A stretch of 64,000 nucleotides of DNA from Chloroflexota bacterium (GTDB lineage: Bacteria > Chloroflexota > Anaerolineae > Promineifilales > Promineifilaceae): assembly GCA_022616275.1 (NCBI GenBank), contig JAKEFB010000261.1:1-64000 (forward strand). The letters run 5' to 3'. Within the stretch, counting starts at the first letter, position 1, and each line of letters opens with the position of its first letter. Below, one piece after another: positions 1 to 64,000 of the stretch. The position numbers and the translations under genes are program-made. The notes under the pieces are model-generated. The model worked only from the letters and a program-made list of their open reading frames with translations. It had not been told where the DNA came from and made no database searches.

Positions 1-44
1 GCCACCGGTGGCTTCCAGTTTTAAACAAATTCAAAGCTGGCAAC

Positions 45-76
45 AAAAAGCCTGTATCGCGTAGATACAGGCCCTT
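45..76 (-). terminator. Rho-independent terminator after the FmdB-like gene
   Basis: A perfect 9-bp inverted repeat (GCCTGTATC at 50-58, GATACAGGC at 64-72) closes a 5-base loop. Read on the minus strand it is followed by five T (A run at 45-49). It lies just downstream of the FmdB-like gene. A shorter T run on the other side (74-77) could let it act both ways. Confidence 0.75.
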
Positions 77-112
77 TTACAATTAAATTGTGATCCGAGA
101 GTGGCAGTGGTA

Positions 113-427
113 TCAGGTAGAAGCGCTGGTCGTGGTCGAACTCTTAGCCGCGTCGCTGCTGGAGCTATCGGCCGGTGCGGCCGCCTCGGAACTTTTTTCA
201 GCGCTGGTAGATTTCCCGTTTGCCTTGCCGCTGGCGCCGTTGCTTTTCCCGTTGCGGCTGTCGTTGACGTAAAAGCCTGAACCCTTGAAAACCAGGCCAA
301 CCTGGTTGATCACTCGCCGGATCGGCCCGCCACAGCGGGGGCAGTCGCTCAAGGGAGCGTCCGTAAACCGTTGCCGTGTTTCAAACTGGTGTTCACACTC
401 ATTACATCTATAGGTATATAAGGGCAT
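113..427 (-). CDS. FmdB-family zinc-ribbon protein
   Basis: Small protein of about 104 residues. The N-terminus MPLYTYRC is typical of the FmdB/CxxC_CxxC_SSSS family, with cysteine pairs at residues 8/11 and 29/32 that would bind one zinc. The C-terminal half is a low-complexity Ser/Ala/Lys/Gly tail, presumably disordered. I chose the internal ATG at 425-427 because it gives the family N-terminus and has an AGGGA-type ribosome site just upstream; a longer frame to 493 adds 22 unrelated residues. The family is often called a putative regulatory protein, but its function is not established. It is followed by its own terminator. Confidence 0.85.
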   Translation of the reverse strand: MPLYTYRCNECEHQFETRQRFTDAPLSDCPRCGGPIRRVINQVGLVFKGSGFYVNDSRNGKSNGASGKANGKSTSAEKSSEAAAPADSSSSDAAKSSTTTSAST

Positions 428-600
428 TTTCCCTACCTCAACCAATAAACTATCTTTTCCTAAGTAATGTTGCCGGGACAGCATTTTAGCCATCCCTGGT
501 CAAATTAGCAACAAACGTGATCATACCACCCCTGGCGACGCCATAATATTACCACAGGTGTGGGCAAGGTATGTTAGCGAAAGGTAAACAATTGACGGAA

Positions 601-615
601 AAGTGCCAGGCACTT
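601..615. repeat. Perfect short palindrome AAGTGCC-A-GGCACTT
   Basis: A 7-bp perfect dyad with a single central base in the gap between the divergent FmdB-like and PH-domain genes. A second small hairpin (GGCTTT/AAAGCC) follows at about 620-636. It could be an operator or a REP-type element; the sequence alone does not decide. Confidence 0.5.
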
Positions 616-689
616 AACGGCTTTGCGCGAAAGCCGGCTTGCTTAAAGCGCCTGGCGCCGGTGACAGAAATCCATAAGGAAGGTGCAAG

Positions 690-1229
690 ATGACAATAAA
701 TGAAGCAAGAAACCGGGTGAAAGCGCGTATCTGGCAGGCCATTGCCCAGGGTAACATCAATCTGTCGGCTCTGCCCAAAGCCGAGCTGGAAGCCCTGATA
801 GACGTAGCGGCCGATGCCGCGCTGCTGGAAGTAGACGACGAAATGGGCCAGATAGTCAGCAACACCCAGGGTCGCTCCACCGGCCTGCCCGAAAAGGGCG
901 AGGAAAAGATCCTCTGGCAGGGCCGGCCGTTCCTGTCCGTCAGCAAGGAATACATCATCACCAACGAACGGGTCCGCGTCATCGAGGGGCTGCTGGGCAA
1001 GGAGCGGGAAGACATTGAGTTGATCCGGGTCCAGGACATTGACCAGAGCCAGACGCTGCGGGAACGGATGCTCAACTTGGGAGATATAACCATCCGCAGC
1101 CACGACACGAGCCACCCCGAGCTTGTTCTGAACAACGTCAAGGACCCCCAGACCGTCCACGAGATTTTGCGGCGGGCGGTGATGGAAGCGCGGCAAAAAT
1201 ACCGCCTGTCGTACCGGGAAGAGATGTAG
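690..1229 (+). CDS. Bacterial PH-domain protein
   Basis: Protein of 179 residues. The N-terminal 60 residues are helical and acidic. From about residue 70 on it resembles the bacterial PH (YdbS/YdbT, DUF304) domain: a WQGRPFLSVSKEYIITNERVRV segment, then charged strands and a C-terminal helix. There are no membrane segments. A good ribosome site (AAGGAAGG) precedes the ATG. Its role is unknown; bacterial PH domains are usually small membrane- or protein-binding modules. The last 92 bases overlap, on the opposite strand, the 3' end of the histidine kinase. The stop is TAG. Confidence 0.75.
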   Translation: MTINEARNRVKARIWQAIAQGNINLSALPKAELEALIDVAADAALLEVDDEMGQIVSNTQGRSTGLPEKGEEKILWQGRPFLSVSKEYIITNERVRVIEGLLGKEREDIELIRVQDIDQSQTLRERMLNLGDITIRSHDTSHPELVLNNVKDPQTVHEILRRAVMEARQKYRLSYREEM

Positions 1230-2487
1230 CCGGCAGGACCAAACCCACCAGCGCGCCTTTGCCGTCTATATTCTCGGCCCACATCCGGCCGCCGTGGGCC
1301 TCAACAATGCCCCGGGCAATGGCCAGCCCCAGGCCGGCCCCTCCGGTAGCCCGGCTGCGGGCCTGTTCCCCCCGGTAAAATTTCTCAAAGATGCGCGGCA
1401 GATCTTGCGGCAAGAAGCCCGGCCCGCTGTCCTGAACGGTAACCACCACGCCTTCCTGGGTACGGCGGGCCGTTACCCGGATTTCACCACCGGCTGGCGT
1501 GTATTGTAGGGCGTTATTGACCACGTTGGCCAGCGCCCGGCCGATCTTGGCTGCATTCATCATGACCGGGTCCAGGTCTGGGCTCATCTCGCCGTCCAGG
1601 AAAATGTCGCGCTGGACCGCCAGCGGCCGGAAACTTTCAATCGTGTCCGACACCAGGTCGCCGAGCGAATGAGCGTCCATTTCAAAGACCAGGCCACCGG
1701 CGTCCAGTTGGGCCAGCTCAAACAGGTCGTCAATGAGGTTATTGAGAGCGACCACGTCGGCCCGGATGGTGCTGTAATAGCGCTGGACCATCTCCGGGTC
1801 AGTCACCAACCCATCGTGCAGCGCCTCGACCATCACCCGGATACTGGTCAGCGGCGTGCGCAAATCGTGCGAGGTCCAGGCAATCAGGTCACGGCGCAAG
1901 ACTTCCAGCTCCTGCCGTTTGCGGGCTGCTTCTTCCAGTTGGGCGGCCATCTCATTAAAGCTCTGGGCCACCTGGGCCACCTCGTCCCGGCCGGCCACCC
2001 TGGCCCGGGCGCTCAAATCTCCCCTGGCCAGGCGCAGCGCCGCCTGGCTGAGCTGGCGCAGGCTATCGGTCAGGCTGGCGGCGACAAAAATGCCGAAAGT
2101 AGTAGCGATGATGGCCGCAAATAGTAGCAGCACGCCGGCCAGGGCCAGATCGTGGGCGTTAACAAACATCAACCGGGCCATAATCCAGACGTTGAAAAGC
2201 GTCAGCACGGCCGCCCAGGCGTAGGTCAAGATCAGCGTCAGGCCGAGGGAAGGCGAGCGAGCCCAGCCCTTGCGGTAAAGGAGAAAACCAATCGTCAGAG
2301 AGACCACCGAAGTCAGGCATAGCGCCGTCACCAGGCTGGCCACTTCCCGGAAAGGGGGGCGCATCAGCCAGATCATAACCAGCGTTACGACGGCCAGGGC
2401 CAGCGGCACCCCCAGGACCAGAATACGCCAGGGCGAAGTCCCCAGCCAGGCCACGGTCTTCCCGGCCGGAATAGGTCTAGAACTCAC
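1138..2487 (-). CDS. Membrane sensor histidine kinase with HAMP domain
   Basis: Sensor kinase of 449 residues. Four predicted membrane segments lie at about 22-42, 50-70, 82-104 and 114-138, then a HAMP linker (about 135-187), a HisKA domain with the phospho-acceptor His207 in TSHDLRTPL, and a HATPase domain with N box (NNALQYTP), DSGPGF, FEKFYRGE and GLGLAIARG motifs. There is almost no extracellular sensor loop, so it probably senses the membrane. The GTG start overlaps the stop of the response-regulator gene (GTGA), implying translational coupling. The last 30 residues (rich in S, P, R, G) run past the catalytic domain and are antisense to the PH-domain gene. Confidence 0.92.
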   Translation of the reverse strand: MSSRPIPAGKTVAWLGTSPWRILVLGVPLALAVVTLVMIWLMRPPFREVASLVTALCLTSVVSLTIGFLLYRKGWARSPSLGLTLILTYAWAAVLTLFNVWIMARLMFVNAHDLALAGVLLLFAAIIATTFGIFVAASLTDSLRQLSQAALRLARGDLSARARVAGRDEVAQVAQSFNEMAAQLEEAARKRQELEVLRRDLIAWTSHDLRTPLTSIRVMVEALHDGLVTDPEMVQRYYSTIRADVVALNNLIDDLFELAQLDAGGLVFEMDAHSLGDLVSDTIESFRPLAVQRDIFLDGEMSPDLDPVMMNAAKIGRALANVVNNALQYTPAGGEIRVTARRTQEGVVVTVQDSGPGFLPQDLPRIFEKFYRGEQARSRATGGAGLGLAIARGIVEAHGGRMWAENIDGKGALVGLVLPATSLPGTTGGIFAALPSPPAAKSRGRSGGP

Positions 2488-3197
2488 GCTTCCATCCCCG
2501 GTTCAAACTTGTACCCCACCCCCCAGACGGTCAGCAGCCGTTGCGGTTGGCTGGGGTTGACCTCAATTTTCTCTCGCAGACGGCGGATATGAACCGTCAC
2601 CGTGCTGGGGTCCACGTAATCGGAAAAGCCCCAGACGTTCTCCAGCAGCCGGTCCCGGCTAAAGACCTGGCGGGGGTGACTGGCCATGAACCATAGCAGG
2701 TTAAATTCGGTCGCAGTCAGCTCTACTTCCTGGCCGCGCACGTGTACCAGGCGGGTCAGCGGGTCAATAACCAGATCGCCATATTTGATCGGCCGCCCTT
2801 CCTGCTGCAAGCCAGCCGGCCCCCGCGACCGCCGCAGAACGGTCTTCACCCGAGCCACCAGCTCGGCCGGCGAAAAAGGCTTGACCACGTAATCGTCCGC
2901 GCCCAGCTCCAGACCATAAATCCGGTCCGTTTCCTGGCTGCGGGCCGTCAGCATAATTACCGGCACGTTGGTCGCCGGGTCATCCCGCAGGCGGCGCATA
3001 ATCTCCAGCCCATCCACCTTGGGCAGCATCAGGTCCAGCACGACCAGGGCCGGCAGACGTTCGTGAATGGCTGCCAGGGCCTGCCGGCCGTCCCGGGCCG
3101 TGCGGACCTGGAATCCCTCTCGCCGCAAATAGAGACTCACCACTTCGACCACCGAAGCCTCGTCGTCTACCACCAGGATTTCTTCTGACTCAGTCAC
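2484..3197 (-). CDS. OmpR-family response regulator
   Basis: Two-domain regulator of about 237 residues. The receiver has the acidic pair D11-D12, phospho-acceptor D55 (VVLDLMLPK) and the conserved Lys in YVVKPFS; the C-terminal winged helix has the OmpR/PhoB pattern (TEFNLLWFMASHP, STVTVHIRRLREK, TVWGVGYKF). I chose the GTG at 3195-3197: a longer frame to 3260 would encode residues from an intergenic tandem repeat. It sits first in an operon with the kinase at 1138-2487 and almost certainly receives phosphate from it. Its targets are unknown. Confidence 0.92.
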   Translation of the reverse strand: MTESEEILVVDDEASVVEVVSLYLRREGFQVRTARDGRQALAAIHERLPALVVLDLMLPKVDGLEIMRRLRDDPATNVPVIMLTARSQETDRIYGLELGADDYVVKPFSPAELVARVKTVLRRSRGPAGLQQEGRPIKYGDLVIDPLTRLVHVRGQEVELTATEFNLLWFMASHPRQVFSRDRLLENVWGFSDYVDPSTVTVHIRRLREKIEVNPSQPQRLLTVWGVGYKFEPGMEA

Positions 3198-3213
3198 GTC
3201 CTTTCCCCGCACC

Positions 3214-3290
3214 TCAGATTGAATGGAGATTAGAGATTGGAGATTAGAGATTGCGAGCAACTTCTGGCTAACAATCTCATCTCCAACCGC
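3214..3290. repeat. Tandem heptamer repeat (GGAGATT/AGAGATT) with fold-back
   Basis: Four consecutive 7-base units alternate GGAGATT and AGAGATT at about 3224-3252. A partial complement (AATCTCATCTCC) lies at 3273-3284, so the strand can fold back. It sits between the response-regulator start and the next gene. The same unit recurs at 20974-21011. Confidence 0.8.
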
Positions 3291-3397
3291 TTCTTTTTCA
3301 CTCTATTGTATCCCAATATCTTACACTACCCTTACAGTGATGAGAGCGACCAGGGCATTAACCCTTTCGTAAGAAATCCGCGTTATTCTAAACAGTG

Positions 3398-3454
3398 AAA
3401 ACATTCGCGCCATTCGTGAAGCGTTGTACGCTCATTCGGGCCATTCGCGATAAA
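3398..3454. repeat. CATTCGCG-type intergenic repeat, copy 1
   Basis: A 19-base string (AAAACATTCGCGCCATTCG at 3398-3416), then degenerate ATTCG units to about 3454. The identical 19-base string is at 21854-21872, also upstream of a gene start. The rest of the gap 3261-3496 holds no gene that I can see. Confidence 0.75.
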
Positions 3455-3496
3455 ACCCGTTTATCAGGAAAATTTGCGTTGTATCAAGGACAGCCT

Positions 3497-5104
3497 ATGA
3501 AACAACCTTCCCTGGCATTAGGCGCGCTGCTTGGCGGGCTGACCTCTCTGCCGGTTATGGCTTTATCTTACCTGGCCGAACAACTGGTTGGCCTGCCTTT
3601 CGTGCCCTTTGCTATTTTCGACTGGTTGGCCCGCGTGCTGCCCGGCGACGTGGTCACGCTGGGCATTGACGCCATGGTCGAGCTGATCATCAGCCTGAAT
3701 CTCGGCCCGACCAGCGAGGCGGCCAAGAGCCTGGAAAAGCTGCTGGCCCTGCTCCTCTTCCTTTTTCTTGGAGTGGTCCTGGGCACGGCCGTGGCCTGGG
3801 CCACGCGGCGAGCGCCAGAACAAGGCCGGCAGATGGGGGTAATGCTTGGTTTTGCCACCTTCTTTTTCCTCGTCTTGGTGACATTGAGCCAGGAGTTCTC
3901 CGGCAATCCGCTATTGGCGGTTATCTGGCTGGCCATTCTCCTGATAAGCTGGGGCAGCACCCTGGGCGCTCTCCTGGCCGGGCCGGTGATGGCCCCGGCC
4001 GACGACGAGACGCGCCGGGCTCGCCGGGACCTCTTGCTCAAGCTGGCCGGCGGCTCCGTAGGAGTGGCCCTGGGAGCCTGGGGCCTGGGCCGTCTCCTGG
4101 CCGGCCAGGCCGAGGCAACGGGAGCCGGCCGGCCACTGGCCGAACTCCAGCCCACGCCGGCGGCCACGGCTACCCGTAAAGCGGATCCCATGTCGGCCGC
4201 CACCCTGCGCGACCAGGTAGCGGCGGCCCCTGGTACCCGGCCGGAACTCACGGCCAACGAAGCCTTTTACCGCATTGACATCAATACCCGGCCGCCGGTC
4301 GCCGAAAAAGAGAGCTGGCGGTTGGAAGTGGCCGGCCTCTTCACCAACCCCGGCTCCCTGACCCTGGAAGAGCTAATGGCCTACCCAGCCATTACCCAGC
4401 CGATTACGCTCAGTTGTATTTCCAACCGCGTCGGCGGCGACCTGATTGGCACCAGCAATTGGACCGGCGTGCGGCTGCGCGACCTGGTAATGGACCTGGG
4501 ACTGCGGCCGGAAGCCAGATCCCTTTACCTGGAAGCAGCCGATGGCTTTTACGAAAGTGTGGGCTTGATGGACATCATGGATCCCCGGACCCTGCTCGTC
4601 TATGGCATGAACGGCGAAACGCTGCCGTTGGACCATGGCTTCCCCCTCCGCGTCTACATTCCCAACCGCTACGGCATGAAACAGCCCAAGTGGATCGTCA
4701 AAATGACGGCCCTGGACGGGGAGGGCCGGGGTTACTGGGTAGACCGGGGCTGGAGCAAAGAGGCCCGGCCGCAAATCGTCTCCGTCATTGACACCGTGGC
4801 CACCGGCCAACCGGCCGCCGATGGCCGCATCCCTATCGGCGGCATCGCCTGGGCCGGCGACCGGGGCATCCAGAAAGTGGAGTTGCAATTTGATGGTGGG
4901 GAATGGGTGGAAGCCACGTTGCGCACGCCACCCCTCAGCCCGCTCACCTGGGTCCAGTGGCGCTACGACTGGGTTGCCCCGCCCGGCAGCCATACTATCC
5001 GCGTCCGGGCCACCGATGGGACCGGCTTGCTGCAAACCGAGGAAGAACAGGGCGTCCGGCCGGATGGGGCGACCGGTTACCATTCACAGCGGGTGCGAAT
5101 CTAG
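3497..5104 (+). CDS. Membrane-anchored sulfite-oxidase-like molybdopterin oxidoreductase
   Basis: Protein of 535 residues. The N-terminal 205 residues contain about five membrane segments (near 5-25, 28-46, 82-101, 115-133, 138-158), then a Thr/Ala/Pro linker, then a sulfite-oxidase-type Mo-cofactor domain (about 255-450). Cys307 in LSCISNRVGG is the expected molybdenum ligand; a C-terminal Mo-co dimerisation-type Ig domain (about 455-535) includes WAGDRGIQKVELQFD. The internal ATG at 3497 has AAGGA six bases upstream; an in-frame start at 3395 lies in the CATTCGCG repeat. The catalytic domain is probably outside the membrane. The substrate is unknown. The stop is TAG. Confidence 0.85.
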   Translation: MKQPSLALGALLGGLTSLPVMALSYLAEQLVGLPFVPFAIFDWLARVLPGDVVTLGIDAMVELIISLNLGPTSEAAKSLEKLLALLLFLFLGVVLGTAVAWATRRAPEQGRQMGVMLGFATFFFLVLVTLSQEFSGNPLLAVIWLAILLISWGSTLGALLAGPVMAPADDETRRARRDLLLKLAGGSVGVALGAWGLGRLLAGQAEATGAGRPLAELQPTPAATATRKADPMSAATLRDQVAAAPGTRPELTANEAFYRIDINTRPPVAEKESWRLEVAGLFTNPGSLTLEELMAYPAITQPITLSCISNRVGGDLIGTSNWTGVRLRDLVMDLGLRPEARSLYLEAADGFYESVGLMDIMDPRTLLVYGMNGETLPLDHGFPLRVYIPNRYGMKQPKWIVKMTALDGEGRGYWVDRGWSKEARPQIVSVIDTVATGQPAADGRIPIGGIAWAGDRGIQKVELQFDGGEWVEATLRTPPLSPLTWVQWRYDWVAPPGSHTIRVRATDGTGLLQTEEEQGVRPDGATGYHSQRVRI

Positions 5105-5107
5105 CTC

Positions 5108-5150
5108 CAACAACTATCAACTATCAACCACCAACTGTCAACTACCAAAC
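5108..5150. repeat. Tandem heptamer repeat (CAACTAT-type)
   Basis: Six adjacent 7-base units from 5111: CAACTAT, CAACTAT, CAACCAC, CAACTGT, CAACTAC, CAAACGT. They begin four bases after the oxidoreductase stop codon. Confidence 0.85.
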
Positions 5151-5214
5151 GTTGCCAATCAGCTCCGGCCGGGAGATAATGGGTACCAGCTATCCCATTC
5201 GTTGAGGTCTTGCT

Positions 5215-6450
5215 TTGCCACGACGTGCCCTGCCCTGGCTTCCGGTTTTATTTTTGGTTGCCTGTAATCGCTCTGCTGTTTCCCTGACGCCCGCCACTTT
5301 AGACACACTGGCCACACCTGCTACTCAGGTGGCGGCATCTATAGGAACGGCCGCGCCCGCTCCCACAACGACACCGCAGTTCCCCGCGGCCATACCAACC
5401 GAAACGCCGGCGCCAACCAACACCCCCAACCCAACAGCAACGCCGACTATTCCGCCGGCCGTCGTCGAGGTAGCGGGCGCGACGCTGGCCTCCGGCTTCT
5501 CCATGACCAGGTACGCCGATATGTACCGCCCTACCGGCCTGGCTTTTGACGCCGCCGGCCGGCTGTACGCCACCTCCTTTGATGGAACCATCCACGTCTT
5601 TGTGGACAGCGACGGCGACGGCCGGGCTGACGTGGATAGCATTTTCTTTGCCGGCTTCAACATTCCCCTGGGTGTCACCGTCCGGCCGAATACCGTAGAT
5701 GTGTACGTTTCTAGCTTTGGCAAAATCTCCATCCTGCGCGACCGCGACGGCGACCTGGTGGCAGAAGAAGCGGTCAACTTTGTCCGCGACCTGCCGGCGG
5801 ACCTGCACCAGAACGACAATCTCAAATTTGGCCCGGACGGCTGGCTGTACATGGGCATTGGCTCCACCTGCGACGCCTGCGTCGAGGCCGACGCCCGCAG
5901 TGGCACGATTATGCGTTTCGACCCGGCCAGCGGCGCGGGCGAGGTCTACGCCACTGGGATGCGCAACCCTTACGACCTGGCTTTCCACCCCCTCACCGGC
6001 GACCTCTTTGCCACCGACAATGGCCGGGACGACCTGGGGCTGGACACACCCCTGGAGGAGTTGAACCACATTGTCCAGGGCGGCGACTACGGCTGGCCGG
6101 ACTGTTGGGACGATCTGGCCGGGATTGGCTGCGCCGGCACGCGGCCGGCCATCGCCTTCTTTGAACCCCGCTCCTCGGCCAACAGCCTCGACTTTTACAC
6201 CGGCGGGCACTTCCCGGCCGAATACCAATACAACCTCTTCGTGGCCGTCTTCGGCTCCTTCTTGAAGGACGTGACCCGAGGAGTGGCTCGCGTTGAGCTG
6301 TCGCCGGCCGGCGATAGTTACACCGCCCAGATCTCCTGGCTGGCCCGCTGGCCAGGCATGCCCCTGGGCCTCATCACCGGCCCCGACGGCGCCCTTTACG
6401 TCGGCGATTACATCAACGGCGGCATTTACCGGATCAGTTACGGCTCATAG
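5215..6450 (+). CDS. PQQ-type sugar dehydrogenase-like lipoprotein
   Basis: Secreted six-bladed beta-propeller of the glucose/sorbosone dehydrogenase family, about 411 residues. A signal peptide ends in a lipobox (LFLVAC, Cys17), followed by a Pro/Thr linker to about residue 85. Propeller signatures include RPTGLAFDAAGRLY, a calcium-like DSDGDGRAD loop, GPDGWLYMGIGST, GMRNPYDLAFHP and GGDYGWPDCW. It probably oxidises sugars or aldoses outside the membrane with PQQ, but the specificity is not readable. The start is a TTG with a GAGGT site upstream. It follows the molybdo-oxidoreductase in the same direction, 110 bases apart. Confidence 0.85.
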   Translation: MPRRALPWLPVLFLVACNRSAVSLTPATLDTLATPATQVAASIGTAAPAPTTTPQFPAAIPTETPAPTNTPNPTATPTIPPAVVEVAGATLASGFSMTRYADMYRPTGLAFDAAGRLYATSFDGTIHVFVDSDGDGRADVDSIFFAGFNIPLGVTVRPNTVDVYVSSFGKISILRDRDGDLVAEEAVNFVRDLPADLHQNDNLKFGPDGWLYMGIGSTCDACVEADARSGTIMRFDPASGAGEVYATGMRNPYDLAFHPLTGDLFATDNGRDDLGLDTPLEELNHIVQGGDYGWPDCWDDLAGIGCAGTRPAIAFFEPRSSANSLDFYTGGHFPAEYQYNLFVAVFGSFLKDVTRGVARVELSPAGDSYTAQISWLARWPGMPLGLITGPDGALYVGDYINGGIYRISYGS

Positions 6451-6483
6451 GAGCCCTTAGGCGCAAGATCTACTGGCAATAGA

Positions 6484-6563
6484 TGGAATAGGACGCAGAT
6501 TTTCATGATAGACGCGGATATTATTTCTTAACCTGCGCCATCCGCGTTCATCTGGGTCCTATC
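6484..6563. repeat. Fold-back element built of ACGCGGAT/ATCCGCGT phrases
   Basis: The gap before the methyltransferase carries GGAATAGGACGCAGAT near 6485-6500, GACGCGGAT near 6511-6519, and the near-complements ATCCGCGTTCATCTG and GGTCCTATCC near 6540-6563. The strand can fold into a long imperfect hairpin. Related phrases occur at 14666-14698. Confidence 0.7.
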
Positions 6564-6576
6564 CAAGGAGGATTTT

Positions 6577-7398
6577 ATGTCAAATCGTTTTTGGCTCTAC
6601 AACTTCGTTCCCGGCCTGAAGCAGCCCGTCAGCCGGCGCTGGTACGAATATATTTCCAGGCTGGACCGGGACGCCCACATGCTTTTTATGAACTTCGGCT
6701 ACACCAGCCTGGACCCGGCTCACAAACCGCTGGCGCTATCGGCCGAAGAGGAACCCCACCGCTACCCATTGCAACTATACCATCACGTCGCCAGCGCCAT
6801 TGATTGGACAGGGCTGGACGCTTTAGAGGTCGGCTCCGGCCGGGGCGGCGGGGCGGCTTACGTCATGCGACGCTTCAAGCCCCGATCGTTGACCGGAATT
6901 GACATTACCGCTAACGCCGTTAGCTTCTGCCAGCGTTACCACGTGGTCGAGGGGCTATCCTTCAGGCGCGGCGACGCCGAGTCTTTGCCCTTCGCCGACC
7001 ATTCCTTTGGCGTGGTCATGAACGTGGAGTCGTCGTTGTACTATCCAAACGTGGAACGTTTTTTCAGCGAAGTCGTCCGGGTGCTGCGGCCGGACGGCTA
7101 TTTTCTGTACGCCGACATTCGCTATGCCGACGAAGTTGAGCGCTGGCGAGGACAGCTCAGAGATACCGGTCTGCGACTATCGAAGGAAGAGAACATCACC
7201 CCCAACGTCGTCCGCGCCCTGGAGCTAGATCGGGAGCGCCGGCAAACGCTTATCCGCCGCTACACGCCCCGGCTGCTTCTCAAGCCCACTTACCACTTTG
7301 CCGGGGTGACGGGGGCCGAGCTGGCCCGCGACCGGCCGAAGGACGGCGAGCGACTCTACCTGAACTTTTGCTTCCGCAAAGGTGGGGAGGCATCATGA
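6577..7398 (+). CDS. Class I SAM-dependent methyltransferase
   Basis: Protein of 273 residues. Motif I is ALEVGSGRGGG (82-92), then the acidic GIDIT (107-111) and post-motif LRPDGYFLYAD, all typical of the Methyltransf_11/phthiotriol-methyltransferase-like group, which often methylates hydroxyls of lipids. The substrate cannot be told. A strong ribosome site (AAGGAGG) precedes the ATG. Its TGA overlaps the ATG of the VOC gene by 4 bases (ATGA), so the two are coupled. Confidence 0.85.
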   Translation: MSNRFWLYNFVPGLKQPVSRRWYEYISRLDRDAHMLFMNFGYTSLDPAHKPLALSAEEEPHRYPLQLYHHVASAIDWTGLDALEVGSGRGGGAAYVMRRFKPRSLTGIDITANAVSFCQRYHVVEGLSFRRGDAESLPFADHSFGVVMNVESSLYYPNVERFFSEVVRVLRPDGYFLYADIRYADEVERWRGQLRDTGLRLSKEENITPNVVRALELDRERRQTLIRRYTPRLLLKPTYHFAGVTGAELARDRPKDGERLYLNFCFRKGGEAS

Positions 7399-7808
7399 AT
7401 TGGACGTTGGAAGTAGTCGTAGTTCCGGTCTCGGACGTGGACCGCGCCAAGGCCTTCTACGCCGAACAGGTTGGCTTCAACGTTGACCACGACACCAAGA
7501 TCAGTGATGAGTTACGTGTTGTCCAACTGACTCCCCCGGGATCGGGCTGCTCGATTGTCGTGGGGAATGGCATCGGGGAAATGCCGCCCGGCTCGCTCAA
7601 GGGATTACAGTTGGTTGTCTCAGACATCCACGCGGCGCGTGCCCAGCTCCTCGAGCGAGGAGTGGAGGTCAGCGAGGTCCAGGTGATCGGCCCGGATGGA
7701 TCTCGCCCAGCCCGTGAGGGAGACGCCCTCGATAACGTCGGATTTATCTTCTTCAGTGATCCGGATGGCAACGGCTGGGCTGTGCAGCAGATATCTGCCC
7801 GGGGTTAG
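7395..7808 (+). CDS. VOC (glyoxalase/bleomycin-resistance) family protein
   Basis: Protein of about 137 residues. The VOC fold pattern is clear: an N-terminal VVVPVSDVDRAKAFYAEQVGF, a middle LQLVVSDIHAARAQLLERGVEV, and a C-terminal FIFFSDPDGNGWAVQQ that carries the usual acidic metal ligand region. The ATG overlaps the methyltransferase stop. VOC proteins include isomerases, dioxygenases and resistance proteins; which applies here is unknown. The last 189 bases are antisense to the long tail of the PTH2-like frame. The stop is TAG, so ordinary TAG termination is used right beside the CUA tRNA locus. Confidence 0.88.
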   Translation: MNWTLEVVVVPVSDVDRAKAFYAEQVGFNVDHDTKISDELRVVQLTPPGSGCSIVVGNGIGEMPPGSLKGLQLVVSDIHAARAQLLERGVEVSEVQVIGPDGSRPAREGDALDNVGFIFFSDPDGNGWAVQQISARG

Positions 7809-8189
7809 ACCAGTGACGCATAAATGGCCCGGCGGGCCGCGCTCGCGGGGGTTGGCGCTGGGCTCGCGCCAGAGGGAGAACCGTTTGAAGATGCGCCGGC
7901 CGCCGTCGCCGACAGGCTCGGTGCAGACGGCCGTAACCCCCATGTCCTCGTCCGGCTCATAGAAGCGTACACAACGAATACCGGCCGCCTCGATGCGCGC
8001 CACGGCGAACTGTAACTGAGCCTCCGACGGCACGTGGAGCACGACCAGGTGGCAAGGCGCCTCCGGCTGGTAAAAGCGGTGGCCGGCCGCCAGGCAGGCG
8101 TGGCCGACCTGGACGACTTGATCGGCCAGCGGGATGTCTGCCCGGACCAGGACATAGGTGTACCAGGGAAGTTCCTACGCTTCAGGCAC
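7620..8189 (-). CDS. PTH2-like protein with in-frame UAG at codon 5 (recoded gene or pseudogene)
   Basis: From codon 9 on, the frame encodes a peptidyl-tRNA-hydrolase-2-like domain of about 100 residues: YTYVLVRADIPLADQ, QVGHACLAAGHRF, HLVVLHVPSEAQL, then GVTAVCTEPVG. The only start with a ribosome site is GTG at 8187-8189, six bases after AAGGAG (8196-8201) and overlapping the stop of the gene upstream. Codon 5 is TAG (8175-8177), and no ATG, GTG or TTG follows before codon 50. A tRNA with anticodon CUA lies 585 bases upstream on the same strand. The frame runs about 80 codons past the domain, antisense to the VOC gene, so the end may also be damaged. Alternatives: decay, or a sequencing error. 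Confidence 0.5.
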
Positions 8190-8637
8190 GGGCCACTCCT
8201 TCGCCGACCGGGGCGGTCTCCGGCACAAGGTAAGCGTCGAACGGGAAAGCGGCCGGGGCAAACTGCTCCGGCCGGTACTGGTATGGCGAGCGCGCTGGAA
8301 CCAGGCGGCGCACCTGCTGTAACATCTCCGGCGTAACGACACCGTCGAAGGGAGCCAGCAGCCAGCTCTCGCAGGCCGGCACGTGCAGCAGGGTCAGGGC
8401 GCGAAACAGCGTCCAACCCTGGAACGCGCCGTTAGCCAGCTTGCGAGGATTGGTGACGGGGGTAAAGCCCTTCCGCCAATCCTTGCCCAGCAGCGCCAGG
8501 TAGAGCAGGTGATGCGCGGCCGACAGCTCATGCCGGCGCTCGGAACGCATCAACTGGCTCCACTGGCGGCGGAGCGAATGATAAGTCTCTGGGTTGTCGA
8601 ATAATTGGGCGGTGATCGCCCGGGAAAGGGTGTTCAT
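8182..8637 (-). CDS. Unknown protein between the CUA tRNA and the PTH2-like frame
   Basis: Protein of about 151 residues that I do not recognise. It begins MNTLSRAITAQLFDNPETYH, has a helical charged N-terminal half (a HELSAAHHLLYLALLGKDWRKGF stretch) and a Pro-rich C-terminal half. There is no signal peptide or membrane segment. I chose the ATG at 8635-8637 because AAGGAG lies nine bases upstream; the longer frame to 8700 has no site. Its TGA overlaps the GTG of the PTH2-like frame by 8 bases, and it lies 134 bases downstream of the tRNA, so the three probably share a transcript. Confidence 0.75.
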   Translation of the reverse strand: MNTLSRAITAQLFDNPETYHSLRRQWSQLMRSERRHELSAAHHLLYLALLGKDWRKGFTPVTNPRKLANGAFQGWTLFRALTLLHVPACESWLLAPFDGVVTPEMLQQVRRLVPARSPYQYRPEQFAPAAFPFDAYLVPETAPVGEGVARA

Positions 8638-8746
8638 CTGTTGTATCTCCTTTTTTCTGGTCAGGTAACGTGCAATGACGGGGCGGCCAGGCGGCCGCAA
8701 GGGACCGGAGATACAACGGGGGAGCTCTCGATTTATGAGAAAAAAG

Positions 8747-8768
8747 CTACAACATCAACCTGCTCCTT
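8747..8768 (-). promoter_or_regulatory. Ribosome site plus ATG-TTG-TAG mini-frame just after the tRNA
   Basis: Four bases after the encoded CCA of the tRNA, the minus strand has AAGGAG (8768-8763), a 7-base spacer, then ATG TTG TAG. If the TAG were read, the frame stays open to 8528, across the ribosome site and start of the next gene. It may be a leader that senses UAG reading, or chance. A T6 run (8740-8745) follows. Confidence 0.35.
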
Positions 8769-8771
8769 GCC

Positions 8772-8846
8772 TGGTGCGCCACGCGAGAATCGAACTCGCT
8801 TCAAGCGGGTTTAGAGTCCGCCGCCCATCCAACGAGCATGTGGCGC
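8772..8846 (-). tRNA. tRNA with anticodon CUA (amber-reading, suppressor-type)
   Basis: A complete cloverleaf folds by eye on the minus strand: 7-bp acceptor stem (GCGCCAC/GTGGCGC, perfect), D arm GCTC/GGGC with a GTTGGAT loop, anticodon stem GCGGA/CCCGC with one A-C mismatch at 31-39, loop CTCTAAA, 5-base variable loop, perfect T stem GCGAG/CTCGC with loop TTCGATT, discriminator A, and encoded CCA (8772-8774). With U33 fixed, positions 34-36 are CTA (8812-8814), which pairs with UAG. Reading it as Arg(UCU) would break the stem and lose U33. The amino acid it carries is unknown. It lacks the short D-loop and truncated features of pyrrolysine tRNA. Confidence 0.85.
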
Positions 8847-8862
8847 GAGAGCTTTCCAAGAC

Positions 8863-8892
8863 ATTATAACCCGCAGAATGTTTTGCAGGCAA
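8863..8892 (-). promoter_or_regulatory. Promoter of the CUA tRNA unit
   Basis: On the minus strand a perfect -10 TATAAT (8868-8863) is preceded by TTGCCT (8892-8887) at 18 bases. Transcription would start about 10 bases before the mature tRNA 5' end, so the tRNA has its own dedicated promoter. Confidence 0.6.
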
Positions 8893-8930
8893 CAACTCTC
8901 TGTATGAAGATGATATGTTTTTTACATTTC

Positions 8931-9686
8931 TCACCCTGCCCCCTGGGTTTCTGTGGCGTCGGGCTGGCCCTGGCTGTTTTTCTCCGCCACACCCTCGGCC
9001 GCCAGGCAGTGGGGCCAGGGGTCTTCGCCGGCCAGCAAGACTTTGAGCGCCGGGCTACCGGCGTAGTAGCCCCAATAGCGCTCCGGCAGCAGGGCGGCAA
9101 TGTGGACCATGATCAGGTGAGTATAGGCCGATAGTTCCGGCCCTTTGGGCCGGTGGTTTAATTCCGGCAGCATAAACGGCCGGCCGACGTGGACCTCCAG
9201 GTGGGTACGGCGCAGCCGGGCGACGTTGCGGCCGACCACGTCGGTGTTGACCACCCCCACCGGCACCAGGGGCACTTTAGCCCGGTAGGCCAGGTAGGCC
9301 GCCCCATCTTTCCCCGGGATGAGCTTGCCGACCCGGCTGCGTGTGCCCTCAGGAGCCAGGCCGAAAACAGAGCCGGCCTCCAGTGCTTCCAGCGCTTCCT
9401 TCAGCGCCTTACGGTCTACTTCGCCCCGGTTGATGTAAATGGCCCCGCCCCATTTCATCAACGGGCCAAAAATGGGATGGGACTCCCACTTCTCCCCGGC
9501 AAAAAAGCGTAGTTTCATCGGTGGGAAAGCGTAATAGACCAGGGGTGGATCGGCCTTGCTCATGTGGTTAGTGACCATGATATACGGGCCGGCCGGCGGA
9601 ATGTGCTCCCGGCCGGTCATCGTCAACCGGCCGGCAAAAAAGAGGCAAATACGAATGATTGCGTGCAAAAAGTACACGATCCACAT
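8931..9686 (-). CDS. Lysophospholipid acyltransferase (PlsC family)
   Basis: Membrane-associated acyltransferase of about 251 residues, expected to acylate lysophosphatidate or a related lipid. One N-terminal hydrophobic segment (about 3-20) precedes the NHMSKADP block (the NHX4D catalytic motif) and the APEGTRSR block (EGTR motif). I chose the ATG at 9684-9686 (MWIVYF start) over a TTG start eight codons upstream that lies in the repeat region. It is upstream of and co-directional with the tRNA unit, but separated by that unit's promoter. Confidence 0.88.
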   Translation of the reverse strand: MWIVYFLHAIIRICLFFAGRLTMTGREHIPPAGPYIMVTNHMSKADPPLVYYAFPPMKLRFFAGEKWESHPIFGPLMKWGGAIYINRGEVDRKALKEALEALEAGSVFGLAPEGTRSRVGKLIPGKDGAAYLAYRAKVPLVPVGVVNTDVVGRNVARLRRTHLEVHVGRPFMLPELNHRPKGPELSAYTHLIMVHIAALLPERYWGYYAGSPALKVLLAGEDPWPHCLAAEGVAEKNSQGQPDATETQGAG

Positions 9687-9703
9687 GTATGAACCTTTTA
9701 GGG

Positions 9704-9819
9704 GTGTCAAGTGTCAGGTGTCAGGTGTCAAGTGTCACGTGTTATGTGCCGTATCGTACTTGACACTGAAACACTTGACACTTGACACCAAATCACTTGA
9801 CGCCGAATCACTTGACACT
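9704..9819. repeat. Tandem GTGTCAAG-type repeat with long fold-back
   Basis: Units of 7-8 bases (GTGTCAA, GTGTCAG, GTGTCAC) run at 9704-9738, and their complements (ACTTGACA, TTGACACC) run at 9757-9819, giving a large imperfect hairpin between two minus-strand genes. The same units recur at 25571-25660. Confidence 0.85.
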
Positions 9820-9824
9820 TCATT

Positions 9825-10826
9825 TTACTTCAGAGCCTGAATGGTAATGGCAAAGGTCGTAACCCGGCCGCCGGGCGGGGCAACGGCCAGCGAAAAGGGC
9901 AGGCGCTCTCCGGCCGGCAGCGGGCCAGCCAGCAACAGCTCGGCGTAACCGGCGACGTTCTGTTGGGCATCATAGAGCGTGATCACCAATCCAATCTGGC
10001 TGGCCGTTTCCTGGCCGACGTTCTCAACCAATCCATTCAGCGCGACCTGACCCTCATCAATAGTAACTTCCGCGTCCCGCACTGCCAAATCGAGGTAACG
10101 GCTGCCCAGGTTCACGACTGTCTGGCCGCCGGCCACGGCCGCCACCGGGTGGTCGGCGCCGGCCGGCGGCTCGTTGACCAATGCGCCAAAGGGGGCCTTT
10201 TCCCCAGGCCGGACCACGCCAGGCACGACCCAGGCGGTAACAGTGGCCAGGGGCGCGCCGGCCGCATCTGTCAGGGTGACTTCCACCTGCACGTTTTCGG
10301 CCGGGTACGCCCCCCGGTTCAGCACCTCGCCCAGCAACCACAGGCTACCTACCGGCGTCCGGTACAGGCTGAGGTTTACCACTTCGACCTGGATGGGAAT
10401 GGGGGTACTGATCCCGGCCTGGAATACCGGTGTGGCCGGCGGTGGCAAGATGACCTGCTGGCCAATTTGCAGCAATTCGGGCACGAGCCCCGGATTCAAC
10501 GCCGTAATCTCATCCACAGTGGTATAACGCTCGATGGCAATGGCCAGTAGCGTATCCCCTTCCTCAATCACGTAAACGATAGGCGTGGGCGTTGGGGTGG
10601 GCGTAGCTGTGGGCAGCGGCGTGGGCGTTGTCTGGATAACGGCCGCAGTCGGCGGGGCCAGCGTGACGAAGGTGATGCCAATTTCCGGGGTTGGCGTTGG
10701 GGTGGCCAGCCGTGTTCCGGCGCCTGGCGCCACTTCTGGCGATGACCCACAGGCGGCCAGGCCCACGAACCAGAGGAAGAGGCCAGACCGGGCCAGCCGC
10801 CGCGTGAACCACGTCAGCTTGTTCAT
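9825..10826 (-). CDS. LysM-domain lipoprotein
   Basis: Secreted protein of about 333 residues. The signal peptide ends in a lipobox (GLAAC near residue 26), then a Thr/Pro linker, a LysM peptidoglycan-binding domain (about 90-135: YVIEEGDTLLAIAIERYTTV, GQQVILPP), and two FxLYD-like beta domains (about 150-330) with VEVVNLSLYR and VNGLVENVGQETAS-type repeats. It probably sits on the cell surface bound to wall polymer. The ATG at 10824-10826 gives a normal signal peptide; the longer frame crosses the divergent promoter region. It is divergent from the FmdE-like gene. Confidence 0.85.
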   Translation of the reverse strand: MNKLTWFTRRLARSGLFLWFVGLAACGSSPEVAPGAGTRLATPTPTPEIGITFVTLAPPTAAVIQTTPTPLPTATPTPTPTPIVYVIEEGDTLLAIAIERYTTVDEITALNPGLVPELLQIGQQVILPPPATPVFQAGISTPIPIQVEVVNLSLYRTPVGSLWLLGEVLNRGAYPAENVQVEVTLTDAAGAPLATVTAWVVPGVVRPGEKAPFGALVNEPPAGADHPVAAVAGGQTVVNLGSRYLDLAVRDAEVTIDEGQVALNGLVENVGQETASQIGLVITLYDAQQNVAGYAELLLAGPLPAGERLPFSLAVAPPGGRVTTFAITIQALK

Positions 10827-10865
10827 AAGCAACGGCCGGGAGTATAGCTGAACCTTCCGGTGGTT

Positions 10866-10886
10866 GCGAACCTCCGGGAGGTTCGC
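10866..10886. promoter_or_regulatory. Perfect palindrome in a divergent promoter region
   Basis: Two 10-base arms (GCGAACCTCC and GGAGGTTCGC) flank one central G, midway between the divergent starts at 10826 and 10899. A weaker AACC/GGTT dyad precedes it at about 10851-10865. The AACCTCC/GGAGGTT core recurs at 18291-18305. It could be an operator or a dispersed palindromic repeat. Confidence 0.6.
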
Positions 10887-10898
10887 TACACTGGCCCC

Positions 10899-11528
10899 AT
10901 GAATCCAGGTAGCATCCCCGAGCCGGCCTTGCTTGAGCATTTACTAAGGGAATCGGCCGCCCGGCACACACACCTCTGCCCGCGCCAGGTGCTGGGTGTT
11001 CGCCTGGGGCTCTGTGGCCTGCGCGCCCTGGCCCTGGTTGGACCCGGTTACGACTCCCGCTTTTACAACGCCGTTAAGCGCCTGCTGACGATTGTGGAAA
11101 CAGATGGCTGTGGAGCCGACGGCATTGCCGTGGCTACCGATTGTGCCATCGGCCGGCGCACCTTACGGGTTATGGACTTCGGCAAGGTAGCGGCCACGCT
11201 GGTGGACACCCACACTGGCCTGGCCGTGCGTGTCGCCCCCAGGCCATTGGCCCGCGAACGGGCCGGCGGCTACGCCCCCACGGCCCCCAGCCGCTGGCAC
11301 GCCTACCTGCAAGCCTACCAGCTCATGCCCGACGAAGAGTTGGTCCAGGTGCAGGAAGTCCGGCTCATCCCATCTATGGCCGAGATTATCAGCCACCCCG
11401 CCCGCCGGGCCATCTGCGACTGCTGCGGCGAAGAAATCATGAACGACCGCCAGGTCGCCGTCGCCGGCCAGACCCTCTGCCGCCCCTGCGCCGGCAGCCG
11501 CTACTACGTAGCGAGTGCTGAGGACTGA
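10899..11528 (+). CDS. FmdE/FwdE-like protein with C-terminal zinc ribbon
   Basis: Protein of about 209 residues. The N-terminal domain fits the formylmethanofuran dehydrogenase subunit E family (HTHLCPRQVLGVRLG, DGCGADGIAVATDCAIG, VMDFGKVAATLVD); the Cys/His set in HLCP and DGCG would bind metal. The C-terminus is a zinc ribbon (CDCCGEEI, then CRPC). In bacteria such proteins occur apart from methanogenesis and their role is unclear; a link to Mo/W enzymes has been suggested. The internal ATG at 10899 gives the family start. The last codons (SAED) are encoded by the AGTCCTC repeat. Confidence 0.8.
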   Translation: MNPGSIPEPALLEHLLRESAARHTHLCPRQVLGVRLGLCGLRALALVGPGYDSRFYNAVKRLLTIVETDGCGADGIAVATDCAIGRRTLRVMDFGKVAATLVDTHTGLAVRVAPRPLARERAGGYAPTAPSRWHAYLQAYQLMPDEELVQVQEVRLIPSMAEIISHPARRAICDCCGEEIMNDRQVAVAGQTLCRPCAGSRYYVASAED

Positions 11529-11569
11529 GCAACCTAACTCAGTCCTCAGTCCTCTTACCTCAGTCCTCA
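11517..11569. repeat. AGTCCTC tandem repeat and hairpin between convergent genes
   Basis: TGAGGACTGAG (11519-11529) is matched by CTCAGTCCTC (11538-11547), then further AGTCCTC/CAGTCCTC units to 11568. The repeat contains the TGA of the FmdE-like gene and abuts the TAA of the acyl-CoA dehydrogenase. Confidence 0.85.
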
Positions 11570-13306
11570 TTACTGGCACAGCCTGGCGACCTGATCGTCG
11601 TAGTAAGCAATATCTTTCGGCTGGCGGCCGGCGACGCGGCGGTTGAAGAACAGGGTCGCCAGGCGCTGCTTGGTCCGGTTCTCCTTATATAACAGCTCCC
11701 ACTCGCCTTCCACGGCCATGCAGGCTGCGTAGTACAGGTCAGTCAGCCGGTCCATCAACGGCCGGAAGTAAATGGCCGCCGTCAGCTCGTCCATAGCCAG
11801 CACCTCGCCAATTTCAGCCTGGATTTGCTCCAACGCCGCCAGGCCCTGCTGGCGCAGTTCCTCAAGCCGCACCGCCGCCAGCAGGCCCCGCACGGCCGCC
11901 AGAAACGGCTCGTGGACCCGGTATCGGCGCACATCGCGCTGGACCTGGGCCAGCAGGACGTTGTGCGTGCCCTCCCAATTCTCGAAGACGACGTTATCGC
12001 GCAGCAGGCGCGGCAGGACAGAGAACGACTCAATGGCCCCGTTGCCTCCCAGCAACTCAATGGCCCGGACAATCACCTCGTGGGCCAGAACGGCCGAGCG
12101 GTATTTGTTCAGATTAATGGCCATGCGCAGGAAGCCTTCGGCCTGTGGGGTGGATTGGCCCAGCTCAATGTCGTCCAACAGCTTAATGATGTGCAACGTG
12201 CCGGCCAGCATGGCCGTACTATCAGCCCGCATATTGGCCAACTGGTCCTGGACCAATGGAAAGCGAATAATCTCCTGGCCAAATGCCCTGCGGTGTTGGG
12301 CATAAGTCATAGCCGTCAGGTAGGCCCGGCGGGCATTGCCAGAGACGCCCACGGCGTTGTAAATCCGCGATGTGTTAATGACGTAAGTCATCACGTGGCG
12401 AAAACCGTCTTCGGTCGGCCCCATCTGGTAAGCCAGCGCATCCCGAAACTCCAATTCGCCGGTGGCCATGGAGCGCGTACCCAGCTTGTCCTTCAGGCGG
12501 CGAATAAAAACGTTGTTCAACTGGCCGTCCTCCAGGCGGCGCGGAACCAGGAACAGGCCCAACCCGCGTGTGCCGTCCCCCTGGCCGGGTACCCGGGCTG
12601 TCACCAACGCCAGGTCGGCTGCAACGTTGGAACAAAACCACTTTTCGCCGTTCAGCAGCCAGGTTCCCGCCTGGGTGTCGAGGCGCGTCGCCGTCGTAGC
12701 GTTGGCCCCCACGTCCGAGCCACCCTGAACTTCGGTCAGGAACTGGGCCCCGGTAAAGTGGCTGTCGTAGTCGGCGTCCAACAGCCGGGGTAGATAGCGA
12801 CCTTGCAACTCAGGCGTTCCTATTTGCTGCAATACCTTAATCAACCCGGCGGTGCAAGCCACCGGGCAATTGTGCCCGGCCTCGCCATTTTGCGAAGAGA
12901 GGTAAAAGAGGGCCAGCGAAAGCAGGTTGTTACCTGGCTGGCCACAGACCGATAGCATCCCAGAACCGTAAATGTGACGGCCGGCCTCGTGGTGGCTGGG
13001 GTGGAAGATTACTTCTTCAATTCGCTGCCCCTGGCCGTCAAAACGCTCCAGCCGGGGCAGGTTGTGGTCCAGGTTGTCCATACGTACAGCCGCATCTGCG
13101 GCCGTGGCCACCCGGCCGAAATCGTATAGTTGTCTGGCGAGCTGCTGGTACTTTTCCTGTCCCCAATGAAATTCTAACGTCCGCTGCAGATTGGTGTCGG
13201 CCGTAAAAAAGTTATCTGGCTGGGCTGCCTCCCAATCCTGCAACAACAGCCGGCCCATTTCAATGGCCGACCCATCATCTGCCTTGCGATCTGAACCGTT
13301 CTTCAT
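11570..13306 (-). CDS. Acyl-CoA dehydrogenase family protein (AidB-like length)
   Basis: Flavoprotein of 578 residues, longer than ordinary acyl-CoA dehydrogenases (about 380-400) and close to the AidB group. Signatures include LTEVQGGSDVGANATTA (FAD contact region), NGEKWFCSNVAAD, LELLGGNGAIESF and FENWEGTHNVLL. It has a C-terminal helical extension of about 130 residues. Family members oxidise acyl-CoA with FAD; AidB itself binds DNA and is tied to alkylation response. Which applies here cannot be told. It stands alone, with repeats on both sides. Confidence 0.88.
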   Translation of the reverse strand: MKNGSDRKADDGSAIEMGRLLLQDWEAAQPDNFFTADTNLQRTLEFHWGQEKYQQLARQLYDFGRVATAADAAVRMDNLDHNLPRLERFDGQGQRIEEVIFHPSHHEAGRHIYGSGMLSVCGQPGNNLLSLALFYLSSQNGEAGHNCPVACTAGLIKVLQQIGTPELQGRYLPRLLDADYDSHFTGAQFLTEVQGGSDVGANATTATRLDTQAGTWLLNGEKWFCSNVAADLALVTARVPGQGDGTRGLGLFLVPRRLEDGQLNNVFIRRLKDKLGTRSMATGELEFRDALAYQMGPTEDGFRHVMTYVINTSRIYNAVGVSGNARRAYLTAMTYAQHRRAFGQEIIRFPLVQDQLANMRADSTAMLAGTLHIIKLLDDIELGQSTPQAEGFLRMAINLNKYRSAVLAHEVIVRAIELLGGNGAIESFSVLPRLLRDNVVFENWEGTHNVLLAQVQRDVRRYRVHEPFLAAVRGLLAAVRLEELRQQGLAALEQIQAEIGEVLAMDELTAAIYFRPLMDRLTDLYYAACMAVEGEWELLYKENRTKQRLATLFFNRRVAGRQPKDIAYYDDQVARLCQ

Positions 13307-13323
13307 CCTACGACTCCTGCCAA

Positions 13324-13338
13324 GAGTTAGAGTTAGGG
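13324..13338. repeat. Short GAGTTA tandem repeat
   Basis: Two and a half units of GAGTTA lie between two minus-strand genes. The same unit builds the arrays at 30050-30079 and 37041-37090. Confidence 0.6.
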
Positions 13339-13369
13339 TATTGACTCCTACTCCGCGCTATCTCCACCT

Positions 13370-14623
13370 CTAGCTCTCGCTCCTACCTAGCAACTTCAAA
13401 ATAGCGACCACGTTCAATATTGCCTTGGGCACAAAAGAGGAGGCCACGGCATATTCCGGCTCCTTGCTGCCGTCCAGGCTGCGTTCCGAGCTGTGGGCAT
13501 TGGACCCGGCCGGCCCCAGCCCGTCCAGCGTAGGCACGTAGTCCCAAAGGAAGTTGCCGTCACTTAACCCGCCCCGGGCCTCCGGCACGGCCAACCAGCC
13601 TGCCGTAGCGGCCGCCTCCTGCCATATTCCCAGCAGGCTGTTGGTCGCCTCGTTAGACGGCCAGGGGGCCGATTCGGCCAGCACGTCTACCGTCACCTGG
13701 CAGGCATAGCCACCATTTGTGCTCCGGACCACGATATCATCTTGTAGGGCCAGCAAACTGGCCATCCCTTCGGCAAACACCTCCGGCGAAAAAGCTCGCA
13801 TCTCGCCGGTAGCGATTGCCAGGTGGGGCACGCGATTAACCACCGTCCCACCGACCACCGTCCCGACATTAAAGGTAATGTTGCGCTCGTAATTCGTCAG
13901 CCCCGCCACCCGGCCAATTGTATGGGCCATCTGGACCACAGCGTTTGCCCCCTGCTTGTGGGCCGACCCGGCGTGCGCCCCCCGCCCTTCTACCCTGATC
14001 TGATACGTGGCCCGTCCTTTGCGCGAAGTCACCAGGGAAAACTGGCCATTGTTGAGCTGGCCGCCTTCAAAGACCAGGCAGGCCAGCGTCTCCGGAGGCA
14101 TTTCTGCCCGGCACAATTGGCTGAAATCTGGGGCCAGTTCTTCTTCGGCCGCATTCAGCAAAGCCACCCAATGGACTCCGTCGTAGACCTCCGGCGCCAG
14201 CGCCTGCAAGGCATCCAGGACCATAAACATCAACACCGTGCCGCCCTTAATGTCCACCGTCCCCGGCCCATAAAGGCGGTCACCCTCCTCCTGCCAGATA
14301 AAGTTGTTGCGCCGCTCTTCGTCCGGCGGGAACACGGTGTCCAGGTGGGAAATCAGTCCAATGGTTGGAGCGGCCGGCCCGGCCGGGCTCCGCCGGCTCA
14401 TCACTAGGTGGTAACCGTAGAGGGGATTGGTGGCCGGCACGTGCCGGGCGGTGAAGCCCAGGCCGGCAAACACGCCGGCCGTCAGATCACCCAGCGTGTT
14501 GACTCCTTCCGGGTTGGCGGTAAAGCTGTTGATTTCCACCATCTGCCGCAGCAGATCAAAGTAGTAGGGGCGTTTTTCCTCCAGGAAAGCCGCTAGTTGT
14601 CGATCAAATTGTGCCTGAGCCAT
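13370..14623 (-). CDS. M20-family metallopeptidase (first copy)
   Basis: Carboxypeptidase-G2/ArgE/DapE-type zinc hydrolase of about 417 residues. Visible metal or active-site blocks are ISHLDTVFPPDE, GPGTVDIKGGTVLMF, NAAEEELAPDF, VFEGGQ and a C-terminal NAHSSERSLDG; a dimerisation domain lies at about 190-310 (GRGAHAGSAHKQG). It probably removes an amino-acid or acyl group from a small peptide or N-acyl amino acid. I favour the ATG at 14621-14623, although an in-frame ATG at 14680 exists. It ends with TAG. A second, diverged M20 gene follows upstream at 14951-16234. Confidence 0.87.
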   Translation of the reverse strand: MAQAQFDRQLAAFLEEKRPYYFDLLRQMVEINSFTANPEGVNTLGDLTAGVFAGLGFTARHVPATNPLYGYHLVMSRRSPAGPAAPTIGLISHLDTVFPPDEERRNNFIWQEEGDRLYGPGTVDIKGGTVLMFMVLDALQALAPEVYDGVHWVALLNAAEEELAPDFSQLCRAEMPPETLACLVFEGGQLNNGQFSLVTSRKGRATYQIRVEGRGAHAGSAHKQGANAVVQMAHTIGRVAGLTNYERNITFNVGTVVGGTVVNRVPHLAIATGEMRAFSPEVFAEGMASLLALQDDIVVRSTNGGYACQVTVDVLAESAPWPSNEATNSLLGIWQEAAATAGWLAVPEARGGLSDGNFLWDYVPTLDGLGPAGSNAHSSERSLDGSKEPEYAVASSFVPKAILNVVAILKLLGRSES

Positions 14624-14665
14624 AACGTCATGTGGCGATTGGTGCCGCGTTTCTCCTATAAAAAT

Positions 14666-14698
14666 GGGACGCGGATTCACGCAGATAAACGCTGATCA
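14666..14698. repeat. ACGCGGAT-type intergenic repeat
   Basis: GGGACGCGGATTCACGCAGA then TAAACGCTGAT resembles the element at 6484-6563. The rest of 14699-14838 shows no gene. Confidence 0.6.
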
Positions 14699-14838
14699 TT
14701 TTTGTTTATCGTGGTGCGCCCGCGCATGTAAACTCCTCTTCCATGCCTTCAAAATCTTGGTGAGGGCAATCACCGCTTATTTATAACATTGGACCAGGTG
14801 GGAAACAAACGCGCCAGCGTAGATAATAAAGATTACCG

Positions 14839-15003
14839 GTGCTACATTTGGATACTTTCACAGATGTGCGTGAACTACAGCGCCAATTGAAAGCGCAGGG
14901 TGTGGAATTCATGAGCGAAGCAGACGAAAGTACGACGGGACCCACAAGTTTCATGCTGATGGATCCCGACGGCAACCCAATCCTCGTTGATCAGCACGTC
15001 TAA
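14839..15003 (+). pseudogene. C-terminal fragment of a VOC-family protein
   Basis: A 54-codon frame ends VLHLDTFTDVRELQRQL...KAQGVEF...FMLMDPDGNPILVDQHV, which is the C-terminal half of a VOC/glyoxalase domain (DPDGN plus a hydrophobic strand). Two stops (TAATAA) lie just upstream in frame, so the N-terminal half is gone. Its 3' end overlaps, on the opposite strand, the tail of the second M20 gene, whose last residues are not family-like. This looks like a recombination scar. Confidence 0.7.
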
Positions 15004-16234
15004 CGTCTCCCGGCTGACGGTCTCCTGCTTCCGCTTCCGACTCAGGTGGTCGCGATACCAGTAGGTCACCCGCCCGCCCACGAGGTGGAGCCAGCACCAA
15101 CAGAGCCAGTAGCGCCGCCCGCTCGACCATTTTGTCGCGGTAGATAAACTCGTGTTGAGCGTGGGCGCCATCCCCCACCGGACCCAGGCCATCGAGCGTG
15201 GCCGTATAAAGGCTGGTCGTGTTACCGTCCGAACCGCCCCCGGCCGCGCCCTCCTCCAGCTCCAACCCCAGCAGCCGGCCGGTGCGCCGGGCCATCTGCC
15301 AGAGGGCCTGGTTGGCCGGGGTGCGTTCCAGGGGCGGCCGGGTCATCCGCCCCTGTACCTCCAGCGTCGCCCCGGCCAGTTCCGGCCGCAAGCCCAGGAT
15401 AGCCGTCTCCACCCGGCGAGCCTCTTCCTGAGTGGGCACGCGCACATCCACCACGGCGCGACCGTGCGGAGCAACGACATTCGACCGTACCCCACCCTCA
15501 ACGATGCCTACATTCACGCTAACCCCTCGGGCCGGGTCATTCATGGCAAATAGCTTTTGAATGACGTAAGACAATTCCAGGACGGCGCTGACCCCTTTTT
15601 CCGGGTCCAGCCCGGCGTGGGCGGCCCGGCCATTGGCCACCACCTGGTAGCGGCCGACTCCTTTGCGGGCCGTCTTCAGCCAGCCGGCCGGACCCAGCGA
15701 CGGTTCCAGGACGAAGGCCCGCTCCACTTCCTGGGCCAGTTGGCGGATGTGGGGCGTAGACTCCTCACTGCCGATCTCTTCATCGGAATTCACCAGCACC
15801 ACCGGCCGGACCACCGGTTCCAGTCCGAGCGCCCGGATGGCCCGCAAGGCAAAGACCATTTGCGCCAGCCCACCCTTCATATCGTAGACGCCTGGCCCCT
15901 TCATGACGTTGCCATTGACGGAAAAGGGCATTTCCCGCAGCGCGCCCAACGGCCAAACGGTGTCGCAGTGCCCCAGCAGCAGTTGCCGGGGGGCGGCGGC
16001 CGGGCTGTAGCTCGGCCGGGCCACGAGGTGGCCGCCTGTCGTCTGGCCAGAAACCAACTCAACCTCGTAGTCCAGCTCCTGCAGCGCCTCCTGGACAATG
16101 GCCAGGACCTGAGCCTGGGCTTCTGGCGTTGAGGAAGGTGACTCAGCCAGAACCAGTCGCCGCAAAAAAGCGACCATTTCCTCTTCCTGCTGGCTAAGCG
16201 TGGCCAGGAGTTGCCCGGCCAGCGTTCGATCCAT
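14951..16234 (-). CDS. M20-family metallopeptidase (second copy) with abnormal C-terminus
   Basis: Frame of 427 residues in the CPG2/ArgE group. Metal and catalytic blocks are LLGHCDTVWPLG, GPGVYDMKGG, VNSDEEIGSEES, FVLEPS and GAHAQHEFIY; the dimerisation domain includes GRAAHAGLDPEKG. Normal family homology should end soon after RDKMVERAALLALLVL. The last 45 residues (rich in R, G, E, D) are unlike the family and are antisense to the VOC fragment, so the original 3' end was probably lost or replaced. The core looks intact and may be active. Confidence 0.82.
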   Translation of the reverse strand: MDRTLAGQLLATLSQQEEEMVAFLRRLVLAESPSSTPEAQAQVLAIVQEALQELDYEVELVSGQTTGGHLVARPSYSPAAAPRQLLLGHCDTVWPLGALREMPFSVNGNVMKGPGVYDMKGGLAQMVFALRAIRALGLEPVVRPVVLVNSDEEIGSEESTPHIRQLAQEVERAFVLEPSLGPAGWLKTARKGVGRYQVVANGRAAHAGLDPEKGVSAVLELSYVIQKLFAMNDPARGVSVNVGIVEGGVRSNVVAPHGRAVVDVRVPTQEEARRVETAILGLRPELAGATLEVQGRMTRPPLERTPANQALWQMARRTGRLLGLELEEGAAGGGSDGNTTSLYTATLDGLGPVGDGAHAQHEFIYRDKMVERAALLALLVLAPPRGRAGDLLVSRPPESEAEAGDRQPGDVRRADQRGLGCRRDPSA

Positions 16235-16256
16235 ACCTGACCCCGGTTACTGATCG

Positions 16257-16293
16257 TCTGCCTGCTGGCTACCCAATGTAGCCAGCAGGCAGA
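16257..16293. repeat. Perfect 16-bp stem-loop
   Basis: TCTGCCTGCTGGCTAC (16257-16272) and its exact complement (16278-16293) close a 5-base loop, in the gap between the LVIVD gene and the second M20 gene. There is no clear T run on the minus strand, so it may be a processing or attenuation structure instead of a classic terminator. Confidence 0.75.
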
Positions 16294-16351
16294 TTATAGC
16301 ACCAGACCGCCGGGGAGGGCGTTAAGATTGAGAGAATAAGCCACGTCCTGC

Positions 16352-18256
16352 TCAAGGGCGCAAAAGAACCGGCAGGTAAATAGACGTTGACAACGGTTGC
16401 AGGACCAGCAGGCCGGCCTCAGTGTCGCCGAGGTAGATATACTCTCCGGTTACTGCCAGGCTATAAGCTGAGAAACCGGTGCTGTCATAGCTGCTAATGA
16501 GGGCTGGCGCGGCCGGGTTGCTCACGTCAACCACCTGTAAAGAATCTCCGGCCGCCAGGTAGGCCCGATCCCCTACGATCTGCAGCCGGCGTACGTCGCC
16601 AATCCCATCAAGGTAACCGATTTCCGCCGGCAGGGCCGGCGTACTGACGTCAACCACCCGCAAGCCGCCATCACTATCAGCTACGTAAGCCAGGTTGCCG
16701 ACAATCGTGACGTCTGTGGCAAAGTCTGGCGTGTCGTAGTAGCCAATCTCGGCCGGCGCGGTCGGCGTCAACACGTCAATCAACCGCAGCCCGCTGCTGC
16801 CGTCGGCTACGTAGGCGGTTGTCGCCGAAACGGTAAGCCCGTAAGCCAGGTTGGGTGTGTCATAAAAACCGACTTCATTCGGTAGCGACGGCGTGGTCAC
16901 GTCAATCACCCGCAGCCCACTACTCCCGTCGGCCACGTAAGCGTAGTCCCCGGCCACAAACACGCCGTAAGCGTTAGACGGTGTATCGTAGCCACCTACC
17001 TGGGTGGGGGCGGCCGGGTTGGACACGTCACTAATTTGCAGGCCCGCGTCGCCGTCGGCAATATACGCCATGCCGGCCAGGACGGTAACGCCGTAGGCAG
17101 TGCCAGGTGAATCATAGGAGCCCGCCAGAACGGGGGCGGCCGGGTTGCTCATATCAAAAATCTCCAGACCCTCATAATAGTTGGCCACGTAGGCGTAGTT
17201 GCCCAACAGGGCCATTTCAGTAGGCCGCCCGGCCGTGTTGGAGCCGCCAACCAGGGTGGGATTCGCCGGGTTGTTAATGTCCACGACGCGCAGCCCCAGG
17301 TAATTATCGGCGACATAGGCATAATCTTCCTCCAGGGCAATGCCAAAACCGTAGCCCCCGGTTACTTCCGATTGGACAAAAGTCGGGGTAGCCGGCGTGG
17401 TTACATCCAAAATGTACAGTCCACCCCAACCCCCGGCTACGTAGAGGTAGTTGCCCTGGACGGCCAGGTAGCGGGCGTAACCAGCGCTGTTGCTGAAGCC
17501 GATTTCGGCCGGGTTGCCAGGGTCGGCGACATTGACGACGCGAACGCCGTTGCCCCCATCGGCAACATAGGCGATGGTGCTGGTTACCGCTATGCCCCAG
17601 GCCGTGCCTGGCGTGTCTAGAAAGCCCTCTTCAAACGGCGCGGCCGCATTAGTGACGTTAATAACCCGCAGACCGCCCTGGCTGCTATCCCCGACGTAGG
17701 CGTAATTGCCGGAAACAGCCACGCCCAGGGCAGAGCCAGGTGTATCTACGAAGCCGGTTTCCTCGGGCGCGGCCGGGTTGCTCACGTCAACGATCCGCAG
17801 ACCACTACCATAATCCGCCAGATAAGCGTAATTGCCGGCCAGGTCCACCCCATAGGCGATACTGGGAGAATCATACCAGCCCGAAAAAACCGGCGCGGCC
17901 GGGTTGCTGATGTCTAGAATCTGCAGGCCGGCGCTGCCCACGGCCAGGTAGGCAAAGTTGCCGTTGACGGCCACATGCCGGACAACATCCCGCAAAATGT
18001 CGCTTTGCCCGACGACGGCCGGCGCCAGAGGGTTGGTAATGTCTAGGACGATAAGCCGCAGCCCCAGGCCCAGGTAAGCGACATTGCCTTGTGTCGCTAC
18101 ACTGTTACTGTTGCCCCCCACCTGGCCAATCAACAGGTAATCCAAACCGCCCGTGGGGGCGGCCGGGGGCGGCGCGGCCTGGGCCAGCCGGCCATGCTCC
18201 ACCACCAGGCAGAGGCCCACGACGATAATAAGTAAAGCCAAAAGATGTTTTAACAT
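16352..18256 (-). CDS. Secreted LVIVD-repeat beta-propeller protein
   Basis: Protein of 634 residues. A signal peptide (about 1-28) precedes roughly thirteen LVIVD repeats of about 42 residues, each with a core such as GLRIVDVSNPAAP and an AYVADG strand. The repeats fill residues 40-615 and should form beta-propellers. It ends STSIYLPVLLRP, matching the YLPLIVRP motif in the FG-GAP protein at 40626. The family is common on the surface of Chloroflexota and related bacteria; its binding partner is unknown. The repeats are similar enough at DNA level to recombine. Confidence 0.88.
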   Translation of the reverse strand: MLKHLLALLIIVVGLCLVVEHGRLAQAAPPPAAPTGGLDYLLIGQVGGNSNSVATQGNVAYLGLGLRLIVLDITNPLAPAVVGQSDILRDVVRHVAVNGNFAYLAVGSAGLQILDISNPAAPVFSGWYDSPSIAYGVDLAGNYAYLADYGSGLRIVDVSNPAAPEETGFVDTPGSALGVAVSGNYAYVGDSSQGGLRVINVTNAAAPFEEGFLDTPGTAWGIAVTSTIAYVADGGNGVRVVNVADPGNPAEIGFSNSAGYARYLAVQGNYLYVAGGWGGLYILDVTTPATPTFVQSEVTGGYGFGIALEEDYAYVADNYLGLRVVDINNPANPTLVGGSNTAGRPTEMALLGNYAYVANYYEGLEIFDMSNPAAPVLAGSYDSPGTAYGVTVLAGMAYIADGDAGLQISDVSNPAAPTQVGGYDTPSNAYGVFVAGDYAYVADGSSGLRVIDVTTPSLPNEVGFYDTPNLAYGLTVSATTAYVADGSSGLRLIDVLTPTAPAEIGYYDTPDFATDVTIVGNLAYVADSDGGLRVVDVSTPALPAEIGYLDGIGDVRRLQIVGDRAYLAAGDSLQVVDVSNPAAPALISSYDSTGFSAYSLAVTGEYIYLGDTEAGLLVLQPLSTSIYLPVLLRP

Positions 18257-18290
18257 GATCGCTCCTTATTGTTTTGATCTCCCTGTTGAT

Positions 18291-18333
18291 AACCTCCCGG
18301 AGGTTTGTAGGGGTTATCCTCCAGGAGGTTATT
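18291..18333. repeat. AACCTCC/GGAGGTT palindromes upstream of the LVIVD gene
   Basis: AACCTCC-C-GGAGGTT (18291-18305) is followed by a second related dyad, TCCTCC-A-GGAGG (18317-18329). They match the core of the palindrome at 10866-10886. Confidence 0.65.
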
Positions 18334-18449
18334 GCCGATAAACCCCTCATTTAGAAGTAGTGTAACCGGCCGGCGTCCACCAAACGTCCAAAAAGGGCCT
18401 GGCTGAGGTCGCCGCTTTTCTCTTGTTTAGAAGGGCCTGGCTCCCGCCC

Positions 18450-20000
18450 CTATACTTCCTGCTTTTCAAAGGCAGCGATGGCCACCAGCAAGGCCAGCAC
18501 CACCAGGACCAGGCTTAACGCCAGGGCGCCGGCCTGGGGAGTTACTTCGCCGCCCAGGGCCAGTTGCCTGGCCCAGCCCACCAACATACCGGGCATCAGC
18601 CCGCCCAGGCGCGGCACGCTCCCGGCCAGCAAGACCAGCACGGTCCCGGCCGCCGCCAGTCCCCCCGCCACCCCGGTGCTTTTAGCCAGCGTGCTGCCCA
18701 GCACAGCCAGGGCGACAAAGACCAGCAGCCAGGCCAGCATCAGGAGGTTCAACGAGACAAATGCGCCCAGGTCAGGCGCGTGGAAAAGGAACAAGGTGTA
18801 ATAATAACAGCCCACGGCCGCCACCAGGAAAGCCAGAGCGAAAAGAGCAACCTGGGCGACAAATTTGCTGAGGATAAAAGCCCAACGCGGCAGCGGCTTG
18901 CTCAAGACCATCGCCGCCGTTCCCCGCTCCTTCTCGCCAGCCACCACCCCCATGCCCAGGAGAATGGCCAGTAAAAAGCCGAATTGGGTCAGGTTATCAA
19001 TATATTCGGCCAGGGCGTCGCCAATGGTCGGCTCCGGGATCAGTCCGGCAAATTGCTCGGCCCCTTCCAGGCTGCCCAGGATCTCCGGTAGATAGCGGAT
19101 GGTCAACGGCGCGAGCAGGCCAAAGAGGGCAAACACCGCGCCAACCACCAACACCCGCCTGGTGCGCCACTGCTGCTGTAGTTCCTTACGCACGGCCGTC
19201 AGAAAGAGGCCCATTTCGGCGGCGATGGAGGGGCCAGGGCCGGCCGCCGGCCGGGGCCGCTGCCGCCAGGCCCAGAGCACGGCCGGCAAGATGATCACCG
19301 CCAGCAGACCTTCTACCAGCCAGACGTTGTCCAGCCGTTGGGCCGCATACACGGCGATAGCATCTACGGCTGCGTGGTACAGAATGGCGGCAACCAGGTA
19401 TAACCAGTTGCGGCGGGTAAAAGCCTGCAAGACGATCAACGACAGGCTGACCTGCAACGCTAGGGCCAGGAGGCGTTCTAAAACAGGGGCCAACGCCAGC
19501 CAGGGTGAGCTGAAAAGCAGTTCCATTTGTTGCTGCAACAAGACCAACTGCCCGGCCGGCAGCTCCAGCGTCTGTAAGTCAGTGCCGCGCAGTGAGGCCA
19601 GGGAACTGACCTGGGCCGCCACCAGCACGCCGCCCAGGACCATCGCCTCAATCCCGCCGTGGCCCAACCCCAGCATAATCCCATCTTCACTGCGGCGCGC
19701 CGAACGGAGTAGCCAATAGCCGACCGCGCGGGCCAGCTCCTCGGTCAGCCCGGCCGTCAGACCTAATACCAGCGCCGCCTGGACCAGCCGGCCGCCATCT
19801 GATAACCCTTCAGGCAAGACGCCCAGCCGCCCCAGCAGCGCGTTCAACGGGATGTGGACTAACTGCGCCCCGACGAACGTCAGCACCCCCACGCAAAAAA
19901 GCAGCCAGGGCACCCGGTAACGCCGCCGCAACCCCACCGCCAGCGCTGGGGGCAGGAAAATCAAGAAGAGGACGATGAGGGTGTAAAAAACAACAATCAT
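18450..20000 (-). CDS. YhfC-like membrane protease domain fused to ABC-2 permease
   Basis: Polytopic protein of about 516 residues in two halves. Residues 1-245 look like the YhfC family: about seven membrane segments with E87-E88-x2-R91 (EELARAVGYW), H114-GGIE118 and H209 (LYHAAVDA), the pattern of intramembrane glutamate metalloproteases. Residues about 262-516 are an ABC-2/NosY-type permease (WRTRRVLVV, GVVAGEKERGT, SKPLPRWAFILSKF) with about six segments. It pairs with the ATPase gene immediately upstream on the same transcript. The ATG at 20000 is preferred to a TTG four codons earlier that sits against the AATTACCT repeat. The exported cargo is unknown. Confidence 0.85.
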   Translation of the reverse strand: MIVVFYTLIVLFLIFLPPALAVGLRRRYRVPWLLFCVGVLTFVGAQLVHIPLNALLGRLGVLPEGLSDGGRLVQAALVLGLTAGLTEELARAVGYWLLRSARRSEDGIMLGLGHGGIEAMVLGGVLVAAQVSSLASLRGTDLQTLELPAGQLVLLQQQMELLFSSPWLALAPVLERLLALALQVSLSLIVLQAFTRRNWLYLVAAILYHAAVDAIAVYAAQRLDNVWLVEGLLAVIILPAVLWAWRQRPRPAAGPGPSIAAEMGLFLTAVRKELQQQWRTRRVLVVGAVFALFGLLAPLTIRYLPEILGSLEGAEQFAGLIPEPTIGDALAEYIDNLTQFGFLLAILLGMGVVAGEKERGTAAMVLSKPLPRWAFILSKFVAQVALFALAFLVAAVGCYYYTLFLFHAPDLGAFVSLNLLMLAWLLVFVALAVLGSTLAKSTGVAGGLAAAGTVLVLLAGSVPRLGGLMPGMLVGWARQLALGGEVTPQAGALALSLVLVVLALLVAIAAFEKQEV

Positions 20001-20009
20001 CAACTCAAC

Positions 20010-20034
20010 CAATTACCTAATTACTCAATTACCT
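20010..20034. repeat. AATTACCT octamer repeat spanning a stop codon
   Basis: Three 8-base units (AATTACCT, AATTACTC, AATTACCT) lie between the ATPase and permease genes. They contain the TAA of the ATPase gene and encode its last residues. Confidence 0.8.
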
Positions 20035-20965
20035 CGTCCCTAGCCGTCTCCTCTAAAAACACTTCCTCCAGCGTCGGCCGCAGCCACTCGTAGCGGTTCA
20101 ATACCAGGCCCTCGGCCACCACCAACGGTAAGAGGGCCTGTTTACCCTGGTTTACGTCGTTGACCGCCAGGCGCAGGCTGTTGGCTTCCGTCGTCACGTT
20201 GGCCACCCAGGGCAGTGTTTGTAGCCGGCCGGCAAAACCGTCTAACAACGGCTGGCTGGCTTCGTCAAATTCCAGGACAACCGCGTTGCTTGTGTAGCGG
20301 GCCAGCAGCTCGTCCCGGCCGGCCACCAGCAAAAGCTGGCCCTCGTGAATCACGCCAACCGTGTCGCAGACCCGCTCTACGTCGTCCAGGATGTGGCTGG
20401 AGAGAAAAATCGTCGTCTGGCCACGCAACTGGCCAATCAGGTCGAGCACGTTGCGCCGGCCGGCCGGGTCCAGGGCGCTGGTCGGCTCGTCCAGGAAGAG
20501 GACCGGCGGCCGGTGAATGAGGGCCTGGGCCAGCCCCAGCCGCTGGCGCATGCCGCGCGAGAAGCCGCCAATCCGCCGGCTGGCGGCTCCGGCCAGGCCG
20601 GCCAGCGCCAACAGTTCCTCGGCCCGCTGCCGGCGGGCGGCCGGGTCCAGGCTATACAACCGGCCGGCGTAGTCCAGGAACTCGCGAGGCGTCATCCAGG
20701 TGTAAAAAGCTGGCTCCTCCGGCAGGTAGCCAAAATTTTCCCGAGCGGCGCGGTTGTCGCTCGTGACCTCCACCCCGGCCACCCAGGCCGTCCCCGTGGT
20801 CGGCCGGGCCAGCCCGGTCAGCAGCCGGATGGTCGTCGTCTTACCGGCGCCATTTCGGCCCAGGAAGCCAAAGACCGAACCGGCCGGTACGCTTAAATCC
20901 AGCGGCTTCAACGCCTCCACCGGCCCATAGCGCCGGCTTAGTCCCTGGCAGCGAATAGCGTCCAT
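20021..20965 (-). CDS. ABC transporter ATP-binding protein
   Basis: ATPase of 314 residues of the CcmA/NatA type. Walker A is GRNGAGKTTT (about 37-46), the Q-loop region YLPEEPAFYTWMT, signature FSRGMRQRLGLAQ, Walker B VLFLDEPTSALDP and the H-loop LSSH are all present. The C-terminal 85 residues form the DUF4162-type accessory region. It would energise the fused YhfC/ABC-2 permease downstream. Upstream genes are a PLDc_N-type small membrane protein and an HTH regulator in the same direction, so the four probably form one operon. Confidence 0.92.
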   Translation of the reverse strand: MDAIRCQGLSRRYGPVEALKPLDLSVPAGSVFGFLGRNGAGKTTTIRLLTGLARPTTGTAWVAGVEVTSDNRAARENFGYLPEEPAFYTWMTPREFLDYAGRLYSLDPAARRQRAEELLALAGLAGAASRRIGGFSRGMRQRLGLAQALIHRPPVLFLDEPTSALDPAGRRNVLDLIGQLRGQTTIFLSSHILDDVERVCDTVGVIHEGQLLLVAGRDELLARYTSNAVVLEFDEASQPLLDGFAGRLQTLPWVANVTTEANSLRLAVNDVNQGKQALLPLVVAEGLVLNRYEWLRPTLEEVFLEETARDEVIE

Positions 20966-20973
20966 AGTGAATC

Positions 20974-21011
20974 AGAGATTGGAGATTGGAGATTGCCAAT
21001 CTCCAATCTCT
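20974..21011. repeat. Perfect 16-bp hairpin made of GGAGATT units
   Basis: AGAGATTGGAGATTGG (20974-20989), loop AGATTG, then its exact complement (20996-21011). Both arms are tandem heptamers of the same unit as at 3224-3252. It occupies the gap before the ATPase gene. Confidence 0.9.
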
Positions 21012-21018
21012 ATTCTCC

Positions 21019-21234
21019 TTATTCTTCTCCCCGGCCGAGGACGAAATACAAAATCGGACCAATTCCTGCATTCACAAAGAGGATAACCAACACCCACACC
21101 CATTTCGGGCCACGCGTCGCCGGCCGGCGGGCCAGGTCCACCAACGCAACGATCATCAACCCCAACTGGATAAGGGCCAGAGGAATCAATAATGGTAGCA
21201 GTTCCCGCAGTAATTCAATTTCTTGTTCACTCAT
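21019..21234 (-). CDS. Small membrane protein with PLDc_N-type domain
   Basis: Protein of 71 residues with two membrane segments (about 13-34 and 46-66) and the PLDc_N pattern: a KWVWVLVILFVNAGIGPILYF second helix. Such proteins accompany ABC-2 exporters and some sigma/anti-sigma modules. It is probably a small transporter accessory. Its ATG lies inside the TCATTGC repeat array. Confidence 0.75.
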   Translation of the reverse strand: MSEQEIELLRELLPLLIPLALIQLGLMIVALVDLARRPATRGPKWVWVLVILFVNAGIGPILYFVLGRGEE

Positions 21235-21258
21235 TGCTCATTGCTCATCGCTCATTAC
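21231..21258. repeat. TCATTGC tandem heptamer spanning a start and a stop codon
   Basis: Four 7-base units (TCATTGC, TCATTGC, TCATCGC, TCATTAC). The first supplies the start codon of the small membrane protein and the second supplies the TGA of the HTH regulator; later units encode that regulator's last residues (MSDEQ). Confidence 0.85.
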
Positions 21259-21777
21259 TCCCACCGGATACGAAATAAAAGCCAGCCGGTGTTGCCGCCG
21301 GCCGCCGCCCGGCCCGTGAGCCATTAGCGGCGCAAACGCCTGGCGCAGCGCCTCGCCAAAAGCGTCCAGTTCCTCCGGGGTAGCCCAAAAGGTAGTTGCG
21401 CTATAACCCACCCGGTCGGCCGCCAGGTCCGGGTGGGGGTTGGCCTCCAGGTAATCGTTAAATCCTTGTAGCAGGCTGGCCACAAAGGTAGCCAGGTATT
21501 GCAGGTGTTCGGTGGCCGTCGCCCCGGCCAGATCTTCCTGGCTCAGGTGTGGTTGCCCGGCCAACTGGTAAATCTTCTCCTCAATGCCGTTGATCAAGCG
21601 TGTTTCGGCTACAGCCAACAGCCCTCCGTTCAGAAGCAACTTCACGTGGCGATAGAGCGAGGACTTGGCCACGTCCGGCAGCTCTTTAGCCATGTCCTGC
21701 GTGCTGAGGGGCCGGCCGGCCAGCACCTGGAGGATCCGCAGCCGGACTGGATGGATAATTAATTCTGCCTTCTTCAA
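21238..21777 (-). CDS. ArsR-like HTH transcriptional regulator
   Basis: Protein of about 179 residues. The N-terminal winged helix (ELIIHPVRLRILQVLAGRP, STQDMAKELPDVAKSSLYRH, VKLLLNGGLL) fits the HTH_20/ArsR group. The C-terminal half is helical, with a TFWATPEELDAFGEAL segment seen in regulators of this type. I chose the TTG at 21775-21777 because a near-consensus promoter lies at 21812-21840, inside what would be the N-terminus of a longer frame to 21876. It probably controls the ABC-2 export operon downstream, including itself. Confidence 0.75.
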   Translation of the reverse strand: MKKAELIIHPVRLRILQVLAGRPLSTQDMAKELPDVAKSSLYRHVKLLLNGGLLAVAETRLINGIEEKIYQLAGQPHLSQEDLAGATATEHLQYLATFVASLLQGFNDYLEANPHPDLAADRVGYSATTFWATPEELDAFGEALRQAFAPLMAHGPGGGRRQHRLAFISYPVGVMSDEQ

Positions 21778-21811
21778 GTCATTCTCAAAATTAGTAACAT
21801 TCCCAATATTG

Positions 21812-21840
21812 ATAATAACAAAGCTCTTTCTGATTGTCAA
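21812..21840 (-). promoter_or_regulatory. Promoter of the HTH/ABC-2 operon
   Basis: On the minus strand TTGACA (21840-21835) is followed after exactly 17 bases by TATTAT (21817-21812). The start codon of the regulator lies about 35 bases beyond the -10. Confidence 0.75.
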
Positions 21841-21853
21841 TAAGGTAAACAAC

Positions 21854-21895
21854 AAAACATTCGCGCCATTCGCCATTGGCGATATTCGCGATTAA
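21854..21895. repeat. CATTCGCG-type intergenic repeat, copy 2
   Basis: Carries the same 19 bases as 3398-3416, then GCCATTGGCGATATTCGCG. It lies between the divergent HTH regulator and Ggt genes. Confidence 0.75.
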
Positions 21896-22006
21896 CCGCA
21901 GTGGGCTATTGTTCACGGCCGGCGCCTGGGGTAAACTGTGGGCCAAATTCCACTCTGGCGAGGAGTTACTCATGTACCTTTCGGCTGACTCTGGGAGGAG
22001 CTATCT

Positions 22007-23602
22007 ATGCCTGGTGTAATCTCGGCCGGGGGGCCGGCAACTGCCGCGGCCGGCGCTGCCATGCTGGCCCAGGGCGGCAACGCCGTAGACGCCGCCGTGG
22101 CCGCCGCCTTCGCTTCCTTCATCGCCGAAATTGGCGTCGTCCACCTGGGCGGCAGCGGCATGGCCCAAATTTTCAATCCCCACGACGGCCGGGCCATTGC
22201 CTACGACTTTTTCAGCGCCATGCCGGGCCTGGGCCGCGCCGGGCCAGTGGAACGGCTGGATTTTGAGAAAGTGACAGTAGACTTTGGGCCGGCGACCCAG
22301 GACTTTTACCTGGGTCGCGGCTCGGTGGCCGTTCCGGGCAACATCGCCGGCCTCTGCCGGATGGCCGGCGATTACGGCCGGCTACCCCTGTCTACCCTTT
22401 TGGCGCCGGCCATCGGCCTGGCCCGCGAAGGGGTGACTATTGAGCCACTGCAAGCCGAGATCTGCCTTCTGCTGGCCCCGCTCTACACCCACACCCCGGC
22501 CATGCGCGCCCTCTTTACCCGGGACGGCCGGATGATTGCCCCTGGCAAACAGCTCTTCATCCCTGACCTGGCCTGCACGCTGGAGGCGCTGGCCCGCGAA
22601 GGAGCCGAATACGCCCGTACCGGCCGGCTGGCCCAGGCCCTCCTGGCCGACCAGGCTGCCAACGGTGGCCTGCTCACCCCCGCCGACCTGGAAAGCTACC
22701 AGGTGCGCCAGCTCTCGCCCATCCGTCTTCGTTACCGTGACTGCGATATTTTGCTGCCGCCCCCCAGCTCCAGCGGCGGCGTCCTGACCGCCTTCAGTCT
22801 TAAGCTGCTCAACCACTTTGACCTCCGGCACTATGTTTACGGCTCGGCCCGCCACCTACAATTGCTATACGAAGTGATGGCCGCCACCAGCCGCGCTCGC
22901 CCGGCCTGGGACCACAGCCTGGCTACCCGGCCAGAAAGGAAGGCCATTAACACCTTCCTCTCTGGCGCTTTTATTCAGGAATACGTGGACGAGGTTCGCG
23001 CCGCCCTGGCCGGCCGGCAGCGCCGCCCGGCCCTACCGGAAGTCGCCGCCCACCCGGATACCAGCCACCTCAGCGTCATTGACGGCGATGGCCTGGCCGT
23101 CAGTCTGACGACCACGGCCGGCGAGTCGGCCGGTTACGTGGTCCCCAACACAGGCTACATTCCCAACAACATGCTGGGCGAAGCCGATCTGCACCCTGGC
23201 GGTTTCCACAGTCGCCCGGCCGGTGAACGCATCCCAACCATGATGACCCCGGCCATCGTCTTGCACCACGGCCGCATCCGGCTGGTGGTGGGCAGCGGTG
23301 GCAGCACCCGCATCCGCAGCGCCATTCTCCAGGTGCTCAGCAACCTGTTAGACTTCAAGATGAAGCTGGTCGAGGCAGTCAACAGCGCCCGTGTTCACGT
23401 CGAAGATGGCCTACTCCACTGTGAGCTGGGTTACGATCCGGCGGCCGTGGATGAGCTGGAGCAGATGGGCTACCCTATTCAACGTTGGGACCGGCGCAGC
23501 CTTTACTTTGGCGGCGCCCACAGCGTCTCTCGTGCTGAAGACGGCCGGCTGGTGGCCGCCGGAGACGATCGCCGGGGCGGCGCCGCCATCGTCGTCCCGT
23601 AA
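22007..23602 (+). CDS. ggt: Gamma-glutamyltranspeptidase family protein
   Basis: Ntn-hydrolase precursor of 531 residues. The predicted self-cleavage and nucleophile site is D351-T352-S353-H354-L355-S356, so Thr352 would start the small subunit; downstream NNMLGEADLHPGGF and the glycine-rich VVGSGGSTRIRSAI loop are family hallmarks. There is no signal peptide, unlike exported Ggt, so it may be a cytoplasmic acylase-like relative of the DUF/YwrD type. A GGAGGAG ribosome site precedes the ATG. It ends at a strong terminator. Confidence 0.88.
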   Translation: MPGVISAGGPATAAAGAAMLAQGGNAVDAAVAAAFASFIAEIGVVHLGGSGMAQIFNPHDGRAIAYDFFSAMPGLGRAGPVERLDFEKVTVDFGPATQDFYLGRGSVAVPGNIAGLCRMAGDYGRLPLSTLLAPAIGLAREGVTIEPLQAEICLLLAPLYTHTPAMRALFTRDGRMIAPGKQLFIPDLACTLEALAREGAEYARTGRLAQALLADQAANGGLLTPADLESYQVRQLSPIRLRYRDCDILLPPPSSSGGVLTAFSLKLLNHFDLRHYVYGSARHLQLLYEVMAATSRARPAWDHSLATRPERKAINTFLSGAFIQEYVDEVRAALAGRQRRPALPEVAAHPDTSHLSVIDGDGLAVSLTTTAGESAGYVVPNTGYIPNNMLGEADLHPGGFHSRPAGERIPTMMTPAIVLHHGRIRLVVGSGGSTRIRSAILQVLSNLLDFKMKLVEAVNSARVHVEDGLLHCELGYDPAAVDELEQMGYPIQRWDRRSLYFGGAHSVSRAEDGRLVAAGDDRRGGAAIVVP

Positions 23603-23606
23603 ATTG

Positions 23607-23645
23607 AAAAAGGGCGGTGCAGCGATACTGCACCGCCCTTTTTTT
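23607..23645. terminator. Strong bidirectional terminator between convergent genes
   Basis: AAAAAGGGCGGTGCAG (23607-23622) pairs perfectly with 23628-23643 around a 5-base loop. Seven T follow on the plus strand and five T on the minus strand. It serves ggt (plus) and the lipoprotein gene (minus). Confidence 0.95.
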
Positions 23646-23648
23646 CCA

Positions 23649-25553
23649 TTAGTTACCCGTAAAAGGTGGCCCCAAAACCGTTTCTAGCAAGGATAGGATA
23701 GAGGGATCCTCACCCACGTACAGGACAATCAGGTTGCCCTGCTGGTAGAAGTGAGGCTGGGCAATCCAATCCACGGAGATGGACGGTTGGCCCTCTTCGC
23801 CGGCAATAATATAGCCGTTGGCAGTAATCCGGGCGGCGTCAGCCTGGGCCTCGGCCATCGTGGGGTAGACAAAGACCCGGATCTGGGCCTCGTTCACGGT
23901 AATCACCTGGGCTGGCACCGACAGCAGGTCGGCTTCGGCCTCTTGCGTCACCTGGATGTCGAGACCCAATTCGCGCAGCGTAGTGAGTAATTCTTCCAGG
24001 CTCACTTCAGCAGCAACGTCACCGCCGGTGATCTCGTCACACAATACATTGTCCAGCAGGCTCAGCAGGTCAGCGTCGTCACCCACAAACAGGACAATGA
24101 CTTTGCCTCGCTGGTAAAAGTGAGGTGTGCCGATCCATTCGACGATAGTGGTACCTATCTCAAAGCCATCGCTGCTGATCAGCGCCGCGTCGGCTTCAGC
24201 CTCAGCCTCGCTGGGGTACTCAAAGACCTGAACGTCCAGGCCGTTGACCTGGATGTTCCGGCCGCTGACGGCAAAGAATGGCTGGTTGACTTCGCCGGTG
24301 AGTTCGACAGTCGCTCCGGCTTTCTCCAGGGCCTCCAGCAAGGAGCCATAGTTGGCCACGTCGCTGTGGCAGAGAGAGATAGAAGTTACGACCTGGTCCA
24401 GCGCTTCCAGGCCGGGGGTAAAGCTGGCCGGGTCGGCGGCATTCAGTTTCTCGATCACTTCGGCCAGGTAGGCGTCAAAATCCTCACTGACCCCGGCCGG
24501 CGCCGCAGAGGCATCGGCCGGCAGTTCCGGGTGGGATACCGGGAAGACAGCGACAATGTAATAGCCACTGTCATCCGTCAGGCCCTGGAAGGCGTAGAAA
24601 AGATCGTGGTTGGTTACCGGGGCGGCCTCCTGGGCATACTGCGTCAGGTAACGCACCCCAGAACCACCCTGAAACTCCAGGTAAGCTACCTGGGCGTGGA
24701 ACATCTGGTTACCATTGAGTACCGGCAGGAAGGGCAAACTGCCTTCAACGCTTTCCGGCCGCTCTTTCAGCAGTTGCTGGAGCGCCTCTATCTGTTCGGC
24801 GGCCGTTTGATTCATGTTCGCATATTGTTCAGCCGGGAAGACCAGAATCTGTGGCTGTTGGGCTGTATCGGCCAACACGTACCCGGTAAAGGTAAACCGG
24901 GCATGATCAGGATAAATGAGCCAGTAAGCCGCATCATTTGGACCCCGAATCGCCGGAACGGTTTCGGCGTTTACCGAGGCCGCCAATTCTTCGTCAAAGT
25001 CAAAGGTCACCAATTCGCTGATCGGCAGCGCGGCTGGTAGTGTTGGCTCCGGCGCTGGCTTGTCGCCTAGCTGGAACTCCTGGCTGACGCCATTGACAGT
25101 CACGGTGTAAGTGCCGGCCGGTAGACCGGCCGTGTCCAGGGTAATCCGCTCTTCAAACGGGACTAGCGCTTCGGTGCAGGCCAGGTTCGCCTGGCGGCGA
25201 GTGGTGATGTTGACCGTGACGGTATTCTCGTTGCGCTCAGTGGCTACTTCGTCAATCGTTGTACAACCGTCGGGCAAGTTGCCACGCACAATCACCACCG
25301 TCGCCTCCGGCGTAGACTCGTCCAGGCTGACTTCCACGCTATCTACCATCGCCTGGCCGTGGATTACCTCGCCGGCGGCAGCCAGCGTAGGGGTGGGTCT
25401 GGCCGCTTCCTCGTCTGGCGCCGCTAGTGACGGCGACGGCACCTGTGGCGGGCTGGCGCCAGGTGCAGCGCAACCGGCGGATACGACTAATAACAGTAAC
25501 AACAAAATCCCTATAAGAATAGGGGGCATTCTCTTATTAGTTTGTGTAGGCAT
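23649..25553 (-). CDS. Lipoprotein with a C-terminal tandem domain duplication
   Basis: Secreted protein of about 634 residues that I cannot assign. A signal peptide ends in a lipobox (VVSAGC); an Ala/Pro linker and Ig-like N-terminal part follow (about 60-150). The C-terminal region holds two copies of a domain of about 95 residues: one around residues 415-510 (VQVFEYPSEAEAEADAALIS, GTPHFYQRGKVIVLFVGDD) and one around 525-630 (IRVFVYPTMAEAQADAARIT, AQPHFYQQGNLIVLYVGED). The start at 25551-25553 has GAGGAG ten bases upstream. Surface location is likely; function unknown. Confidence 0.8.
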   Translation of the reverse strand: MPTQTNKRMPPILIGILLLLLLVVSAGCAAPGASPPQVPSPSLAAPDEEAARPTPTLAAAGEVIHGQAMVDSVEVSLDESTPEATVVIVRGNLPDGCTTIDEVATERNENTVTVNITTRRQANLACTEALVPFEERITLDTAGLPAGTYTVTVNGVSQEFQLGDKPAPEPTLPAALPISELVTFDFDEELAASVNAETVPAIRGPNDAAYWLIYPDHARFTFTGYVLADTAQQPQILVFPAEQYANMNQTAAEQIEALQQLLKERPESVEGSLPFLPVLNGNQMFHAQVAYLEFQGGSGVRYLTQYAQEAAPVTNHDLFYAFQGLTDDSGYYIVAVFPVSHPELPADASAAPAGVSEDFDAYLAEVIEKLNAADPASFTPGLEALDQVVTSISLCHSDVANYGSLLEALEKAGATVELTGEVNQPFFAVSGRNIQVNGLDVQVFEYPSEAEAEADAALISSDGFEIGTTIVEWIGTPHFYQRGKVIVLFVGDDADLLSLLDNVLCDEITGGDVAAEVSLEELLTTLRELGLDIQVTQEAEADLLSVPAQVITVNEAQIRVFVYPTMAEAQADAARITANGYIIAGEEGQPSISVDWIAQPHFYQQGNLIVLYVGEDPSILSLLETVLGPPFTGN

Positions 25554-25865
25554 CGTTTTCACTCTCCTCTGTCAAGTATCAAGTGTTTCCGTGTCAAGTG
25601 TTTGAGCTTTGCAAGGCAAAGCCTGTCAGGTACTACGTGACACGTGACACATGACACTTATTTCGGGTCCGGGGGAGTTTACCGGTTATCGTCCCAGTTT
25701 TGCGGTTGGTGCGAATAGGTGTGAACTATCGAGAGAAATCGAGCGTGGGCGTGAAAAACTCGGGTAACTCCCACCCGGGCCCGTTCTTGCAGGCCCTACT
25801 ATGCCCAAACTAGTAAAAAACCTCAATAGGTCGGGCACAAATTTTAGATATAAAAGGGGATATAT
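25554..25865. other. Intergenic region with GTCAAGTG repeats, no gene seen
   Basis: About 310 bases between two minus-strand genes. 25571-25660 is a degenerate array of GTCAAGT/GTGTCAAGTG and its complement (GTGACACGTGACAC), the same family as 9704-9819, with a small GCTTTGC/GCAAAGC hairpin at about 25607-25623. From 25670 an imperfect dyad pairs GGGAGTTTACC with GGTAACTCCC. The A+T-rich stretch at 25838-25868 lies at the 3' end of the kinase gene. I see no coding sequence. Confidence 0.6.
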
Positions 25866-27821
25866 TTACTCGACCTGAGAGCCGGCCGGCTCGTTGACCC
25901 TTTCTAGTTTCACCGTGGCCACCAGCCGCGTGCCCCGGCCAGGTCGAGAATCAATCTTCAATTGCCCTCCAATGAGTTCCAGACGCTCCTGCATCCCAGC
26001 CAGGCCCATATTCTGCGAGACGCTGGCCCTGGAAATGACTTCCGGCACGACAAACCCCCGACCATTGTCACTCACACCAAGGGTGAGGATTTGATTCTCC
26101 AGGTGCAACTCTACCTGAACCTCGCCGGCCTGAGCGTGCTTAACCACATTGGTTAACGCCTCCTGGACAAAACGATAAAGTGACGCGGCCGTTGTATCGG
26201 GCAAAGGAGGTAATTCCTGTCCCTCGTAATGAATTGCCAGGCCAGTGCGGCCGGCAAAATCGCGGGTCAAATTTTCCATCGCTTCGTGAAAGCTCAGGGA
26301 TTCCAGGGCCGGCGGCCGCAAATCATAGGCCAGCAGCCGCAGGCGTTGCATTGTCTCTTCCGTCCACTCCAGCAAGTCACCCAGTTGCTGGCGGAGCCCA
26401 TCGGCCGAATCCGGCAGGTTGTTGCGAATCAGGCCCAGGTTAATCTTTAGCGCCGTCAAGGTCTGGCCGGCCTCGTCATGCAGTTCCTTAGACAGCCGTC
26501 GCCGCTCGTCCTCCTGGGCTGAGACTACCCGTTGGGCCATAATCCGCAGCCGTTCTTGCCCGGCCTGCACCTGGCCCAACAAACGAGCATTCTGAATAGC
26601 CAGCGCGGCCTGGTCGGCCAGGCCCTGCAGTAAAGCCAGTTCACCTTCCGTAAAGTGGCGCGGCGTACTTACCGAGGCCACGTTCAGCCGTCCAACCAGC
26701 TTGCCCTTGTGCAGCATGCTGGCGCTGACGGTTGTCCGAACGTCAAGGGCCTCGTACAACTCAGCGTTGGGCAGATCAGACAATCCCCGAATATCCGAGA
26801 CCACCACGATAGGTCCCATTTCCTGGCGATAAGCATCGTACACGCTGCTTGGTAACGGGGCCACTCTTTCGCGGAACCACTCCGGCAGGCCATAACCTTC
26901 GGCCAGGATCAGTTGTTTTCGCTTCTCATCGTACAGGCTGACCGTGGCCACAGGCACATTCAAAGCCCGTACTGCCTCCCGGCAAATAGTATCCAGCAAT
27001 CGTGGTAAATCCAGGGTGGCGTTCAACTGGGCGGCCGTGCGCACCAGAGCGGCCGTCCGCTCGGCCTGGCGCCGCTGTCGCTCCTCTACCCGCCGGCGCT
27101 CGGCCACCTCCATTTTAAGTTCCAGATTGGCTGCTTTTAACGCGGCCGTGCGCTCTTTAACCCGCCGCTCCAGCTCTTCGTTCAACGCTCTGGCTTCCTG
27201 GTACAGTTGGGCATTCTCTATCGCCAGAGTGGCCCGGCCGGCCAGTTCCTCAACCAGGGCGACGTCCTCTTCGTCAAACAACCGGCCGGAATCAGCGTTG
27301 GCAAAGGTAATCGCGCCCAGGATCCGTTCGCGCCCTTTCAAGGGAACGACAATGGCCGATTTCAGCCCAAGCTGGCTTATCAAATGCATGTGTTCGGGAT
27401 CGCGGGCTTCCCGCTCCAGGACAGCAGCCGGAATTTCGCGGAAAAACTCAGTCCGGCCGGTGCGAACGGCGTGAGGAGCGCCTCGGGCGGTTTCGGGGTC
27501 TGGGGGATAGCGCCGCAGTAGCTCGCGAAGCAGTTCGGCCTTGGCCGGCTGCACGTGCCTGGCGGCCACTCGCTTCAAGGAGCCGTCCTCTTGTACCAGG
27601 TCTACGGCGCACCAATCGGAAATGTAGGGCACGGCCAGGCGGGCCACCCGTCTGAAAGTTCGCTCATAGTCCAGGGAGCGAGCCAGGATGCGGCTGGCCC
27701 GGGCCAGGAAATCCAGCCGGTTCCTGGCCTTTTCTTCCTCCAGGCGGGCGGCCCGCTCTGCTTCATGGAGTTCGTCGCGTGACCAGTGCAGTTCTTCATT
27801 GATAGGATCTAATTGCGCCAT
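25866..27821 (-). CDS. GAF-domain sensor histidine kinase (NarL/HisKA_3 type)
   Basis: Soluble kinase of 651 residues. It begins with a short coiled coil (about 10-35), then GAF domain 1 (about 45-215), a second coiled coil (about 215-265), GAF domain 2 (about 270-425), a HisKA_3 dimerisation helix with the phospho-acceptor His in RRRLSKELHDEAGQTL, and a HATPase domain (VGEVQVELHL..., SDNGRGF, GLAGMQERLELIGG). Kinases of this class partner NarL-type regulators; none lies next to it, so it is an orphan here. Confidence 0.9.
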   Translation of the reverse strand: MAQLDPINEELHWSRDELHEAERAARLEEEKARNRLDFLARASRILARSLDYERTFRRVARLAVPYISDWCAVDLVQEDGSLKRVAARHVQPAKAELLRELLRRYPPDPETARGAPHAVRTGRTEFFREIPAAVLEREARDPEHMHLISQLGLKSAIVVPLKGRERILGAITFANADSGRLFDEEDVALVEELAGRATLAIENAQLYQEARALNEELERRVKERTAALKAANLELKMEVAERRRVEERQRRQAERTAALVRTAAQLNATLDLPRLLDTICREAVRALNVPVATVSLYDEKRKQLILAEGYGLPEWFRERVAPLPSSVYDAYRQEMGPIVVVSDIRGLSDLPNAELYEALDVRTTVSASMLHKGKLVGRLNVASVSTPRHFTEGELALLQGLADQAALAIQNARLLGQVQAGQERLRIMAQRVVSAQEDERRRLSKELHDEAGQTLTALKINLGLIRNNLPDSADGLRQQLGDLLEWTEETMQRLRLLAYDLRPPALESLSFHEAMENLTRDFAGRTGLAIHYEGQELPPLPDTTAASLYRFVQEALTNVVKHAQAGEVQVELHLENQILTLGVSDNGRGFVVPEVISRASVSQNMGLAGMQERLELIGGQLKIDSRPGRGTRLVATVKLERVNEPAGSQVE

Positions 27822-27943
27822 TATGAAGGAATTGCCTCTTCATGATGAACCCACTTTCTATATCAATCCTTCACCTGGACCCACTATCCGCACCAGCCTT
27901 TTATTATACCTGCAAATTTGAGGTACACTACCGGCCGAGGTAA

Positions 27944-28825
27944 ATGACGATGTCCCTGGATCGCGCGCTTCTCAGTCTGGAGGGCCTCTCCGTCGGCGAC
28001 GCCTTTGGCGAATGCTTCTTTTCCCAACAATTGCCCCCGGCCGGCGAACAGCTCCTGCCATCCGGCCGTTGGCGCTGGACGGACGACACCCACATGGCCC
28101 TGTCCATTGTAGAAGTGCTGCAAGAATACGGCCGGATTGACCCGGACGCCCTGGCCCAGGCTTTTGCCCGGCGTTTTCACCAGGACCCTAGCCGGGGCTA
28201 CGCCGGTGGCGCTATCGCCTTGCTAGACCGCCTAGCTCACGGAGAGGCCTGGCAGGAAGTCGCCCCCAGCCTGTTTAACGGCGGCTCCTATGGCAACGGT
28301 GGCGCCATGCGGGCTGCGCCTATTGGCGCTTTCTTTCGGGGAGACCCAGCCCAGGCGGCCGAGGAAGCACGGCTCTCGGCGATTGTGACTCATGCCCACC
28401 CGGAAGGCCAGGCCGGGGCCATAGCGGTGGCCGCTGCCGCCGCCATCGCCGCCAGCTCTTCGCCGCCTCAGGGCCAACACTTTTTACAAGAAACGCTGGC
28501 CTTTATATCTGAGAGCCAGACACGCCAGGGAATTCAGGTGGCCCTGGCCATTCCTGCCGACGACCTGGAAAGAGCAGCCAGCCAGCTAGGCACGGGTTAC
28601 CGCGTATCAGCTCAGGACACCGTGCCCTTTTGCCTGTGGGCGGCCGCCTACCACCTGGACGACTACGAAGCGGCGTTGTGGTGGACGGTACGCGGCCTGG
28701 GCGACCGAGACACCACCTGCGCCATCGTCGGCGGTATCGTTGCCCTCTCGGCCGGGAGTGTGCCAGCCGAATGGCTGGCCCGGCGGGAGCCTCTTCCTCA
28801 AGGCTTTACTCAGCCGGGTTCGTAG
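27944..28825 (+). CDS. ADP-ribosylglycohydrolase family protein
   Basis: Protein of 293 residues of the DraG/ARH type, which removes ADP-ribose from proteins or related molecules. Visible metal-binding blocks: LSVGDAFGECFF near the N-terminus, RWRWTDDTHMALSI (paired Asp), GNGGAMRAAPIG, and DRDTTCAIVGGIVAL near the C-terminus. Two ATGs (27944, 27950) are possible; GAGG lies just upstream. Its stop (TAG) is embedded in a perfect hairpin, and its last 16 bases overlap the convergent gene. Confidence 0.9.
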   Translation: MTMSLDRALLSLEGLSVGDAFGECFFSQQLPPAGEQLLPSGRWRWTDDTHMALSIVEVLQEYGRIDPDALAQAFARRFHQDPSRGYAGGAIALLDRLAHGEAWQEVAPSLFNGGSYGNGGAMRAAPIGAFFRGDPAQAAEEARLSAIVTHAHPEGQAGAIAVAAAAAIAASSSPPQGQHFLQETLAFISESQTRQGIQVALAIPADDLERAASQLGTGYRVSAQDTVPFCLWAAAYHLDDYEAALWWTVRGLGDRDTTCAIVGGIVALSAGSVPAEWLARREPLPQGFTQPGS

Positions 28826-30039
28826 TAATGGTTAAAGCCATTACTACGAACCCCGTCGTCCCGGAGCGCAGGTCCACCCTCTGTCCAGATTTGCATCTCC
28901 TGTGGGGTAATGACACATAGAAAATAGGATTTCACGTCCACGTTGGCGTAAGCCCCGTCTCCTCCAACCCGGTGCGCCAGCATCCGGCGTAAAAATCGAA
29001 TGGGGTCATCCGATCTGGCTATTCTTCGCATCGTCCGCGCGGTCCGGGAGATCCTTTTTTCAAAGAAACGCCGGCGGTCCAGACGAATGTGCTCGTATTT
29101 TCTGGCGATAGGGCTCTCCCTGTCTGAAAAGACATTGGCCTGAAAGAGAAAATCTCCCCAGGCATCTCCCAGGTGTGTGACCAGCGCCTCGTCGCCGGCA
29201 AACTCGATTTTCGTAGCCGCAACCCGGCCGTCTACCTGCCGGACGGCCGTTAGCGCGTAACTATCTACAAATGGGCCAAGCGCCTCAATAAGCTGTACAG
29301 GATCAACTTCCTGGCCTAATCGCCAGGAGACCCAGGTGGCAACGTTAGCCAAAATGGCACCACGCTGGTGGAATCGCTTCACGTGCAGCGTATCTACTGC
29401 CTGGGCAAAGCCATCGTTACGCCAGCAGTAGGCCGGGCCGGGTAATAAATCAGGATAAATGAAAGCAGTGAGATCAACGCTCTTACCATTCGCCTCAACC
29501 CGAAAGGAGGCGATCCGCGCCTGGTCAAAACGGTCGCCGGGCTTGGCTTCGACGTCTTCTTCCGTATGCCAGAGGATGGCAGCCCCCTCTCTACCGCGAT
29601 AGACCCCTGTCTGGCAGCCGGCGCTGTCGTTTTGCAGCAGCAAGGCCAGGTCAACGGGTGAAAGGGGCGCGCCGTCAACATTGAGGCTATCCAGGGCAGG
29701 ATGCCGAAATTCGGCCAGCGATAGCCCCTCGCTCCAGGCCGAAAGGCAGAGCAGATAATCCTTCAGACCACTGCGGACCCGCGCGGCTACCTGCCGGCCG
29801 GCCACTTTTTCCTCAATCGTCAGCAGGCACGACCGTACCAGGCGAAGCTCTCCGGCCAGCCGGGCCGTGTCCCGTCGATCCAGCTTAAGCGCCAGAATTT
29901 TGTGAACTTGTGGCTGCACCGTTACTCCCAACGCGCGGTGCGCCGCTACCAAATCAAGCGGCCGGAAATCGAGAAAAGTAACGTTTGCCAGCCCAGCCTT
30001 GACAGTTTGAAGGTGAGTTTTGGAAATGAATCTGGCCAT
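28810..30039 (-). CDS. Unassigned protein, possibly C45-like Ntn hydrolase
   Basis: Protein of 409 residues with no signal peptide. The stretch DSAGCQTGVYRGREGAAILW then HTEEDVEAKPGDRFDQ resembles acyl-transferase/peptidase C45 proteins, where a Cys nucleophile and an Asn/Glu-Asp motif lie close together, but the match is partial and I hold it loosely. The C-terminal half (RKYEHIRLDRRRFFEKRI) is basic. The last eight residues (FNHYYEPG) are encoded by the 28817-28852 hairpin. Confidence 0.55.
   Translation of the reverse strand: MARFISKTHLQTVKAGLANVTFLDFRPLDLVAAHRALGVTVQPQVHKILALKLDRRDTARLAGELRLVRSCLLTIEEKVAGRQVAARVRSGLKDYLLCLSAWSEGLSLAEFRHPALDSLNVDGAPLSPVDLALLLQNDSAGCQTGVYRGREGAAILWHTEEDVEAKPGDRFDQARIASFRVEANGKSVDLTAFIYPDLLPGPAYCWRNDGFAQAVDTLHVKRFHQRGAILANVATWVSWRLGQEVDPVQLIEALGPFVDSYALTAVRQVDGRVAATKIEFAGDEALVTHLGDAWGDFLFQANVFSDRESPIARKYEHIRLDRRRFFEKRISRTARTMRRIARSDDPIRFLRRMLAHRVGGDGAYANVDVKSYFLCVITPQEMQIWTEGGPALRDDGVRSNGFNHYYEPG
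28817..28852. terminator. Perfect 15-bp hairpin in a convergent gene overlap
   Basis: GGTTCGTAGTAATGG (28817-28831), loop TTAAAG, then the exact complement (28838-28852). It contains the TAG of the plus-strand gene and codes for the end of the minus-strand gene. No long T run follows, so it may stop transcription weakly or act as a REP-type element. Confidence 0.7.
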
Positions 30040-30049
30040 ATTTATCTTG

Positions 30050-30079
30050 CAGTTAGAGTTTTGAGTTAGAGTTAGAGTA
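30050..30079. repeat. AGTTAG hexamer array in a divergent gap
   Basis: AGTTAGAG, TTTTG, then AGTTAG, AGTTAG, AGTA fill most of the 56-base gap between the genes starting at 30039 (minus) and 30096 (plus). Confidence 0.7.
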
Positions 30080-30095
30080 TACTACACGCCCCAAG

Positions 30096-30782
30096 GTGAA
30101 GACGAAGCCCCTGCCAGCCCCGACAAATCGGAACGGCGACGTTCCCAGCCAGACCTGGCGCTGGTTGAGCGTGGCGGCCGTGCTCGTGCTGTTAGCGGCC
30201 GTGGCCGGAATTAGCCTGATCTCGGCCGGCCTCTTCGACCCCCGGCCGGTAGGGCCAGAGACGCTGCGCCGGCCGCTGGCGGCCCATAGCGTGGCCGCCC
30301 AGAACCAGCAGGTAAACTGGCTGGACTTCCCCCTGCCGGCCGGCAACTACAGCCTGCGCCTGACGGCCGCCCACCAGAACGGTGAATTGGACTCAGCTTA
30401 TGGCCTGGCTATCGGCCGCGAAGAACGTTGCCTGGTCGCCGCCGTTTCCCCCACCGGCTACACCTCTCTCTTTGAACCCCCCTGCCTGCTCTCCATCACT
30501 CCTTCTCCCCCTCAATCCGTCACCTTGTCACCCCCTCCCCTTGTCACCTTGTCACCCCCTTCCCTCCTCCCCTGGCAACCCTGGCCCCACGTCCGGCCGG
30601 GCAGCGCCGAGAATGAAATCTGGCTGGACGTAAGCGGCGGCCGTCTGACCGTGCGCATTAACCGGGAATTACTCTGGCAGGGAGAGTGGCCGGTTGCCGG
30701 CCGGCAGGTAGGGTTGTGGCTGGCCAGCTACGGCGAAGCGGCCACCGTAGAGTTTCGCGAGGTTATCTTGTTCACCGAATGA
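30096..30782 (+). CDS. Membrane-anchored protein with a LamG/DUF1080-like domain interrupted by a repeat
   Basis: Protein of 228 residues: one N-terminal membrane segment (about 23-45) and a likely extracytoplasmic beta-sandwich. The flanks look like one domain (YSLRLTAAHQNGELDSAYGL before; ENEIWLDVSGGRLTVRINRE and YGEAATVEFREVILF after), as in DUF1080/3-keto-glycoside-hydrolase-like folds. Between them, residues about 130-158 (SPPQSVTLSPPPLVTLSPPS) are encoded by a tandem CACCTTGTCACCCCC-type repeat at about 30490-30570, in frame. The start is a GTG with a weak ribosome site. Confidence 0.65.
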   Translation: MKTKPLPAPTNRNGDVPSQTWRWLSVAAVLVLLAAVAGISLISAGLFDPRPVGPETLRRPLAAHSVAAQNQQVNWLDFPLPAGNYSLRLTAAHQNGELDSAYGLAIGREERCLVAAVSPTGYTSLFEPPCLLSITPSPPQSVTLSPPPLVTLSPPSLLPWQPWPHVRPGSAENEIWLDVSGGRLTVRINRELLWQGEWPVAGRQVGLWLASYGEAATVEFREVILFTE

Positions 30783-30812
30783 ACCTCAGATGCGAACGAT
30801 GGCCTCCCCTGA

Positions 30813-31190
30813 TCAACACGTCGAGTGGATGAGCGCCCCAACCGGCTCGCGTTCCCTCAGCTCATTGTAGCGCTGCACGGCCTCCTCCGTTTGCAACACG
30901 TGTACCGCCACACCTCGCTCCTTGAGCACCTGTAGCGTCTCCGGCTTGACCTGGAGCTGTTCTTGAATGCCTTGGGAGAGCACAACCACCATGGCCCCGT
31001 GTTCAAGCAACTCGGCCACGTCGGCCGGCTGAATGCCCGGCACGTGGCGGGTCCCCGTTTCCTGCCAGTCCCACTCTCTGGCCCCGCCAGGATAGAGCTT
31101 GGCGTCCTTGAACGGCGCCGGCCAGCCCTCTACCTCCAGCCGGCCCCAGGAAAGGTGGCTAATGCGTGGCGATACGGCAACTCGATTCAT
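30813..31190 (-). CDS. Mth938-like domain protein
   Basis: Protein of 125 residues matching the Mth938/AAMDC family: ISHLSWGRLEVEG and DAKLYPGGAREWDWQETGT near the N-terminus, then the GAMVVVLSQGIQEQL strand-turn-helix and a HVLQTEEAVQRYNEL C-terminal block. The family is conserved from archaea to animals but has no firm biochemical role. Its ATG overlaps the TGA of the DinB-like gene by 4 bases, so the two are co-translated. Confidence 0.88.
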   Translation of the reverse strand: MNRVAVSPRISHLSWGRLEVEGWPAPFKDAKLYPGGAREWDWQETGTRHVPGIQPADVAELLEHGAMVVVLSQGIQEQLQVKPETLQVLKERGVAVHVLQTEEAVQRYNELREREPVGALIHSTC

Positions 31191-31726
31191 TGGCTACGTC
31201 GCTTCTGCATGGCTTTCAGGGCCTGGATTTCACCCATGTGGCCGATGAAGCCCTTGACGATCGGCTTAACCCAGCCATAGGCGGTGCGCGAACCTTCCAG
31301 GCCGGGAGCCGACTGGTAGAGCTGCTCGCTGGACATGGCCCGCAACTCGCCGGAGACTGCCCCAACCACCTGCTCCAGGTAAGCCAGCAAGTCCCCGGCC
31401 GGCAAGGCTGGAATCTCTTCTACCTCCGGCCAGGTATACCCAGTCACCGCCCCCAGCCCCAGGAATCCTTTACCGCGTGGGTCGTAGCCTGTCCTGGCCG
31501 CCCAGCCCTGGGTGTGCCACAACTCCTCTTCCGGCGGCCGGTTTTGCAGAATGCGCACCGCCAGCACGTCCAGCCAGCGGCTGAAGTGCCAGACGGTGAC
31601 GCCAATGCTGTTGGCCTGCGGGTCCGGCTGCCAGGCCAGTTCCCCGGCCGAAAACCCCTCAATCTCTCGCCGCACGTCCCGCGCCAGCTCCTCCACCCAC
31701 TCCGCCAGCAACTCTACATCTTGCAT
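31187..31726 (-). CDS. DinB-like four-helix-bundle protein
   Basis: Protein of 179 residues in the DinB/YfiT-like superfamily. Candidate metal-binding histidines lie in TVWHFSRWLDV (first half) and IGHMGEIQALK (near the C-terminus), which is the usual spacing. Members act as thiol-dependent transferases or have unknown roles. It is the first gene of a two-gene operon with the Mth938-like gene, and is preceded by the GGATTTT repeat array. Confidence 0.82.
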   Translation of the reverse strand: MQDVELLAEWVEELARDVRREIEGFSAGELAWQPDPQANSIGVTVWHFSRWLDVLAVRILQNRPPEEELWHTQGWAARTGYDPRGKGFLGLGAVTGYTWPEVEEIPALPAGDLLAYLEQVVGAVSGELRAMSSEQLYQSAPGLEGSRTAYGWVKPIVKGFIGHMGEIQALKAMQKRRSQ

Positions 31727-31738
31727 AACAAACCCTCT

Positions 31739-31773
31739 GGATTTTGGATTTTAGATTTTAGATTTTGGATTTT
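31739..31773. repeat. Five-unit tandem heptamer (GGATTTT/AGATTTT)
   Basis: Five head-to-tail 7-base units: GGATTTT, GGATTTT, AGATTTT, AGATTTT, GGATTTT. It lies 13 bases upstream of the DinB-like start codon, in an otherwise GC-rich region. Confidence 0.92.
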
Positions 31774-31788
31774 ACCACTCAGTCCCTG

Positions 31789-31842
31789 GTTCAGGCTTTG
31801 CCTGAACACGTCCTCATTGCTCGGAGTTGGCAAGGCCAACTC
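31789..31842. repeat. Two small perfect hairpins between glnS and the DinB-like gene
   Basis: GTTCAGGC-TTT-GCCTGAAC (31789-31807) and GAGTTGG-CAAGG-CCAACTC (31824-31842). Both have a GGC/GCC neck. The second abuts the TAG of glnS (31842-31844), so it may help end the glnS transcript. Confidence 0.7.
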
Positions 31843-33548
31843 TACTCACTGCTCATTACTATCTTCGCCCACGTATCCTTCAGGCCCACCGTCCGGTTAA
31901 AGACCGGCCGGCCGGGTGTCGAATCAGGGTCCACGGCAAAGTAGCCCTGGCGCATGAACTGGAAACGGTTGCCCACCTGGACGTTGGCCAGGGCCGGCTC
32001 CACCAGGGCCTCGGCCAGCACTTCCAGCGAATTGGGGTTGAGGTTGGCAGTGAAATCCTCGCCCTCGGCCACAATGTTCGGATTCTCGTTGTTAAACAGG
32101 CGGTCGTAGAGACGGACCTCGGCCGGCTGAACATGGGCGGCCGAGAGCCAGTGAATCGTGCCCCTGACCTTGCGGCCGTCCGGCGTCTGGCCGCCACGTG
32201 ATTCAGGGTCGTAGATGCAGCGCACTTCCACCACCCGGCCGGTGGCGTCCTTCTCCACGCCGGTGCAGGTAAGGTAATAAGCCCCCAACAAACGCACCTC
32301 CTGGCCGGGGGCCAGGCGATAATATTTCGGCGGTGGGTTTTCGGTAAAGTCCTCCTGCTCGATAACCAGGACCCGGGAGAAGGGAACCTGGCGCGTCTCC
32401 GTCCGGCTGCGGTCCTGGGGGTAGATGGGCATGTCAAACCACTCCACCTGATCTTCCGGGTAATTTTCAACCACCACCCGCAGCGGCCGGAGCACAGCCA
32501 TGGCCCGGGGCGCGTGTTCATTCAGGTCTTCGCGGACAGCATGCTCCAGCATGGCCACGTCTACCACGCTGTTAGCCTTCGACACGCCGGTCTGGCTAAC
32601 AAAGTTGCGAATGGCCGCCGGCGGATAACCACGCCGGCGCAGCCCGGAAAGGGTCGGCATCCGGGGATCGTCCCAGCCACTCACGTAGCCAGCCTCAACC
32701 AGCTTCAGCAGCTTGCGCTTGCTAATCACTGTATAGTTCAGATTCAGCCGGGCAAACTCAATCTGCTGGGGGTGGTAGATGCCTAACTGGTCCAGGAACC
32801 AGTCGTACAGCGGCCGGTTGTTTTCAAACTCCAGCGTGCAGATCGAATGGGTAATGCCCTCAATCGAATCTGACTGGCCGTGCGCCCAATCGTACAATGG
32901 ATAAATGCACCACTTGTCCCCGGTGCGATGATGGCTGGTATGCAGGATACGGTACATGACCGGGTCGCGCAGGGTCAGATTGGGCGAGGCCATGTCAATT
33001 TTGGCCCGTAGGACACGCGCCCCATCGGGAAATTCGCCGGCCCGCATTCGCTCGAAGAGGTCAAGGTTTTCCTCTATGGAACGGTTGCGGTAAGGGCTTC
33101 CCCGGCCGGGCTCGGTCAGCGTGCCCCGGTATTCCCGGATCTCTTCGGCGCTGAGGTCGTCCACGTAGGCCTGGCCCTGCTTAATGAGCTGCACCGCCCA
33201 ATCGTACAACTGCTCAAAATAGTCGGAAGCATAAAAGAGCCGGTCGTCCCAGTCAAAGCCCAGCCAGCGGATGTCCTTAATGAAGGCGTCTACGTACTCC
33301 TGCTCCTCTTTGGTTGGATTGGTGTCGTCAAAGCGCAAATTGCACAGCCCGCCAAACTCCTCGGCAATAGTAAAGTTTAGCCAGATGGACTTGGCGTGGC
33401 CGATGGTTGCATAGCCGTTCGGCTCTGGTGGGAAGCGGGTATGAACTCGCCCTTCATATTTACCGGTAACCATATCTTCGGCCACTATCTCGCGAATAAA
33501 GTTAGAGGTTGGCGTTTCCGCCGTAATCGTTTTCGTCTCCTGTCCCAT
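31842..33548 (-). CDS. glnS: Glutaminyl-tRNA synthetase
   Basis: Class Ib synthetase of 568 residues that charges tRNA-Gln. The ATP-binding HIGH-type motif is in [15 protein letters not shown] (about residues 41-55), and the KMSKS-type loop is [20 protein letters not shown] followed by [16 protein letters not shown]. The C-terminal anticodon-binding beta barrels follow from about residue 340. Direct charging by GlnRS means the organism may not depend on GatCAB for Gln-tRNA. GlnRS is the enzyme that often mischarges amber suppressor tRNAs in Escherichia coli, which is relevant to the CUA tRNA at 8772-8846, though no link is shown here. Confidence 0.96.
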
Positions 33549-33572
33549 TATTCCTCGTCGTCGTCAAAGTTT

Positions 33573-33629
33573 AAGTGACATTTTCCTCACCCTCGGACCG
33601 AGTCCCATCAGGGCGAAGCCTTGTCACTT
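33573..33629. promoter_or_regulatory. Stem-loop in the glnS leader
   Basis: AAGTGACA (33573-33580) and TGTCACTT (33622-33629) enclose a 41-base region that holds two smaller hairpins (GGC/GCC and GGAC/GTCC on the minus strand). It sits 25 bases before the glnS start, so it could be a leader structure. I could not match it to a known riboswitch. The rest of 33630-33742 shows no gene. Confidence 0.45.
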
Positions 33630-33742
33630 TATCAAGTATATTTCAGCCGATGGGCAGCGCCAGACGTAGCTGCTGGAAAATCCCAAGACAAACCAATCAT
33701 AAAGTGAGAGCACCGGCCGGCTATATGCTGCCGCACCGGCCG

Positions 33743-34210
33743 CTATCTCCTTATCCACGCCCGTAAGCCCGGCACATGCTGCTGGTAATGCTCGTAGGTA
33801 TTCTCGGCCAGGAGCTTCCACGGCGCCCAGTCCAGGAACATACCAGCAAAGCGGCCGGGATCATTCAGCTCTTCGTCCGAGAGAGTCTGCACCGCCGCCC
33901 ATAGCCGGGCATACGTTTCCTTCGCTTCGACCTGCACCTCGGCCAGCGGCCGGTCGCGGTTGGCCTCATAAATGAGAGCGTTGCGCTCATCCGTTGGCAG
34001 GTTCCACCACTCCGAGCCAGCCAGCGCCCGTGCGTCCAATACGCCAATCATTTCTCGCTCGTGCCAGCTCACGTGAGCTACGACGTCCTTGAGCGACCAG
34101 TCACCCTCAACGCCCGGCTCACTCCAGCGCGCCTCGTCCACCTGCGCCAGCAGCGCCTCCCACTCCTCCCGCCCCGCCTTCAACGTTTCCAGAAAAGTCA
34201 CTCTGTCCAT
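33743..34210 (-). CDS. ClbS/DfsB-like DinB-superfamily protein
   Basis: Protein of 155 residues. The pattern is the ClbS/DfsB four-helix bundle: SLKDVVAHVSWHEREMIGVL in the first third, FLDWAPWKLLAENTYEHYQQH near the C-terminus. ClbS is a colibactin resistance protein in E. coli; most relatives are uncharacterised. It lies between glnS and polA on the same strand, with short gaps, but no sign of shared regulation. Confidence 0.82.
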   Translation of the reverse strand: MDRVTFLETLKAGREEWEALLAQVDEARWSEPGVEGDWSLKDVVAHVSWHEREMIGVLDARALAGSEWWNLPTDERNALIYEANRDRPLAEVQVEAKETYARLWAAVQTLSDEELNDPGRFAGMFLDWAPWKLLAENTYEHYQQHVPGLRAWIRR

Positions 34211-34247
34211 GCTGTGTCTTCTCTTTGCTCTCTGTGTTCCCTCTTCC

Positions 34248-37025
34248 TTACTCCTTCAACTCCAACCAGTTACGCCCCACGCTCGTCTCCACCTTTAGCG
34301 GCACGTCCAGGGAAAAGGCGTCGCACATGATCTCAACCACCACCGGCCGGACCTCGTCCACCTCTTCTTCCGGCATCTCCAGCACTAATTCGTCGTGGAC
34401 TTGCAAGATCAGCCGGGCGCGGTAGTTATCTACCAGGGCCTGGTGCAGGCGGATCATGGCGATCTTGATAATGTCGGCCGCCGTCCCCTGGATGGGATGG
34501 TTCACTGCCTCCCGATCGGCCCGGGCTACGGCCTGCTGGTTAATTTGCCCTTTGGTCTGGAAGATAGGGAAATACCGCCGCCGGCCGAGCAACGTCTCTA
34601 CGTACCCCTTCTGGCGGGCCTGCTGCTTCGTTTCCTCCAGGTAGAGGCGGATGCCCGGGAAGCGAGCAAAATAGGTGGCAATGTACTGCTCCGCTTCGGC
34701 CAGCGTCAACTCCGAATCACGGGCCAGCCGGTAAGCGCCCATGCCGTAAATGAGGCCAAAGTTCACCACCTTGGCAAAACGGCGCTGGTTGGGGGTCACT
34801 GCCTCCAGGGAGACGCTATAAACGGCCGCGGCCGTCGCCCGGTGAATATCCTGCTCCTGGCGGAAAGCCTCGACCAGGGCTTCATCCCCGGTGACGTGAG
34901 CCAGTATCCTTAGCTCCACCTGGGAATAATCGGCCGCCAGGAAGACGTGGCCCGGCCGGGCGACAAAGCCGCGCCGGATCTGCTGGCCTACCTCGGTGCG
35001 AATAGGAATGTTTTGCAGGTTGGGTCCACTGCTGGCAATCCGGCCGGTGATGGCTCCCGTCTGGCTGTAGCTGGTGTGAATCCGGCCGGTCCTGGGGTTA
35101 ATTATCGCCGGCAGCGCGTCCACGTAAGTGCTTTTTAGCTTACCTAGCTCCCGGTACTCGACGATGCAGGCAATAATACCGGTTTCATCCGCGAGCCGCA
35201 GGCTGTCCAACACGTCGGCGGCCGTCGAATAATGGCCGCTCTGCGTGCGGCGCAATCCTTCGTGGGGCAGCTTTAACTTTTTAAACAGCGTGTCGCTCAA
35301 CTGCTGGGTCGAATTAATGTTAAACGGCCCGCCGGCCAGATCATAAATCTGCCGCTCCAACTCCACCAGCCGGGCGTCCAGCTCTTTCGACATCTGCCGG
35401 AAGAAATCGGCGTCTATCCCGACTCCTTCCTTTTCCATCGCCGCCAGCACCGCAACGAGCGGCATCTCGATGCCGGTTAGCAGCCTGTCCAGCCCTTTTT
35501 CGCTAATTTCCGGCCGTAACTTATGGGCCAGGCGCAACGTCATGTCGGCGTCGGCCGCGGCATAGGGCGCGGCTTGGTCAATCGGCGCTTCGGCAAAATT
35601 GATTTTCTCTTTGCCCCGGCCGATTACCTCCTCGATGTTCGTCATTTGGACGCCCAACCGGTGAAAAGCCAGGTCCTTCAGCCCCAGGAATCTGCTGGCC
35701 GGGTCGCACAGCCACTCGGCAATCATCGTGTCGAAGCCCAGCGGCGCCACCTCCAGCCCGGCGCGAGCCAGGACAGCGTAATCGTACTTGGCGTTGTGGG
35801 CAATCTTGGGAATCTTTGGATTGGTCAGCGCCGGCCGGAGCGCGTCCAGCACCTTCTTCAGCGCCAACTGTCCCTCGGCCGGCCGGGCTTCCCCGGCGAA
35901 TAAGGCCATTTGGCCCGATTCGTTCTGGGCCGCGCCCGCCAGGTGGCCGACAGGTACATAATAGCCAACGCTGGGCTCGACGGCCAGGGAGATGCCAACC
36001 AGCTCGGCCACCTGCTCGTTCAGGCTAGTCGTCTCCACGTCAAAGGCGATCTCCTCTGCCTTCTCCAGCTCTTGCACCAGGGCGGCCAGCTCCTTCTCGG
36101 TGTGGACCACCACCGTTTCCGTAGGGGCCTGGTCGCTGATGTCCGGCGCCTCGTCCATGGCCCCGGTAATCCGGCCGGTCAGCGAGCGAAACTCTAACTC
36201 GCGGAACAGCTCCAGGACGGCCGCCGGATCATACTCCTCGGCCACACACTCTGGTAGGTTCAATTGGACAGGCGCGTCGGTAATAATACGGGCCAGTTTT
36301 TGGCTAAGATAAGCGCTCTCCCGGCCCTCCTCCAGCTTGCTGCGAAAGCGAGACGAGACTTTGTCAAGGTTCTCATAAATAGCGTCCAGTGTGCCAAACT
36401 CCTGGAGCAGGGTCACGGCCGTCTTTTCGCCAATACCGGCCACACCAGGGATGTTATCGCTCGTGTCACCGATCAGCGCCTTATAATCCACAATCTGGTC
36501 CGGCCGGACGCCGTACTTCTCTATCACCGCCGCCTCGTTGAAGACGGCCGGCTCCTTTTCCTGGCGTCCGGCCGGCAGCTCCACCCGCGTGTTCTCGTCC
36601 ACCAGTTGCAGCAAGTCCCGGTCACCGGTAATAATGTAGACTGGGACGCCCTGCTGCCTGGCCTGGCGGGCAACCGTCCCCAGGACATCGTCAGCCTCAT
36701 ACCCGTCCAGCTCTAAAATGGGGATATTGAAGGCCTTGACCACCTGGCGGATGCGCCCAATCTGTACGTCCAACTCACCCGGCATTTTGGCCCGTGTGCC
36801 TTTGTACTCGCTAAATAGCTCGTCGCGAAACGTCGCTCCTACGTCAAAACTGACGGCCAGGTACTTCGGTGGGTCGGGCGCCAGCAGCAGCTCCAGCAAT
36901 GTCCGGGTAAAGCCAAAGGTAGCGTTGGTTGGCTCCCCCGCCTTCGTCGTAAAGACGTCCGGTGACAGGGCATAAAAAGCCCGATAAGCCAGGGCATGGC
37001 CGTCAATCAGTACTAATTGTTCCAT
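34248..37025 (-). CDS. polA: DNA polymerase I
   Basis: Full-length polymerase of 925 residues. The 5'-nuclease domain (1-290) begins LIDGHALAYRAFYAL and includes the YIITGDRDLLQL and GDTSDNIPGVAGIG blocks. The 3'-5' exonuclease domain (about 320-510) keeps the FDVETTSL and YAAADADMTL catalytic motifs, so proofreading looks intact. The polymerase domain has motif A (AADYSQVELRILAH), motif B (RRFAKVVNFGLIYGMG) and motif C (LQVHDELVLEM). AAGGAATGGTGA precedes the ATG. It acts in Okazaki fragment processing and repair. Confidence 0.97.
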   Translation of the reverse strand: MEQLVLIDGHALAYRAFYALSPDVFTTKAGEPTNATFGFTRTLLELLLAPDPPKYLAVSFDVGATFRDELFSEYKGTRAKMPGELDVQIGRIRQVVKAFNIPILELDGYEADDVLGTVARQARQQGVPVYIITGDRDLLQLVDENTRVELPAGRQEKEPAVFNEAAVIEKYGVRPDQIVDYKALIGDTSDNIPGVAGIGEKTAVTLLQEFGTLDAIYENLDKVSSRFRSKLEEGRESAYLSQKLARIITDAPVQLNLPECVAEEYDPAAVLELFRELEFRSLTGRITGAMDEAPDISDQAPTETVVVHTEKELAALVQELEKAEEIAFDVETTSLNEQVAELVGISLAVEPSVGYYVPVGHLAGAAQNESGQMALFAGEARPAEGQLALKKVLDALRPALTNPKIPKIAHNAKYDYAVLARAGLEVAPLGFDTMIAEWLCDPASRFLGLKDLAFHRLGVQMTNIEEVIGRGKEKINFAEAPIDQAAPYAAADADMTLRLAHKLRPEISEKGLDRLLTGIEMPLVAVLAAMEKEGVGIDADFFRQMSKELDARLVELERQIYDLAGGPFNINSTQQLSDTLFKKLKLPHEGLRRTQSGHYSTAADVLDSLRLADETGIIACIVEYRELGKLKSTYVDALPAIINPRTGRIHTSYSQTGAITGRIASSGPNLQNIPIRTEVGQQIRRGFVARPGHVFLAADYSQVELRILAHVTGDEALVEAFRQEQDIHRATAAAVYSVSLEAVTPNQRRFAKVVNFGLIYGMGAYRLARDSELTLAEAEQYIATYFARFPGIRLYLEETKQQARQKGYVETLLGRRRYFPIFQTKGQINQQAVARADREAVNHPIQGTAADIIKIAMIRLHQALVDNYRARLILQVHDELVLEMPEEEVDEVRPVVVEIMCDAFSLDVPLKVETSVGRNWLELKE

Positions 37026-37040
37026 TCACCATTCCTTAGG

Positions 37041-37090
37041 GAGTTAGAGTTAGAGTGGCGGTAGCATTACTCTAACTCTTACTCTAACTC
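37041..37090. repeat. GAGTTA tandem repeat hairpin spanning a stop codon
   Basis: GAGTTAGAGTTAGAGT (37041-37056) faces ACTCTAACTC, T, TACTCTAACTC (37069-37090) across a 12-base loop. The right arm contains the TAA of the gene at 37079-38197 and encodes its last residues (ELE). Confidence 0.88.
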
Positions 37091-38197
37091 AAACAAATTC
37101 AATTCCGCCTCGGTCAGCGGTTCTGATGATTCTTTGGCGTAATAGCCCTTGGTCCAGATCACCGCTGGGGTGGCATACTTAGCCTGGATGGCCTTTTCCG
37201 TTCCTTCTTTCAGGCGAACTACGGCCCAGGCAGCGTTCCGGCCGGGCGGGCAGGCCACTACCAAATGGACAAATTCCGGCTGCACAGCCAGGTAAGAGAG
37301 CCCGCAGCCGTGCTCGCCGGCCAGCCGGGCCAGGTCTTCCCGGATCGTCGTCTGCAGGGCGGCCGGCAGCGGCTTGACCGGCTGCCAGGCAATGGCGTAG
37401 GAGCGGCCCTGGCTCTGCGACCCTTCGCCGGCCGGAGTGGCCGCACTATCCCGCCGCCTTGGCTTACGGCTGAGCCGCCGGCCGGCCACCCGGACCAGCA
37501 GTTCGGCCAGCTCGTCGGCCTGGCGGCGCACCTCGGCCACCGGCGTCTGCCACGGCGCGCCCACGGTCAGCAGATAGCTATCCAGCACCGGCCGGGTATA
37601 AAGCAGGAAAGTGTCGTACATGTCCGCCAGGCGGGCGAACTGGATCAGGGCCGTTCGCTCTTCTTCGCTCCAGCTTTTGTCTGCCCGGAGGGCGACCATC
37701 TGGGCCATTTCGGTCCCCAGTTCGCCGCAGCAGGCCAGCACCCGGGCGCCCTGCGAAACGACGGCCAGCAACGTCTGGCGGCCCAGCGCCGCCTGCCGGC
37801 AAAAGGCCTCAAAATCAGGCTGGGCGGGCCGGAGCGTTTCCGGGACCGGCCGCTGCCAGGCTTCGGCCAGCGCCGCCGGCAGGTTCTTTTCCAGGCACGG
37901 CTTGTGGACCAGCCCTTGAAAGATGGCCGCGTCCCCGGCCGCCAACACGGCCTCTTCCGTCTCGGCCAGCAGCACCAGGCGCAAATCGGGCTGGATGGCC
38001 CGTAGCGACCGGGCCTGCTTGTGGGCCTCGACCAGGGGAATGAGGGCCAGCTCCTGCGTTTGCTGGGTCAACACCAGGCAGGCCTCACGCACGGTGGGGA
38101 CCAGGGAAATAGCCCCGATGCCGGCCGCCTTCAGCACCACCAGCAGCCGGTTGGCCACGCTCTCGTCCGACTCGACAACCAGGACCCGCTTCATCAC
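37079..38197 (-). CDS. Pseudo-receiver protein with a degenerate Y1 (IS200-type) transposase domain
   Basis: Protein of 372 residues in three parts. Residues 1-115 follow a CheY-like fold (VLVVESDESVANRLLVVLKA, later LVHKPCLEKNLP) but have no Asp where the phospho-acceptor should be (IPLVE near 53-57). Residues 128-240 are helical and may be a roadblock-like module. Residues 267-372 match the Y1/HUH transposase fold: QPEFVHLVVACPP, WAVVRLKEGTEKAI, IWTKGYYAKES. The first His of the HUH motif is Phe309 (F-V-H311) and the catalytic Tyr is apparently Phe369. It thus looks like a domesticated, inactive single-strand or hairpin DNA binder. Shared upstream element with the next kinase gene. Confidence 0.75.
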   Translation of the reverse strand: MMKRVLVVESDESVANRLLVVLKAAGIGAISLVPTVREACLVLTQQTQELALIPLVEAHKQARSLRAIQPDLRLVLLAETEEAVLAAGDAAIFQGLVHKPCLEKNLPAALAEAWQRPVPETLRPAQPDFEAFCRQAALGRQTLLAVVSQGARVLACCGELGTEMAQMVALRADKSWSEEERTALIQFARLADMYDTFLLYTRPVLDSYLLTVGAPWQTPVAEVRRQADELAELLVRVAGRRLSRKPRRRDSAATPAGEGSQSQGRSYAIAWQPVKPLPAALQTTIREDLARLAGEHGCGLSYLAVQPEFVHLVVACPPGRNAAWAVVRLKEGTEKAIQAKYATPAVIWTKGYYAKESSEPLTEAELNLFELE

Positions 38198-38218
38198 CTG
38201 TCCCTCTACGCCAAAAGG

Positions 38219-38249
38219 GAATTTTACCCCTGGTTGCCCGGCCGGGCGA
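38219..38249 (-). promoter_or_regulatory. Shared upstream element, copy 1 (GCCCGGCCGGGC palindrome)
   Basis: A 31-base block that agrees at 27 positions with 39521-39551, including an exact 18-base GGTTGCCCGGCCGGGCGA and an AATTTTAC. It lies 22 bases upstream of the pseudo-receiver gene. On the minus strand the palindrome precedes a GTAAAAT that could be a -10. Confidence 0.65.
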
Positions 38250-38255
38250 ATGGGT

Positions 38256-38320
38256 AGTTATTGGTTATTGGTTATTGGGCAATTCTCAATAACCAATAAC
38301 TAATAACTAATAACCAATTG
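38256..38320. repeat. GTTATTG tandem repeat hairpin
   Basis: AGTTATTGGTTATTG (38256-38270) pairs exactly with CAATAACCAATAACT (38287-38301). Both arms continue as further GGTTATT and TAATAAC units to 38320. Confidence 0.9.
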
Positions 38321-38331
38321 AGGGCAGTTCC

Positions 38332-39492
38332 TCAGCTCAGCGGCAGCTTGAAACCGAAGCGGCTACCCTGCCCCACAACGCTCTCCGCCCACACGTCGCC
38401 GCCGTGGGCGTTGGCCACGTAACGCACCAACGTCAGGCCCAGCCCCAGCCCTTCCACCCCTCGGCGCAGGGGATCATTGAGCTGGTTGAAGCCTTCCCAC
38501 AGGGTCGCCAGCTTTTCGGCCGGCACGCCCACCCCCGTATCTTCCACCTCAAAATAAAGCGTCTGATCGTCCGCCCAGCTTTTCACGATGACCCGGCCGG
38601 GCGCGGGGGTGAACTTAATGCCGTTCTGGACCAGGTGATGGACGGCCTCGACCAGCCGCCGGTGGTCGGCCTGGACGGCCGGCAGCGCCGGGGCCAGCTT
38701 TGTTTCCAGGCTCAAGCCTTTGTTGCCGGCCAGCGGCCGCAGCGCCAGCAGCGCCTCCTCGATCACGTCGTTGAAAGCCACTTCTTCCAGGCTCAGCACA
38801 CCCTGCTTGCTGACAAAGGCGGCAAAGGTAATCAGGTTGTCAATCATCGTCCGGGCCTGCTCCAGGCTGCGGCCGGCCTCGGCCAGCGCCTGCCGCTGGT
38901 CGGCCGTCAGGTGGTCCAGCCCGTACCGCGCCAACAGGGTCAGGGAGAAGTGCAGGTTGGCCAGCGGGGTGCGCATTTCGTGGCTGATGACGCCAATAAA
39001 GGAGGACTTGAGCCGGTCTAGCTCACGCAGTTGGTGGTTGGCCAGGGCCAGGGCCGAGGCCAGCTCCTGGACGTTCTCGGAACTCAGGCGCAGCTTATTG
39101 GAGATGTCGGCCAGGGTGTTAAAGAGGATGACCGGCCGGCGCGCCGCCAGGGCCAGGAAATCCTGCCGGTCCAGCTCGTACAGCCTGCTTGGCTCCACGG
39201 CCGCGGCCGAAGCCGACCGGGGCCGGCCGTCCAGCAGGGCCATCTCGCCAAACGTCGCTCCCGAGCGGAACTCGTTCAACACAATCCGCTGTCCATCCTC
39301 GCCGGCCAGGTAGACCTGGACGTGGCCACTATCCACCAGGTACATGGAGCGGCCGGGCTCGTTAGCCTCGAAGAGGACCTGGCCGGCCGCCAGCGAACAG
39401 GGCCGCATGTGGTCGGCGACAAGGCCCAACTGCTCGCCGGTCAGCTTGCAAAAAATAGGGCTGGCCTTCAGCAGGCCAATCACCCGTTCCAT
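38332..39492 (-). CDS. Cyclic-nucleotide-binding-domain histidine kinase
   Basis: Soluble kinase of about 386 residues. Residues 1-130 are a CNB/Crp-type domain (ANEPGRSMYLVDSGHVQVYL, FGEMALLDGRPRSASAAAVE); the phosphate-binding cassette FGEMALL...PRSASA is well kept, so it may bind cAMP or a related ligand. A HisKA domain follows with His in GVISHEMRTPLANLHF, then HATPase motifs (NGIKFTP, VEDTGVGVP, GLGLGLTLV). The ATG at 39490-39492 is favoured over an in-frame ATG at 39516. It lacks a neighbouring canonical response regulator; the pseudo-receiver protein downstream shares its upstream element. Confidence 0.9.
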   Translation of the reverse strand: MERVIGLLKASPIFCKLTGEQLGLVADHMRPCSLAAGQVLFEANEPGRSMYLVDSGHVQVYLAGEDGQRIVLNEFRSGATFGEMALLDGRPRSASAAAVEPSRLYELDRQDFLALAARRPVILFNTLADISNKLRLSSENVQELASALALANHQLRELDRLKSSFIGVISHEMRTPLANLHFSLTLLARYGLDHLTADQRQALAEAGRSLEQARTMIDNLITFAAFVSKQGVLSLEEVAFNDVIEEALLALRPLAGNKGLSLETKLAPALPAVQADHRRLVEAVHHLVQNGIKFTPAPGRVIVKSWADDQTLYFEVEDTGVGVPAEKLATLWEGFNQLNDPLRRGVEGLGLGLTLVRYVANAHGGDVWAESVVGQGSRFGFKLPLS

Positions 39493-39520
39493 ACCCTTAC
39501 CTTCCTCGCTATTCATGAAG

Positions 39521-39551
39521 AAATTTTACAACCGGTTGCCCGGCCGGGCGA
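39521..39551 (-). promoter_or_regulatory. Shared upstream element, copy 2
   Basis: Same 31-base block as 38219-38249 (27 of 31 identical), 29 bases upstream of the kinase start chosen here. The palindrome GCCCGGCCGGGC forms its right half. Confidence 0.65.
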
Positions 39552-39555
39552 GTAA

Positions 39556-39574
39556 AACAATTTTGTAAATTGTT
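39556..39574. promoter_or_regulatory. Perfect 8-3-8 dyad upstream of a methyltransferase
   Basis: AACAATTT-TGT-AAATTGTT, preceded by GTAA, between the divergent kinase and methyltransferase genes. A closely similar dyad, AACGATTT-ACA-AAATCGTT, also preceded by GTAA, lies at 56831-56849. Confidence 0.55.
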
Positions 39575-39596
39575 CCACTGCAATTAGACTTCAGGT

Positions 39597-40463
39597 ATGA
39601 GATCAAGAGACAAACTTTGGTCAGATCCCTCCCCCGTCCTCCCGGCCGAAGCCATGCGCCATTACGAGCAGCAGATGGACGAGGCCGGCCGGCTCAGCCG
39701 GGTCCGGGCTGAGATTGAACTGGTCCGCGTCCGGGAGCTGCTGCGGCGTTATTTACCCCCACCTCCGGCCGTCGTCCTGGACGTTGGTGGCGCGGCCGGC
39801 ATCCACGCCTTCTGGCTGGCCGAACAGGGCTACACTGTGTACCTCATTGACGCCATGCCCCACCACATTGAGCAGGCTCGCCAGGCGGCCGCCCAACAGC
39901 CCCACGCTCCCCTGGCCGGCATCGCCCTCGGCGACGCCCGCCGCCTGGAGTATCCTGATGGCTACACGGACGCCGTTCTCCTCTTTGGCCCGCTCTATCA
40001 CCTGACCGAGCGCCAGGACCGGCTCCAGGCGCTGCGAGAAGCCTTTCGCGTGCTCCGGCCGGGCGGCGTCGTCCTGGCTATCGGTATTTCCCGCTTCATC
40101 TCCACCGTCAACTGTCTCGTCCAGGAGTTTATTACCGACCCGGCTTTTATCCCCATTGTCGAACGCGACCTGCAGGACGGGCAGCACCGCAATCCGACAG
40201 ACAACCCTGACTACTTTACGACCTCCTTTTTCCACCATCCCAACGAACTCCGCCAGGAAGTCGGCCAAGCCGGCTTCCAGCTCCAGGCCTTGCTGGCCGT
40301 CCAGGGGCCGGTCAAGCTGTTAAAGAACTTTGAGCTACACTGGCAAGAGCCGGAGCGGCGCGAATGGCTGCTCACGCTCGCCCGCCGCCTGGAAAGCGAG
40401 CCGCACCTGCTGGGCGTCAGCGACCACATCATGGCCGTCGGCCGGAAGGCCGCCAGCGCTTAA
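39597..40463 (+). CDS. Class I SAM-dependent methyltransferase
   Basis: Protein of up to 288 residues. Motif I is VVLDVGGAAGIHAFWLAEQG (about residues 60-79), followed by the acidic YLIDAMPHHIEQA and the LLFGPLYHLTERQDR and LRPGGVVLAIG blocks. The substrate is unknown. The ATG at 39597 lacks an obvious ribosome site; the in-frame ATG at 39654 (MRHYEQQ) is an alternative that still leaves the domain whole. It stands alone between the kinase (divergent) and the FG-GAP gene. Confidence 0.82.
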   Translation: MRSRDKLWSDPSPVLPAEAMRHYEQQMDEAGRLSRVRAEIELVRVRELLRRYLPPPPAVVLDVGGAAGIHAFWLAEQGYTVYLIDAMPHHIEQARQAAAQQPHAPLAGIALGDARRLEYPDGYTDAVLLFGPLYHLTERQDRLQALREAFRVLRPGGVVLAIGISRFISTVNCLVQEFITDPAFIPIVERDLQDGQHRNPTDNPDYFTTSFFHHPNELRQEVGQAGFQLQALLAVQGPVKLLKNFELHWQEPERREWLLTLARRLESEPHLLGVSDHIMAVGRKAASA

Positions 40464-40625
40464 AAATACGCCCCTACTTCTTGGGAGTGCTCCTGAAACG
40501 GATGGCCGGCCGGAAAAAGCAGGTTACAATATGGCCGTTCTCAGCAGCCGTTACCAAACGTTGGGCAAGCTGCTCGTCGTGCCAGAATTGTATAACCTTC
40601 AAGCCTGAATCAGGAGGGGTGAACC

Positions 40626-43562
40626 ATGACCTCACCATTGCTGTCCCGGCCGGTTCATAACCGGACAATCCGTATCGCTTTGTTATGCCTGGGCCTGGCG
40701 CTGCTCTTTGGCCTGATTACGGCCGGTCAGATGATCGGCAGGCCAGGGAGGGAGGCCAATGAATGGCCGGAGATAGTGGCCGATTTGCCCGGCGCTTCCA
40801 CTGCCTGGTGGTCTTCCGTCAAGGAGGACATCCGGCAATCGGAATACGGCGTAACCTGGCAAGCGCAGCCCGACCTGCCCGGCGTACACACTGCCTACCA
40901 GGCGGCTAACCGGGCGCACAACCTGCGCACGACCTTTACGGCCGCCGGACCTGTCGTGGCACCTCGCACCTGGCCGGGCGACGAACAAGCAGCACCGTGG
41001 CGCTGGACGTTAACTTTGACCGGCCTGGGCTATCAGGGCGATATACGTTCCGTGCCGCCGGCCGAACCCACGCCGGCCGGCAACCGCGTTACCTATCAAC
41101 GTGGCCGCCTGGTTGAGTGGTACGTCAACGACGAGCGTGGTCTGGAGCAGGGATTCACGCTGAACGCTCGACCGCCGGCAACGACGGGCAATCACCCCCT
41201 GGTGTTAGCGTTAACCATGAATAGCAGCCTCCGGCCGAAACTCGTTGAGGCCGGGCAGATGGTGGCGCTGGCCGACAGCAATGGTCAAGAGGTGCTACAT
41301 TACGGCCAGTTGCACGCTTTTGACGCCACCGGCCGGGCGCTGCCAGCCCACTTTGAGCTAGATTCTTCGCCGGATCATCACCAGGCTCCTTTCACGCTTC
41401 GTATCGTCGTAGACGACAGCGCAGCCGTTTATCCGTTGACGATTGACCCCCTGTCCACAACACCCGGCTGGATGGTCGAGAGCAATCAGGGCGAGGCAGA
41501 GTTGGGCTTTCCGGCGGTAACGGCCGGCGACGTCAACGGGGACGGCTACGCCGACGTCATCGTCGGCGCTCGCTTTTACGACAACGGGCAGTCTAATGAA
41601 GGCCGGGTCTTTGTCTACTACGGTTCGGCGAATGGCCTGAGCACGACGGCCGACTGGGTCGCCGAGAGCAACCAAACGGGCGCTCATTTCGGCCGGGCCG
41701 CCAGCACGGCCGGAGATGTGAACGACGATGGTTATGATGACATTATTGTAGGAGCATCCCTTTTCGCCAGCCCTTCGACTTCTGAAGGCCGGGTCTTTGT
41801 CTATTACGGTGGGCCAGGTGGGCTTTCCTGCGGCGGCGGCTGCCCGGTGGACGCCACAGCCGCGGCTGACTGGATGGCCGACGGCAACCAGAGCGACGGT
41901 GCCTTTGGCCGGTGGGTCCACACGGCCGGCGACGTCAACGGCGACAATTATGACGATATTCTGGTTGGCGCCTGGCTGTGGAACGGGGGGCAGTCGGACG
42001 AAGGGCGCGTTTTTGCCTACTATGGCTCGGCCAGTGGGTTGTCTTGTGGTTCGGGTTGCCCGGTGGATGCCACCAGCGCCGCCGACTGGATGGTCGAGGC
42101 CAACCAAGCTGACACTGCTTTAGGCTCGTCGGTGGGCCCGGCCGGAGACGTCAATGGCGATAGTTACGACGACGTGATTATTGGCGCCCCCGCGTTCAAT
42201 AATGGCCAGACGGATGAGGGACGGGCCTTCGTCTACTACGGTTCGGCCGGCGGGCTGCCGTGCGGCTCCGGTTGCCCGGCCGACGCCACGACCACGGCCG
42301 ACTGGATTGTCGAAAGTAACCAGGTTGGCGCCGGCCTTGGCGCCGAGGTTAATACGGCCGGGGACGTCAACGGCGATGGCTACGACGACATCATTGTTGG
42401 CGCCAATACCTATAGCAATGGTGAAACAGACGAAGGGCTGGCTTTTGTTTTCCACGGCTCGGCGTCGGGCCTTTCCTGTGGGAGTGGCTGCCCGGTGAGC
42501 GCTATTACAGCGGCCGACTGGAGCGCCGAGGCCAACCAGCCCAACAGTGAATTTGGCCGGTCTGTGGCTTCGGCCGGCGACATCAACGGCGACGGTTACA
42601 GCGACGTTTTGATTGGCGCTCATTCGTACGACAACCTGGAAGTCAATGAAGGTATAGCCGTTATCTTTTTAGGTTCCATGACCGGAATCTCCTGTGGCGC
42701 GGGCTGTCCCGTAGACGGGCTAACGGCGGCCGACTGGGTGGCGGAGATTGACAGCCCCGGCGCTTTATTCGGTTATTCGGTCAGCAGCGCCAGGGACATC
42801 AACGGCGACGGTTACGTGGACGTCATCGTCGGCGCGCCTGAATACAGTAACGGCCAGACGCGAGAAGGAGCGGCTTTTGTTTACTATGGCCAGACCAATA
42901 CGCCGACGCCGACCCATACGCCGACAAACACGCCCACCAACACGGCTACGCCGACAAATACCCCTACCCACACCCCAACTAGCACACCCACCAATACGCC
43001 TACCCGCACGCCAACCAGCACACCTACCAATACAGCCACGGCGACCCATACACCCTCGCCAACGGCAACCAATACTTCGACAGCTACCAGTACACCCACG
43101 CGGACTCCCACACCGACGCCAACCCCCACACCAATCGGATATAAACTATACCTGCCGCTGATTGTGCGGCCGGCCCCGGTAACGCCGGCCGACTTGGCCG
43201 TGGTCAAAGCCGACTCGGCCGACCCGGTGGTGGCCGGCAGTGGGCTGACTTACGCCATGCACGTCTACAATGACGGCCCGGCGCCGGCCGAAAATGTGGT
43301 CATGATTGACACCCTGCCGGCCGGGGTCACATTCGTCTCGGCCACGCCCGACCAGGGCAGTTGTAATTACAGCAACGGCCTAGTCTCATGTGAATTGGGC
43401 ACGGCGCCCGTTGGGGCCGACCTGGTGGTGCTCATTGTCGTGACAGTAAACTCTTCCACCAGCGGCACAATCACCAACACCGTTACGGTAAGCACCACTT
43501 CGCCCGAACAGAATATGGTCAACAACACCGATAGTGAAAATACAATCGTCCTGCCCCAGTGA
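40626..43562 (+). CDS. Giant secreted FG-GAP repeat protein with Thr/Pro stalk and DUF11 domain
   Basis: Surface protein of 978 residues. After a signal anchor (about 15-36) and a beta-rich N-terminal part, about seven FG-GAP repeats (about 285-755) carry calcium loops of the type [14 protein letters not shown], forming an integrin-alpha-like propeller. A stalk of about 85 residues of TPT/NTP repeats follows, then the motif [11 protein letters not shown], then a DUF11 domain ([20 protein letters not shown] ... NTDSENT). The YLPLIVRP motif ends the LVIVD protein but is internal here, so the DUF11 domain may be a later addition. Probably an adhesin or matrix protein. Confidence 0.88.
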
Positions 43563-43630
43563 TCATACAACATGCCTATCATCAGAATTGCCACGTGGTG
43601 ATACCATTCGGTTAAAGAGGATTTAGCCTT

Positions 43631-44389
43631 ATGACAAAACAGGCACTGTTGCTCAGACGACTGGAAGAGATTGGACAATCCCTGGAGAAAACAGGAAAAG
43701 CCCTGGCGCTTATCGGCCTGGGTTCAGTAGGTAGGGAGTTAGACAGGTTGGACGAGTACTCCGATCTGGATTTTTTTGTCATCGTCGAAAGAGGCTACAA
43801 GCAGAGCTTTATCCAGAATCTGGAGTGGCTCAGTTCCATTTACCCCATTGCCTACCAGTTTCAAAACACAGTAGATGGCTACAAGCTTCTCTTTCAGGAT
43901 GGAGTATTCTGCGAGTTTGCCGTTTTTGAAGAAGCGGAACTGGGCACAATCTCTTTCGCTGCCGGCCGGATCGTGTGGCAGCGCGAGGGCGTAGGCGAGG
44001 CGAATTACCAGCCGGTGGTCAAAGCAGAACCCGCCCCTAAGTCGCCGGAGTGGTCCTTGGGGGAGGCACTGACCAATCTTTACGTGGGTCTCGGCCGCTA
44101 CCATCGAGGCGAGAAACTATCGGCCTTACGTTTTATCCAATATTATGCCGTAGACCGGCTCATGGAATTGTCAGAGCGGATTGAAGCGGCAGCGCCGGTT
44201 TACGTGGATAGTTTTGCCAGTGAGCGGCGCTATGAGCAGCGCTTTCCAAAAATCGCCCAGGAGTTGCCGCAATTTATGCAAGGCTATGATCGGAGCCCTG
44301 AGTCGGCCAGGGCCATACTGACCTTCCTGGATCAGCACTTCGTGGTTAATCCAGCGATCAAACAAGCTATTTTGAGCTTATGCCAATAA
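43631..44389 (+). CDS. Nucleotidyltransferase-like protein
   Basis: Protein of 252 residues. The motif GLGSVGRELDRLDEYSDLDF has the GS...DxD spacing of polymerase-beta-like nucleotidyltransferases, such as aminoglycoside adenylyltransferases; the acidic pair is D-L-D. A helical C-terminal part (about 140-252) fits such enzymes. The target is unknown. It is followed by a methyltransferase with a 10-base overlap, so they form a two-gene unit. The ribosome site is AAGAGGATT. Confidence 0.7.
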   Translation: MTKQALLLRRLEEIGQSLEKTGKALALIGLGSVGRELDRLDEYSDLDFFVIVERGYKQSFIQNLEWLSSIYPIAYQFQNTVDGYKLLFQDGVFCEFAVFEEAELGTISFAAGRIVWQREGVGEANYQPVVKAEPAPKSPEWSLGEALTNLYVGLGRYHRGEKLSALRFIQYYAVDRLMELSERIEAAAPVYVDSFASERRYEQRFPKIAQELPQFMQGYDRSPESARAILTFLDQHFVVNPAIKQAILSLCQ

Positions 44390-45174
44390 AGAATCACCCA
44401 AAATCTCCACACCGCGTCAACTACGACGACATTGCCCATCTCTACGACGAACCCAGCCGCGACCACGACGTAGACCCCAGGCTGGTTGAGTTCGCCGGCT
44501 GGCAACCGGCCGCATTCCCGGCCACGATGCGTCTTCTCGACGTTGGCTGCGGGACCGGCAAGCAGCTTACCGCCAACCGCGGCCGCTACCCCCAGGCGCA
44601 GATGGTGGGGCTAGATTTTTCGGCCGGCATGTTGCGGCAGGCCCGAAACCGTTCGCAAAGCATCTGGTGGGTCAACGGGAATGGGATGCAGCTACCTTTT
44701 CCCCCGGCCGCCTTTGATTTTGTCAGCAACCAATTCTCCTACCACCACGTCCCGCAAAAAGAACCATTAATCGCCGAAATCCTCCGGGTGCTCAAGCCGG
44801 GCGGCCGCTTTGCCATGCGCAACATTGACCCCTGGGCCATGCCCGGCTGGATCATCTACCAATACTTTCCGGCCGCGCTGGAGCGTGATTACAGCGACTT
44901 CTGGCCCATAGATTCGTTTATCAGCCTGCTTGAGGAAACGGGGTTTACCGGGGTCCAGGTGACACGCAACCACCTGGCGCGCCAGGAAAAGCTGAGCGAT
45001 TTTCAGCAATACGCCTCCCAGCGCTACCGCACCTCGCAACTGATGGCCATTTCCGACGAAGCCTACCAGGCAGGCTTGCAGCGCATCGAAGAAGCTCTCC
45101 AGGAGTCCCCTTCAGAAACCCACATCGCTTCACAGCTCTGTTTCGTCACCGTTGTAGGAGAGAAACCAGCGTAA
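44380..45174 (+). CDS. Class I SAM-dependent methyltransferase (UbiE-like)
   Basis: Protein of 264 residues. YDDIAHLYDEPS at the N-terminus, motif I RLLDVGCGTGKQL (about 46-58), GLDFSAGML, and post-motif VLKPGGRFAMRNIDPW are typical of Methyltransf_11. It overlaps the nucleotidyltransferase-like gene by 10 bases and is probably co-translated with it. Paired nucleotidyl- and methyltransferases could act in small-molecule or nucleic-acid modification, but nothing here settles that. Confidence 0.85.
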   Translation: MPIKNHPKSPHRVNYDDIAHLYDEPSRDHDVDPRLVEFAGWQPAAFPATMRLLDVGCGTGKQLTANRGRYPQAQMVGLDFSAGMLRQARNRSQSIWWVNGNGMQLPFPPAAFDFVSNQFSYHHVPQKEPLIAEILRVLKPGGRFAMRNIDPWAMPGWIIYQYFPAALERDYSDFWPIDSFISLLEETGFTGVQVTRNHLARQEKLSDFQQYASQRYRTSQLMAISDEAYQAGLQRIEEALQESPSETHIASQLCFVTVVGEKPA

Positions 45175-45219
45175 TGAAAGTCAAATAGACCATGAAAGTC
45201 CGGCTGCGGAGATCGAAAA

Positions 45220-45792
45220 ATGTCACAGTTCGTGAATAACGTAGAAGAAACGCTGTTTCGGTTTCTCATCGGTGAAATTCCACTTGAGGAATTTGAGACC
45301 TGGGTCTATTCGAGCAAGGAATTGGAAAGCTACCTGAATTCGGATGCTTATCTTGAATTGATTTCGTTTAACTTCCAAAAGAAAGGAGCCGGGTACGAAG
45401 TGAAATCTCTCCTCTACAAGCACATTGACGTTGGGAAGTACGAGACCTGGCGAATAAAAAAGCTCCTGGGTCAACTGTTAAACGAAGAGCGAGATCTTGT
45501 TGAATTACTCGAGATTTTCTATGTTTTGTATTGTGGAGGCTACCGGTTCTTGGAACGGATTGGATACCAACATGTTATGGTAGATAATATCCCCCGACTG
45601 ACAGAAAGATCGCTGTGGAACACCCTGGCATTTGAAAAAGCGCGTGAGGCCTTAGGTCGCTATATAACTTGCCTGAAACCTGAAGCTCTCAAGGTTCTGG
45701 AGGCCATTGATAAAGGCCAAATAAAAATTACAGGTGAATTTGAGTATCAAATTGACCCTGAAATTGCTGTTGAGCTGGAAAAGAGAATGTAG
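45220..45792 (+). CDS. Unknown AT-rich gene, immunity-protein-like
   Basis: Helical, acidic protein of 190 residues that I do not recognise for certain. The N-terminus (ETLFRFLIGEIPLEEFETWV then YSSKELESYL) resembles small helical immunity proteins of contact-dependent toxin systems, but no toxin gene is adjacent. Its base composition is plainly richer in A and T than its neighbours and it uses AAA, GAA and TTG codons freely, which suggests recent transfer. It is followed within 12 bases by a truncated grpB. Confidence 0.55.
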   Translation: MSQFVNNVEETLFRFLIGEIPLEEFETWVYSSKELESYLNSDAYLELISFNFQKKGAGYEVKSLLYKHIDVGKYETWRIKKLLGQLLNEERDLVELLEIFYVLYCGGYRFLERIGYQHVMVDNIPRLTERSLWNTLAFEKAREALGRYITCLKPEALKVLEAIDKGQIKITGEFEYQIDPEIAVELEKRM

Positions 45793-45803
45793 AGGGAGAA
45801 CCA

Positions 45804-45938
45804 GTGCCAGAGCCGATTGCCGTCGTTTCCTATGACCCTGAATGGCCGGTACGCTTTATGGAGTTGGCCCGGCCGCTCCGCCAGGCGTTGGGGGATAGCG
45901 CAACATTCGTCCCCAACTGCGGCGGCCTCGCCGGATAG
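45804..45938 (+). pseudogene. Truncated GrpB-family gene
   Basis: A GTG with GGGAG upstream opens a 44-codon frame, MPEPIAVVSYDPEWPVRFME then LARPLRQALGDSATFVPN, that matches the start of the GrpB nucleotidyltransferase-like family (normally about 170 residues). The frame then diverges and ends at TAG; the catalytic half is absent. Reading through the TAG meets another stop after 13 codons, so suppression would not rescue it. Confidence 0.75.
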
Positions 45939-46090
45939 TTTACTTGCACCTCAAACCTCGTGTATCATAAGAGCGAATAATTAATCAGACAGACAGCGGC
46001 CTCAAGCATCGTAACGCGCTTCAGATATAAACCCGGTATGGACCGGTGTCCGCCCTGTGAAAACAAGCAAGCTTAAGTGGAGAAAAGCTT

Positions 46091-46182
46091 ATGGAAGTTA
46101 CAATCTCTCTTCCCGCCAACTGGTTGCCCTCTACGAAACAGTCAAAGTGCCCCAAGCGGTTTACGATTCCGTAAGTTATTAA
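46091..46182 (+). pseudogene. Relic of a UPF0175/DUF3368 toxin-antitoxin pair
   Basis: One frame opens MEVTISLP, like UPF0175 antitoxins. Another, from about 46107 to 46182, reads RQLVALYETVKVPQAVYDSV, which matches the first helices of PIN-type DUF3368 toxins. The two are fused out of frame over about 90 bases, as if a deletion removed most of both genes. The rest of 45939-46090 shows nothing coding. Confidence 0.4.
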
Positions 46183-46196
46183 GAGGAGGAGAACTC

Positions 46197-49100
46197 ATGG
46201 ATAGCAAACTGCGTATCGGCTGGCGCCTCTTTTTTAGTGGCTGGCTCTTGCTGATTTTGTTGAGCGCAGCCACGAGCGGCGGGGCGGCGCCGCTGGCGCA
46301 GGGCGATGAGCCGGCCGAGATTCCGCCGCCGGACACGGTCACCATCGCCGGCACGCTCCAGCCACAATTGGGCTGCCCCGGCGAGTGGATGACCGAGTGC
46401 GCCGAGAGCATGCTCAGCTACGACGCCGAAGACGACCTGTGGAGCGCGACTTTTGAGCTGGCGGCCGGCCGCTATGAGTATAAAGCAGCCCTCAACGGTA
46501 CCTGGGAAGACAACTACGGTTTGAACGCCGAATATTACGGTCCTAACATCCCGCTGGAAGTGCCAGAGGACGGCCCGGTTACTTTCTGGTACGATCACAA
46601 AACACGCTGGGTCAGCGACAGCATTAACAGCCTTTTCGTCATTGTGCCCGGCACTTTTCAGGATGAGCTGGGCTGCGCTGAAGATGGGCAGCCCGATTGC
46701 CTGCGCTCGCTCCTGCAAGACCCGGATGGCGACGGCATCTATACGTTCGTCACGGCCGGCATCCCGGCCGGCGATTACGAGGCGAGCGGTATCCTCCCCG
46801 GTCAAGAGCAGAGCGTTCCTTTCACCGTAGCGACGGGGGAGGCGGTGCTCTTTACCTTCGATCCGGCCAGTGGCAGCCTGGAAATCAGCACCGGCGATCC
46901 CGCCACGCTGGGGGCGGCAACGGCCGAACCCGGCGGCCTACCCGCCCCGGCTGCTCCCATGCCCAACAGCGTCACCATTCCCGGCACCATCCAAAGCGTG
47001 CTCGGCTGCCCAGGGGACTGGCAGCCCGATTGCCAGGCCACGTATCTGCTATTTGACGAAGAGGACCAGCTCTGGACGGCCGCCTTCGACATTCCGGCCG
47101 GCGAGTACGAGTACAAAGTTGCCCTCAACGACAGTTGGGACGTGAATTTTGGTCTGAACGCCGAACCAGGTGGCCCCAACATTCCCCTGTCGCTGGCCGA
47201 AGATACCACGGTCACCTTCTTCTTCGATCACGACACCGGCTGGGTGGCCGACAGCGTCAACAACCTGATCGCCAACGTCCCCGGTGATTTCCAGGCCGCC
47301 ATTGGCTGTCCGGGCGACTGGCAACCCGATTGCCTGCGCTCCTGGTTGCAAGACCCGGACGGCGACGGCACTTTCACCTTTCTCACAACCGCTATTCCCG
47401 CCGGCGCCTACGAAGCCAAAGTCGCCATTAACCAGAGCTGGGACGAGAACTACGGGGCGGACGGGGCGCGAGATGGGGCCAACATTCCCTTCAGCGTTCC
47501 GGCCGACAACACGCCGATGATTTTCAACTACGATTCCGCCTCTCATTTCCTGACCATCGGCGCCCTGGGTGAGGGTGGCGCCGCCCAGGGCAATATCAAG
47601 CAGCAGCAAGCGCACTGGGTAACGGCCCTGACCATCGCCTGGGATATTGACCATGCGCCCGGCAATACCTACCGGTTGCATTACACTCCGGCCGGCGGCA
47701 GCCTTAACCTTGGCTTAGAGGGCGTTACCGGTGGCGAGAGCCTCCTGCTCACTTACGACGAAGCTGGCCTGGGCAACGACGTGCTGGCCCGGTTCCCCCA
47801 CCTCAGTAACCTTGCCGCCCTCACTATCAGCCCGGAGGATTTGGGCCAGGCGCGCATCGCCCTGAAGGGGCAAATCGCCGTCTCGGCCAGCAACGAAGCC
47901 GGCGAGCTGCTGGATGCGACCGGCCTGCAGATACCCGGTGTACTGGACGACCTCTACACCTACGGCGGGCCACTCGGCGTCACCTTTGAGGACGATGGCG
48001 CCGGGAACGTCGCGCCAACATTGCGCGTGTGGGCGCCCACGGCTCGCACCGTGACGCTGCATTTATTCGACGATGCCGATCCGGGCACGGACAGCCAGAC
48101 AACGGGCATGCGCATTGACCCGCAAACCGGCGTCTGGAGCATCACTGGCGAGCCGGCGTGGAACGGCAAATATTACCTCTATGAGGTTGAAGTGTTCGTG
48201 CCTTCGACAGGGGCTGTCGAGCATAACCTGGTCACCGACCCCTACTCGTTTAGCCTCTCAGCAAACAGCCAGCGCAGCCAAATCGTTGACCTGGCCGACC
48301 CCAGCCTGATGCCCGACGGCTGGCAAACGCTAGAAAAGCCGCCACTGGCTGCGCCGGAAGAGATCGTCATCTACGAACTGCACGTGCGCGATTTCAGCAT
48401 CAACGACCCCACCGTGCCCGAAGAACACCGGGGCAAATACCTGGCCTTTACCCACCCGGAAGCCAGCGGGATGCAACACCTGGGCAACCTGGCCCAGGCC
48501 GGCCTCACTCACCTGCACCTGCTGCCTACCTTCGACATCGCCACGATTGAAGAAGATGCCGGCGCGCGGGTGGAGCCTGACCCGGCCGAACTGGCCGCCT
48601 TCCCACCCAACTCGGACCAGCAGCAAGCCCTGATCGGAGCGATCCGCGACCAGGACGGCTTTAACTGGGGCTACGACCCCTACCATTACAGCGTGCCCGA
48701 AGGCAGTTACGCCACCGACCCGGCCGGCCCGGCGCGCATCCTGGAGTTTCGCCAGATGGTGCAGGCGCTGAACGAGAGCGGGCTGCGGGTGGTCATTGAC
48801 GTGGTCTATAACCACACCAACGCCAGCGGGCAAAACGACCGGTCGGTCCTCGACCGCATCGTACCCGGCTACTACCACCGTCTGAACGCCAGCGGCCGGG
48901 TCGAGACCAGCACCTGCTGCCAGAACACGGCCAGCGAACACAACATGATGCGCAAACTGATGATTGACTCGGCGGTCATCTGGGCCACCGTCTACAAGGT
49001 GGACGCCTTCCGCTTCGACCTGATGGGCCACCACATGAAGGCCGATATGCTGGCCTTGCAAGCAGCGCTGCAAGCTCTGACCGAAGCCGAGGACGGCGTG

Positions 49101-50492
49101 GACGGCTCGGCCATCTACCTTTACGGCGAAGGGTGGAATTTCGGGGAAGTGGCCAACAACGCCCGCGGCGCCAACGCCACCCAACAGAATATGGCCGGTA
49201 CTGGCATCGGCACCTTCAACGACCGGCTGCGCGACGCGGCCCGGGGCGGCAGCCCATTTGGCGGCCAACAAGAGCAGGGTTTCATCAACGGCTTTTACTA
49301 CGATCCTAACGACACTAATCAGGGTTCGGAAGCAGCGCAGCTCAGCCGCCTGCTACACTTTGCCGACCTGATCCGCGTTGGCCTGGCCGGTAACCTGACT
49401 GATTACGAGTTCGTCAACGCCGAGGGCGATCTCGTCAGCGGCCTGGCGATTGAATACAACGGCCAGCCAGCCGCCTATACCAGCGACCCGCAGGAAAACA
49501 TTGTCTACATTTCCAAGCACGACAACGAGACGCTGTTCGACATCATCCAGTACAAAGCGCCGCTGGCCACGACGATGGCCGACCGGGTGCGGATGCAGAA
49601 CCTGGGCAACGCCATTGTCCTGCTCAGCCAGGGTGTGCCGTTCTTCCAGGCCGGCGACGACATGCTGCGCTCCAAGTCATTGGACCGCAACAGCTACAAC
49701 TCCGGCGACTGGTTCAACCGGCTGGACTTCAGCTACGAAACGAACAACTGGGGCGTGGGCCTGCCGCCGGCCGGCGACAACCAGGGCATGTGGCCGGTGA
49801 TGGAGACGCTGTTGGGGGCTGAAGGGTTGACGCCAGGGCGCGACGACATCATGCAGGCGGTCGCTCACTTCCAGGAGATGCTGCAAATCCGGCGCAGTTC
49901 GTCGCTGTTCCGGCTGCCAACGGCCGAAGCCGTCCAGCGGCGGCTGGCCTTCGATAACACTGGCCCGGAGCAAATCCCCGGCCTGATCGTGTTGAGCCTG
50001 TCCGACCTGACTGGCGAGAACCTGGACCCGGATTACGGCCTGATCGTGGCCCTGATTAACGCCAACGACGAGGAGCAGCGCTTTACCCAGGCTGACCTGG
50101 CCGGATTGCCGCTGGCGCTGCACCCGGTCCAGCAGAACTCGGCCGATGCCGTGGTCCAGACGGCAACATTCGACCCCGGCAGCGGCGCCTTCACGGTGCC
50201 GGGCCGGACGACAGCCGTCTTCGTCCTGGCCGAAGCCGACAGCCCGGTAATGGCCGAACCGACGGCCGAACCGGTCGCGCAAGCGACGGAGGAGGCCACG
50301 GCCGGACCGGCCACCGAGCCGGCACCACTGGCTACGGCCGAAGCGCCGGATGTTCAGCCAACGGCCGTGCCGGAAACGGCAGCCGAAGAGTCCGGCTCCT
50401 CCTCATGGGTCATCTGGGTGGGGGTTGGCTTGGTGGCGCTGGCGGTCGCCGCCGTTTTCATGGCCCGCCGCCGCGCCGGTCAAAGGAATTGA
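46197..50492 (+). CDS. pulA: Surface-anchored type I pullulanase with four X25 modules
   Basis: Secreted enzyme of 1431 residues that cleaves alpha-1,6 bonds in pullulan or starch. A signal peptide (about 1-35) is followed by four X25/SusE-like modules (about 40-470); modules 1, 3 and 4 share the NxxWDxNYG-type motif, module 2 lacks it. A pullulanase N-terminal domain follows, then the GH13 barrel with [22 protein letters not shown] (nucleophile Asp), [11 protein letters not shown] (acid/base Glu) and [10 protein letters not shown]. The tail has an Ala/Pro/Thr spacer and a membrane helix ([20 protein letters not shown]) plus RRRAG, an anchor. AGAGGAGG precedes the ATG at 46197. Confidence 0.92.
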
Positions 50493-50651
50493 TGTCATGC
50501 ATCGTCTTTTGCCTGCCGCCAGCTCCTAAGGTTTGTTTCTGTTTCCAAGAATTTATCGTGCCATGTTTGTTTGTCCGTATTCATGCCCACTATTCTTCAC
50601 GATTTCCCTACTGTACACAACTTTTAATCACACGCGAGGCAATTCGCTCCC

Positions 50652-50680
50652 TTGACAGGCCATTGGTCCTATACTATACT
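50652..50680 (+). promoter_or_regulatory. Near-consensus promoter of the LacI-family regulator
   Basis: TTGACA (50652-50657), exactly 17 bases, then TATACT (50675-50680). The start point would fall at about 50687, inside the first operator. The rest of 50493-50651 shows no gene. Confidence 0.85.
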
Positions 50681-50683
50681 GCC

Positions 50684-50707
50684 AACACGTGTTACTAACA
50701 CGTGTTA
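50684..50707. promoter_or_regulatory. Two tandem LacI-type operators (AACACGTGTT)
   Basis: The 10-base palindrome AACACGTGTT occurs at 50684-50693 and again at 50697-50706, 13 bases apart; the second extends to the 12-base TAACACGTGTTA. They cover the predicted start point just before the regulator gene, so autorepression is likely. Confidence 0.8.
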
Positions 50708-50740
50708 GTTAACAAATGGGGCGGAATCAGGAAGAGGATC

Positions 50741-51769
50741 GTGACCAGGAAGCGGATTACCAGTGCCGCAGTGGCCCAAGAGGTTGGCGTTTCACGCACA
50801 ACGGTATCCCTGGTTCTCAACAATATCCCCAACGCCAGTATCCCAGCCGAAACGCGGCGCAAGGTTTTAGACGCGGCCGCCCGGCTGAACTATCATCCTA
50901 ACGCAAGTGGCCGCCGCCTGGTCAGCGGCCGTACCCATATGCTGGCTTACGTCTTGCACCAGAGCCCGGAATGGGCTGCGGCCGACCTCTTTCTGCCCGA
51001 AGTACTGCGCGGCCTCAATGCAGTGACGCAGAGCAGCGGCTATCATATTCTTTTCCGCCCGGTTGACCCCAATAATCCTGAAGACAGCTATGCCAGCCTG
51101 ATTTATGAAGGGCATGTAGACGCGATTATTCTTTCCGGTCCCCAACTGGATGAGCCGGAAGCGATAACACTCCACCGGCAAAACTTACCGGTCGTCGTCA
51201 CCGGCCATTTGCCCGGCTATGATATTCCCAGCGTAGACGTCAATAATGTTGAAGGCGCGCGAATAGCCACCACCCACCTGATTAACCTGGGACACCAACG
51301 CATTGGCTTGATCACCAACGCGCCACGCAGCTATCTTGCCAGCCAGGAACGTTTTGACGGCTACTGTGACGGGCTAATGGCGGCTGGCTTGCCTTTCGAC
51401 AAAAAGCTGGTGCAAGAAGGGCACTTTTCTGCCTACAGTGGCTTTCAGAGCATGAACAGCTTGTTAGAGTTGAACGAACCACCAACGGCGGTATTTGTGG
51501 CCAGCGACGTCGTTGCTTTTGGGGCAATGCGAGCGGTAAAGGAACGCGGCCAGCGCATTCCCCAGGATATAGCTATTGTTGGCTTCGACGATGTTCCCAT
51601 TGGCCTTTACATTGAGCCACAGTTGACGACCGTTCACCTGCCGGCCTATGAATTAGGCTGGCACACTGGCCAACTGGCCCTGCAGCTTATCAACCAGGAA
51701 AAGCCGGGAAAGCTGCACCAGTTCCTGCCCACAGAATTGGTGGTGCGAGCTTCCTGCGGTGCGGCGTGA
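50741..51769 (+). CDS. LacI-family transcriptional regulator
   Basis: Regulator of 342 residues. The N-terminal HTH (ITSAAVAQEVGVSRTTVSLVLN) and hinge helix (LDAAARLNYHPNASGRRL) are typical of LacI; the rest is a periplasmic-binding-protein-like sugar sensor (GVDPNNPEDSY-type loops, VASDVVAFGAMRAVKERG, GFDDVPIGLY). I chose the GTG at 50741, preceded by GGAAGAGG; a longer frame starts at a GTG inside the operator. It sits between pulA and the sugar-transport operon, so it likely senses an oligosaccharide and controls both flanks. Confidence 0.92.
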   Translation: MTRKRITSAAVAQEVGVSRTTVSLVLNNIPNASIPAETRRKVLDAAARLNYHPNASGRRLVSGRTHMLAYVLHQSPEWAAADLFLPEVLRGLNAVTQSSGYHILFRPVDPNNPEDSYASLIYEGHVDAIILSGPQLDEPEAITLHRQNLPVVVTGHLPGYDIPSVDVNNVEGARIATTHLINLGHQRIGLITNAPRSYLASQERFDGYCDGLMAAGLPFDKKLVQEGHFSAYSGFQSMNSLLELNEPPTAVFVASDVVAFGAMRAVKERGQRIPQDIAIVGFDDVPIGLYIEPQLTTVHLPAYELGWHTGQLALQLINQEKPGKLHQFLPTELVVRASCGAA

Positions 51770-51807
51770 CAGGCTCTTTTGCCATCCTTGTGGGATGTTA
51801 ATATACC

Positions 51808-51836
51808 TTGACATCCTTTTCGAATGTTAACATAGT
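51808..51836 (+). promoter_or_regulatory. Promoter of the oligosaccharide transport operon
   Basis: TTGACA (51808-51813), 17 bases, then CATAGT (51831-51836). The start point would be near 51843, at the first CGAACGTTCG operator, leaving a leader of about 465 bases before the first intact gene. Confidence 0.6.
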
Positions 51837-51842
51837 TAAGGG

Positions 51843-51864
51843 CGAACGTTCGGGCGAACGTTCG
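51843..51864. promoter_or_regulatory. Two tandem operators (CGAACGTTCG)
   Basis: The 10-base palindrome CGAACGTTCG occurs at 51843-51852 and 51855-51864, 12 bases apart. Only the central ACGT is shared with the AACACGTGTT operators upstream, so they may serve a different LacI protein, perhaps the one now broken at 51889. Confidence 0.75.
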
Positions 51865-51888
51865 GGCAGGGTGTTCAGCTGGAGTTAA

Positions 51889-52071
51889 GGGAAGAGGTTT
51901 GACGTGCTACAAGCCGCCGAGACGCCATTTGACGCTGGCTGGGTGGTGCGCGGGGCCGATTCGGCCGAGACAGGGGCTAGAGGTATTCACTCTTTCTTAT
52001 CCTTGCCCGGCCACCGTCGCCCTTCGGCCGTGGTCTGCGTCAGTGATCAAATTGCCAGCGGATTTCGTTAA
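51889..52071 (+). pseudogene. Fragment of a second LacI-family regulator
   Basis: Within the operon leader, the frame KRFDVLQAAETPFDAGWVVR then GIHSFLSLPGHRRPSAVVCV, SDQIASGF matches the middle of the LacI sensor domain (compare PPTAVFVASDVVAFG in the intact regulator). The HTH part and the last third are missing; the frame ends at TAA (52069-52071). It explains much of the long leader. Confidence 0.7.
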
Positions 52072-52307
52072 AACCAAAGTTGGTTATCCGAGAGTCGAGT
52101 TAGCTAAAAAGAGCTGGCAGGCTCACATCTCTCGTACTCAGGAAGTGTGCCGTCTGGCATTTTAACTCCAGTGGTGTGGTTAGCAATAGAGCGTGGAGAT
52201 TCGACCCAAAGGAGGTGATACCCGACATTCATAACGCAAGATGATTTCTTGAAGAAATACTGTCTAACTGTTGGCAACATTTTTGCCTTGTTTTGGAGGA
52301 GAAACTC
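52072..52307 (+). other. Leader of the transport operon with a perfect Shine-Dalgarno sequence
   Basis: No gene is seen. AAAGGAGGTGAT at 52208-52219 is the full complement of the usual 16S rRNA 3' end, but no ATG, GTG or TTG stands at a workable distance. The true ribosome site for the binding protein is GGAGGAGA just before 52308. Confidence 0.5.
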
Positions 52308-54368
52308 ATGAAAAGGTCTTGGTTTAGTCTACTGTGTCTGATTTTGGCGCTGCTCCTGATTGTTGCCTGTAGTAGCGGCGATCAGGATGCGACGCCAGCG
52401 GCGACCGAAGCCCCGCCGGCCGAAGAAGAGGAAGCCGCAAACGAAAACACCGGCGGAGCCATTGAAGCTGGTGAATCGGAGACCGAGGAAGAGGCGGTGG
52501 AAATCGCCGAGTTCCACCAGGCGCCCATGCTCGACGACATGGATCTGCCGCCGGTGGAAGAGCGCCTGCCTGTGGACGTTCAGGTTGTTGAACCGGTCGG
52601 CGGCGTCATTGGTGAATACGGCGGCACCTGGTTTGCCGTCACCGGGGATGGCGCCGGTCTCGGCAACATCAAGATGAAGCTGTACGATCCGCCCATCCGC
52701 TGGAAACCGGATTACACCGGTTACGAGCCCGGCCTGGCCAAGGGGTTCGAATGGTCAGACGACGGGACCGAATTTACCATGCACTTCCGCGAGGGAGTCC
52801 GGTGGTCTGATGGCGAGCCGTTTACCATGGAAGATATGAGGTTCTGGTGGGAAGACCTGGCCGTGAACGAGGACTACAAGGTCATCCAGGTCCCCTGGTG
52901 GGGCTTTAATTCCGACGGCACACCCATGGAGGTGACCTTCCCCGACGATTACACCATGGTCATGAAGTGGGACACGCCGCAGTGGGTGACGCCTTACATC
53001 ATCGCCCAGGGCTTCTGGGAATGGGAACCGCTGATGAAACCGAGGCACTACCTGGAGCAGTTCCATCCCACCTATAACCCCGACGCCACCTTTGAAGAAC
53101 TGGAAGCCATGGACAAATGGTGGCAGAACCCCGACTATCCTAGTCTCTTTGCCTGGCACGTCGAATCGTTCGAAGCGGGCGCGCGCACGGTCTTTGTCCG
53201 CAACCCGTATTACTGGAAGGTAGACACGGAAGGCAACCAACTACCCTACATTGACCGCCTGGACGTGTCTATTATCCCGGATCCCGAAGTGCGCCTGTTG
53301 GAACTTTCGCAGGGCAAATACACTTCCTTCCGTGGCAGTGACGACCCCAACACCATCCCGTTCCTGGCCGAACAGGCCGAGGCCGGCGGCTACCATCTGG
53401 CGACGGGCTGGATGAACGGCGCTGGTGGCTGGCCTTGCTGGCTGATTAACCAGAACTATCCAGGCACGAAGGAGGATGCTACCGAAGTAGACCAGGAAAT
53501 CGGTGATCTGTTGCGGGACAAGAATTTCCGCCAGGGCATCTCTCATGCTATGAACCGGCAGCGGCTTATTGACGTGGCCTGGGGCGGCATCGGCACGGCC
53601 CAACAGTCAACGATTAGCCCGCAGTCGTGGCACTTCGCCAGTCCGGAGGGGAAGGCAGTCTTCGAGGAATGGCAACAAGCCTACACTGAGTACGATCCCG
53701 ACAAAGCCAACGAGTTGCTGGATGCGGCCGGTATGGTAGATGCCGACGGCGATGGCTGGCGCGACCTGCCTAGCGGTGAACCGTTCCAACTCATTCTGGA
53801 CCTGGGCGACTGGGGTGGTCAGCAGGTATCGGAAAACTCCACCGAGTCGTTTGCTGGCGACCTGAATGAGGTCGGTATCAACGTGCTCATCAACCCCCTG
53901 ATAGGGCAACCGGATTGGGACTTGCGCCAGAAGCAAGGCCTGTACATGCTGCGCAACTGCCACGCCTCCGAGGTGGACCTCTGGACCTATCCAGACTGGG
54001 TCTTCCCGATGCGTAACGAACGCGCCTGGCCAATGGAAGGCTGGTGGCGCCAGACCGGCGGCGAAGAAGGCTGGCAACCGGAGGAAGGTAGCCCGGCCGC
54101 CCGGCTGCAAGCTTTGTACGACCAGGGTGCCTCTGAACCCGATGTAAACCGGCGGCACGAAATCGTCTGGGAGGCCATTCGCATTCACATCGAGGAAGGC
54201 CCCTTCGTCCTGGGCGCCGCCGGCGACCAGCCCATGCCGGTGGTCATTCAGAATAACTTCTGCAACGTGCCGGACTCGGGTATCCTCGGCCCCTGGGCGC
54301 CCGGCAGTCCTGGCAATATGAATCCCTCACAATTCTGGATCAATGAGGGCGAAGACAGTTGCCCGTAG
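52308..54368 (+). CDS. Dpp/Opp-type ABC transporter substrate-binding lipoprotein
   Basis: Family 5 solute-binding protein of 686 residues, larger than the usual 500-600. The signal peptide ends in a lipobox (LLLIVAC, Cys21), then an acidic Glu/Ala-rich linker, then the SBP_bac_5 domain: GLAKGFEWSDDGTEFTMHFR, EGVRWSDGEPFTMEDM, and the late DKNFRQGISHAMNRQRLID. The ATG has GGAGGAGA upstream. Downstream glycosidases suggest that the ligand is an oligosaccharide, as known for several such transporters in Thermotoga, and not a peptide. This is inference from context. Confidence 0.9.
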   Translation: MKRSWFSLLCLILALLLIVACSSGDQDATPAATEAPPAEEEEAANENTGGAIEAGESETEEEAVEIAEFHQAPMLDDMDLPPVEERLPVDVQVVEPVGGVIGEYGGTWFAVTGDGAGLGNIKMKLYDPPIRWKPDYTGYEPGLAKGFEWSDDGTEFTMHFREGVRWSDGEPFTMEDMRFWWEDLAVNEDYKVIQVPWWGFNSDGTPMEVTFPDDYTMVMKWDTPQWVTPYIIAQGFWEWEPLMKPRHYLEQFHPTYNPDATFEELEAMDKWWQNPDYPSLFAWHVESFEAGARTVFVRNPYYWKVDTEGNQLPYIDRLDVSIIPDPEVRLLELSQGKYTSFRGSDDPNTIPFLAEQAEAGGYHLATGWMNGAGGWPCWLINQNYPGTKEDATEVDQEIGDLLRDKNFRQGISHAMNRQRLIDVAWGGIGTAQQSTISPQSWHFASPEGKAVFEEWQQAYTEYDPDKANELLDAAGMVDADGDGWRDLPSGEPFQLILDLGDWGGQQVSENSTESFAGDLNEVGINVLINPLIGQPDWDLRQKQGLYMLRNCHASEVDLWTYPDWVFPMRNERAWPMEGWWRQTGGEEGWQPEEGSPAARLQALYDQGASEPDVNRRHEIVWEAIRIHIEEGPFVLGAAGDQPMPVVIQNNFCNVPDSGILGPWAPGSPGNMNPSQFWINEGEDSCP

Positions 54369-54385
54369 TTTGAATTAAGGACGTG

Positions 54386-54419
54386 TTTGTAGGGGCGGTT
54401 CGCAAACCGCCCCTACAAA
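54386..54419. repeat. REP-like perfect 15-bp hairpin inside the operon
   Basis: TTTGTAGGGGCGGTT (54386-54400), loop CGCA, then the exact complement (54405-54419). It lies between the binding-protein gene and the first permease gene, where such hairpins often stabilise the upstream message or reduce downstream transcription. Confidence 0.88.
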
Positions 54420-54440
54420 ACGTTCTTACAGGAGGTTATC

Positions 54441-55427
54441 ATGGCTGCTTTCCTGATACGGCGCATTACCTATGCGGTGGTGATGCTGGTGCTGGTTTCT
54501 TTTGTCAGTTTCCTGATCATCCAATTGCCGCCGGGCGATTTCCTGACCCAGAAGATAGCGGAACTACAAGCCCGAGGGGATCGCAGCGCCGACGCGCGGG
54601 TCGAGGAGTACCGGGTGCGCTATGGCCTGGACCAACCTCTGCTTACCCAATATTGGATTTGGGCCAGCAATTTTGTCCAGGGGGACTTTGGCGAGTCCTT
54701 TCAATACGAGCGCCCGGTGGCCGAGCTACTTGGCCAGCGCCTGGGCTTGACGGTGGTTCTGACCATAGCCACTATTGCGGTGGTCTGGCTGATTGCCATT
54801 CCCCTGGGGGTCTATTCGGCCGTGAACCAGTACTCGCTCGGGGACCAGCTCCTGACGACGCTTAGCTTTCTGGGCCTGGGAATGCCCGGTTTCTTGCTGG
54901 CCCTGTTGGTGCTCTACGTGGCCGTTGTCGTACTGGGCCAGGATGTGGTCGGGCTTTTTTCACGGGATTTTCAAGATGCGCCGTGGAGCCTGGCTAAGGT
55001 AGTAGACCTGCTCAAGCATCTGTGGGTGCCGGCTATCATTGGCGGGGTCACCGGTACGGCCGGCCTGATGCGCATAATGCGTGGCAATTTACTGGACACC
55101 CTGGGCCAACCCTTCGTCGAGGCGGCCCGCGCCCGTGGTCTGAAAAACAGAACGGTCACCTGGCGGCACGCGGTGCGCATGGCCATCAACCCGCTCATCG
55201 TCATTCTGGGTACGGATGCCTTGCCATCTATTATCGGCGGCAATGCCCTGGTGGAGATTGTTCTCAATCTGCCGACCATGGGCCCGCTGTACATCAATGC
55301 CCTGTTGCGGCAGGATATGTTTATGGCCGGTACGGTGCTGGTCTTTATCGTCCTTCTGCTGCTGGTCGGGAGTATTCTGGCTGACCTGGCTTTAGCCTGG
55401 GTGGACCCCCGCATCCGCCTGGAATAA
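54441..55427 (+). CDS. ABC transporter permease (DppB type)
   Basis: Inner-membrane permease of 328 residues with about six membrane segments. The N-terminal BPD_transp_1_N block (RRITYAVVMLVLVSFVSFLI, YGLDQPLLTQYWIW) and the EAA loop near ARARGLKNRTVTWRHAVRMA identify the DppB/OppB family. ACAGGAGG precedes the ATG. It follows the binding-protein gene after the REP-like hairpin and would pair with the DppC-type permease that follows. Confidence 0.93.
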   Translation: MAAFLIRRITYAVVMLVLVSFVSFLIIQLPPGDFLTQKIAELQARGDRSADARVEEYRVRYGLDQPLLTQYWIWASNFVQGDFGESFQYERPVAELLGQRLGLTVVLTIATIAVVWLIAIPLGVYSAVNQYSLGDQLLTTLSFLGLGMPGFLLALLVLYVAVVVLGQDVVGLFSRDFQDAPWSLAKVVDLLKHLWVPAIIGGVTGTAGLMRIMRGNLLDTLGQPFVEAARARGLKNRTVTWRHAVRMAINPLIVILGTDALPSIIGGNALVEIVLNLPTMGPLYINALLRQDMFMAGTVLVFIVLLLLVGSILADLALAWVDPRIRLE

Positions 55428-55484
55428 GCATTCATTCGTAACCAATATGGACAAATTGCGAATGCCTGGCATGAGGTGAACACC

Positions 55485-56825
55485 ATGAGCGATGAAAAAG
55501 ACGACGAATTAGATGATGTAGACATCGAGGGCAAAGATCGGGAAATCCTGGAAGGGTACGAGACGAAGGTCGAGACGGCGAAGGAAGGCGCCATTAAACC
55601 GCTGGCCCCACCGGACCCCCTGGCTGCCCCACCGCTGCCCACCGAGGCGCGCCCCGAAGCTTCGCCGGAGCAGTTTGCCGCCGAAGCTCTGGCCGCCGGA
55701 GAGCCGGCCACGCCTCCGCCTCCGGGCCGGCAACAAATCAGCCAGAGTTATTGGAGCCTAGTCTGGTGGAAGTTCAGAAAGAACCGCCTGGCTATCGTCG
55801 GCGGTATTTTGATTCTAACATTTTACCTGGTCTGCGTGGTCTTTCCTGAATTTTTTGCTCCCTACTCGGCGGCGCGAGAGTCGCCGTTTCTGGAAGCCCC
55901 GCTGACCCGGCCGCACTTTTTTGACGCCGAAGGCAATTTCCATCTCCGGCCCTTTGTCTATGGGCTGGAGGGGGAGATAGACCAGGCCACCCGCACCCGG
56001 ACGTTTACCATAGACACCACCAAACAATACCCCATCCACTTTCTTGTGCCGGCCGAAGAATACAAGTTATTAGGTTTAATTCCCATGAAGCGCCACCTGT
56101 TTGGCACCGACCCGAACGACTCCGAGGCCAACATTTTTATGATGGGCACGGATCGCCTGGGACGCGACTTCTTCTCGCGCATCATTCATGGCGGCCGTAT
56201 CTCGCTGACCATCGGCCTGGTAGGAGTGAGCATGACCCTCTTTTTAGGAACGGTCCTGGGCGCCGTTTCCGGCTATTATGGTGGCGTGGTGGATACGATC
56301 ATCCAACGGACGACCGAGTTTTTGACCGCTTTTCCACGCGAACCCCTCTTTTTGGCCCTGGCCGCGGCCATCCCTGTAGACTGGCCGCACACCCGGACCT
56401 TTTTCATGATTACCTTCCTGCTGGCTTTTATCAGTTGGGGTGGCCTGGCCCGGCAGGTACGTAGCCTGGTCCTCTCCGGCCGGGAGAACCAATACGTCCT
56501 GGCGGCTCAAAGCTTTGGCGCCAGCGACCGGCGTATCATCTTCCGCCACCTCATTCCCAGCACCATGAGCCACGTCATCGTCATCAGCACCCTGGCTATT
56601 CCCGGAATGATTCTGTTGGAAACGGCCTTGAGTTTCCTGGGTCTGGGCCTGCAAGCGCCGGTGGTAAGTTGGGGTGTGCTGTTGAATGAAGGTGGCACTC
56701 TCCGGGCTATTCGCTTTGCGCCACACCTGCTGCTGATCGTGCCCTTTATTATTGTGGCTGTCCTGGCCTTCAACATGCTCGGGGATGGTCTGCGTGACGC
56801 GATGGATCCCTATAGCGGCCGTTAA
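55485..56825 (+). CDS. ABC transporter permease (DppC type) with long acidic N-terminus
   Basis: Permease of about 446 residues. The first 85 are acidic and Pro/Ala-rich (cytoplasmic), longer than in typical DppC of about 300; then a membrane segment, an extra periplasmic loop of about 90 residues, and the transport domain with TDRLGRDFFSRIIHGGRISL and the EAA loop AAQSFGASDRRIIFRHLIP. The ATG at 55485 has GAGGTG upstream. It partners the DppB-type permease. Confidence 0.92.
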   Translation: MSDEKDDELDDVDIEGKDREILEGYETKVETAKEGAIKPLAPPDPLAAPPLPTEARPEASPEQFAAEALAAGEPATPPPPGRQQISQSYWSLVWWKFRKNRLAIVGGILILTFYLVCVVFPEFFAPYSAARESPFLEAPLTRPHFFDAEGNFHLRPFVYGLEGEIDQATRTRTFTIDTTKQYPIHFLVPAEEYKLLGLIPMKRHLFGTDPNDSEANIFMMGTDRLGRDFFSRIIHGGRISLTIGLVGVSMTLFLGTVLGAVSGYYGGVVDTIIQRTTEFLTAFPREPLFLALAAAIPVDWPHTRTFFMITFLLAFISWGGLARQVRSLVLSGRENQYVLAAQSFGASDRRIIFRHLIPSTMSHVIVISTLAIPGMILLETALSFLGLGLQAPVVSWGVLLNEGGTLRAIRFAPHLLLIVPFIIVAVLAFNMLGDGLRDAMDPYSGR

Positions 56826-56830
56826 TGTAA

Positions 56831-56849
56831 AACGATTTACAAAATCGTT
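56831..56849. promoter_or_regulatory. 8-3-8 dyad between the permease and ATPase genes
   Basis: AACGATTT-ACA-AAATCGTT, preceded by GTAA. It resembles the dyad at 39556-39574. It may be a small hairpin or a binding site. Confidence 0.5.
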
Positions 56850-56873
56850 CGACGAGAGATGGAGGATTTTGTT

Positions 56874-58001
56874 ATGGAAAAGAGTGAGCCACTTGTAGAA
56901 GTGAAGGATCTCAGGATTCATTTCGATGTGCGCGATGGCGTCGTGAAGGCGGTGGATGGGTTCAATGTCGAGATCAACCGTGGCCAGACGGTCGGTGTCA
57001 TTGGTGAAAGTGGCTGCGGCAAATCTATGACCGCCAAAGCCATCATGAATATGGTGCCCAGGAATGGTAAGATGACGGGGGAGATTATCTTCCACCGTAA
57101 AATGGCTGAAGATGGTCAAAGTACCATGGTGGAGGAGGTGCGTATAGACCAGTTGGACCCAGATGGGGATGAGATTCGTAAGATCCGTGGTGGGCACATT
57201 GCCATGATCTTCCAGGAGCCGATGAGTTCCCTGACCCCTGTCTATACGGCCGGTTTCCACATTTTGGAAGCGGTCCATTTGCACCGCTTCATACCCGGCG
57301 AGACGATTGGCGATACAATGACCCGCAACATCCAGAAAAAGCGCGATGTGACCGATGCGGAAGCGAAGGAAATTGCCGTTGATATGCTGCGCCGGGTGGG
57401 GATTCCCAGGCCAGAACAACGAGTAGACAGTTATCCGCACCAGTTGAGCGGCGGGCAGCGGCAGCGGGTCATGATCGCCGTGGCCCTTTCCACCCACCCC
57501 GATTTGTTGATTGCCGATGAGCCGACGACGGCCCTGGACGTCTCTATCGAGGCCCAAATCCTGGATCTCATGCGCGAACTGCAGGAAACAGTCCATATGG
57601 CCATCCTGTTCATTACCCACAATCTGGGTGTGGTCGCCGAGATGGCCGATGAGATCGTGGTCATGTATATGGGTAAAGAGGTGGAGAAAGCGAAAACCGT
57701 TGATCTATTCCAGGACCCCAAGCACCCCTACACCCGCGCTTTACTGGCCTCGATTCCCCACGTGGGCGAGAAAAGCGAGGAGGAGTTAGCCACCATTAAA
57801 GGCATGGTGCCTAGCCCCTTTAACCTGCCCTCCGCTTGCGTTTTTCACCCCCGTTGTCCAGAGTTCATGCCAGGAAAATGTGACCGGATTCCCCCGAAGT
57901 TTGGGCAGATAGGCGAGGATCGCTGGGTACGTTGTTTGTTATACGACGCAAGTTGGCCAGATACGGCCGAAGCGCAAGCCATAAAGGCCGCAGGAGATTA
58001 A
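56874..58001 (+). CDS. ABC transporter ATP-binding protein (DppD type)
   Basis: ATPase of about 375 residues. Walker A GESGCGKS (44-51), signature [15 protein letters not shown], Walker [14 protein letters not shown] and the H-loop region FITHNLGV are complete. The C-terminal oligopeptide-transporter extension has a [15 protein letters not shown] cluster of cysteines, found in Dpp/Opp ATPases, some of which bind an Fe-S cluster. I chose the ATG at 56874 because GGAGG lies eight bases upstream. Confidence 0.93.
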
Positions 58002-58018
58002 ATAAGGAAGGGGTAACT

Positions 58019-59059
58019 ATGGTCGAAAACGGACAACAAAACGAGGATATCTTACTCGAAGTCACGGGGTTAAAGAAATATTTCCCAATCACGGCCGGCT
58101 TGATGCGACGGACGGTCGGATACGTCAAGGCCGTGGATGATATCAATTTCTATGTCCGCAACGGCGAGGCGTTAGGGCTGGTGGGCGAAAGTGGCTGTGG
58201 CAAAACGACTGCCGGCCGCTCGGCATTGCGCCTGATTGAGCCGACGGACGGCCAGGTACTTTTCCGTTCACGCCGGTTATCGGGCGGTAAGAAGCCGGAA
58301 CTGATCAATATCATGGAGCTGGACAAGGAACAGTTGAAGTTGGTGCGCCAGGACATCTCCATGATTTTCCAGGACCCGGTTAATTCGCTTAACCCCCGCA
58401 TGAGCGTCTACGACATCATCACCGAGCCACTGGCGATTCATGGGAAAATGGGGCCGAACACGGAGGAGTTCGTCATTCAACTGCTGGAGCGCGTCGGGAT
58501 GCGGCCGGAGCACATCCGCCGCTACCCGCACGAATTTTCCGGTGGACAGCGGCAGCGGATTGGCATTGCTCGCTCGCTGGCTTTAAACCCCCAGCTCATC
58601 ATTTGTGATGAGCCTGTCTCGGCGCTGGACGTATCGGTGCAGGCCCAGACCTTGAATCTACTCAAGGACCTGCAGCGCGACCTTAACCTCTCTTACATCT
58701 TCGTCGCCCACGACTTGAGCGTTGTCCAGCATATCTCTGACCGTGTGGCTGTCATGTACGTGGGTAAGATTATGGAGATGGCCGACGCCAACGAGTTGTA
58801 TCAGCATCCACAGCACCCCTACACTGAAGCCCTCATGTCGGCCGTACCCAAGCCTGATCCTACGCGCAAGCGGGAGCGCATCCTGATGCAGGGTGACGTG
58901 GCTGACCCATCCAATCCACCGCCCGGCTGCCTGTTCCATACCCGCTGCCGCTATGTTCAGGAGCGCTGCAAAACCGAAGTGCCCGCGTTCCGGGAGATCA
59001 AGCCTAATCACTATGCGGCCTGCCATTTTTCGGAGGTATTAGAGCTGCGCGGCGTGTAG
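58019..59059 (+). CDS. ABC transporter ATP-binding protein (DppF type)
   Basis: ATPase of about 346 residues. Walker [10 protein letters not shown], signature [17 protein letters not shown], Walker [14 protein letters not shown] and the H-loop FVAHDLSV are present; the C-terminal cysteine block is [14 protein letters not shown]. It would form a heterodimer with the DppD-type protein. The ATG at 58019 has AGGAAGGGG upstream; an in-frame start at 57932 lies inside the previous gene. Confidence 0.93.
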
Positions 59060-59062
59060 GGG

Positions 59063-59171
59063 GTGTAAAACGCACCCAGAGAGGGAGAGAGTACGATACG
59101 CGGCTCATAAAAGCATGCAGCGCGCCATGAACTGGTGTAAAACGCATCCAGAGAGGAAGAGAGTACGATAC
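59063..59171. repeat. Pair of 37-base direct repeats upstream of the GH13 gene
   Basis: 59063-59099 and 59135-59171 are nearly identical (GTGTAAAACGCA...GAGAGTACGATAC, two mismatches), 72 bases apart. The segment between them is unique. They sit in the only sizeable gap of the operon. Confidence 0.85.
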
Positions 59172-59229
59172 CCCGTCTCCACTACTGGGATATGGTCTGG
59201 CTGGAACAGTAACCTTTGGAGGAGCTTTG

Positions 59230-60963
59230 ATGAAAAAACTGGCGTGGTGGCAGACGGCCGTCTTTTACCAGATATATCCGCGCAGCTTTGCCGATGGCAA
59301 TGGCGATGGTATTGGCGATTTCCAGGGGATGATCGCCCGTCTGGACTACCTGCAAGAGCTGGGTATAGACGCTCTCTGGCTTTCCCCATTTTATCCATCG
59401 CCCCAGTTCGATTGCGGTTACGATATAGCCGATTATACGGGCGTCGCCCCGGAATATGGCACGCTGGACGACTTCAAAGAGTTTTTAGAGGGCGCCCACC
59501 GGCGTGGCATCCGCGTCATCCTCGACCTGGTGTTGAACCACACCTCTGACCAGCACACCTGGTTCCAGGAATCCCGTTCTAGCCGCGACAACGCCAGGCG
59601 TGACTGGTACGTGTGGCAGGACGGCCGCCAGGGTGGCCCACCTAACAACTGGCACGCCGTCTTCAGCGACTCGGCCTGGGAATACGACCCGGCCACCGAT
59701 CAGTATTACTACCATTTCTTTTTTAAGGAGCAGCCCGATCTGAACTGGCGTAATCCTCAGGTAAAGCAGGCAATGTTTGACGCCGCGCGCTTTTGGTTAG
59801 ATTTGGGTGTGGACGGCTTCCGGCTCGATGCTATCGGCACAATTTTTGAAGATCCGGCCCTGACTGACCACACGGCCGCGCTGACCCAGCGCGAGTTGTT
59901 CCGCGCATCGCAGGCTGCTCAGTCCGAGGTACCCGATAAAGAAACGGCCGCCTATCTGGCCGAACAATGGCGACGGGTGTTCCAACAACAAATAGACCGG
60001 CCTGGCGTTCACGAATTGATGCAAGAACTGCGGGCGCTTGCGGACGAATATGATGACCGCGTCCTGGTAGGAGAAACGGACGAAATTAGCTATTACGGCG
60101 ATGGCCAGAATGAGCTGCATCTGGTTTTCAATTTCCCCTTGATGCGTACGCCGAGGCTCACACCCGCCTGGGTACGGGCCAACCAACAAGAACGGCTGGC
60201 GGCGCTGCCACCCGGGGCCTGGCCGTGTAATACGCTGGGCAATCACGATTCGCCGCGCCTTTACAGCCGTTACGGCGATGGTCAAAACAACGAGGCCCTG
60301 GCCCGGCTCCATCTGGCCCTCATGCTGGCCCTGCCGGGCACGCCGTTCCTTTACAACGGCGAGGAAATCGGTATGAGCGATTGGGCCCTGGCGGAAATCG
60401 GGCAGTTTCGGGACAACCTGGCTGTCTGGATGTACCGGGTGGCGACAACCGAATTTGGCGTTCCTGCAGCCGAGGCGTTGGCCATCACTAACAACTCCGG
60501 CCGGGATAAGTGCCGTACGCCGATGCAATGGGCGAACGCCGCCAACGCCGGTTTCAGCCCAGCCGGCGTGCAAACCTGGTTACCGGTGAACCCCAATTAT
60601 GCCCAGGGGATAAACCTGGCCGACCAGTTGGACGATCCTGCTTCCTTGCTCAACTTTTACCGCCGCCTGCTGCGCCTGCGCCGGCAGACCCCGGCGTTGA
60701 TAGCCGGTGACTACCAACCGTTGCATGAAACGGCCGTAGATTACCTGGCCTTCCTGCGTCAGACAGAGGGACAAAGTTGCCTGGTGGTGTTGAATATGTC
60801 CGGCCACTCTCATAGGCTAAGTTTCGACCTGGATACGGATAACCTTCGCCCTCTCTATTCTAACCAGACACGCCAAGGCAGCGGCGATGACCCGTCCCAG
60901 TTGGCAATCGCTCCCTTTGAGATTTACATAGCTCACTGTTGGCCACAGGGGAGAACAGGATGA
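59230..60963 (+). CDS. GH13 alpha-glucosidase-like enzyme
   Basis: Cytoplasmic enzyme of 577 residues, oligo-1,6-glucosidase/alpha-glucosidase type. It begins WWQTAVFYQIYPRSFADGNG (a GH13 hallmark); catalytic residues are Asp200 (DGFRLDAIG), Glu282 (LVGETDEIS) and Asp340 (LGNHDSPRL). Substrate would be alpha-linked gluco-oligosaccharides such as isomaltose or maltose. The ATG at 59230 has GGAGGAG seven bases upstream. Its TGA overlaps the ATG of the GH1 gene. Confidence 0.92.
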   Translation: MKKLAWWQTAVFYQIYPRSFADGNGDGIGDFQGMIARLDYLQELGIDALWLSPFYPSPQFDCGYDIADYTGVAPEYGTLDDFKEFLEGAHRRGIRVILDLVLNHTSDQHTWFQESRSSRDNARRDWYVWQDGRQGGPPNNWHAVFSDSAWEYDPATDQYYYHFFFKEQPDLNWRNPQVKQAMFDAARFWLDLGVDGFRLDAIGTIFEDPALTDHTAALTQRELFRASQAAQSEVPDKETAAYLAEQWRRVFQQQIDRPGVHELMQELRALADEYDDRVLVGETDEISYYGDGQNELHLVFNFPLMRTPRLTPAWVRANQQERLAALPPGAWPCNTLGNHDSPRLYSRYGDGQNNEALARLHLALMLALPGTPFLYNGEEIGMSDWALAEIGQFRDNLAVWMYRVATTEFGVPAAEALAITNNSGRDKCRTPMQWANAANAGFSPAGVQTWLPVNPNYAQGINLADQLDDPASLLNFYRRLLRLRRQTPALIAGDYQPLHETAVDYLAFLRQTEGQSCLVVLNMSGHSHRLSFDLDTDNLRPLYSNQTRQGSGDDPSQLAIAPFEIYIAHCWPQGRTG

Positions 60964-62204
60964 AAACAGATGTGACATTTCCAAAGGAGTTTTTGTGGGG
61001 AACAGCCACAGCGGCTCATCAAGTTGAAGGCAATAATATCAACAGTGACTTCTGGGTGCTTGAGCATTTACCGGGCACAATCTTTGTCGAGCCATCAGGC
61101 GACGCCATTGATCATTACCACCGCTACCCGGAAGATATCGCCATGCTGGCTGAATTGGGCTTTAACAGCTACCGCTTTTCTATTGAATGGGCGCGCGTTG
61201 AGCCGGAAGAGGGTCATTTCTCTCTGGCTGCTCTGACTCACTACCGGCGCATGCTAGAAACTTGCCACCACTATGGCCTCAAACCAGTGGTGACCTACCA
61301 TCACTTTACCTCCCCGCGCTGGCTTATTGGTCAGGGCGCTTGGGGCAAGATGGAAACGGCCGAGAAATTTGCTCGCTACTGCCAAAAAACCACCCAATAC
61401 CTCGGCGACCTCATCGAAGTCGCCTGTACTATCAACGAGGCCAACATCCCCCGCATGGTAGCCTTGTTATGGATGTCTTCCGATTCTGGCGAAGGGATAG
61501 ATACAGCCAATTTCGTGGAGCAAGCTGCTCGAGCCTTCCAGACCACGCCAGAACAATTAGCCCCTTTTTTTTTCACTGGAACGCCACAAGGACGCGAGGT
61601 TATCTTAGCCGCCCACCGTCAGGCCAGAGAGGCCATCAAAGCTGAACGGCCGGATCTCCCCGTTGGCCTGACAATTGCCATGCAAGATATGCAAGCCATT
61701 AGCGGCGGCGAAGCAGCACGCGATCAAATGCAGCACGAATTGCAAGATCTCTATCTGGAAGCCACCCACCAGGATGACTTTGTCGGCGTCCAGACCTATT
61801 CGAGGGAGCGTTTTGGGCCAGACGGCCGTCTCGATCCTGAAGAAGGCGTAGAACTCACCCAGATGGGCTATGAATTCTGGCCGGAAGCAATTGGCGCCAC
61901 CCTGCGCCGCGCCCACGAAGTGGCTGGTGTCCCCCTGATCGTCACCGAAAACGGCATCGGTACGGCCGATGATACCCGCCGCCTGGAATACTACCAACGG
62001 GCTTTGCAAAGCGTAGCCGGTTGCCTGCGTGATGGCCTGAACGTGCGCGGCTATTTTGCCTGGTCTGCGTTCGACAATTTTGAATGGATGTTGGGCTACC
62101 GGCCGACTTTCGGCTTAATTGCCGTTGATAAAGAAACACAAGAGCGAACCATTAAACCAAGCGCGCGGTGGCTTGGTACAGTCGCTCGTGCAAATGGTTT
62201 TTAG
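60960..62204 (+). CDS. GH1 family beta-glycosidase
   Basis: Enzyme of 414 residues with the GH1 start FPKEFLWGTATAAHQVEG. The nucleophile is Glu330 (LIVTENGIG). The acid/base is Glu160 in TINEANI, where most GH1 enzymes have NEP; the Pro is replaced by Ala, a rare change. The overlap ATGA with the GH13 gene implies coupling. Having alpha- and beta-specific hydrolases in one operon suggests uptake of mixed glucosides. Confidence 0.92.
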   Translation: MKTDVTFPKEFLWGTATAAHQVEGNNINSDFWVLEHLPGTIFVEPSGDAIDHYHRYPEDIAMLAELGFNSYRFSIEWARVEPEEGHFSLAALTHYRRMLETCHHYGLKPVVTYHHFTSPRWLIGQGAWGKMETAEKFARYCQKTTQYLGDLIEVACTINEANIPRMVALLWMSSDSGEGIDTANFVEQAARAFQTTPEQLAPFFFTGTPQGREVILAAHRQAREAIKAERPDLPVGLTIAMQDMQAISGGEAARDQMQHELQDLYLEATHQDDFVGVQTYSRERFGPDGRLDPEEGVELTQMGYEFWPEAIGATLRRAHEVAGVPLIVTENGIGTADDTRRLEYYQRALQSVAGCLRDGLNVRGYFAWSAFDNFEWMLGYRPTFGLIAVDKETQERTIKPSARWLGTVARANGF

Positions 62205-62219
62205 AAACGGAGGAACATG

Positions 62220-62654
62220 ATGCGCGATCCAAAGGAAATAGCCGAATTTTTGACAACCGTCCCCCTGTTCTATGGCTTGAATGGGCGCCAGCTTGAGAAG
62301 CTGGCCAGGCGATTTGTGCCCCGCGAATACCAGGCCGGCGAGGCTATTGTCGTCCAGGGCCAGGGGGGAGAAGGGATGTTCGTCATCGTCTCCGGAAAGG
62401 TCGAGGCGATTCGTGAGCGCACTGATGGAACCAGGGCTGTCGTCAACAATTTTGGGCCCACGGACTTTTTTGGCGAGTTATCCTTGTTAGATGATGGGGT
62501 GCGGACAGCTTCGGTCATAGCCAAGGAGAATAGCCAGTGCCTGGCCCTCACCCGGTGGGACTTTATCTCGACCATGAAAGAAGACGCCGATATGGGCGTC
62601 GTGGTTGCCCAGGAGCTGGCTAGACGATTCCGCAGGGCATTAAACGTTTTATAG
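62220..62654 (+). CDS. Stand-alone cyclic-nucleotide-binding-domain protein
   Basis: Protein of about 144 residues that is one Crp-type sensor domain with no HTH: YQAGEAIVVQGQGGEGMFVI, FFGELSLLDDGVRTASVIA. The phosphate cassette FGELSLLDDGVRTAS resembles cAMP sites. It may act as a small ligand-binding partner. GGAGGAAC precedes the paired ATGs (62217 and 62220). It follows GH1 by 15 bases, and a zinc-ribbon/adenylate-cyclase gene lies downstream. Confidence 0.85.
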   Translation: MRDPKEIAEFLTTVPLFYGLNGRQLEKLARRFVPREYQAGEAIVVQGQGGEGMFVIVSGKVEAIRERTDGTRAVVNNFGPTDFFGELSLLDDGVRTASVIAKENSQCLALTRWDFISTMKEDADMGVVVAQELARRFRRALNVL

Positions 62655-62660
62655 TAACGG

Positions 62661-62687
62661 GCGACGCACTGGCTAATCGTGCGTCGC
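62661..62687. repeat. Perfect 9-bp stem-loop after the CNB gene
   Basis: GCGACGCAC (62661-62669), 9-base loop, GTGCGTCGC (62679-62687). It lies seven bases after the stop codon. Confidence 0.7.
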
Positions 62688-62702
62688 ACCTGGGATGGTA
62701 AT

Positions 62703-62738
62703 GCAGGGCGTGATCGGTGGTGCGGCGCGCCCTGCTTT
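62703..62738 (+). terminator. Probable terminator of the sugar operon
   Basis: GCAGGGCG (62703-62710) pairs with CGCCCTGC (62728-62735), followed by TTT. It is weak in T but well placed after the CNB gene. Confidence 0.5.
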
Positions 62739-62777
62739 CATAACCATTGGGCTCAGCCGGCAGCGCCTCTCCAGACT

Positions 62778-64000
62778 ATGTTATGTCCAAATTGCGGCTT
62801 TGAGAGTCCGCTTGAAATGCGGTTTTGCGGCCGCTGCGGCACGCGCCTGAAGCGGGTCTGCCCGGCCTGCAACTTTGCCAATCCGCCTGATTATCGCTTC
62901 TGCGGCATGTGTGGCGCCCCGCTCCCCCAGGAGCCGGCGCCGCCACAACCGCCGCAAGCTGCAAGCCCGGTAGAGGTTTTGCCGGCTGGCGAACTTTCGT
63001 CTTCGCCGGAATCCGCTCCGATACCGCTAGAAGGCGAACGCCGCCAGGCGACGGTTCTCCTCGCCGACGTATTCGGCTCCACCAACCTCCTGGAACAAAT
63101 AGGGACCGAAGCCTGGGTGGCCATGATGCACCGCGTGCTGCAAATCCTGGAAGTAGAGGTCTACCGTTTTGGCGGGCATGTGGACCAGTTTCGTGGCGAC
63201 GGCCTGTTGGCTTTCTTTGGGGCCGGGTCGGCCCACAAAGACGACCCGGAAAGAGCCGTCTTATCGGCCTTACGAATTCAAGAGGCCTTAAAATCCGAAG
63301 CCAGCCAGTTAGCTGGAAATAGAGGTATCAATCTTCAAGTGCGCGTGGGTGTCAACACCGGTGAGGTGATCGTCGCCACTATTGGCGACAGCCGGCTGTA
63401 CCGGGAAAACACAGTTATGGGGGAGGCAGTGGCCCTGGCTGCGCGCCTGGAGGCGGCGGCCGAGCCTGGTACCGTCCTGGTCAGCGAAAACACCTATCGT
63501 CTCGTTTCAACCCAATTTGAGTGGCAGTCTTTGGGCGAGATCAGGCTCAAGGGGCTAAGCCAGTCTGTCCGGGTCTACCGCCCCCTGGCTTACCTGGCCA
63601 GCGCGGCTGGGCCGCCTCGCTTAGGCGCCGATAGATTGGCAACCCCATTGATAGGGCGGGAGGCTGAATTCCAGCTTCTTGAAAGCAGGCTCCACGACCT
63701 GGACGCCGGCCGGGGCGGCATTGTCATGGTAACGGGTGAGGAGGGGCTCGGAAAGTCGCTTCTGGTCAACGACGTGCGCCAGCATATTATCCGCGATTAC
63801 GTCCTCCTAAACGAAGCGCACGACCACGAAAGCGATGGGCCTGTTACGCCTTTGTCTTCGTTGGCCTGGCTACAAGGGCGATGCCGTTCCTACAACCAGG
63901 CAACCCCCTACTCTATGTGGCTGGACCTGCTCCACAATTGGCTGGACCTGCGTGGCGGAGAGCCGGAAACCGAAAGGCGTGACCGGCTTTACCGCCAGAC
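62778..64000 (+). CDS. Zinc-ribbon / adenylate cyclase / AAA protein (cut off at the window end)
   Basis: At least 407 residues, incomplete. Two zinc ribbons (Cys 3/6/17/20 and 28/31/42/45) are followed by a Pro/Ala linker, a class III nucleotide cyclase domain (about 86-265) and the start of an AAA/NTPase domain with Walker A GEEGLGKS. In the cyclase, the metal Asp97 (LLADVFGST) and Asp141 (RGDGLLAFFG) are present, as is GVNTGEVIVATIG. Proteins of this layout are large signalling ATPases with TPR tails. It could make the ligand for the CNB proteins nearby. The start ATG lacks a strong ribosome site. Confidence 0.85.
   Translation, partial: MLCPNCGFESPLEMRFCGRCGTRLKRVCPACNFANPPDYRFCGMCGAPLPQEPAPPQPPQAASPVEVLPAGELSSSPESAPIPLEGERRQATVLLADVFGSTNLLEQIGTEAWVAMMHRVLQILEVEVYRFGGHVDQFRGDGLLAFFGAGSAHKDDPERAVLSALRIQEALKSEASQLAGNRGINLQVRVGVNTGEVIVATIGDSRLYRENTVMGEAVALAARLEAAAEPGTVLVSENTYRLVSTQFEWQSLGEIRLKGLSQSVRVYRPLAYLASAAGPPRLGADRLATPLIGREAEFQLLESRLHDLDAGRGGIVMVTGEEGLGKSLLVNDVRQHIIRDYVLLNEAHDHESDGPVTPLSSLAWLQGRCRSYNQATPYSMWLDLLHNWLDLRGGEPETERRDRLYRQ

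Follow-up and report, generated by a model that had tools for sequence, protein, structure and literature searches.

A putative amber-suppressor switch ahead of P0003 and a PTH2-like gene in bacteria and large phages

Genes and features at the locus

The locus described here lies on the minus strand of a 64-kb stretch of bacterial DNA, which we call the window, and reads in order as a tRNA with a CUA anticodon, a mini-ORF (AUG-UUG-UAG), a predicted hairpin, the gene for a protein named P0003 and a PTH2-like gene that carries UAG as its fifth codon. The tRNA (8772..8846), which carries an encoded CCA and the discriminator A, is the sole tRNA found by ARAGORN in the window and is also accepted by Rfam RF00005 at 38.8 bits (cut-off 29), the lowest score among the 44 tRNAs of its genome. 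By our own reading of the letters, its core is unusual, with A at position 8, a short D loop and an A31-C39 mismatch. ARAGORN, Rfam and the fold all give the complete cloverleaf with a CUA anticodon expected of an amber suppressor tRNA, as the initial annotation had claimed, and no sense anticodon is assigned; judging from its sequence, the tRNA would decode UAG. The TATAAT box reported ahead of it can be read directly at 8863..8868 (minus strand) and is the presumed -10 element of a transcript running from the tRNA through the leader to P0003 and PTH2. Because just 16 bases separate the end of the tRNA from the ATG of the mini-ORF, the tRNA and the mRNA behind it are probably made as one transcript.

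Three bases past the 3' end of the tRNA is AAGGAG (8763..8768), the ribosome-binding site of the mini-ORF ATG TTG TAG (8747..8755). When the mini-ORF frame is followed beyond its UAG, codons 7-10 past that stop spell Arg-Ala-Pro-Pro (RAPP, 8717..8728), an arrest motif, and a search of both strands of the window with the pattern M(1-9)#(0-30)R[AGSD]PP returns this leader as its single match. The predicted hairpin begins at the final base of the RAPP codons. Its 5' arm, GUUGUAUCUCC (8707..8717), acts in the prediction as an anti-SD that pairs with a 3' arm (8640..8650) containing GGAG, the ribosome-binding site of P0003. The mini-ORF, the RAPP codons and the hairpin had not been part of the initial annotation.

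P0003 (8182..8637, minus strand) is a 151-residue protein of a family delimited by alignment of its relatives (MNTL..GKDWRKGF); comparison of its structural model (mean pLDDT 69) gave no convincing fold match. The PTH2-like frame starts with GTG CCT GAA GCG TAG (8175..8189), its GTG overlapping the end of P0003, which confirms an in-frame TAG at codon 5 (8175-8177); the letters beyond this UAG read ELPWYTYVLVRADIPLADQVVQVGHA. The PTH2-like domain (7842..8174; model pLDDT 87.5) is matched weakly by Pfam PF01981 (E 0.0055, 17.3 bits). This score lies below the Pfam cut-off of 23 bits; a profile of the window sequence and 16 relatives matches the solved PTH2 structures 24bt_A (E 3e-4) and 2zv3_A (E 2e-3). 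The lysine in the GKGK segment of PTH2 has a catalytic role; when the family is aligned to 2zv3, this segment is partly gapped and the lysine is lacking. Close to the C terminus are Arg-Gly-Pro-Pro codons (7830..7841), after which the frame continues to 7620, inside the convergent plus-strand gene at 7368-7808. The odd 3' end noted before is thus real, and the 3' end of this copy may be damaged.

Recurrence in bacterial relatives

If the CUA tRNA serves the PTH2-like gene, as first suggested, the two should co-occur among homologous loci. The CUA tRNA, P0003 and the early UAG are found together in all six bacterial loci identified, the window included, with a CUA tRNA at the corresponding position in each of L033-L037. 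The mini-ORF, the predicted hairpin and UAG at PTH2 codon 5 are likewise retained in 6/6, and the nine letters of the mini-ORF are identical in these six and in the viral loci L038 and L039. Readthrough of every bacterial mini-ORF would reach RAPP, RDPP or RSPP just ahead of the hairpin, and the frame then runs on through the 5' arm. The C-terminal RGPP of the PTH2-like protein is also present in 6/6 bacterial loci; an R[AGSD]PP occurs there in 1/63 viral loci.

Of 16 P0003-type loci examined, 15 have a leader of the form M..UAG..[RKH]x?PP, where shuffled sequences would give 0.04 over the whole set. The motif begins with Arg in 11; L040, L084 and L106 instead carry KxPP, L116 carries HPP, and the UAG leader of L090 shows no clear motif. 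For three of these leaders (L084, L090 and L106), no CUA tRNA was found in the fetched stretches. The arms of the hairpin covary among leaders. Over the 16 leaders the mean predicted probability that the SD is paired is 0.90 and falls to 0.55 when the foot is removed, at a mean cost of 12.2 kcal/mol, although in the window and in L040 it is still 0.74 and 0.75, respectively. As in RAPP-type regulation, an RxPP leader stands upstream of a gene whose ribosome-binding site would be sequestered by a predicted structure beside the putative stall site. In an excerpt of PMC12992588, RAPP and RGPP are described as strong ribosome-arrest motifs, RSPP and RDPP as partly active and the Arg as irreplaceable; the last point is at odds with KxPP and HPP in the four loci named above. 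The leader may well be an arrest-peptide-like second gate beside the UAG of PTH2, with stalling as its presumed mode of action. The UAG of PTH2, initially taken as the gate, is supported in that role, but as one of two.

Stop codon identity in phages and viruses

Many large phages, some of them cultured, also carry the PTH2-like gene, and in two viral loci it appears fused to P0003. We grouped the viral loci into 63 non-redundant clusters and counted a gate as strict when the stop follows an ATG or GTG by one to eight codons and no other start precedes the domain, with one anchor for all. Strict gates have TAG in 41 clusters, TAA in 0 and TGA in 0. Another 8 of the 49 clusters with TAG are ambiguous, as an ATG, GTG or TTG follows the stop before the domain; XacN1 and RAS14, for example, have ATG-AAG-TAG ahead of an HD-PTH2 fusion with later ATGs. 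The base following the stop is a purine at 44/47 gates compared with 25/66 TAG frame ends (p 4e-10).

A CUA tRNA lies within the fetched stretch in 39 of the 49 clusters with TAG, strict or ambiguous, in the PTH2 frame. Such a tRNA is also present in 4 of the 14 remaining clusters, each of which has a UAG leader. A CUA tRNA beside an ungated PTH2 gene would speak against the link, and this case is seen in part: L116, its near copy L117, L119 and L128 have the tRNA and a PTH2-like gene that itself lacks an early UAG, yet each has an upstream UAG leader. For eight of the 41 strict-TAG clusters, the fetched stretch shows no CUA tRNA. Two of these (L049 and L110) have it elsewhere in the record; in four (L103, L108, L113 and L114) a partial pattern check of the record gave none; for L091 and L115 the search covered the fetched stretch alone. 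In the whole records of RaK2 and Hallingskeid, which lack the gate, none of the pattern hits is a CUA tRNA. Outside the sample, Arash, BadAgartude and LR756500 have the UAG, with a CUA tRNA at most 3 kb away in 3/3.

One virus (L094) has UGA at codon 4, a UCA tRNA that ends 178 bases ahead of its ATG and no CUA tRNA in 12 kb. The case is not clean, since GTG and TTG directly after the UGA could allow a start after the stop. L131 also has a UCA tRNA and L146 a UUA tRNA, with no matching gates noted. Beyond the loci compared here, a UCA suppressor is reported for Atu_ph07 (PMC6102473) and a CUA one for RsoM2USA (PMC8504454). In GAP32-like phages, a mimic of the 23S rRNA GTPase centre adjoins the PTH2-like gene; by drawing off L11, it might shift the balance between suppression and termination.

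A proposed translational switch

A stop-reading tRNA that accompanies genes with the same early stop is probably the on-switch for those genes. We propose a natural translational switch, to which we give a probability of roughly 75%, in which RF1 and a dedicated amber-suppressor tRNA compete and P0003 and PTH2 are switched on by readthrough. The parts, their order, their co-occurrence, the identity of the stop codon and its readthrough-friendly context emerge from comparison of the loci; UAG readthrough, RxPP stalling and hairpin opening would be the steps that put them to work. Where RF1 wins on the joint transcript, the mini-ORF would terminate after two codons, the hairpin would keep the P0003 ribosome-binding site closed off, and a ribosome in the PTH2 frame would halt at codon 5. 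Where the suppressor wins, the leader ribosome would reach RxPP and stall, its leading edge would open the foot of the hairpin for translation of P0003, and readthrough of the second UAG would yield PTH2. With two UAG gates, output would therefore track the balance of suppression and termination, that is, of charged suppressor tRNA and RF1. Given their apparent fusion in two viral loci, one can speculate that P0003 and PTH2 act jointly on peptidyl- or aminoacyl-tRNA, perhaps limiting the suppressor (negative feedback) or perhaps resolving failed termination under a shortage of RF1.

Alternative explanations

The leader could also work without arrest, with the readthrough ribosome opening the hairpin by translating across its foot. 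This is unlikely, though the bacterial frames do pass through the 5' arm and pairing of the ribosome-binding site is lost only in part in the modelled stalled state; the PP motif is kept in all but one leader, and in L038, L084, L106, L116 and L119 the readthrough frame closes right after PP, so the ribosome could not cross the foot.

Less probable still is a minimal start-stop ORF that ends at the UAG, with PTH2 started behind it, whether through re-initiation, through coupling or from a non-standard start codon, and the tRNA serving some other purpose. The later starts in the eight ambiguous clusters would allow this, and two annotations agree with it: in BadAgartude the gene begins at the GTG immediately behind the TAG, in XacN1 at an ATG further on. 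However, the 41 strict clusters offer no such start, and a start-stop ORF needs neither UAG over UAA or UGA, nor a following purine, nor a nearby CUA tRNA.

Recoding of UAG throughout the genome (code 15), with PTH2 as one recoded gene among many, is very improbable. Code 15 with CUA tRNAs is reported for many jumbo phages in an excerpt of PMC13037316, and the PTH2 frame of LR756501 has a second in-frame TAG. Against it, the genome of the window has an RF1 gene and TAG is in ordinary use as a stop near the locus, as had been pointed out: of the 47 window ORFs that a script called at 120 codons or more, 14 end in TAG. In 60-kb samples, long ORFs ending in TAG number 2/45 in XacN1, 3/57 in RAS14, 3/53 in ME3, 2/54 in BF and 12/61 in LR756511. 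Since the presence of a suppressor does not go with clear avoidance of TAG stops, suppression must be weak or timed.

The remaining two readings can be set aside. Decay or assembly error, in which the window gene is a pseudogene, is suggested by the UAG at codon 5 and the run-on 3' end, but is refuted as the source of the gate by the same UAG in 6/6 bacterial loci, in the other five of which the frame closes normally. A pyrrolysine system, hinted at by the Pyl label that ARAGORN gives to CUA tRNAs, deserves almost no credence: the D loop of the window tRNA contains GG and its T loop TTCGA, a pattern from which tRNA-Pyl differs, the CUA tRNAs of these loci vary widely, and a PylS profile run against the window's own genome (listed as 98% complete) yielded two hits that scored 27.9 and 24.6 bits, below the cut-off of 178.

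Significance and comparison with known systems

In the literature searched, no earlier description of such a switch was found. If true, the suppressor switch would represent natural gene control through stop-codon competition with a built-in arrest-peptide readout, and phage suppressor tRNAs would gain a specific candidate target, with a mechanism, in cultured phages and in bacteria. We consider evenly balanced the broader proposal of a widespread natural circuit of suppressor versus release factor, read by an arrest-peptide switch and an early stop, that senses RF1 (RF2 in a UGA form), has a PTH2-like enzyme and a helical partner as output and gives the unexplained CUA tRNAs of jumbo phages their purpose. 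The early UAG may also account for mis-annotation of the PTH2-like gene, which is annotated from after the UAG in GAP32, has no annotated gene at its locus in BF and in CBB is spanned by phrog_34073 only over residues 32-108 of the 108 that follow the UAG.

Several known systems share elements with this locus. The RAPP-type arrest peptides ApdA, ApdP, ApcA and SecM, which lie upstream of sec genes, likewise combine a short leader, a RAPP-like motif and a regulated downstream gene, and the window leader compares with them in having a predicted mRNA structure beside the stall site. Unlike in those peptides, the motif here sits behind a UAG, such that a suppressor would be needed first, and the downstream genes are P0003 and PTH2 instead of secretion genes. 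The PTH2 peptidyl-tRNA hydrolases include solved structures matched by the family profile of the putative output enzyme, but the lysine-bearing two-residue segment before Q..H is gapped here. In the programmed frameshift of RF2 (prfB) and in Sec and Pyl decoding, competition at a stop codon sets protein output; these rely on a frameshift or on a special amino acid that has dedicated machinery, whereas the tRNAs here are of variable type. Code 15 phages also read TAG with a CUA tRNA, but there TAG is sense across the genome, while here it forms single early gates and is otherwise a stop. The synthetic feed-forward 'leak dampener', which according to an excerpt of PMC7969014 worked with UAG and UGA, likewise gates a gene with a suppressor tRNA and stop codons; it is engineered and without an arrest leader, whereas the present locus is natural, often with tRNA and target in one place. 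Finally, CUA tRNAs of jumbo phages such as XacN1 are common to both, and while an excerpt of PMC5852040 states that the XacN1 authors could identify no target for its suppressor tRNA, a candidate target is proposed here.

The amber tRNA locus and its bacterial relatives

The sole tRNA gene of the 64-kb window lies at 8772-8846 on the minus strand and carries an encoded CCA; the tRNA search reads its anticodon as CUA, as the initial annotation had. At 38.8 bits it scores lowest among the 44 Rfam tRNAs of the 8.5-Mb genome (listed as 98% complete), and in our own reading its core is odd, with A at position 8, a short D loop and A-C as the last anticodon-stem pair. Sixteen bases past the CCA starts a mini-ORF, ATG TTG TAG, with its own AAGGAG. 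It is followed by P0003 (8182-8637, minus strand), a gene of 151 codons with no match in Pfam, NCBIfam or PHROGs, and by a frame resembling peptidyl-tRNA hydrolase 2 (PTH2), whose GTG overlaps the P0003 end. This frame opens GTG CCT GAA GCG TAG, which bears out the TAG previously noted at codon 5. We call such an early in-frame stop, presumably read by a suppressor tRNA, a gate. UAG is nevertheless an ordinary stop in this genome, since the release factor RF1 matches over its cut-off, PylS has no match over cut-off in the 98% complete assembly, and TAG ends 14 of 47 long ORFs of the window, in agreement with the earlier remark that nearby genes end normally in TAG. At its other end the PTH2-like frame continues (7620-7830) into a convergent gene (7368-7808); the five bacterial relatives end soon after an RGPP motif.

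P0003 was found in 4 of 298 genomes drawn from the window's class, its own among them, and a contig scan added two loci (from a Chloroflexi bacterium and an Anaerolineae bacterium), making six bacterial loci in all. A draw of 400 genomes from the phylum gave no P0003 locus besides that of the window's own genome, and the locus is therefore patchy in distribution. All six loci have a CUA tRNA upstream, the mini-ORF ATGTTGTAG starting 12 to 18 bases from the tRNA end, and UAG as codon 5 of the PTH2-like frame. The tRNA, P0003 and the early UAG, whose joint occurrence had been suggested as a check, thus stand together in all six bacterial loci found.

A putative gated leader with an arrest-like motif

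Readthrough of the mini-ORF UAG would place an arrest-like motif at codons 7 to 10 past the stop: RAPP in the window, L036 and L037, RDPP in L033 and L034, and RSPP in L035. One study (PMC12992588) describes RAPP and RGPP as the most robust within a class of ribosome-arrest motifs, with RGPP very robust and strongly avoided, and reports that Ser or Asp in place of the Ala of RAPP keeps part of the activity and that the Arg is irreplaceable. With both strands of the window counted together, a start with UAG 1-9 codons later and R[AGSD]PP no more than 30 codons beyond that UAG occurs a single time, at the leader. A hairpin is predicted whose 5' arm starts at the Pro-Pro codons or a few bases away and whose 3' arm includes the GGAG of P0003; the arms covary between loci (GUUGUAUCUCC/GGAGAUACAAC, CUGUAUCUCC/GGAGAUACAG, GUCAUAUCUCC/GGAGAUAUGAC). 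Folding of 16 leaders predicts that the ribosome-binding site is paired with a mean probability of 0.90 when intact versus 0.55 once everything up to the tenth base after Pro-Pro is taken away, which costs on average 12.2 kcal/mol of folding energy. The predicted loss is weak for the window leader (0.80 to 0.74) and for those of L035 and L038, and L040 shows none (0.74 to 0.75). RGPP also stands near the C terminus of the PTH2-like protein in all six bacterial loci (window 7830-7841), and the L035 protein ends exactly there; this might cause an additional stall at the PTH2 end. Such an R[AGSD]PP was seen near the PTH2 end in 1 of 63 viral loci.

The same arrangement can be found in viruses. 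IMG/VR matches to P0003 (L038, 378 kb; L039, 178 kb; L040, 221 kb) all have CUA tRNAs, mini-ORFs whose UAG readthrough ends at or reaches VIRPP-stop, ERAPP and NKSPP, respectively, and UAG at PTH2 codon 3, 6 and 3. Upstream of the L038 leader (2311-2668 and 2937-3104) is a row of RNA genes made up of a tmRNA with the tag AENNFAFAA, two tRNAs with anticodon CUA and two Lys tRNAs. A profile of nine P0003 proteins revealed further members adjoining PTH2, clear in L084, L116/L117, L119 and L090 and weak in L106, L100 (near copies L101, L129) and L131/L132. P0003 is apparently fused to PTH2 in L106 and L131, which suggests that the two work as a pair. In one more weak match, L046, no leader was seen. 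Leaders were scored within 300 bases upstream of P0003-type starts (M, then UAG after 1-9 codons, then [RKH]x?PP after at most 30 more). The pattern is present in 15 of 16 loci versus 0.04 in total predicted by dinucleotide shuffles; three weak loci were recognised partly through their leaders, and the clear loci alone give 12 of 13. The first residue of the motif is Arg in 11 leaders, but Lys in L040, L084 and L106 and His in L116, at odds with the reported need for Arg; the exception to the pattern is L090 (MNTL#ISLERPGTS, # marking a stop). The L128 leader, MT#IQIPP#IRGPP-stop, precedes a different gene and was outside this test.

Candidate gates across viral and phage loci

Altogether 87 loci, including 63 viral loci from two scans, formed 63 clusters at 90% identity. 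A strict gate required ATG or GTG 1-8 codons before the stop and no ATG, GTG or TTG from the stop to a common anchor five residues before a conserved Arg. By this rule 41 clusters have a TAG gate, and none a TAA or TGA gate; a further 8 have TAG and 3 TGA with a possible later start, and 11 have none. (These figures supersede 42 strict and 7 ambiguous TAG clusters, counted with uneven anchors.) Among the TGA clusters, L094 alone looks like a gate: it reads MES-UGA-VLDKTYVYVF, the V after UGA being GTG, and its UCA tRNA ends 178 bases upstream of the ATG. Other suppressor anticodons are UCA in L131 and UUA in L146.

Of the 41 clusters with a strict TAG gate, 33 have a CUA tRNA in the stretch, as do 6 of the 8 ambiguous ones, 2 of 11 clusters without a PTH2 gate (L116, L128) and 2 of 3 TGA clusters (L119, L131); the four named loci all have a UAG leader. 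Counting UAG gates in leader or PTH2, ambiguous ones included, CUA tRNAs accompany 43 of 56 gated versus 0 of 7 ungated clusters (p 1.4e-4, clusters grouped manually). Eight strict clusters have none in the stretch: two carry it elsewhere in the record, four gave none in an incomplete check of the record's pattern hits, and for two the stretch only was covered.

With a purine as the following base UAG is more prone to suppression, and with a U to termination. The base after 47 gate stops (41 strict UAG, 5 ambiguous UAG and the UGA of L094) is A in 28, G in 16, C in 2 and T in 1, versus T 21, C 20, A 16 and G 9 after TAG at frame ends (frames of at least 150 codons; 18 phage slices and the window), a purine enrichment with p 4e-10. 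In 24 of the 47 the stop stands at codon 3; the range is 2 to 9, the span permitted by the rule. The fetched loci yield 62 distinct suppressor tRNAs, 61 with CUA and, in L094, one with UCA. They are highly diverse, and a rough reading of the discriminator base gives 34 A, 14 G, 12 T and 2 C. What is conserved is the codon and not a single tRNA type, and the identity of the inserted amino acid may therefore be unimportant.

Searching with the PTH2-like protein (tblastn) matched 29 phage records, all except one >230 kb, of which 11 were read for a gate. In ME3, XbC2, BF, GAP32, CBB, Kaldavass, LR756511 and LR756501, UAG comes one or two codons after ATG. In XacN1 and RAS14 (L046, L051; 4452-5300), ATG-AAG-TAG can open a fusion of PTH2 with what we take, from its motif, to be an HD domain, and later ATGs could also serve as start; a relative of this part adjoins PTH2 in GAP32-like phages and ME3. 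RaK2 has no early-UAG gate before PTH2 and no CUA tRNA at any of its pattern hits. Seven of the 11 have a CUA tRNA inside the fetched stretch; for XacN1, RAS14 and LR756511 it lies in another part of the record. Four out-of-sample records came from two later searches: Arash, BadAgartude (a Bixzunavirus) and LR756500 have a UAG gate and a nearby CUA tRNA, the BadAgartude gate being ambiguous as its record starts the gene at GTG directly after UAG, and Hallingskeid has neither. The tRNA of Salmonella phage Arash (L165, 4310-4384) is labelled Phe in the record; ARAGORN reads CUA. The 735-kb phage LR756501 (L050, 4983-5300), whose genome may be TAG-recoded, has two CUA tRNAs near a PTH2 domain that holds a second in-frame TAG.

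GAP32-like phages also have, shortly upstream of the gated PTH2, a stretch imitating the GTPase-centre loop of 23S rRNA (L052 4689-4748; L044 4480-4530; L047 about 4379; L053 about 4502). Its Rfam LSU matches are under the family cut-off (E 0.0018 in L044, 0.098 in L052); 14 records match at least 80% of a 316-base query, and ME3 and XacN1 match a 3' piece of it. Because overexpression of the L11 C-domain is reported to increase amber suppression (PMC6100177), the mimic could possibly act as an L11 decoy.

Proposed mechanism and known systems

We read the locus as a switch governed by competition at UAG. Should RF1 win, the mini-ORF would terminate at codon 3, the hairpin would remain closed and PTH2 would halt at its gate. 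Should the suppressor win, a ribosome would stall at RxPP, freeing the P0003 start, and PTH2 would be made to completion. The input would therefore be the balance of charged suppressor tRNA against RF1. As output, PTH2 could damp suppression by stripping peptidyl- or aminoacyl-tRNA; alternatively, it could assist where termination fails.

The matches listed from the open-access literature showed no description of this arrangement. The XacN1 authors state that the target of their suppressor tRNAs could not be identified (PMC5852040); the portions available of the RsoM2USA paper (PMC8504454) and a jumbo-phage survey (PMC13037316) refer to suppressor tRNAs but name no target of this kind. Among designed systems, the closest analogue is a suppressor-tRNA feed-forward loop (PMC7969014).
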